From the IMG/VR virus record IMGVR_UViG_3300017710_000048, positions 1 through 25,076 of that record: DNA of 25,076 nucleotides. One strand, 5' to 3'. A program made the position numbers and the translations under genes. The stretch is from a virus. The notes under the pieces were generated by a model. That model was not told the origin of the DNA. It made no database searches and saw nothing but the letters and a program-made list of their open reading frames with translations. Below, piece by piece: positions 1-25,076 of the stretch; position 1 is the first letter of the stretch; each line of letters opens with the position of its first letter.

Positions 1-116
1 AAAGTGGTGAGATATTAAAAGTACAAGCAGCTACGGCAAATAGATTGCATGTTGTAGCAAGTATACAAGACGTATCGAAGACAAGAGTGACAACAAGTGC
101 GTTAGCACAGATATAG
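1..116 (+). CDS. C-terminal end of an unidentified phage protein (truncated by window edge)
   Basis: An open frame enters from the left edge (first full codon at base 3) and ends at TAG 114-116. It gives 37 residues ending in TTSALAQI. The fragment alternates hydrophobic and polar residues, as beta-rich structural proteins do, but it is too short to place in a family. It lies 39 bases upstream of the next rightward gene and so is probably the last part of a virion gene in the same late operon. The short gap suggests no separate promoter between them. Identity unknown. Confidence 0.6.
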   Translation, partial: SGEILKVQAATANRLHVVASIQDVSKTRVTTSALAQI

Positions 117-155
117 TATTGAACAAAAGCCGAATAATTGGTAGAGTGTTAAATT

Positions 156-944
156 ATGGGAATATTTAAAAGTTTTACAAAAATTTTAAAAAAAGCTGCA
201 CCAATTATTGGTGGTAGTATTGGCTTTGCCATAGGTGGTCCGTTAGGTTCTGCTGCAATCGGTTCTGCTTTGGGTGCTGGTATAGGATCACTAGCTGCAG
301 GTGCTGATACGGATGACGCATTGAAAGCTGCACTTATGGGTGGTATTGGTGGATACGCTGCAAGTGGTGGTAAATTATTTACGGCTGCCGCACCGAGTGC
401 CACGGCTGCTGGTACATCTGCCGTAACAGATTCTGTAGTTGCCAGTGGAATAGATAGCGCTGCTCCAGGTTTAGCGTCTTCTTCTATTCCCGCATATGTT
501 TCTACTCCAGATCCAACCTTCTTTCAAAAAGCAGTAGATTTTGCTAAAACTCCTACTGGCATGGCAACCATTGGTGGTATTGGCAGTTTAGCGGCACTTA
601 GTGGAGAACCAGAACAAGAAACATTTACATCAAGACCACAGCCAGTTGGTAAATCAAGATTAGGTCTTGGCTTTATTGGAGATAAAAGCTACAATTTAGA
701 TGATGAAGAAGATAAAAAAAGATATTTTGACGATTTAGCTAAAGAACAAGGTATTATGACTGCCGCCGCGGGTGGCGAGGTCAATGGACCTGGAACGGGA
801 ACAAGTGATTCTGTGCCTGCTAGACTTTCTGATGGAGAGTTTGTATTAACTGCTCAAGCAGTTAGAGGAGCAGGTGGTGGAGATAGAGATGTCGGAGCTG
901 CAAGAATGTATGAGATGATGTCTGAACTAGAGAGGGTTGCATAA
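156..944 (+). CDS. Glycine-zipper virion/ejection-type protein with conserved phage C-terminal motif
   Basis: The 262-residue product starts MGIFKSFTKILKKAAPIIGG, a basic amphipathic segment. It is followed by a run of GxxxG-type repeats (about residues 17-70, for example IGGPLGSAAIG and GSALGAGIGSLAAGA). Such glycine zippers pack in or across membranes and are common in phage internal or ejection proteins. The last about 60 residues carry a pattern I recognise from many marine phage proteins: GGEV-GPGTGTSDS-PARLSDGEFV, then AVRGAGGGDR and a helical RMYEMMSELE end. A charged DDEEDKK stretch separates the two parts. The stop overlaps the next start by one base (TAATG), so the two are translationally coupled. 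A role in genome ejection or the virion interior is inferred from position and the zipper. No enzymatic motif is visible. Confidence 0.7.
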   Translation: MGIFKSFTKILKKAAPIIGGSIGFAIGGPLGSAAIGSALGAGIGSLAAGADTDDALKAALMGGIGGYAASGGKLFTAAAPSATAAGTSAVTDSVVASGIDSAAPGLASSSIPAYVSTPDPTFFQKAVDFAKTPTGMATIGGIGSLAALSGEPEQETFTSRPQPVGKSRLGLGFIGDKSYNLDDEEDKKRYFDDLAKEQGIMTAAAGGEVNGPGTGTSDSVPARLSDGEFVLTAQAVRGAGGGDRDVGAARMYEMMSELERVA

Positions 945-2146
945 TGGCTACACAAACTTCCGAACAAACGATTAGACTTGCTCCGTTTCAAGAAGATTTC
1001 TTAGCAGATATATTTGAGAGTGCTAAAAGTATTACCAAGCCTGGTGAAGGCTCTATGCCATATTCTGCTCAACAGTTAGCAGGATTATCACAAGGACAAA
1101 GAGATGCAATAACACAAGCCACTCAAGGAGTTGGGTCTTTCTCTCCTTATTTACAAAGAGGTTCAGAAGCTATCGGTCAAGGTATTGGCGCTGTTGGAAC
1201 TGGACTTAGCACACTTGGTTCTGCATTGGGTCAATTACCAGAAGCACAACAAGGTTATCGTCAGCAACAACAAGCTATGTTAGATGCTCAACGGCTCGGT
1301 CAACAAGGAGTTGGACAAGCACAAGCCATGACAGCTGGTGCTAGTTACGATTTTGATCCTACATCTTATCAACAGTTTATGGATCCTTATATGGAATCTG
1401 TAATCCAACAACAATATCAAGATATTGCAGAGCAAGGCGATATTGCAAAAAACAAAGCGACTGCACAAGCAGTTGGCTCGGGAGCTTTTGGTGGATCAAG
1501 AGGAGCCATACAACAAGCAGAAATAAATCAAAATGTGTTAGATCAACAAGCTAGAACTGGATCACAGTTGAGATCACAAGGTTTTCAACAAGCACAGAAT
1601 CTTGCACAACAAGCAGCGTCAAGACAAGCACAACAACAACTTGCACAAGCAGGTCAGTTTGGTCAACAAGCGGGACAAGCAGGTGCACTTGGCTTTCAAG
1701 GTGCAGCAGGCTTTGGTCAAGCAGCACAAGGTCTTGGTAATCTTGCTCAGTTAACTGGTCAACTTGGTCAAACAACGGGTGCACTTGGATCACAAATCGG
1801 GCAGATGGGAACACAAACCGCGGCTCTTGGACAGTTAGGACAACAGATGGGTGTCCAAGATGTAAACACATTGTTAGGTATTGGTGGTCTACAACAAGGT
1901 CAAGATCAAAAATCACTTGATATTGCAAGAGCTAATTCTCTTGCACAACAAGCATTGCCTTATCAAAGAATTGGTTTTATGTCTGATATATTCAGAGGTG
2001 TCCCAGCGTTGCAACAGACAACTTCTAGAATGTCTACACCACCACCAAGTAGAGGATCACAGATGCTTGGACTAGGGATCGCGGGTCTTGGAGCAGTTGG
2101 ACAAGCGGGTGGTTTTGGTAATTTCTTCGGAGGTCAAAGAGGATAA
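944..2146 (+). CDS. Gln/Gly/Ala-rich internal virion-like protein
   Basis: This 400-residue product is very rich in Gln, Gly and Ala. Residues about 100-330 contain many short QQA, GQ and LGQ repeats (for example GQFGQQAGQAGALGFQGAAG). Blocks typical of a family common in marine phages are visible: DPYMESVIQQQYQDIAEQG, then AVGSGAFGGSRGAIQQAE, and near the C-terminus PYQRIGFMSDIFRGVPALQQ. The C-terminal 30 residues are glycine-rich and hydrophobic. No catalytic motif is seen. The repeats suggest an extended helical or collagen-like packing protein. It lies between two other presumed ejection proteins and overlaps both by one base, so it is likely an internal or ejection protein. Function is inferred only from position and composition. 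Confidence 0.65.
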   Translation: MATQTSEQTIRLAPFQEDFLADIFESAKSITKPGEGSMPYSAQQLAGLSQGQRDAITQATQGVGSFSPYLQRGSEAIGQGIGAVGTGLSTLGSALGQLPEAQQGYRQQQQAMLDAQRLGQQGVGQAQAMTAGASYDFDPTSYQQFMDPYMESVIQQQYQDIAEQGDIAKNKATAQAVGSGAFGGSRGAIQQAEINQNVLDQQARTGSQLRSQGFQQAQNLAQQAASRQAQQQLAQAGQFGQQAGQAGALGFQGAAGFGQAAQGLGNLAQLTGQLGQTTGALGSQIGQMGTQTAALGQLGQQMGVQDVNTLLGIGGLQQGQDQKSLDIARANSLAQQALPYQRIGFMSDIFRGVPALQQTTSRMSTPPPSRGSQMLGLGIAGLGAVGQAGGFGNFFGGQRG

Positions 2147-3912
2147 TGATAAGAAATGTATTTGATAGACCAATGTTTAATCCTAATATTCGTAGGAATG
2201 TGCCTGGTGGTATTATGGCTTCTAGTCCAGAATTAATTAAAGTTGGAACAGCTAATGCTAATCCATTGCTATCTAGTCAGAGTAATAAAATTCAAATACC
2301 TATGTATCAAAATAAAGAAATACCTTTAGGTGAATTGTTAACTAGTCCTACCACCATACCAAATAAAATAGACCCAAATCAAAAATTAAACACTGGAGAT
2401 ATAGAAGGAACTGGAACTCAAGAAAACATACAGCAACAGAAAGAAAAATCTAATTTAGAAAAATTAAAAGAAGTTGCTTTAAGAAATAAAATTGCAGAAG
2501 GTGCAACAACAGCAGATGATCTTGATCCCGTGACTGGAGCCAAGTCACAGTTACAAAAAACTGTTGAAAAAGCAGAAGAAGACTATTATGCAAGTGATGA
2601 TTTTCCAAATGTGTCATTGTCAAATGAAGGTTCTGGTAAAGCTAGTTCATCTTCAGCTTCCTCTAGCTCTGATGCAAGTTTATTAAGTGGGTTTGAGTCA
2701 AAGCAAAAAGGGTTGTCTAATAGAATGACAACTGCAATCGCAAACTTATCTTCAGGTCTTGGAAGTGCCGAGGACATTAAATTAGGTGGTAAGACAGTTG
2801 TTGAAAACACAAACGCACTAGTGGCAAAAATGCAAGAAAAAGGAGAAGAGCCTACACTTGCAGATGTACAAGACGATGCCATACAATTATTAGGGTTTGA
2901 TCCAAAAGAGTTAGAAGGCGAGTTTGAAGAAGATAGAAAAGCATCTATATTTTTAAACATGATGAAAGCTGGTTTAGCCATAGCGGCGGGTGAAAGTGAT
3001 AATGCTATAACAAACATAGCAAAAGGTTTTGGTGTTGGTCTTCAAGGGTATGGAGAAGATGTAAATCGTCTAAACAAAAACCTACGAGAAGATAGACGAG
3101 AAGCACGAAACACTATGTATAATCTTCTAAAAGATGCAAAGTCTGAATCGATTGCAAAAAGAACATTAGAACTGCAACAAATGGAAGGTGTTGTCAATAT
3201 TCAAAGACAACTTGTAGGAGATCAAAGACAGAAAGCATTAGATACATTTAACCAACAAATTACTGGATTAAAATTCAATGCAGATCTATTAAGTGCTGCT
3301 GCTGATATGGGATTTAAAGAAAAGCAACTACAAGTTACAAAAGACAATGTAGAAAAAACATTTAGAGCCGCCATATTGAGATCACAGCCAGAGATTATTT
3401 CTTTACTTAAAGCAAAAGGCGACATGAAATTAAAAGAAGGTCTTACAAAAGAGATACCTTATGGAGAAGAAGGCTACTTAAATCAATACGATTTAACTCC
3501 AAAAGGCGAAAAATCTATTGAAGATTACCTAAAAGAATTGAAAAAAGGCGGCAAAGGTAGTTTAAATTCTGGAAGTGAATTTAATGTAAAAAGAAAAAAC
3601 ATTGCTAACACTGGACAGGTAAGTATAGTTCCAACACCTCCAGGTTTTACTGGAGCTAGTGATGACATCAAAGAATCTTATGGCATAGCGGGTGAGCAAT
3701 TAATGGAAGATTTGGGTAGCTTGTCAGACGGTATTGATAGATTCAATAGAATTGTTGAATTTGTAAGAAGTCAAAAAGGCAATTTCCCAGGCATGACTAT
3801 ACCAGAAAGTTCTTTGTCTGGAGATGTTAAGAAATATTTACAAGGTAAGAAAAGTGGTGGTGGCACAAATGCCGCTGACTATGCAGATGTTTTAGAAATA
3901 AGCAGTAATTAA
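2146..3912 (+). CDS. Charged, helical virion-associated protein, unknown function
   Basis: The 588-residue protein has a polar, disordered N-terminal about 190 residues with a Ser-rich linker (ASSSSASSSSDAS near residue 170). A helical region follows that includes the block MMKAGLAIAAGESDNAITNI and then GFGVGLQGYGEDV. A long Lys/Arg/Glu/Gln-rich stretch follows (about residues 310-400; LREDRREARNTMYNLL, ELQQMEGVVNIQRQLVG) that looks like coiled coil. The small hydrophobic GLAIAAG patch followed by coiled coil is a layout I recognise from hypothetical proteins beside large ejection proteins in marine phages. Its start shares a base with the preceding stop. Scaffold, internal core or ejection roles all fit. 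None is proven from sequence. Confidence 0.6.
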   Translation: MIRNVFDRPMFNPNIRRNVPGGIMASSPELIKVGTANANPLLSSQSNKIQIPMYQNKEIPLGELLTSPTTIPNKIDPNQKLNTGDIEGTGTQENIQQQKEKSNLEKLKEVALRNKIAEGATTADDLDPVTGAKSQLQKTVEKAEEDYYASDDFPNVSLSNEGSGKASSSSASSSSDASLLSGFESKQKGLSNRMTTAIANLSSGLGSAEDIKLGGKTVVENTNALVAKMQEKGEEPTLADVQDDAIQLLGFDPKELEGEFEEDRKASIFLNMMKAGLAIAAGESDNAITNIAKGFGVGLQGYGEDVNRLNKNLREDRREARNTMYNLLKDAKSESIAKRTLELQQMEGVVNIQRQLVGDQRQKALDTFNQQITGLKFNADLLSAAADMGFKEKQLQVTKDNVEKTFRAAILRSQPEIISLLKAKGDMKLKEGLTKEIPYGEEGYLNQYDLTPKGEKSIEDYLKELKKGGKGSLNSGSEFNVKRKNIANTGQVSIVPTPPGFTGASDDIKESYGIAGEQLMEDLGSLSDGIDRFNRIVEFVRSQKGNFPGMTIPESSLSGDVKKYLQGKKSGGGTNAADYADVLEISSN

Positions 3913-3913
3913 A

Positions 3914-6900
3914 ATGCCTAGTTATACAGTAGATGGTAAGACTTATTTTATCAAAGAAGACCTTACGCAAATAGAAGCAGAGGCTCTTGTAAAATCTCGT
4001 TTTGGTTCTCCAGGGGATCAAGCTGCCGCAGATGAAGGAACTAGTGACTATTTAAATCCACAAGACGAAGGAACTTTGCAAGAAATAGCAGAGGGTGCAG
4101 CTTCTGGTTTACTTGCTATACCACAAGGCATAGCAGAAACTGCTACAAGTCTTATAGATCTTGCTGCTGGAACTAGTTATACAGATTCCGTGGTCAAAGG
4201 TTTTAATAAAATGAGAAATGATCTTGGTATCGACCCAGCGGGAGCAGCGGGTAAGATAACAGAAGGACTTATTCAGTTTGGTGTGCCGGGTGTTGGAGCC
4301 GCGGCTGCCGTGTCAAAGTTTAGTAAACTTGGTAAGTTGGCACGAGGCACAGATAAAATGAGAGCCGATCCAGGGTCTTTGAAAACTATGAAGATTACAA
4401 AGCAACCTTTAGACATGAAGACTTTAACAACTAGTCAAAAAGCAGGGTTAGCTACACAACAATTTGTGGCGGCAGGAGTAGCAGATGCAATCGTTGCAAC
4501 TGATGGCACTCAGTCTATAGGAGATTTTTTTGAAGGTGGTTATGGTCCATTTCTTGAAACACGAGATCTTTTAGGATTAGAGGGCAGAGAAAAAGCTATG
4601 GCTAGAGTGTATAATAAAGTTATGGCTCATGGTATTTCTGGTTCTATTCTTGCTGGTATTTTACCTCCAGTGATTGGTGCAGGTCTTAGCACTTCTGCAA
4701 AAATAGGTGCAGCCACATCAAGAGAAGTTGGTCTTGCCGCTCCAGGTTCGGTTATTGGTGCAGGTGCAGCCACAGTTGATGAGTTGGCTCAAGGTAAAGA
4801 TATTGAAGATTTAGACTTTGGGAAAATAGCAAAGGGTGCGGCATATGGAGCAGGTATCGGTGCTGGTGTTGGAGTAGGGTCAAGAGTACTAGGTGCAGCT
4901 TCTAAAAAAGCATCCGAAGCGATTGCAAAACAAGAAGAAAGATTTTTAAAAGGTGAGTCTTCTGATCCAGGTGTTATTAATACTTTAGATAGAGCAGTTG
5001 CAAAAACTTTATCTGCTTTTAGATACAGATCTTTTTTGCCAGGTGATGTCGCAAGAGTAAAATCTTTAGTTAACCCAGCAATAGAAGGTGATATTAAAAA
5101 AGCAGAAAAGGCATTAAAAGAAGTTGATAAAAGTATTTCAGAAGTATTAAGACCTGGAAACAAAGAATTTGAAGCGTATAGAAGACTACCAGACTTTACA
5201 AAACAAAAACTAATAAATAATTTTATGGATGTTCTTGAAGGAGCAACAGAAAAAGATTTAGAAATACCTAAACTTTTATTTGATCGTTTCTTAAAAGCAA
5301 AAAATATTATTGATGATCTATCAGAAAGAGTTATAGACACGGGTGCAGCCAAAAGTTTACCAGAGGTAGCGACTAGTGGGTTGATGTCTAGAAATGCTTT
5401 TAAAAAACAAGTAAGAGATAACATAGCAAATGGTGGTTATCTTGCTAGACAGTATCAAATATTCAATGATGATAATTTTAAACTAGCACCCGATATGAGA
5501 GAAGCTCTTGTGGATCAAATCGTAGAGGGCAAGGGTCTAGATATAAAACATGTTCAAAAATTTTTAAAAGATGAACCAGAAACTTTTAGAATTTCTGATG
5601 ACTTTGTAAATACTTATAGAACATTACAACGAGAAGGTCCCGAAGGTGTTGGTCAGTTTGCATTAACAAGACTTCAAGCGGAACGATACATAGATAATGT
5701 TACAAAATATTACAAAAGTGTGAAACACAGTAGTGGCGGAACTGCTTATTCTGCTAGAACTGTACCCGTTGTCAGATTAAATCCAGCAGTTTTAAATAAA
5801 TCTAAAGTGGATAACGAAGTTATAAGATCTATACTTGGTGAGGTTAGAAATCCAAAAGAAGCATACATGCACACTGTAGGAGAATTATCTAATTTCATAG
5901 CATCAGATGCGTTTTACTCTTCTTTTAAAAGAACCGCAGATAATATAATTAAAAACACAGATCCCAGAGTGGACAAACCTTTGTTTATAAATACAAATGA
6001 TTTGGTTAGAGAACGAGTTGCACAAATCAACGAAGCGTTACCTGTGGGAAGTAGAATTTCTTCTCTTCGAGAGTTGCCTTTGCAACAAAGAGAAGAAATA
6101 ATTAAAGATGTTATGGACAGTGTTCAAAGACGAGGTGGAAAAGGTTTAGAGTATATTGTTCTTGGCAGAGATTCTGTATCTGGATTTGATCCAGAAGGTC
6201 TTGCAGCACGAAGCGTGTTTGGTGAAATGTATGGCTATGCCATACCAAAGCCTATGTATGAAGCCATGAGTAATGTTATTAACGAGAGAACAAGTGTTAT
6301 GGGTGATATATTCAGAGGCTTGTATTACCCTATGGTTAAATTAAAAGGCTTATCTCAATATGCTAAAACCATTTTATCTCCAATTACACAAGTTAGAAAC
6401 GTAACATCTGCTTCTTTGTTTGCACTGGCACAAGGTAATGTGGGTAAGAACGCTAGTCTTTTTGAATCCGTAGACTTAGTTTTAAGAGATTTAATTGATA
6501 AAGAACTAAAACTAAAGGGCACTGGTAAGGTTGAAAAGTTTACTAATGATAGATTTGATTTTTCTTTGAATGATGAAGTTTTAGATTTTCTTGTAGACCT
6601 ACAAAACAGAGGTGTTATTGGTAGTTCGGCTCAACTACGAGAGATACAAGCCAACTTACGTCAAGGATTAGGATATAGAGGTACGGGGATCACGGGTCTT
6701 CCTGCACAAAGAACGGGAAGACCAGATGATATAGGTGTTTCTGATTTTGAAGTTGCCTTGGGTGCTCGACCACAAGCAGTCGAAGATTCAATAGCTAGAC
6801 AGCACTCTATAATTGAAACACCTCCAGATGGTAAAGGTTTAAAAGGTATGTCAAAAACTGCTTTGAAAGGCAGTATGAATATGACAAGACGATTTTTAGA

Positions 6901-8668
6901 TACGGCAGAAGGTCTATATAAGGGGGGTGATGATGTTTGGAAAATATACAACTACGCTTTTGAATTACAAAAACTAAGAAACTCAATAGCAAAAATAGGA
7001 ACTGACTTTGCTGATAATCCCACTGTTAGAAGACAACAACTTACCGCGTTTTCTAGGCATATAGGTAAACAAAAGGGTGAAGGATTAGATGAAGCACTAA
7101 AAAGATCCGCAGCAGATACGGTTCGTAATACAGTTCCAAACTATGAACTTGTCCCAGAGTTTATCAAAGGACTACGAGGAGTGCCTCTTGGTAACTTTAT
7201 TGCTTTTCCAGCAGAGATTTTAAGAACTGGTTTTAATACTCTTGATGTTGCAGCTAAAGAATTAGATAGTCCCGTTCAAGCCATTAGAGAAATAGGAATG
7301 AAAAGATTAATGGGTGGTGTAACTGCTTTTGGTCTTGTTGGATCTGGGTTACAGAAGTTTGCACAAAACTTAACAGACACTAGTGATGAAGAGTTGGAAG
7401 CTGCAAACAGATTAGCTGCTTCTTGGCAAAGAAACTCACAATTAATACCAGTTGGTAAAGACGACAATGGTAATTTTGAATTTATCGATTTTAGTCATAC
7501 AAATCCATATGATTTATTATCAAGAGGTTTTAGAACTGCGTTAAATACATATAAAGAAACAGACAGACAAAGTGTGTCTATGGGAGAACGAATTAGAAAG
7601 ATAGGGTTTGATACACTGTCTGAATATTTTACTCCGTTTATAGATTATTCTATGGTTTTTTCTGCTCTACAAGATGTAGCACCCGTAGCTGGTGGTGGTC
7701 GTGGTGGTAGAACAAGATCTGGTGCGAAGGTATACAGAGAACAAGATAGCTCTGGGGTTGCTTTTGAAAAATCAATGTTGCATATGTTTAATACTTTGAT
7801 CCCAGGCATGGTTCCCGTCAGAATACCAGTAGGAGCAGAGTTTGGTATTGCGGGTGGTAATTTCCCACAAGGTGTGAAATCCATAGAAAAATCTAGATTT
7901 TTAAGAGGTGTGTTCTCTCCAGAGGGTGAGATGGAGCCGACAACTGGTAAAACTTATCAACAAGGAGCAGAATTATTTAGAGCCTTTACTGGTTTAAACA
8001 CACAAACTTTGGACTTAAATAGATTAGGAGAGTTCCGAGCACAAGAGTTTAAACAAGATAGATCTGGAACAGCAGCATTATTCAACGAAGTTTTAAGATT
8101 TAAAGAAGCGTCTCCAGAACAAATTATTACAGCTTTCAGAAGAGCAGATGATGCTAGATTAAAAGTTTTTAGAAAATATGCGTCAACTATAGACGATTTA
8201 AAAACACTTGGTTTATCAAGACCACAAATAAGAAAAATAATGAAAGATGCACAGCTAGGCGAAGAAGAAACAAGTTCTTTATTGAATGATAGATATGTTC
8301 CTTTTAAACCAAGCAAAGAAAAAATAAAAGATGCAAGAAAGAAAAATATATATGTTCCTACGGGAGATATAAATTCTTTGAGATCATTAAGAAGAGGAAT
8401 GTCATTAAGAAAAGAACCAGACTCGGATGAGTTAAGTGTACCAAATTTATTCGGATTAGGAAATCAGAGGAATGTTCCAACTAATCTTCCAGAACCACCT
8501 GTGAATAATAATCCACCCGCACCAAATACTAACGTATCATCAGCACCAAGTTTTCAACAGATGACTAACGTAGCAGCGAGTCCAACAACAAGAACCAACC
8601 CTTCTTTTCTAGGTAGTAGTCCAGATGACATTCTAAAAAATTTAGATATAGCTAGGAGAACTGGATGA
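3914..8668 (+). CDS. Large internal virion (ejection) protein, 1584 residues
   Basis: This is the largest gene in the window. The N-terminus (MPSYTVDGKTYFIKEDLT, then QIEAEALVKSRFG) resembles a short domain at the start of many phage internal proteins. Residues about 60-340 contain several Gly/Ala-rich hydrophobic stretches (for example GAGIGAGVGVGSRVLGAA and VPGVGAAAAVSKF) that could insert in membranes. The middle is mainly helical and charged. A region around residues 1100-1150 (GLVGSGLQKFAQNL) is again hydrophobic. The C-terminal about 90 residues are Pro/Asn/Ser-rich and probably disordered. No transglycosylase catalytic signature was evident to me. The size, position just before the endolysin, and hydrophobic segments resemble the giant ejection proteins of short-tailed phages. 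That, with no tape-measure or tail-sheath gene nearby, argues for a podovirus. Its start lies one base after the previous stop with no clear ribosome site, so coupling is likely. Confidence 0.65.
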   Translation: MPSYTVDGKTYFIKEDLTQIEAEALVKSRFGSPGDQAAADEGTSDYLNPQDEGTLQEIAEGAASGLLAIPQGIAETATSLIDLAAGTSYTDSVVKGFNKMRNDLGIDPAGAAGKITEGLIQFGVPGVGAAAAVSKFSKLGKLARGTDKMRADPGSLKTMKITKQPLDMKTLTTSQKAGLATQQFVAAGVADAIVATDGTQSIGDFFEGGYGPFLETRDLLGLEGREKAMARVYNKVMAHGISGSILAGILPPVIGAGLSTSAKIGAATSREVGLAAPGSVIGAGAATVDELAQGKDIEDLDFGKIAKGAAYGAGIGAGVGVGSRVLGAASKKASEAIAKQEERFLKGESSDPGVINTLDRAVAKTLSAFRYRSFLPGDVARVKSLVNPAIEGDIKKAEKALKEVDKSISEVLRPGNKEFEAYRRLPDFTKQKLINNFMDVLEGATEKDLEIPKLLFDRFLKAKNIIDDLSERVIDTGAAKSLPEVATSGLMSRNAFKKQVRDNIANGGYLARQYQIFNDDNFKLAPDMREALVDQIVEGKGLDIKHVQKFLKDEPETFRISDDFVNTYRTLQREGPEGVGQFALTRLQAERYIDNVTKYYKSVKHSSGGTAYSARTVPVVRLNPAVLNKSKVDNEVIRSILGEVRNPKEAYMHTVGELSNFIASDAFYSSFKRTADNIIKNTDPRVDKPLFINTNDLVRERVAQINEALPVGSRISSLRELPLQQREEIIKDVMDSVQRRGGKGLEYIVLGRDSVSGFDPEGLAARSVFGEMYGYAIPKPMYEAMSNVINERTSVMGDIFRGLYYPMVKLKGLSQYAKTILSPITQVRNVTSASLFALAQGNVGKNASLFESVDLVLRDLIDKELKLKGTGKVEKFTNDRFDFSLNDEVLDFLVDLQNRGVIGSSAQLREIQANLRQGLGYRGTGITGLPAQRTGRPDDIGVSDFEVALGARPQAVEDSIARQHSIIETPPDGKGLKGMSKTALKGSMNMTRRFLDTAEGLYKGGDDVWKIYNYAFELQKLRNSIAKIGTDFADNPTVRRQQLTAFSRHIGKQKGEGLDEALKRSAADTVRNTVPNYELVPEFIKGLRGVPLGNFIAFPAEILRTGFNTLDVAAKELDSPVQAIREIGMKRLMGGVTAFGLVGSGLQKFAQNLTDTSDEELEAANRLAASWQRNSQLIPVGKDDNGNFEFIDFSHTNPYDLLSRGFRTALNTYKETDRQSVSMGERIRKIGFDTLSEYFTPFIDYSMVFSALQDVAPVAGGGRGGRTRSGAKVYREQDSSGVAFEKSMLHMFNTLIPGMVPVRIPVGAEFGIAGGNFPQGVKSIEKSRFLRGVFSPEGEMEPTTGKTYQQGAELFRAFTGLNTQTLDLNRLGEFRAQEFKQDRSGTAALFNEVLRFKEASPEQIITAFRRADDARLKVFRKYASTIDDLKTLGLSRPQIRKIMKDAQLGEEETSSLLNDRYVPFKPSKEKIKDARKKNIYVPTGDINSLRSLRRGMSLRKEPDSDELSVPNLFGLGNQRNVPTNLPEPPVNNNPPAPNTNVSSAPSFQQMTNVAASPTTRTNPSFLGSSPDDILKNLDIARRTG

Positions 8669-9129
8669 GTAGATTATCCCCACATTTTACAATGACAGAG
8701 TTTGTTAAATCACAAACGGCAGAAAGAAAAGGCATAGAAAATATGCCAGAAGATAAACATGTAGTTGCTATGATGGCATTATGTGAAAAAGTTCTTGAGC
8801 CCATTCGTGAACACTTTGGTAAACCAATCATGGTTAACTCTGGGTATCGCAGCGCCGCCTTATGTCGAGCCATAGGATCAAAAAGCAGTAGCCAACATTG
8901 CAAAGGTCAAGCGGTGGATATAGAAATACCAGGTGTTGCTAATGCAGAATTAGCACAATACATTGCAAACTCATTAGATTACGATCAGTTAATATTAGAA
9001 TGTTATGAAAGAGCTAAAGGTCCAAGCTCTGGTTGGGTTCATGTATCTTATGTTGGAGACGCAAACAGAAAAGAATCCCTTACATATGATAGAGTCAATG
9101 GCTATAGAAGAGGTTTGATTTACACATAG
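8665..9129 (+). CDS. M15-family peptidase endolysin
   Basis: The 154-residue product matches the compact Peptidase_M15_3 layout. It starts LSPHFTMTEFVKS, contains VNSGYRS (57-63), and has zinc-site motifs SQHCKGQAVD (His78, Asp85) and GWVHVSY (His126). Known members are zinc-dependent D,D- or L,D-peptidases that cut peptidoglycan cross-links or stem peptides and serve as phage endolysins or virion lysins. No signal peptide or membrane segment is seen, so release would need a holin or another route. Its ATG overlaps the stop of the giant virion gene by four bases (ATGA), placing it in the late operon. All expected metal ligands are present, so an active enzyme is likely. Whether it acts in lysis or is carried in the virion cannot be decided here. 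Confidence 0.85.
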   Translation: MSRLSPHFTMTEFVKSQTAERKGIENMPEDKHVVAMMALCEKVLEPIREHFGKPIMVNSGYRSAALCRAIGSKSSSQHCKGQAVDIEIPGVANAELAQYIANSLDYDQLILECYERAKGPSSGWVHVSYVGDANRKESLTYDRVNGYRRGLIYT

Positions 9130-9771
9130 ATGCCTGCGTTAATTGCTAATTTACCTTCAGAAGATGTGTGGGTCAGACGGGAATACTTGAGGGACTTAAA
9201 AGATGGACACGGGGATTTTGTTCGTGGAGTCTGGGTATCATGTAAATCTATACCTGGACGAGCATTTTATTTTGAAACTTATTTACCTGATTACGGTGCC
9301 TTGTTTGATAAGTTGCCTATTAGTGCGTTCCTTTCTCAAGCCAAAACACCTGATCCGGACTTACCTCTTAATAATCTTCAATTCTGGAATTGCATGGACT
9401 ATGGTGTGGTTGCTACTTGCAAACAATTCATTGGTTCAATGGACTATGAGGTGTTAACAAGGGATCACGGAACAATGAAGGGTTCATACATATGCACTCT
9501 TGATAATTATCACCAAGACCCAGACACAATAGATTACTCTACCAGTGAAACACCGGCAGAACATAAATCACATAATTTAATAAAATTAGAAAACGGACAG
9601 TTTTGTTTATACCCTAACAACAGAACACGAATTTACGATAACTCTTTAACACCCACAGAACCATTGAAACCAGACTTCAAAGTTAGTACAATAGAATATC
9701 AAGTCGAGAATGGTAACATGACTAGACTCGGAGACACAGATGAATACTTTTGGAAGGCTAAGAATGAATGA
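9130..9771 (+). CDS. Conserved phage hypothetical protein
   Basis: The 213-residue product begins directly after the endolysin stop with ATG. It is soluble and mixed alpha/beta by appearance. Recognisable blocks are VWVRREYLRDLKDGHGDFV near the N-terminus, IPGRAFYFETYLPDYGALFD, LPISAFL, and a C-terminal half with NGQFCLYPNNR and PDFKVSTIEYQVENG. I recognise these blocks from a family often found beside packaging or lysis genes in marine phages, but I know of no assigned function. There are no cysteine clusters, nucleotide-binding motifs or membrane segments. Its place at the end of the late operon suggests a virion or late-stage role. Confidence 0.65.
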   Translation: MPALIANLPSEDVWVRREYLRDLKDGHGDFVRGVWVSCKSIPGRAFYFETYLPDYGALFDKLPISAFLSQAKTPDPDLPLNNLQFWNCMDYGVVATCKQFIGSMDYEVLTRDHGTMKGSYICTLDNYHQDPDTIDYSTSETPAEHKSHNLIKLENGQFCLYPNNRTRIYDNSLTPTEPLKPDFKVSTIEYQVENGNMTRLGDTDEYFWKAKNE

Positions 9772-9950
9772 TCGAGTTTCTTCTGGTCTTTATGCTCAAC
9801 GAAAGAGTTATAGATCAGACACAAAAATTTGAAAATATTAACAGCTGTTTGTATTTTGCAAGGCGATTGAACAATCAACCAGACGTTCCACTAAAAGATG
9901 GTAAAAGTGGGAAAATCACGGCATATTGCAAACCCGTGAAGAAAAACTAG
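9768..9950 (+). CDS. Small conserved late protein (60 residues)
   Basis: The start overlaps the preceding stop by four bases (ATGA), so translation is coupled. The product begins with a short hydrophobic segment (MIEFLLVFML) followed by a soluble, basic remainder ending ITAYCKPVKKN. It has two cysteines, in SCLYFA and YCKPV. The hydrophobic segment is only about ten residues, too short for a typical holin helix, though membrane association is possible. It is the last rightward gene before the convergent junction. Function unknown. Confidence 0.55.
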   Translation: MIEFLLVFMLNERVIDQTQKFENINSCLYFARRLNNQPDVPLKDGKSGKITAYCKPVKKN

Positions 9951-9974
9951 GCTCTAGGATGCCCGTACAGAGCC
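9941..9974 (-). terminator. Candidate intrinsic terminator for the leftward replication operon
   Basis: GGCTCT at 9950-9955 pairs with AGAGCC at 9969-9974 across a 13-base loop. Read on the minus strand the stem is followed by TAGTTTTTCTT, a T-rich run typical of intrinsic terminators. It lies about 70 bases beyond the polymerase stop and before the convergent late genes, so it would keep leftward transcripts out of the late operon. The stem is short (6 bp), so strength is uncertain. Reading rightward, no T-run directly follows it. Confidence 0.5.
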
Positions 9975-10043
9975 AAAACAAATGTCTTATGTGTGATTAT
10001 ACCCTAGAAATACCTTAGTTTTTGTGTGTTTTTGTATTCTCCA

Positions 10044-11954
10044 CTATCCAACTTCTCCCCAATTTGACCCCATTTCAGCGTCTACATCAAAGGGTATTTT
10101 AAGTTCGGGTACACAATTACACATAATTTCTTTAATTTCTTTAATTTGTTTGTCGTTTTGAATGTTAAAGCATAGTTCATCATGAACTGTAAGCATGGGA
10201 GTAAGACCAGCATCATAACAATCTACCATTGCTTTCTTAGTTTGATCGGCACTCGAACCTTGGATTAATCTATTCAACGCCTTGTATGTAAATGCTCTTC
10301 TGATTCTACCCTTGCCGCCATACTCATCAATAGCTTCTTTCATAGGAAGTGCTTTGTTGTATTGATATGAGTGAGGCTCGTACATATTGAATCTACACTT
10401 ACGGCCCAACCAAGTTCTAATGATTCCACTTTGTGATGCTTTCTTAGATGTCTTCTCTGATATTGATTTTAAGAAAGGAACTTTATCATTGTACTTATCG
10501 AGAAGAGTAGTTGCTTCATCTACAGATAGGTCAAGAATGTTTGCTAACTTGCCTTTACCCATTCCATACATCAATCCAAGATTCACAGTCTTTGCTTGTT
10601 TTCTAGGTATACCTGCTATATCTGCAACAATCTGATGGAAGTCAGCTTCTCCTTTATGATACAAAGACACAACGTCATCTATCTGTGGGTGTCTGTCCAT
10701 ACCTGTAAGTGTCGCACAATAATGAACAAGCCATCTTGGTTCTTGTGAGGCATAGTCAAATGATCCCCACTTTGATCCTTCCTCTGGTATAAATAAACCT
10801 CTAATTAATTTTTTTATATATGGATCTCTTGCTGGTATTTGTTGTAAATTAGGATTAGAAGAACTAAAACGTCCAGTGACAGTACCACCACCGTCAGAAC
10901 GTAAAGGATGAAATTCACAATGTATTCTACCATCATGAGAATGTTCAAGAATTGTATCAATAAAAGTCGTGTTGGCTTTATTAATCTCTCTTATCTTTAT
11001 AATTTTCTTCGCAATAGGATGATGATGATTTGCAAGAAACTGTTTTGTAAACGCGGGGGCCCCGGACTTTTCTGTGCGAGAATACGCAAGTCCCATAGCA
11101 TCAAAGACCTTTGCTACAGATGTAGCGACCCAAGGTTCAACCGTGACTCCAGTCTCTTTGACTATCTCCTCTACAAGTGATTTCTCTAACGTCACTAACT
11201 CTTTCTTAACTTGCTCGGCTCTTCGTAAATCCACTCGTACACCATTTGTTTTCATATCCAAAAGCAATGGTGTAAGTCTTGTTTCTAAATTAAAGATACC
11301 CGTACACTCTTCTTTGGTTATTTCTTTTCGCAAGTAATCCCAAAGTTTCAAAGTTATAACTGCATCATGTTCTGCATATGCACCAACATAACGAGGTGGC
11401 AACTTCCACATACCAGACTTTGGATCTACACCAAATTCTTCTGCTGCACTTCTTAACATCTTCTCGTCTTTGTATGTCTTTAGATAATCGCCTGCCAAAG
11501 AGTTAAGATTGTAATACCTTCTGTTCTCATTTAACAATGGCGCTGCTACCATTGTATCTCTTATCTTGCCTTTAACTTCTATACCCTCGGCTCGTAACCA
11601 ACCTAAATCGTACAAGGCATTGTGGAACACGAAAGTTTTTGTAGTATCACTACATAATTTAGTAAGCCATTTATATACTGCGTTCTTGGGCATGTTACCC
11701 ACAGTATGTGCAACCGGGAAATACCAAGAACTTTCTCCAGCTGCTACTGCAATACCTATTATATGTCCATCTTTTCTAGTCCATCCAGGTCCTAGTTTTA
11801 AAAGATTCTCATCTCTTGTCTCCAGATCAATAGCTATCGTGTCATACTGTGATAGATCGGGTATAGCTTCGGGTGGTGTCCAATCTGAATCGACATTACC
11901 CCATGCCACATCTTTTATGTCTTGTTCCAATAAGTGGTATTGGTCACTTGTCAT
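10044..11954 (-). CDS. Family A DNA polymerase with 3'-5' exonuclease domain
   Basis: Numbering is from ATG at 11954, chosen because GGTGGAG lies 9 bases upstream. A GTG five codons earlier has no such site. The 636-residue protein has a DEDD proofreading domain: Exo I around D43/E45 (IDLE), Exo II H111-N112 and D116 (FHNALYDLGW), Exo III Y193 and D197 (YAEHD). The polymerase part has TGRFSS (360-365), motif A with D400 (FDYASQEPR), O-helix R451/K455/L459/Y463 (RKQAKTVNLGLMYG) and motif C H592-D593-E594 (VHDE). All catalytic carboxylates are present. There is no 5'-3' exonuclease domain, as usual in phage enzymes. The position equivalent to E. coli Phe762 is Leu. It is the last gene of the replication operon and overlaps the upstream gene by 11 bases. 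Role: genome replication. Confidence 0.95.
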   Translation of the reverse strand: MTSDQYHLLEQDIKDVAWGNVDSDWTPPEAIPDLSQYDTIAIDLETRDENLLKLGPGWTRKDGHIIGIAVAAGESSWYFPVAHTVGNMPKNAVYKWLTKLCSDTTKTFVFHNALYDLGWLRAEGIEVKGKIRDTMVAAPLLNENRRYYNLNSLAGDYLKTYKDEKMLRSAAEEFGVDPKSGMWKLPPRYVGAYAEHDAVITLKLWDYLRKEITKEECTGIFNLETRLTPLLLDMKTNGVRVDLRRAEQVKKELVTLEKSLVEEIVKETGVTVEPWVATSVAKVFDAMGLAYSRTEKSGAPAFTKQFLANHHHPIAKKIIKIREINKANTTFIDTILEHSHDGRIHCEFHPLRSDGGGTVTGRFSSSNPNLQQIPARDPYIKKLIRGLFIPEEGSKWGSFDYASQEPRWLVHYCATLTGMDRHPQIDDVVSLYHKGEADFHQIVADIAGIPRKQAKTVNLGLMYGMGKGKLANILDLSVDEATTLLDKYNDKVPFLKSISEKTSKKASQSGIIRTWLGRKCRFNMYEPHSYQYNKALPMKEAIDEYGGKGRIRRAFTYKALNRLIQGSSADQTKKAMVDCYDAGLTPMLTVHDELCFNIQNDKQIKEIKEIMCNCVPELKIPFDVDAEMGSNWGEVG

Positions 11955-12216
11955 TAATAATTTCTCCACCTAACGCAGCGTACCCGATAATATCGATCCA
12001 GCTATCATCGTGTTCTATCGTTTCTGCTAGTCTAGCTAGTTTTACACCAACCATACAAGCCACAACTTCTTGTGCCGTAACTTCTCTTGCCAATATAACA
12101 GACCATATCTTGGCTATTCTTTCATGATTAAATTTAGCAGGCCCATACTCTTTGGCTCTCGGACCATTGATTAGTTTCTCTGCCTCATCTAAAAAATGTT
12201 TTCTATTCTTTTTCAT
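11944..12216 (-). CDS. DUF6378-like small phage protein
   Basis: The 90-residue product has the pattern I associate with the DUF6378 family: an N-terminal helix leading to INGPRAKEYGPAKFNHERIA, a central KIWSVIL, then EVVACMVGVKLARLAE and the C-terminal DSWIDIIGYAALGGEI. Members are common in phage replication regions and helical. A link to nucleotide-pool enzymes has been suspected from fold-like similarity but is not established. It sits between the SF1 helicase and the polymerase, overlapping the helicase stop by four bases (ATGA). It is therefore part of the replication operon. Confidence 0.7.
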   Translation of the reverse strand: MKKNRKHFLDEAEKLINGPRAKEYGPAKFNHERIAKIWSVILAREVTAQEVVACMVGVKLARLAETIEHDDSWIDIIGYAALGGEIINDK

Positions 12217-13748
12217 AACTCAAATCCATATTGTCCCGATTTACATACTATGTGTAACTCTTTCTTTGCTCGAGTTACACCCACATACCATACTCTTCTC
12301 TCGGCATCTTGGTCTGGACTTTCCACACATGCCTTCGTTGAATCTAATAATAATGCTACATTATCTGCTTCTCCACCTTTTGCTCTATGAATTGTAGATA
12401 CACGGATTCTAGGATCAGCCGAGAGAATTTTCTCGCCTCTCCTTCGTACAGAGACTATGTATGCAGCAACTTGTTCAGATACTTTTAAGACGTTCTGCCA
12501 TGTTACAAAGTTATTTGCTTCAAAGCCACATAATCTTTTTAAATCAACTAATGTATACTCTTCATCTTCTGATAAAGAGTTCATAATTCTTCTGCCCGAT
12601 CTTTGTATATATTTAGGATCAATAAGTTTTGAAAAAGGTTTAAGTAAATCTCCAGGTACTGTTGCTCCTCGTTGTAGTTTTATCCACACCTCTATCGATA
12701 CCAATACATTAATAGATACAGACCAACCCTCGCCCTCTCTCCAAAATACATAACCTTCGTCTCTTAACTTTTGACAAACTTTATTGGCTATGTAGTTAGT
12801 TCTTGTAAGAATTAACCACTCGCCTTGTCTGAAATCAACATCAAGAACATCATTATGCCATGTAACAAAACCTTTTTCATTCTTTGGTTTCCATTCTTTA
12901 TCTTCTCGTTTCGTGATTTGATCGGTTAATCCTTTTGCAAAAGCAAATGGATGTTTCGGAACACGAAACGATTGATCCAATATAATTTTATCACTACTAG
13001 CATTAAGAAAGTTTTCTACATCAACACCCATCCAAGAATATATAGCTTGGTCATCATCTCCAGCGTAGACAATTTCGTTAGAGTTAGGAACTAATACATC
13101 TTGAACCATCTGCCATTGCAGTGGAGCCAAGTCTTGTGCCTCGTCTATGATAAGTAAATCAAACTCGGGAGATGTCTCTTGCCATATAAATCTTTCTATC
13201 ATGTCAATAAAATCAACTTTACGATTTGCTCTTTTATAATCCTTGAAAGCCTTGTCCAGCACCAGCAGTTGTTGTTTATTTAAACTTTGATCCCAACCTT
13301 TATGAAACTCTTCTTCAAGATCAACTTTTTTAACTCTCGCATACTGTATCAATGACATATACTTGTCGCCACCCGCACCTATATTAAATAGTGCACCTTC
13401 TTCCATATTAACTGTTTGTGTGGTTCTGAAATCTAAACCAACAAGTTTACCTAGTTCATTATAATCACGGCCCGACATTACTTCTGATGTACTCAAGCCA
13501 AGCCAACTAAAAGCAAGTGAGTGTAAGGTTCTAAAATAAACCATGTCCTTCGGATTTAAATCCAAGATTTTTGAAGCTCTTTCTTTTGCTTCTGTTGCAG
13601 CTTTTCTACTAAAAGACATGAACCCAATGTCTTGAGGTCTAACACCATCAAGCAATTTTTCTTGCACTAACTTAATTAAAGCGGTTGTTTTGCCTGTTCC
13701 AGGCGGTCCAAAAATTGTAGTCGGTGCAGTTGTGTATAGTTTTGTCAT
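12213..13748 (-). CDS. SF1A (UvrD/Rep-like) DNA helicase
   Basis: The 511-residue protein carries the ordered motifs of UvrD-type helicases. These are Walker A GPPGTGKT (14-21), motif Ia-like FMSFSRKAA, Walker B DEAQD (202-206), motif III GDDDQAIYSW (230-239), motif IV QSFRVPK, a motif V region VSTIHRAKGGEADNV and motif VI YVGVTRAKKEL near the C-terminus. It is shorter than UvrD (about 720), consistent with compact phage versions that lack much of the 1B/2B insertions. The family unwinds DNA 3'-5' using ATP. Here it probably serves replication or repair at forks. Its ATG shares one base with the primase stop. An AGGAGGT site 9 bases upstream lies within the last primase codons. Confidence 0.92.
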   Translation of the reverse strand: MTKLYTTAPTTIFGPPGTGKTTALIKLVQEKLLDGVRPQDIGFMSFSRKAATEAKERASKILDLNPKDMVYFRTLHSLAFSWLGLSTSEVMSGRDYNELGKLVGLDFRTTQTVNMEEGALFNIGAGGDKYMSLIQYARVKKVDLEEEFHKGWDQSLNKQQLLVLDKAFKDYKRANRKVDFIDMIERFIWQETSPEFDLLIIDEAQDLAPLQWQMVQDVLVPNSNEIVYAGDDDQAIYSWMGVDVENFLNASSDKIILDQSFRVPKHPFAFAKGLTDQITKREDKEWKPKNEKGFVTWHNDVLDVDFRQGEWLILTRTNYIANKVCQKLRDEGYVFWREGEGWSVSINVLVSIEVWIKLQRGATVPGDLLKPFSKLIDPKYIQRSGRRIMNSLSEDEEYTLVDLKRLCGFEANNFVTWQNVLKVSEQVAAYIVSVRRRGEKILSADPRIRVSTIHRAKGGEADNVALLLDSTKACVESPDQDAERRVWYVGVTRAKKELHIVCKSGQYGFEL

Positions 13749-15286
13749 TAGAACGGGACCTCCTCTTCTTCTATAGTAATTGGTTTAAGTTCTACTTCTC
13801 CACCAAACTCTGGTATCCACCAGACTCTTACAGATTTCCACTTACCTTGTGAGTTCTGAAACTTTTTAACTAACGAACTATCTCCGTTGTTTATTTCTTT
13901 CAATCTCTCTTGGACTTGTGCCCTTGTGTAGTTATCAAACTTTCTGCTTCTCAAGAACTCCATCAACGCATCTAACTTAAAAAAAGTTCTTGCATCTTCT
14001 ACATCTGTAAACGGTTTACCAATAACAACTTCTTCAAAACTCTGTGCTTGTACTCTGCCGGTGCAAAACAATTCTAGGTAAGATAGAAACTGTCCCTTGT
14101 ATGTCAGTTCTTGTGGCACGGCTATCTCATTACAGTTCTCAAGCAGACCGTTGACTTGTACTTCCCAATCTGCATCCTTCATCTTTGGTGGCATGAAGTT
14201 CAACTGCTCCATACATGCTCTCTGAAATAGCCTCGGTGCTTGTAGTTCTTCTGTTGTTAACTCAAGTCTTCTGCCATCTATATCCAAGAACCAAAGTCTA
14301 GGCTCCGATAGAATTACAGATAATCCACTGATAGCAGGCATTGATGTAGCACCAATACCATGCTTTAATCCACGACATACACTTTGATTACAATGTGATG
14401 ACATGGGTTCTTCCTTACATAGATACTGATATTCTTTCTTCTCTAATGTAGATTGGACTGTCACTATCTCTGATGCTGGTAAAGGTGGTGTAAAATGTTT
14501 TACATTCAACTGCTCCAACTGCATCTTCCAATCATTCGGAGATGCTTTTTGTAAGAAAACTCCAAGTTGGAAAGCTGCCTTGTTTCTACCACCTTCAAAT
14601 ATACCCATGCTCAACAATGACTTGAGGCACGGAACATAACCAGGAAATAAGTTTGGTTTACCACCCACAGATAGTTCCATGAATTTTTTAGGATCACACT
14701 TTATCTTATGTACTTGCTCTATGAACTCAGAAAGTGTTGCCTCTGTATATTTTTTGCCAACCTTGATTACGGCAAATCGCAGAGTCTGTTCGGAATCAAA
14801 GTATGGTAGGTTTATAAAATTGCCTACATCTCCTCGCTCCACCAACACCTGCTCTTGCTTTGGAAATATCTCACAACGTCCATGACCTAATGCAGCTGCT
14901 ATCTCGGCAGATTTATCTCTGAAATCGGCAGCTTCCATCCACTCCGTAAAGAAAAAGAATATATGTGCACCCCCACTTTTACTACGGCACACGATACACG
15001 GTACTTTTAATTTTTCTAATTTGTCCACCAAGGCATTGTGATCCAAAGGATACTCATCAATATCTAATGCACCAAACTTACATTTGTTTTCTGCATTGAT
15101 AGGTATAGAACCGACACCTTTTCTGCCGTCTACATGTCCTTGCATAAGTTCTAATGTTAATGGATTTCTTACGATAAATGATTTGGCTTTTTGTTTGCCG
15201 TTCATTCTTTGATTTGAAACTTCCGTCTGTCCGTGTGCTCCGTCAAAGCCTTCAAACGCAAGTAATAATTCTTCTGTTAAATTCAC
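13748..15286 (-). CDS. Archaeo-eukaryotic-type (AEP) DNA primase
   Basis: GTG at 15286 is chosen because GGAGAG lies a few bases upstream. A TTG four codons earlier has no site. The 512-residue product shows AEP motifs: FGALDID (catalytic D75, D77), SGGAH (104-108, His108) and a motif III region with NFINLPYF (156-163). A cysteine cluster follows (C290, C299, C304; CKEEPMSSHC, SVCRGLKHG), like the zinc-type element between the catalytic core and C-terminal domain of related phage primases. No DnaG TOPRIM or T7 gp4 features are seen. AEP primases make RNA or DNA primers and some have polymerase activity. The protein ends in EEEEVPF, like the acidic tip of bacterial SSB. It is encoded directly upstream of the helicase. 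Confidence 0.85.
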   Translation of the reverse strand: MNLTEELLLAFEGFDGAHGQTEVSNQRMNGKQKAKSFIVRNPLTLELMQGHVDGRKGVGSIPINAENKCKFGALDIDEYPLDHNALVDKLEKLKVPCIVCRSKSGGAHIFFFFTEWMEAADFRDKSAEIAAALGHGRCEIFPKQEQVLVERGDVGNFINLPYFDSEQTLRFAVIKVGKKYTEATLSEFIEQVHKIKCDPKKFMELSVGGKPNLFPGYVPCLKSLLSMGIFEGGRNKAAFQLGVFLQKASPNDWKMQLEQLNVKHFTPPLPASEIVTVQSTLEKKEYQYLCKEEPMSSHCNQSVCRGLKHGIGATSMPAISGLSVILSEPRLWFLDIDGRRLELTTEELQAPRLFQRACMEQLNFMPPKMKDADWEVQVNGLLENCNEIAVPQELTYKGQFLSYLELFCTGRVQAQSFEEVVIGKPFTDVEDARTFFKLDALMEFLRSRKFDNYTRAQVQERLKEINNGDSSLVKKFQNSQGKWKSVRVWWIPEFGGEVELKPITIEEEEVPF

Positions 15287-15294
15287 TCTTCTCT

Positions 15295-15340
15295 CCAAAA
15301 AATAAAAAGCCGTGTAGATGGAGGAGGTATCTACACGGCT
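15295..15340 (-). terminator. Strong intrinsic terminator between the ssDNA-binding-like gene and the primase
   Basis: AGCCGTGTAGAT (15308-15319) pairs perfectly with ATCTACACGGCT (15329-15340), a 12-bp stem with a 9-base loop. On the minus strand it is followed by TTTTTATTTTTT. It lies after the stop at 15348 and ends where the primase ribosome site begins. It would reduce transcription of primase, helicase and polymerase relative to the upstream ssDNA-binding-like gene. The loop on the transcript reads ACCUCCUCC. Confidence 0.92.
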
Positions 15341-15347
15341 AGTTTAA

Positions 15348-16124
15348 TTAAAATGGTACATCTTCTTTCTCTGATATTTCATCAGCAGAAGCAGCAGCCA
15401 TTTTGACCTCGCCTTTACTTACACTTTGATACATCATACGAGCCTCAAGCATCATCTTCTCTATCTCAGGTGTAATGTCGGTCACACGATCCAACTTATA
15501 ATTAAACCATTTACCTTGATCGTTAGCTTCCAAGACAGTGGTTAAGTTCCAAGCCGTTCCGTAAATTGGCATTAACATGCCACTTGGTAACCTAGCACTA
15601 TTCTTTAAAGTATTCCATCTTCGAGACACTTTTAATTGTGTTTTTTTCATGTCAAGAACACTCGGTGCAAAAGTTCCGTCAGAAGACTTTGCCATCACTA
15701 GATGTTGATGTGCACGGACTAACTCATTACCACTTGGTAACATCTCAATGCTACCCTCTCGGGTGGTCAATGCTATGTCCTTATCATCTGATGATAGTTC
15801 TCTTACAAAACCACCACCACTTGATCGCAGTGCAAACTCCAAGAATTTTTTCTCAAAGAAAGCGGGAACAACTAAAACACCTTCGTCCTGCTTATACACT
15901 TCTTGTGTAACAGTATTAAAGATGTCGCCTTGTTCAGCGCCTTTGATATACAGAGAATCGTCCTTCTGTAATTGTGGAGATAATGCTTGGATAATCCTTA
16001 TAAAAGGTATCTGCATATCTTCCGTAGTGATATTCTCAAGACCAATACCAGCGTCAGCTTGTAACATTTTATCTAACTCTGATACTACCACTTCTGTAGC
16101 CTTTTTCTGTGCAACTTGGTTCAT
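15348..16124 (-). CDS. Putative phage ssDNA-binding protein
   Basis: The 258-residue product is not a canonical OB-fold SSB by eye. It has blocks I recognise from a marine-phage family encoded in replication operons: MQIPFIRIIQALSPQLQK, YIKGAEQGDIFNTVTQEVY, VLVVPAFFEKKFLEF and a SRRWNTLKNS region. The last residues are Ala/Ser/Glu-rich and end SEKEDVPF, which resembles the acidic PF tip used by bacterial and phage SSBs to recruit partners. Its position next to a terminator, implying higher transcript dose than the downstream primase, also fits an SSB. The start shares one base with the previous stop and has AAGGGGG just upstream. The ssDNA-binding role is inferred. A recombination mediator is an alternative. 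Confidence 0.6.
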   Translation of the reverse strand: MNQVAQKKATEVVVSELDKMLQADAGIGLENITTEDMQIPFIRIIQALSPQLQKDDSLYIKGAEQGDIFNTVTQEVYKQDEGVLVVPAFFEKKFLEFALRSSGGGFVRELSSDDKDIALTTREGSIEMLPSGNELVRAHQHLVMAKSSDGTFAPSVLDMKKTQLKVSRRWNTLKNSARLPSGMLMPIYGTAWNLTTVLEANDQGKWFNYKLDRVTDITPEIEKMMLEARMMYQSVSKGEVKMAAASADEISEKEDVPF

Positions 16125-16693
16125 TATTGACCCCCTTTGATTTTAGCACGGTTACCCTGGTATACACCGAATAGATCAAAGTCTATGTCGTGACCATTTT
16201 CAATTCTATTTTTTATCCAGGTTTTTAAAGTCATTGGATGAACATGCTGTTTCTTTACGGGTGCGAAACCTTTGTCTTCAAGGTCTGCAACTACAGAACC
16301 AGCTTGATTATCTTGACCCATACTGAAGCTCACGATAACTTCGTTCTTGATAAGATCGCCTTCTCCAATACTTCTTAAGTATTGAAAAGCCTCTTGCTTC
16401 TTAGTTTCGGGTATTCTAGCAGAAACATACTTATCTATAGTAACTTTGCTACCATCAACTGTCAGACTTTCAACACCCATAGTCTGCATCAATGATGGAA
16501 TATCTTCCTCATCTACAGATCTTTTCTTTTGTTGAAGGTCTTTTAGTTGTGCTTCGGTATCTTTGATATGTTGATCTAATTCAATAGACCTACGAATTAA
16601 AGACGACAAATCTTTAGTGTCGCCTTCTCTGACTTTATTAAATGCTTGAGGGTCAGCTGCCTCTTTCTCAAATAGTGAATACACATCACTCAT
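16124..16693 (-). CDS. Conserved replication-operon protein with N-terminal coiled coil
   Basis: The 189-residue product has a charged helical N-terminus (about 30-70; ELDQHIKDTEAQLKDLQQKK) likely to form a coiled coil. A compact domain follows with DEEDIPSLMQTMGVESLTVDG, RSIGEGDLIKNEVIVSFSMG and HPMTLKTWIKNRIENGHDI. I recognise the second part from conserved proteins of marine and T7-like phages placed beside an ssDNA-binding protein. I know of no assigned function. An AAGGAGAG site lies upstream of ATG 16693. Coupling to the putative ssDNA-binding gene (one-base overlap) suggests a replication or recombination accessory role. Confidence 0.6.
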   Translation of the reverse strand: MSDVYSLFEKEAADPQAFNKVREGDTKDLSSLIRRSIELDQHIKDTEAQLKDLQQKKRSVDEEDIPSLMQTMGVESLTVDGSKVTIDKYVSARIPETKKQEAFQYLRSIGEGDLIKNEVIVSFSMGQDNQAGSVVADLEDKGFAPVKKQHVHPMTLKTWIKNRIENGHDIDFDLFGVYQGNRAKIKGGQ

Positions 16694-16758
16694 CGTTCTC
16701 TCCTTCTACGTTAAAGTTTATGCCCTTCGGCGGTTAATAGAAGATATAGTTTATATTA

Positions 16759-16917
16759 TTATACCTTCTCGTCAACGAGTTTTTGGGACTCGTATTCTTT
16801 TTGTGTCAGATAGGTAATTGTACCACCCACTGTTCTAAAATTTTCTTTAGCCAATTCATTCAGTATCTTCCATGTATCAATCGGTACTGCTATTGACTTC
16901 CATTTATCTGTATCCAT
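16759..16917 (-). CDS. Small RHH-like protein (52 residues)
   Basis: A short frame begins at ATG 16917 with GGAG six bases upstream and ends at TAA 16759. The product runs MDTDKWKSIAVPIDTWKILN, then ELAKENFRTVGG and ITYLTQKEYES. A short strand (KSIAVPID) followed by two helices is what ribbon-helix-helix DNA-binding proteins look like, and RHH dimers often act as repressors. It lies between the 189-residue gene and a large inverted repeat that could be a regulatory site. The RHH call is tentative, but the clear ribosome site and operon position support a real gene. Confidence 0.5.
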   Translation of the reverse strand: MDTDKWKSIAVPIDTWKILNELAKENFRTVGGTITYLTQKEYESQKLVDEKV

Positions 16918-16938
16918 TTTTTACTCCATAAAAAGAAT

Positions 16939-16986
16939 GGGTAGGGATAACCATAACTGAAAGGAGAAACATGCAACTCCCTACCC
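16939..16986. repeat. 9-bp inverted repeat with T-runs on both sides (possible bidirectional terminator or regulatory stem)
   Basis: GGGTAGGGA at 16939-16947 is perfectly complementary to TCCCTACCC at 16978-16986, with a 30-base spacer. The plus strand continues GAACTTTTTTTT after the right arm and the minus strand continues ATTCTTTTT after the left arm. The spacer contains AAGGAG and an ATG on the plus strand. It lies in the roughly 150-base gap inside the replication operon. Confidence 0.5.
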
Positions 16987-17068
16987 GAACTTTTTTTTCA
17001 ATAATTAATTCTAAGGAATTAATAACTTCTTCTACCATTATTAACTCACATACGTCAAGCATAAAATC

Positions 17069-17569
17069 TTATACTTTCTCATATACTTTGTATTCTCTTC
17101 TAAGTTTATCCATCTTAAGAACTTCTGCCATCATATCTTGGCTATAATCTAGCACCTCTTTCCACTGATTTTTTTCTGATGGTTGTAAGAAATCATTTTG
17201 TGTTAGGCTCAACGACTTAACACTCATGAAAGATTCCACGGGAAAAAACAAAACAGCGCAAGTACTAGAGGTTGAATAAGCCGTAATATCTAGTGCCACT
17301 AATGCTATAATATCGCAGTCCTTTCGGGTGTAGCACCTTTTGTCGGCTCCTCTTGATATGGTAAAATTATATCTTCTCATATCATCACTCTGTAATACTG
17401 TCTTCACTTCCACCCGTTGTGCCACCTTTAATCCTGCACCACCAACCACGGCAATATCTACACCATCTTGTTTCACAGTTGATGCAGCGTAACCAAGCAT
17501 GGATAGTTTAAGGACTGTTGCATTTTCACCTGCATTACCTACAATCTTTTCGCCTCTTAACTTACTCAT
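17069..17569 (-). CDS. PD-(D/E)XK-fold nuclease (resolvase-like)
   Basis: ATG 17569 is preferred because GGAGG lies about eight bases upstream. Longer readings start within the upstream gene without such a site. The 166-residue product shows the order of a PD-(D/E)XK core: an acidic helix residue E15 in GNAGENATVLKL, D38 in QDGVDIAVV, and E54-x-K56 in QRVEVKT, followed by a polar helix region. This pattern suits Holliday-junction resolvase-like or restriction-type phage nucleases. No DNA-specificity domain is recognisable. It overlaps the zinc-ribbon gene by eight bases and lies downstream of an SNF2-type helicase. A role in processing replication or recombination intermediates is therefore likely, but the exact substrate is not known. 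Confidence 0.65.
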   Translation of the reverse strand: MSKLRGEKIVGNAGENATVLKLSMLGYAASTVKQDGVDIAVVGGAGLKVAQRVEVKTVLQSDDMRRYNFTISRGADKRCYTRKDCDIIALVALDITAYSTSSTCAVLFFPVESFMSVKSLSLTQNDFLQPSEKNQWKEVLDYSQDMMAEVLKMDKLRREYKVYEKV

Positions 17570-17831
17570 AGTACTTCCTCCGATATATATGTTTATCTTC
17601 TTGCATTGCTCTTGGATCGTCTTCAAAAACCCCTTCGTCTTGAACGGGTCTTTTCTTAGCTTCTTTTTGTAGTTCTTTAAATATTTGTCTCAAGTCTTGA
17701 TTCTGTGATTGATACTCCCCCCGACAATCCCAACACATTTTTCTGTGTGTCCGTCTTTCTTTTGTCGGTGGTAATTCTATTCCACATACCTTGCAGTGAT
17801 TTAAACTAACTCTTTTACCATTATCGCCCAT
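17562..17831 (-). CDS. Small zinc-ribbon protein
   Basis: The 89-residue product has two CxxC knuckles (CKVC at 13-16 and CWDC at 33-36) separated by 16 residues, a four-cysteine zinc ribbon. A charged helical tail follows (QIFKELQKEAKKR) and a C-terminus rich in Arg, Lys and Tyr. No HNH catalytic histidine pattern is seen, so a structural or DNA-binding role is more likely than a nuclease. It begins seven bases after the SNF2-type helicase stop, with AAAGGTG upstream, and overlaps the nuclease gene. It may act with those two proteins. Confidence 0.6.
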   Translation of the reverse strand: MGDNGKRVSLNHCKVCGIELPPTKERRTHRKMCWDCRGEYQSQNQDLRQIFKELQKEAKKRPVQDEGVFEDDPRAMQEDKHIYRRKYYE

Positions 17832-17837
17832 TGTTTA

Positions 17838-19307
17838 TTACACCTTTAGCCATTCCAAAACCCTTTCTCCTAATGTTATGTTTGCTAATTTATTTTTATT
17901 AACTAAAGTTTTAACTATATGCACATCAACTGTATTGGGACAAACTAAATCTACATATAATACGGGATTATGTTGTCCAACTCTGTGTGCCCTATCCTCT
18001 GATTGAACACGGGACTCCAAATTAAAATCGTTGGAATAGTAGATTACATTTGTCGCGGCATGAAGTGTTATTCCCATACCACCCGTTTGTGCATTACTGA
18101 CAAAGAACCTCGTGGGATCTTCCTGGTTCTGAAACCTCGCAATCGCCTCGTCCCTTTGTGCCATAGTCGTATCGCCAAAGTAAGATACTGTCGAATCTTG
18201 TCCATACACACCTTTTAAACTACTGCAAATTTTCATGATGTCATGGCGAAACCTAGACCATATAATAACTTTACCTTCCATCTCTTCTATTACTTCAAGT
18301 AATGTCGATAACCTATTGTTTGGTATATGTTTTACTTCGCCTTCGTCAGTAACAAGATAACCACAAAGCAACTGCTGCAATCGCAGAAGCCGTGTCATAA
18401 CTTCGGGTGCAGTAACCATATCTCCACCTTCAAGTAATGCTACTGATGTTTTTTTGATACTTTGATAATGTCGCTCTTGCTCCATTGTCATGTCAACTTG
18501 TCTTGTAACATATGTTTTGGGTGGTAGATCAAGTGCTTCTTCTTTCGTAACTCTATAAGAATAAGGATCAATCTTTTTCTTTAATTCCTCCAAATTTTTA
18601 TAGCCTACAATTTGATTGAATTGATGTGTCCCCATCTTGACGTTTTTAATCACGGCATATCGTGCTTGAAAAGACCAAAAGGAACAGAAGTTCAATAGCT
18701 TTGGACTCATAAATAAAAACTGCGAGTATAAATCTAATGGAGACTTTGTTATAGGAGCACCCGTAAGTATTCTTTTATACTTGGCTCTCTCTGCAAATTT
18801 TATCAAAGCCTTGGTTCTCTTGGCTTTGATATTTTTAATTGTTGTTGATTCATCAACGGCTATTAGATAATTACTTCTATGGGTAAACGTATCAAGAAAC
18901 TTGAATATCTTTTTAGTCGCAAAAGCCTCTACATTGATTAGTAGTATTCGTAAGTTTCTTCTTGCTTCCCCACCCACGGAGCTTTTTAACTCCGTGGTTT
19001 CTCGTTTCGTGAGATTCGCCTTCCATATATATACCTTTGATGATATATCGTCAGATAAATGTATCGGTAGTTCATTGTTCTTCCAATTCGTATACACACC
19101 TTTCGGTGCTACAATAATAGCCGTATCTATCTTCGTATGCCAATAAAGCCAAGCCATATTATCAATCAAAACTTTTGACTTGCCACACCCCATCTCCATG
19201 AAGTATGCAAAGTTTTCTTTGTCATAACTTCTAAAGAGTGCGTCTCTTTGATGATCGTAAGGCTTGGTCTTTAATGGAAACTGAACACTATTTAAGAGTT
19301 CAATCAT
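17838..19307 (-). CDS. SNF2-type (SF2) helicase/ATPase
   Basis: The 489-residue protein has SF2 motifs in order. These are a Q-motif-like PYDHQRDAL (about 16-24), Walker A MGCGKSK (39-45), DEST as the DEAH-box equivalent (152-155), LTGAP (181-185, motif III), VIIWSRFR (347-354, motif IV), NAQTGGMGITLHAA (405-418, motif V) and QSEDRAHRVGQ (435-445, motif VI). The last motif and the LTGAPITKSPLDLYSQ block are typical of the SNF2 branch, whose members translocate on duplex DNA. Phage examples are compact and lack accessory domains, as here. It may remodel forks or remove bound proteins, or supply a motor to the adjacent nuclease. It overlaps the start of the preceding gene's stop by eight bases. 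Confidence 0.92.
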   Translation of the reverse strand: MIELLNSVQFPLKTKPYDHQRDALFRSYDKENFAYFMEMGCGKSKVLIDNMAWLYWHTKIDTAIIVAPKGVYTNWKNNELPIHLSDDISSKVYIWKANLTKRETTELKSSVGGEARRNLRILLINVEAFATKKIFKFLDTFTHRSNYLIAVDESTTIKNIKAKRTKALIKFAERAKYKRILTGAPITKSPLDLYSQFLFMSPKLLNFCSFWSFQARYAVIKNVKMGTHQFNQIVGYKNLEELKKKIDPYSYRVTKEEALDLPPKTYVTRQVDMTMEQERHYQSIKKTSVALLEGGDMVTAPEVMTRLLRLQQLLCGYLVTDEGEVKHIPNNRLSTLLEVIEEMEGKVIIWSRFRHDIMKICSSLKGVYGQDSTVSYFGDTTMAQRDEAIARFQNQEDPTRFFVSNAQTGGMGITLHAATNVIYYSNDFNLESRVQSEDRAHRVGQHNPVLYVDLVCPNTVDVHIVKTLVNKNKLANITLGERVLEWLKV

Positions 19308-19437
19308 TATCGTCTTCCGTTTCCTCTATTAATTTTTCTTTTAGCTTCTCTTTAAAATTTTCTGCTACTTTTTTATTTTTTTCGCTATCGCCAAAATCAA
19401 TAATAACATGGTCATCAAACCAACTTTTATTTTTCAC
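19300..19437 (-). CDS. Small acidic protein (45 residues)
   Basis: A short frame lies between the ParB-fold gene and the SNF2-type helicase. GTG 19437 is preferred since GGGAG lies eight bases upstream. An in-frame ATG at 19464 would give 54 residues but has no such site and overlaps the previous gene. The product starts MKNKSWFDDHVIIDFGDSEK and has a helical, lysine/glutamate-rich middle and an acidic EETEDDND end. It overlaps the helicase start by eight bases. No family is recognised. The overlap and ribosome site argue it is translated. Confidence 0.45.
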   Translation of the reverse strand: MKNKSWFDDHVIIDFGDSEKNKKVAENFKEKLKEKLIEETEDDND

Positions 19438-19450
19438 TTCTTTTTCTCCC

Positions 19451-20191
19451 TTATCTAGTTCCATATACTTGCAATCTTATCTTTTTACTTGCAGACGTAT
19501 TATGATTATATAGTCGCTCAATATTCAAGATGAAATCATTACGGCTACCTTGATTCTTTAACTTAGAAGAATGATTCTTGAGTCTAGTCTCAAAAATTTT
19601 CCAAACGAAAGTAGAATCTTTTAGTGCAGAAATCATAGCACCAACAAAAGTTCTTTTCTTCCAAAATGGAAAATATTCTCCAACTGTCATAATTTTATTA
19701 GCCGTATCTTTTGCCCACTCTAAATCAATAACTTTAAAGTTTCCGTTCTTAAAATCATTTAAGTCAATAGCCGTATGATAACCTTTATTATTTAACATAG
19801 AGATAGAGTCCGAAATACTAAACTCATAGTGCCTATGAAACCATTCAAGAATTTCATAATCCGTATTGCCTAGTTTCACATGGCTCATAAGATATTCTTC
19901 CATAGTCCACTTTCTTGATACAGAATTTAACTTTCTAATATCAAAAATATCCAGGCCTTCCTTTATTATATAAGTAATAGGAATACTCAAAGCCTTATAT
20001 GCTTCAAGTCTATGTTGACCTTCACATACTTCCATCTTCTCATTTACTATTATAGGTATCTGAAAATCTTTTATAGTTATCTGCTCTGATAAACTCTTAA
20101 CATGAGCCTCTACTACGTCTCGATTACCTGCTATATATTTAAACTGATCGTAGTCAGTAGTCGTATGAATTTTCATATTTGCTTTAGACAC
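19451..20191 (-). CDS. ParB-fold DNA-binding/nuclease-like protein
   Basis: GTG 20191 follows GGAGG at a normal distance. The 246-residue product has a ParB/sulfiredoxin-type N-terminal domain. It includes NRDVVEAHVKSLSEQI (23-38), FQIPIIVN (43-50) and EGQHRLEAYKAL (57-68), the last being the conserved box II. The C-terminal half is helical and basic (RLKNHSSKLKNQGSR) and could bind DNA. Phage ParB-fold proteins have varied roles: partition, nuclease, or regulation of methylation and recombination. No ParA ATPase is encoded in the window, so partition in the usual sense is not supported. It is coupled (8-base overlap) to an upstream RHH gene. Confidence 0.75.
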   Translation of the reverse strand: MSKANMKIHTTTDYDQFKYIAGNRDVVEAHVKSLSEQITIKDFQIPIIVNEKMEVCEGQHRLEAYKALSIPITYIIKEGLDIFDIRKLNSVSRKWTMEEYLMSHVKLGNTDYEILEWFHRHYEFSISDSISMLNNKGYHTAIDLNDFKNGNFKVIDLEWAKDTANKIMTVGEYFPFWKKRTFVGAMISALKDSTFVWKIFETRLKNHSSKLKNQGSRNDFILNIERLYNHNTSASKKIRLQVYGTR

Positions 20192-20456
20192 TTTGTTTCC
20201 TCCTATTTTTTAAAGTCTCTTTAACCATCAATGCTACTGTTGCATTAATAGTTCTATTGTCTTTCTTGGCTATCCTTCTAATCTGCTCGTATACCGAAAC
20301 ACGGACATTTAAGGATTTGTAAGATGTATCGGCATCATCAAAATGATACATCTCTTTGGCATCATCACTTAATTTTTCCTTGGGTATGATGCCATCAACA
20401 AAATCATCAACTTCTTTTTCGATTTCGTCTTCCCAAAGTCTTTTAGTTTTTCCCAC
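20184..20456 (-). CDS. Ribbon-helix-helix protein, first gene of the replication operon
   Basis: GTG 20456 has TAGGAG five bases upstream. The 90-residue product has a charged N-terminal half (WEDEIEKEVDDFVDG) and a C-terminal RHH-like module (about 48-86). The latter consists of LNVRVSVYEQIRRIAKKDNR followed by TINATVALMVKETLKN, that is, a strand and two helices. RHH proteins bind operators as dimers, with the strand in the major groove. As first gene of the leftward operon, beside a presumed promoter, it may repress its own operon. A partition-type partner for the ParB-fold protein is an alternative. Both are inferred. Confidence 0.6.
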   Translation of the reverse strand: MGKTKRLWEDEIEKEVDDFVDGIIPKEKLSDDAKEMYHFDDADTSYKSLNVRVSVYEQIRRIAKKDNRTINATVALMVKETLKNRRKQSV

Positions 20457-20479
20457 AATATCTCCTAATGTAGTTATTA

Positions 20480-20520
20480 TTATTTATATATAAGTAATGT
20501 ATGGGATACAATAAGTCAAG
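20480..20520 (-). promoter_or_regulatory. Candidate leftward promoter/operator of the replication operon
   Basis: On the minus strand TTGACT (20514-20519) resembles a -35 box, with AT-rich TATATA-type sequence further downstream. The best -10 match is weak or oddly spaced. Between them lies TATCCCATA on the minus strand (plus-strand TATGGGATA at 20500-20508). The same nine bases, inverted, occur in the other leftward promoter region near 24.9 kb. It lies just upstream of the first gene of the operon. Confidence 0.4.
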
Positions 20521-20591
20521 TGGTATATAAAAGTTTTTTTACATAGAGTTTCTGTCATATTTTTTTGTTTAATAAAATTTTTTAAAAATAG
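20521..20591. other. AT-rich segment beside the repeat cluster
   Basis: This stretch is made almost entirely of A and T, with runs such as TTTTTTTG and AATTTTTTAAAAATA and few G or C. It contains no convincing gene. It lies between the leftward promoter and the GTGTAGAAA repeats, where an origin would place its easily melted DNA. The origin link is an inference. Confidence 0.4.
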
Positions 20592-20679
20592 GTGTAGAAA
20601 GTGTAGAAACGTAGAAAACACTCTGTAACCCTTGGTAGTACTAGAGGTTCTTTCTACACTTTGGTTACACTTTCTACAC
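20592..20679. repeat. Iteron-like cluster of GTGTAGAAA direct and inverted repeats
   Basis: GTGTAGAAA occurs at 20592-20600 and 20601-20609, followed by a variant CGTAGAAAA at 20610-20618. Its reverse complement TTTCTACAC occurs at 20651-20659 and 20671-20679. Between the inverted copies GGTTACA (20663-20669) mirrors TGTAACC (20624-20630). The whole forms a nested inverted array centred on AGTACT. It lies between the divergent replication operon and terS. Confidence 0.8.
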
Positions 20680-20751
20680 TTCAAAGCCGACCGCGTCATT
20701 TTTTTTCCTTTTTTTATTGATAAAATATGGGAGAAACTCTACTATAGGGTT

Positions 20752-21246
20752 ATGCCATTGACTAATAGACAAAAAACTTTTGCTAAACTTATTGTAGAAG
20801 GTACGAATTCTAATTCGGAATGTGCTAGACAAGCAGGATATTCTGAAGGACAAGCTCGTAAGACTGCAAGTCTGCTTCTTAATGGTAGAGATTTCCCTCT
20901 CGTAAACGAACATATCAAAGACCTCCGAGAAAATCGTGAGAGACGATATGGAGTAACTTTGATTGGTCAAATGAAAAGGTTTGCAGACCTTTCCAAAGGT
21001 GCTGAGGACTCTGGTCAGTTCTCTGCAGCCGTCAACGCAGAGAAGATAAGGTCTGCACTTGGTGGTCTTGCGATTGATCGTAGGGAAACAAATGTAACTC
21101 ATAATTTAGACAAACTCTCTCGTGAAGAGATTGTTGCTAGGCTCTCTGAAATTAGGAAAAATCACCCTTCTGCATTTATTGATGGTGATTATAAGGTTGT
21201 CGGAGAGAGTGGGGGGAAGAAAACTCTCTCCAACCTGGGCAAATAG
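20752..21246 (+). CDS. terS: Terminase small subunit
   Basis: The 164-residue product starts at ATG 20752. Its N-terminus (MPLTNRQKTFAKLIVEGTNS, then SECARQAGYS) is the helix-turn-helix found in small terminases that recognise packaging DNA. A second helical block holds ARKTASLLLNG, then FPLVNEHIKDLRENRERRYG, consistent with the oligomerisation region. A charged C-terminal tail follows, probably for large-subunit or motor contact. It is alone on the plus strand, flanked by leftward operons, with no large subunit beside it. The ribosome site is poor: AGGG lies only two bases before the ATG. The repeat cluster upstream could be its DNA target, promoter region or both. Confidence 0.75.
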   Translation: MPLTNRQKTFAKLIVEGTNSNSECARQAGYSEGQARKTASLLLNGRDFPLVNEHIKDLRENRERRYGVTLIGQMKRFADLSKGAEDSGQFSAAVNAEKIRSALGGLAIDRRETNVTHNLDKLSREEIVARLSEIRKNHPSAFIDGDYKVVGESGGKKTLSNLGK

Positions 21247-21263
21247 CAATTCCCGATATTGCT
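21245..21263. terminator. Weak hairpin at the convergent terS/118-residue gene junction
   Basis: AGCAAT (21245-21250) pairs with ATTGCT (21258-21263) over a 7-base loop. It lies between the terS stop and the stop of the convergent gene. The stem is short and AT-rich and no long T-run follows in either direction, so termination is only possible. Confidence 0.25.
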
Positions 21264-21301
21264 TCGTGCATTTCAAACATAGATTAAATATCATTAAGAA
21301 G

Positions 21302-21658
21302 TCAACTGTCTTTCGAGTTTAGTAAAATCTTTTCAGTTCCATCTTTCTGTATCTCTGTAAGAACAACATCATCATGATCTTTAGCTACCCAATTATAGTA
21401 GTCCATTTGTGCTTTACTAAAGTTCTTGTAATAGTCATCAACACCACCAACCCAAACAATAAATCGCCAACCATTTTTATATTCGGTCAACGGATTTTTA
21501 GGAGTTGGAGTTGCTTTCTCAAGTTCTATCTTAACTGTTCTTAATGCTTCTGCTACATCAACAATAGTTTCTTCGCTATAGTCATCTTTGTCATTAAAAA
21601 CAATGTCGGCATAGTCATCTAAAACTTTATGAATTAATTGTAGTTGTTTAAGTTCCAC
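21302..21658 (-). CDS. Phage hypothetical protein at the end of the accessory operon
   Basis: GTG 21658 is chosen because AAGGAG lies seven bases upstream. A TTG two codons earlier sits too close to that site. The 118-residue product has a helical N-terminal half (LIHKVLDDYADIVFNDKDD) and a C-terminal block (NGWRFIVWVGGVDDYYKNF, then AQMDYYNWVAKDHDDVVLTE) that I recognise from small phage hypotheticals. No active-site motif is apparent. It overlaps the methyltransferase end by 11 bases, so it is co-translated with it. Function unknown. Confidence 0.55.
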   Translation of the reverse strand: MELKQLQLIHKVLDDYADIVFNDKDDYSEETIVDVAEALRTVKIELEKATPTPKNPLTEYKNGWRFIVWVGGVDDYYKNFSKAQMDYYNWVAKDHDDVVLTEIQKDGTEKILLNSKDS

Positions 21659-22751
21659 TTTCAATCTCCTTCTTGATTGCTAATCCAATTAATTTTGCAT
21701 TAAAAGGAACGATTGCATTTCCTAAAGCCTTCAGTCTGTTGGCTCTGTCTTGTTGGTCGATTGTGATTCTTGGGACTTCTCTAGGTTCGTCCAACCAATA
21801 GGATACCCCATCAACCATTCCACCCAATCGCAATTTAGTCTTGCATCTCCCTCTATCTGATAAATCTTGTGTGTCAGATCGATTTGTCTGCCGTCCTTCA
21901 ATCTTTTCTCGTAGTATTGATTGTTGCCGTTGTAACTGTGTTTCTTCAGTCCCGAGTTCGGTGTTGGAAACTTCCACTCTTCCATTCTCGGTGGTCTTAA
22001 AGTTACTCCGTTCATCATGGCTTGAGCTTCTGCTTCCGTCAGTTCGCCCTTCTCCACTTTCCTTCTGAACATCATGGTTTGTCCCTCTGAAGCGTGTCCG
22101 TATCCCTTCGTTGTTGGAGTTGGATACATTTCCATTGTCTTCGGGTCTACTTGCTCCCTCAAATTGCTCGGTCTTTTGCGACCTTTTCTGTGTGTCTGTT
22201 GCAATTTCTTGGTTGCTTCTGCACTTCTTGGTGGAAGGGAATCCATAGTTGTCGGGGTCGCCCAAGTTTCTACAGACGATCCAAAGTCTGTCCCTTTTGT
22301 GTCTTGCTCCGATTGCACTAGACGGAAATACAAATGTCCTCGTATGGTAGTTGATGCTTTCCATTTGAAACAAAACCTCGTCAAGTCCCAATGAGATGTG
22401 TCCATACACATTTTCGAAAACACAATAAGAGGGTCTTGTTTGTTCAACAATGCTATGCAAGAACGGAAAGATTCTTCGAGGGTCATTCGGATCTCTTTTG
22501 CCACTTGTGGAAAATGGTTGGCACGGGTAACCCCCCGTGATAATATCGGGTCTTTCGGAAATAAATCTTCTTGGGTCATCTGCGATCTCCTTCACATCAT
22601 TAAAAATTGGAATTCCTGGGAAATTTTTATTAAGCACTTTATGACAGAATTTGTCCGTATCACAAAATGCCATTGGCTCGGATAGATTTGCTTGTTGGAA
22701 ACCAAAAGCAAACCCACCGATACCACTACATAAGTCTAAATGTTTAAGCAT
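21648..22751 (-). CDS. C5-cytosine DNA methyltransferase
   Basis: The 367-residue product has m5C methyltransferase motifs. Motif I is LDLCSGIGGFAFGF (5-18, S-adenosylmethionine binding). Motif IV is GGYPCQPFS (73-81; catalytic Cys77), motif VI is FENV (112-115), motif VIII is IGARHKRDRLWIV (147-159) and motif X is RLKALGNAIVPFNAKLIG (339-356). Between VIII and X, where a target-recognition domain should lie, it is almost only polar and charged residues (about 165-305; Asn, Ser, Thr, Arg, Glu). That is atypical of a folded domain. The enzyme would methylate cytosine and may protect phage DNA from restriction. The middle part coincides with a second open frame that looks more protein-like. The start overlaps the preceding gene by eight bases. 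Confidence 0.85.
   Translation of the reverse strand: MLKHLDLCSGIGGFAFGFQQANLSEPMAFCDTDKFCHKVLNKNFPGIPIFNDVKEIADDPRRFISERPDIITGGYPCQPFSTSGKRDPNDPRRIFPFLHSIVEQTRPSYCVFENVYGHISLGLDEVLFQMESINYHTRTFVFPSSAIGARHKRDRLWIVCRNLGDPDNYGFPSTKKCRSNQEIATDTQKRSQKTEQFEGASRPEDNGNVSNSNNEGIRTRFRGTNHDVQKESGEGRTDGSRSSSHDERSNFKTTENGRVEVSNTELGTEETQLQRQQSILREKIEGRQTNRSDTQDLSDRGRCKTKLRLGGMVDGVSYWLDEPREVPRITIDQQDRANRLKALGNAIVPFNAKLIGLAIKKEIESGT
21731..22579 (-). CDS. Overlapping second-frame ORF inside the methyltransferase gene
   Basis: A same-strand frame of 282 codons runs inside the methyltransferase gene. ATG 22579 follows AAGGAG by seven bases, an excellent ribosome site. The product has protein-like composition where the main frame is polar. 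Blocks include CFKWKASTTIRGHLYFRLV (70-88), TWATPTTMDSLPPRS (105-119), YPTPTTKGYG (152-161), FRRKVEKGELTEAEAQAMMN (171-190) and LNCDWVEWLMGYPIGWTNLE (248-267). From memory, the WPTPT and WVEWLMGxPxGWT-type blocks recur in phage proteins annotated as methyltransferase pieces. It could be a separate protein, a target-recognition part made in trans, or a frameshift-expressed segment. If only the outer frame is real, this is coincidence, but the combination makes that unlikely. Confidence 0.6.
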   Translation of the reverse strand: MTQEDLFPKDPILSRGVTRANHFPQVAKEIRMTLEESFRSCIALLNKQDPLIVFSKMCMDTSHWDLTRFCFKWKASTTIRGHLYFRLVQSEQDTKGTDFGSSVETWATPTTMDSLPPRSAEATKKLQQTHRKGRKRPSNLREQVDPKTMEMYPTPTTKGYGHASEGQTMMFRRKVEKGELTEAEAQAMMNGVTLRPPRMEEWKFPTPNSGLKKHSYNGNNQYYEKRLKDGRQIDLTHKIYQIEGDARLNCDWVEWLMGYPIGWTNLEKSQESQSTNKTEPTD

Positions 22752-22908
22752 CTCTTACCTCTTCGCAAACACTATCGAATTGATCTATGTCATCTTGATA
22801 ATCTGCACTACCTTCTGCCCATAGTTCTTCTGCTTCTTTTTTAGATTTTGCTTCTACAATATGTCTTTCTAATATTGTAGATTTGACTATAACTTCATAT
22901 GTTTTCAT
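22744..22908 (-). CDS. DpnD/PcfM-like small protein (54 residues)
   Basis: A short frame begins at ATG 22908, overlapping the preceding stop by four bases (ATGA), and ends at TAA 22744, overlapping the methyltransferase start by eight. The product MKTYEVIVKSTILERHIVEA is followed by KSKKEAEELWAEG, then an acidic tail with DYQDDIDQFDS. A beta-strand with Y-V-V, an ER-x-x-VEA turn and an EEA-type helix is the outline of DpnD/PcfM-like proteins, which are common phage and plasmid small genes of unknown role. The family call is tentative, but tight coupling on both sides supports a genuine gene. Confidence 0.55.
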   Translation of the reverse strand: MKTYEVIVKSTILERHIVEAKSKKEAEELWAEGSADYQDDIDQFDSVCEEVRDA

Positions 22909-23297
22909 AGCTCTGCCTCAAAACTACATTCGCCTTGTTTAAGTATACAATCATAAATCTTTTTCCCAAGATTCAATCTTGCATACCATTCTAAGTAATA
23001 ACGAATACCTTCTTCAGTATGTTTTTTAGGACTAAGTTTTTCATCTAAAAACTCGAGTAACATTTTATCATTATAGCTATCACGATTATTAAAAAACTCA
23101 TCTATAAGTTCTCGATACTTACCTAAAGTTCTATCACACTCGAGCATACCTCTATGAACATTTTTCTTATCATCTTCACTAAAATAATAATGATAAAATC
23201 TAGGTTCTCCTTGCACACCAAAGTAATCGGCATCTGTGCTATCTTGCACACCAAACCAAAACTTTCCTTCAATATCGCCAGTGAAATATCTACCCAT
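22905..23297 (-). CDS. Small phage protein of the MGRYFTGDIEGKFWFGVQ type
   Basis: ATG 23297 is used because GGGGAG lies just upstream and it overlaps the previous stop by eight bases. The 130-residue product begins MGRYFTGDIEGKFWFGVQDS, a block I recall from hypothetical proteins of marine phages. The rest is charged and helical (KYRELIDEFFNNRDSYNDKM), then YYLEWYARLNLGKKIYDC. No catalytic motif is apparent. It belongs to the leftward early operon and is coupled to the following small gene by a four-base overlap. Function unknown. Confidence 0.55.
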   Translation of the reverse strand: MGRYFTGDIEGKFWFGVQDSTDADYFGVQGEPRFYHYYFSEDDKKNVHRGMLECDRTLGKYRELIDEFFNNRDSYNDKMLLEFLDEKLSPKKHTEEGIRYYLEWYARLNLGKKIYDCILKQGECSFEAEL

Positions 23298-23571
23298 TTT
23301 TTCTCCCCTTATGGTTATCAAGATTTTCTTTTAACTCTTCTAAAAACTCTACTGCATCTGTGTGGTCAGAGTTTACTATTTCTTCAAGCCTCTGAACCAC
23401 ATAGTTAACATCTACTCTTAGAGGAGTTTCTTTTTCTCCGATTGCTATTGCTACTTTATTATCAAGTTTCTCTGCAAACCAATCACTCTCTGTTATTGCA
23501 TCAATTTCATTATAAATGAAATCTTGGAGTTCTTTTGCTACTGCTCCAAAAGTAGGTCTGATTTCTTCCAT
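23290..23571 (-). CDS. Small acidic hypothetical protein (93 residues)
   Basis: The product is helical and acidic. It contains FGAVAKELQDFIYNEIDAI near the N-terminus and a C-terminal AVEFLEELKENLDNHKGRK. No family or motif is recognised. ATG 23571 shares one base with the previous stop (TAATG), and its own stop overlaps the next start by eight bases. It is clearly part of the early operon. Its length and charge resemble the small early proteins phages use against host functions, but nothing in the sequence shows a target. Confidence 0.5.
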   Translation of the reverse strand: MEEIRPTFGAVAKELQDFIYNEIDAITESDWFAEKLDNKVAIAIGEKETPLRVDVNYVVQRLEEIVNSDHTDAVEFLEELKENLDNHKGRKNG

Positions 23572-24098
23572 TAAGCAAACTCCTTAAATAATTTAAGAGC
23601 ATCTTCAAAAGCCATAAAATTTAAACACTTTGCCTTCGGGTGGTTTTCATTAAGAAAAGATTTGAAGCCTTCTTCTTTATAACCTTTAGGTTTTTTGTAG
23701 GCGAAAACTTCTTTATCTTCTTGGCATAAAAACTTAGCTTTTAAATCTTTTTTAAGAACCTTTCTATCAAGCCAATCATATAAAGCATCTTGACAAACAT
23801 GTTCTAAGTCCATTTCAATTTCAAAAGATTTCTCTTCTCCATTACTCATATACTTATGAGTTTTCTTTCCATAAGTTTTAATACACCATTCATTAGCTAA
23901 TGCTAAAAAATTTCTTGTTGGGTGGAAATCTAACATTTCGGGATAAGTGTCTTGTCTATCACTTCCACCATGTCCCTCGTTTGAAACCTCAATAGCTTTT
24001 TTACCATTGATATATACTGTTGCATTATAACAAGGAGTTTCTTCTGAACCTCTTGCATAGTGTGAGATATTTTTTACCTCTAGTTTAGAAATCTGCAT
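23571..24098 (-). CDS. Phage hypothetical protein (175 residues)
   Basis: ATG 24098 follows AAAGGAAA at a suitable distance. A longer reading from 24128 adds ten residues without a better site. The product begins MQISKLEVKNISHYARGSEE, then YNATVYINGKKAIEVSNEG. This is a beta-rich N-terminus that looks like a small fold with GGSDRQDTYPEM. A helical, Lys/Glu-rich second half follows (LEHVCQDALYDWLDRKVLKK). No catalytic signature was recognised. It begins downstream of a hairpin that separates it from the operon's first three genes. Function unknown. Confidence 0.5.
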   Translation of the reverse strand: MQISKLEVKNISHYARGSEETPCYNATVYINGKKAIEVSNEGHGGSDRQDTYPEMLDFHPTRNFLALANEWCIKTYGKKTHKYMSNGEEKSFEIEMDLEHVCQDALYDWLDRKVLKKDLKAKFLCQEDKEVFAYKKPKGYKEEGFKSFLNENHPKAKCLNFMAFEDALKLFKEFA

Positions 24099-24137
24099 GT
24101 CTTTTCCTTTCGTTGGTTGTTGTTGCAATTTTCAAGA

Positions 24138-24163
24138 TAAGACACGAATAAACCCGTGTCTTA
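24138..24163 (-). terminator. Hairpin within the early operon (possible partial terminator)
   Basis: TAAGACACG (24138-24146) pairs perfectly with CGTGTCTTA (24155-24163), nine base pairs with an 8-base loop. It lies in the 74-base gap between the 46-residue and 175-residue genes. On the minus strand the following bases are TCTTGAAAATTG, a poor T-run, so it may be an attenuator, processing site or protective stem rather than a full terminator. Confidence 0.4.
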
Positions 24164-24172
24164 CTTTGATAA

Positions 24173-24313
24173 TTACTTTTTAAAACTGTTCAGTACTCCT
24201 CTAAAACCACCACTTTTCTTTCCAATTATCAAACCACTTCTGTGGCTTGATGTTGGATTATGTTTTCTTTTGTGTTGGTTAGACCTTTGTTTTGCTTTGT
24301 GCATCTTTTTCAT
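24173..24313 (-). CDS. Small very basic protein (46 residues)
   Basis: A short frame begins at ATG 24313, sharing a base with the preceding stop (TAATG), and ends at TAA 24173. The product starts MKKMHKAKQRSNQHKRKHNP and continues with SGLIIGKKSGGFRGVLNSFK. It is extremely rich in Lys, Arg and His with few acidic residues, as expected for a nucleic-acid or ribosome-binding peptide. No family is recognised. The overlap supports translation. Confidence 0.45.
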   Translation of the reverse strand: MKKMHKAKQRSNQHKRKHNPTSSHRSGLIIGKKSGGFRGVLNSFKK

Positions 24314-24720
24314 TATGCGTTTCCTTCTGTGTTTTTTAATGCTTCTCCAATATCAAAAGGCATGATAGTAAAACCTCTGTCGTTTTCTGATATTGCTACT
24401 TTACCTTTAAAAGTAATTCTGCTCTTCACATCTTCTAATGAAGTTTTATGCTCAATACTTTCGCCTTCTGCATTTGTACCTAAGATTAACCCTTTGCCCA
24501 TTAAAGATATTATTCTCCCATCATCACATTTAATAGTGAAAGAATAGTTACTGTCTTTTAATAAACCTTCTTCATCAATGTAAATAGTATCTTCATTCTT
24601 GAATGGATAAACACATTCAAATGCTCTACATTCTAAAATTTGATAAATACTTTTGTAATCTCCATCATAACTAATGACACGGATTATTTCTTCTTTTGGA
24701 TTAATTAATATAGCTTTCAT
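24313..24720 (-). CDS. DUF3846-like protein
   Basis: The 135-residue product fits the DUF3846 pattern. It begins MKAILINPKEEIIRVISYDG with a DYKSIYQILECRAFECV block, then YIDEEGLLKD and GKGLILGTNAEGES. DUF3846 proteins are small, beta-rich and found in phages, plasmids and bacteria, with no established function. ATG 24720 has GAAAGGAAAGTT immediately upstream. Its start lies inside the end of a small preceding gene. Placement in the leftward early operon suggests an early function, not structural. Confidence 0.65.
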   Translation of the reverse strand: MKAILINPKEEIIRVISYDGDYKSIYQILECRAFECVYPFKNEDTIYIDEEGLLKDSNYSFTIKCDDGRIISLMGKGLILGTNAEGESIEHKTSLEDVKSRITFKGKVAISENDRGFTIMPFDIGEALKNTEGNA

Positions 24721-24850
24721 AACTTTCCTTTCTATAATTATATTGAACGTATTCTTTTGTTTCTTGTTGCTCTTCTCTTATTGCCTCTAAGAAGTATAAA
24801 CCACCTAAGAACCAATTTTGATCTTTATTTTGGATCACTTGTTCTTTCAT
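24701..24850 (-). CDS. Small first protein of the early operon (49 residues)
   Basis: A frame begins at ATG 24850, preceded by a GGGG run seven bases upstream, and ends at TAA 24701, overlapping the DUF3846-like start by 20 bases. The product begins MKEQVIQNKDQNWFLGGLYF and continues LEAIREEQQETKEYVQ, then a basic YNYRKESYESYIN. It is helical and charged. No family is recognised. It lies directly behind a candidate promoter, so it would be the first product of the operon. The longer overlap with its neighbour makes the call less certain. Confidence 0.4.
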   Translation of the reverse strand: MKEQVIQNKDQNWFLGGLYFLEAIREEQQETKEYVQYNYRKESYESYIN

Positions 24851-24856
24851 TTTTTT

Positions 24857-24908
24857 CCCCTATAATAAATTATATAATTGTTATCCCACATTATCCCATA
24901 GGGGTCAA
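24857..24908 (-). promoter_or_regulatory. Leftward promoter and candidate operator in a divergent intergenic region
   Basis: On the minus strand TTGACC (24903-24908) is followed after 17 bases by GATAAC (24880-24885), a good -35 and a fair -10. TTATCCCA occurs twice, ten bases apart (24881-24888, 24891-24898), and CCCCTAT/ATAGGGG (24857-24863, 24898-24904) forms an inverted repeat spanning the promoter. The neat spacing suggests a bound regulator. Confidence 0.5.
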
Positions 24909-24915
24909 GTAATAA

Positions 24916-25076
24916 ATGACAGAAAAAAACTTTTTTTTATCAATCAAAAATCAATTACCCAAAGGTAAGTTTGTCCAAAAGATTGAGAATAAATTTAATT
25001 CGGGGTTCACAGATGTAATAATTATCAACGAAAAATATCCCTTGTTTATTGAATTAAAAGCACCATCAAAAGGAAA
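24916..25076 (+). CDS. VRR-NUC-like nuclease, N-terminal part (cut by window edge)
   Basis: A frame starts at ATG 24916 and remains open to the window end. The visible 53 residues include FVQKIENKFNSGFTDVIII and PLFIELKAPSKG. A GxxD strand (D33), then E46-x-K48 followed by AP is the core of VRR-NUC-type PD-(D/E)XK nucleases, found in phages and in FAN1-like enzymes. It would be transcribed divergently from the early operon. The family call is fairly good, but the C-terminal half is not visible. Confidence 0.6.
   Translation, partial: MTEKNFFLSIKNQLPKGKFVQKIENKFNSGFTDVIIINEKYPLFIELKAPSKG

Follow-up and report, generated by a model that had tools for sequence, protein, structure and literature searches.

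The window considered here (the whole stretch of DNA analysed, 25,076 nucleotides) contains a noncoding element of about 200 bp that separates a leftward replication operon from terS. The immediate left neighbour of the repeat array in this element is a gene for a 90-aa ribbon-helix-helix (RHH) protein (20184-20456). A sequence-only reading of this DNA had described a repeat cluster in this position, and all of the units that it named are found there: two perfect GTGTAGAAA repeats, a variant CGTAGAAA, two inverted TTTCTACAC copies and, among the repeats, TGTAACC and its inverse, GGTTACAC (Table 1). GTGTAGAAA occurs four times in the 25 kb window, in every case within the same 88 bp; in dinucleotide shuffles its count averages 0.46 and never exceeds 2. 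The same reading gave about 70 bases of nearly pure A/T beside the repeats, which holds for the AT-rich block listed in Table 1, but the wider 67 bases are only about 88% A/T by hand count. It omitted three further features: a 33-nt outer inverted repeat, a promoter directed toward terS, and a conserved box beyond the right arm. The outer repeat is 76% complementary and encloses the array, with AATATGRNAGAAAC in both of its arms; in the window this sequence is confined to the two flanks of the array.

Table 1. Features of the repeat array and of the primase gene in the window.
Feature	Position	Strand	Remarks
AEP-TOTE primase, 516 aa	13748..15298	-	proposed origin-binding protein
Primase C-terminal winged-helix domain, residues 395-500	13799..14116	-	predicted, AlphaFold2, pLDDT 78.6
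Codons of primase residues 489, 487, 479	13832..13864	-	on predicted beta-wing; S, W, K here
Outer inverted repeat, left arm	20544..20576		holds promoter-like AATATGACAGAAAC (20548-20561, - strand) facing replication operon; conserved in relatives
AT-rich block, candidate DNA unwinding element	20557..20590		retained in relatives whatever the unit type
Left arm, three direct units	20592..20617	+	word tracks primase wing residues
Left-arm units GTGTAGAAA (GTGTAGAA-type), perfect	20592-20600, 20601-20609	+	9-bp period
Left-arm third unit, variant CGTAGAAA	20610-20617	+	
Spacer, 33 nt	20618..20650		holds TGTAACCCTTGG
TGTAACC	20624-20630		
Right arm, three inverted units	20651..20679	-	from outer end: GTGTAGAAA, GTGTAACC(A), GTGTAGAAA; spacing 9 + 11 bp
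Inverted copies TTTCTACAC, perfect	20651-20659, 20671-20679	-	
GGTTACAC	20663-20670		
Conserved box AAAGCCGACCGCGTCAT, then T-tract	20683..20699	+	present in 24 of 30 contigs
Outer inverted repeat, right arm	20709..20741		holds AATATGGGAGAAAC (20724-20737, + strand)
Sigma-70-like promoter toward terS, TTGATA-17-TACTAT	20717..20745	+	consensus match; conserved

A search of IMG/VR with TerS yielded 48 loci, and those reaching far enough upstream carry the same element in the same place, except for two distant ones (L047 and L048). A primase search added loci, giving 71 with an array that could be read by script, some of which are overlapping loci of one contig. The layout shared by about 70 uncultivated marine phage loci, beside terS, consists of an AT-rich block, three direct units, a spacer, and three inverted units, followed beyond the right arm by a GACCGCGTCA-type box, a T-tract, and flanking promoter-like repeats; in L041, for example, the position of the terS promoter is occupied by TTGAAA-17-TATAGT. 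Repeat number, orientation, and spacing are conserved among the relatives, as is the adjacent AT-rich region, and right-arm spacing is 9 and then 11-13 bp in nearly all loci. The unit word itself varies: GTGT is followed by AGAA, AACC, AGCA, AACA, ATAA, ACAA, AACG, or AATG, the last two having come from additional searches with TerS and with the primase. Left-arm units are mostly uniform within a genome, left and right arms differ in type in L148, L165, L173, and L270, and the spacer falls into at least two classes that are mixed with respect to unit type. Phages of one clade share nearly constant flanks but differ in their unit words, which makes it possible to test which protein reads the word. 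A DNA search with the array region in a phage collection gave no match, and the genome contigs searched included one distant relative, in which no array was recognised.

Some observations concern the surroundings of the array in these relatives. In some of them (L003-L010 upstream of terS, and L021), an inserted small zinc-ribbon-like protein (MYKQRNIILKYQDKEKCTRCRVAMKKIALTFKNN...) separates the array from the RHH gene; the position to the left of the array is thus a variable slot for accessory genes. Four contigs (L002, L013, L018, and L023) end shortly before terS, within 25-86 bases of it on the upstream side, and in two of the four the end falls at the edge of the right arm; these ends are perhaps assembly breaks caused by variation of the array in the population. 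Two contigs of 61,857 and 60,583 bases (G054 and G055; loci L320-L327) have their last 40 bases recurring near the start, suggesting circular maps; an exact end-overlap test on the two found no overlap.

Short-repeat clusters also lie near terS in three phages with related TerS and primase genes, HTVC023P, HTVC027P, and 023Pt_psg01. The repeat words are ACTAGGAAAA in HTVC023P, GTGTTACAA/GTGTGACAA in HTVC027P, and GTGTGCCA in 023Pt_psg01; the predicted array positions are about 11680-11790 in the HTVC023P record and about 14755-14900 in that of HTVC027P. These arrays resemble the one described here in having short repeated units, AT-rich flanks, and a primase of the same family, but the unit words are very different, and in HTVC027P and 023Pt_psg01 the similar cluster lies across terS, on its 3' side. 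This comparison is weaker than the rest because the clusters were picked by eye after a k-mer scan.

If the units are read by a protein, that protein should change wherever the word changes and stay alike among phages that share a word. Each alignment column was therefore scored by how well distant phages sharing a left-arm word agree, less the agreement between close phages whose words differ, in an exploratory scan of 13 protein alignments and 4,085 columns. The highest score, 0.86, belongs to residue 489 of the primase, and the next best column in the 13 proteins scores 0.57. When word labels were shuffled within clades, this score was reached in 0 of 2,000 shuffles at residue 489 and in 1 of 2,000 at any primase column. 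The primase matches PF22548 over residues 44-171 (E 5.7e-16; 59.2 bits against a cut-off of 27), which places it in the AEP-TOTE family. Loci with AACG and AATG arrays from one search carry no primase and lie outside this test, and the right arm fails to match the primase in some genomes.

The sequence-only reading had named TerS and RHH proteins among those to be tested for binding to the region, and the comparison goes against both as readers of these repeats. TerS is 100% identical between phages with AGAAA arrays (L033/L037) and AGCAT arrays (L038/L039), and its best column scores 0.39; the neighbouring RHH protein is likewise 100% identical between AGAAA and AGCAT phages, and a small RHH-like protein of 52 aa is identical in AACC, AGAA, and AACA phages. 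None of the three therefore sets word specificity. Since genes closer to the array than the primase do not track the word, linkage alone is no explanation for the behaviour of the primase. Among the candidates for the specificity factor, SF1 helicase, SNF2 helicase, the gp33/gp34-like proteins, polA, and the ParB-like, RHH, small RHH, and TerS proteins all fail to track the word across clades. Primase residue 72 (K/Q) looked promising with few genomes and faded with more.

Two other residues of the primase, 479 and 487, vary with the word together with residue 489. At position 489, AGAA phages have S, phages with AACC, AACA, or ACAA have T, AGCA phages have N, and ATAA phages have S or A. Position 479 holds R with AACA units, N or G with ATAA units, and K with the others, and position 487 holds T or S with AACA units and W with all others. 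The S, W, and K found at 489, 487, and 479 in the present phage predict GTGTAGAA units, with which its array agrees. The residue sets (given in the order 479, 487, 489) recur across primase clades, KWS with AGAA in three, KWT with AACC in two, R(T/S)T with AACA in two, and NWS with ATAA in two, and the primases of clades sharing a set are only 73-80% identical.

Because the scan was exploratory, independent cases were sought. Words predicted from the three residues matched in all of L218 (AACA), L131 (AACC), L169 (ATAA), and L235 and L237 (both AGAA); matches to predictions made before the array was read are also given under loci L218, L246, L247, L248, and L249, and the total is five of six contigs. 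For L131, L169, L235, and L237 the primase residues were known before the array DNA was fetched. Only L235/L237, which represent one lineage, are clearly independent of kinship, because their clade had no genome with both primase and array in the first analysis. The sixth prediction missed: L283 has NWS but AACG units, and it also carries K478R and has R at 481, where ATAA phages of its kind have K. The pairing of KWT with both AACC and ACAA indicates that the three residues are not the whole code, and together with the L283 miss it makes the recognition code a partial one.

All three residues fall on one predicted structural element. In the AlphaFold2 model of residues 395-500, helices are followed by a beta-hairpin (475-481 / 487-493), the wing of a predicted winged-helix domain, and residues 479, 487, and 489 lie on this hairpin; the model of the full-length primase is poor (pLDDT 60.7). 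The top VIA-align match to the domain is TcpK bound to oriT DNA (5vfx; Z 5.6, rmsd 3.2, 83 residues), and the third is the SCCmec Cch helicase (Z 4.3). The VIA-align matches listed are largely winged-helix proteins with Z at most 5.6, and, being below 8, they may reflect only a common fold. In a viral structure library the best matches to the model are phage primases. A Pfam search of the C-terminal domain gave no match, a PDB sequence search with a winged-helix profile returned only chance matches, and a Foldseek comparison of the domain with the PDB gave none with E below 0.001.

These observations point to the element as probably the iteron-type replication origin of the phage, at which its own AEP-TOTE primase would bind the left-arm units through the beta-wing of its C-terminal winged helix; the covariation supports this origin reading well, short of proving it. 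The short direct repeats have the conserved number and spacing of iterons, with three direct and three inverted units, and lie next to an AT-rich region here and in relatives. In the proposed mechanism, the primase wing would bind the tandem units of the left arm, and the bound array, with the AT-rich block alongside and the second, inverted arm, would position the primase and the phage helicases; the AT-rich block would then melt, and primers would be laid for the phage DNA polymerase, so that replication would start at the array. Cumulative GC skew, computed for the window and two contigs of about 61 kb, follows gene orientation; being dominated by it, the skew gives no support for an origin.

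The sequence-only reading had left the choice among an origin, a pac/cos site, and an operator, and of these the origin is the best supported, with packaging by TerS and an RHH operator both weakened. The main rival is a pure operator, because the array has promoter-like elements on both sides that face outward: with the primase or some other phage protein bound to it between divergent promoters, the array would control the replication operon and terS without serving as an origin. Initiators often autoregulate, and primase binding could serve transcription too. A role confined to regulation is nevertheless unlikely, as HTVC027P and 023Pt carry similar arrays in other gene contexts, away from the terS promoter, and a specificity factor that is a priming enzyme is more in keeping with an origin than with an operator alone. 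Small terminases commonly bind repeats close to their own gene, and the array lies directly upstream of terS, as a pac site bound by TerS might. That TerS would read these repeats is very improbable, given an identical TerS beside AGAAA and AGCAT arrays, the low score of its best column, and the position of the array 3' of terS in HTVC027P and 023Pt. This evidence concerns the repeats and not the adjoining conserved box, which, with its T-tract, may be a TerS site.

RHH proteins, for their part, often bind short repeats upstream of their own gene, and the RHH gene beside the array is followed by one for a ParB-like protein (phrog_12305, E 2.1e-30), so the array could be the operator or partition site of these two proteins. 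The identity of the RHH proteins across unit types shows that the neighbouring one does not read the word; in addition, the ParB-like gene is missing from several loci that bear the array, and no gene resembling ParA was noticed in the scan of window proteins, which together make such a site quite improbable. Pairing between the two arms, as RNA structure or cruciform, would account for arms that are inverted repeats and often switch together. It is the least probable explanation, and a highly improbable one: units are also repeated within one arm, the arms differ in type in the four loci named above, an Rfam search of the region found no match, and a primase residue that tracks the word would not be expected from pairing.

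The proposed iteron origin read by the primase has partial counterparts in several known systems. Lambda O and ori-lambda likewise involve phage iterons beside an AT-rich block, and lambdoid relatives have different origin specificities; O, however, initiates replication without being a primase, and the lambda origin is located within gene O. The array described here, unlike that of lambda, is separated from the primase gene by about 5 kb or more. In phage P4, the phage primase is the alpha protein, which uses a winged-helix domain to bind the repeats of the origin (PMC4234260), but it has a bacterial Toprim-type primase fused to a helicase, whereas the present protein is an AEP-TOTE primase without a fused helicase, with other units. 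The AEP primase-helicase ORF904 of pRN1 and phages BIP-1/BPP-1 share an AEP primase with a C-terminal winged helix as the proposed origin binder (PMC4234260); their proposed origin, in contrast, is a large stem-loop without iterons, and their helicase is fused. TcpK of pCW3, the top structural match, binds tandem 9-nt repeats in oriT with its wing in the major groove (PMC6137059), which is the mode of reading by a beta-wing proposed here, but TcpK is a conjugation accessory protein and not a primase, and a Z of 5.6 is no proof of kinship.

The proposal is thus of an iteron origin with an AEP primase as its specificity factor and recurrent switching of both partners. Since the word switches repeatedly with the flanks fixed, the phages would fall into origin-specificity groups, and the recurrent switching suggests selection on origin identity. 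Lambda replication is blocked by ectopic (decoy) origins (PMC4488673), and PLE satellites reportedly come under selection for altered iterons from a nuclease that targets the origin (PMC8263062). A broader proposal, put forward tentatively, is that interchangeable origin-specificity groups exist among the marine podophage relatives of the HTVC023P type, in which a free-standing AEP primase reads the iterons through a few wing residues and iterons and wing switch together repeatedly, perhaps as a way to evade decoy origins, relatives infecting the same cell, or nucleases that cut the origin. Pelagiphages of the HTVC023P type are widespread, and for their relatives both an origin and a protein that would bind it can now be put forward as candidates; the main text of a paper on 80 HTVC023P-type genomes does not use the terms replication origin or iteron (PMC9599517). 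The wing residues and DNA words amount to a partial recognition code, which the natural variants make directly testable.

Several other features of the window lie apart from the array. A perfect hairpin, GCCGTGTAGATGGAGGAGGTATCTACACGGC (15311-15340), between a Pam3 gp34-like gene and the primase gene resembles a terminator or a processing hairpin inside the replication operon. The ORF of the small RHH-like protein (MDTDKWKSIAVPIDTWKILNELAKENFRTVGGTITYL...; 16759-16917, - strand) is conserved in relatives, and upstream of it, in the gap before a gene ending at 17069, is an inverted repeat, GGGTAGGG ... CCCTACCC (16938-16988). Two long ORFs on the - strand, 21648-22751 and 21731-22579, overlap in different frames, and the longer looks like a DNA cytosine methyltransferase.
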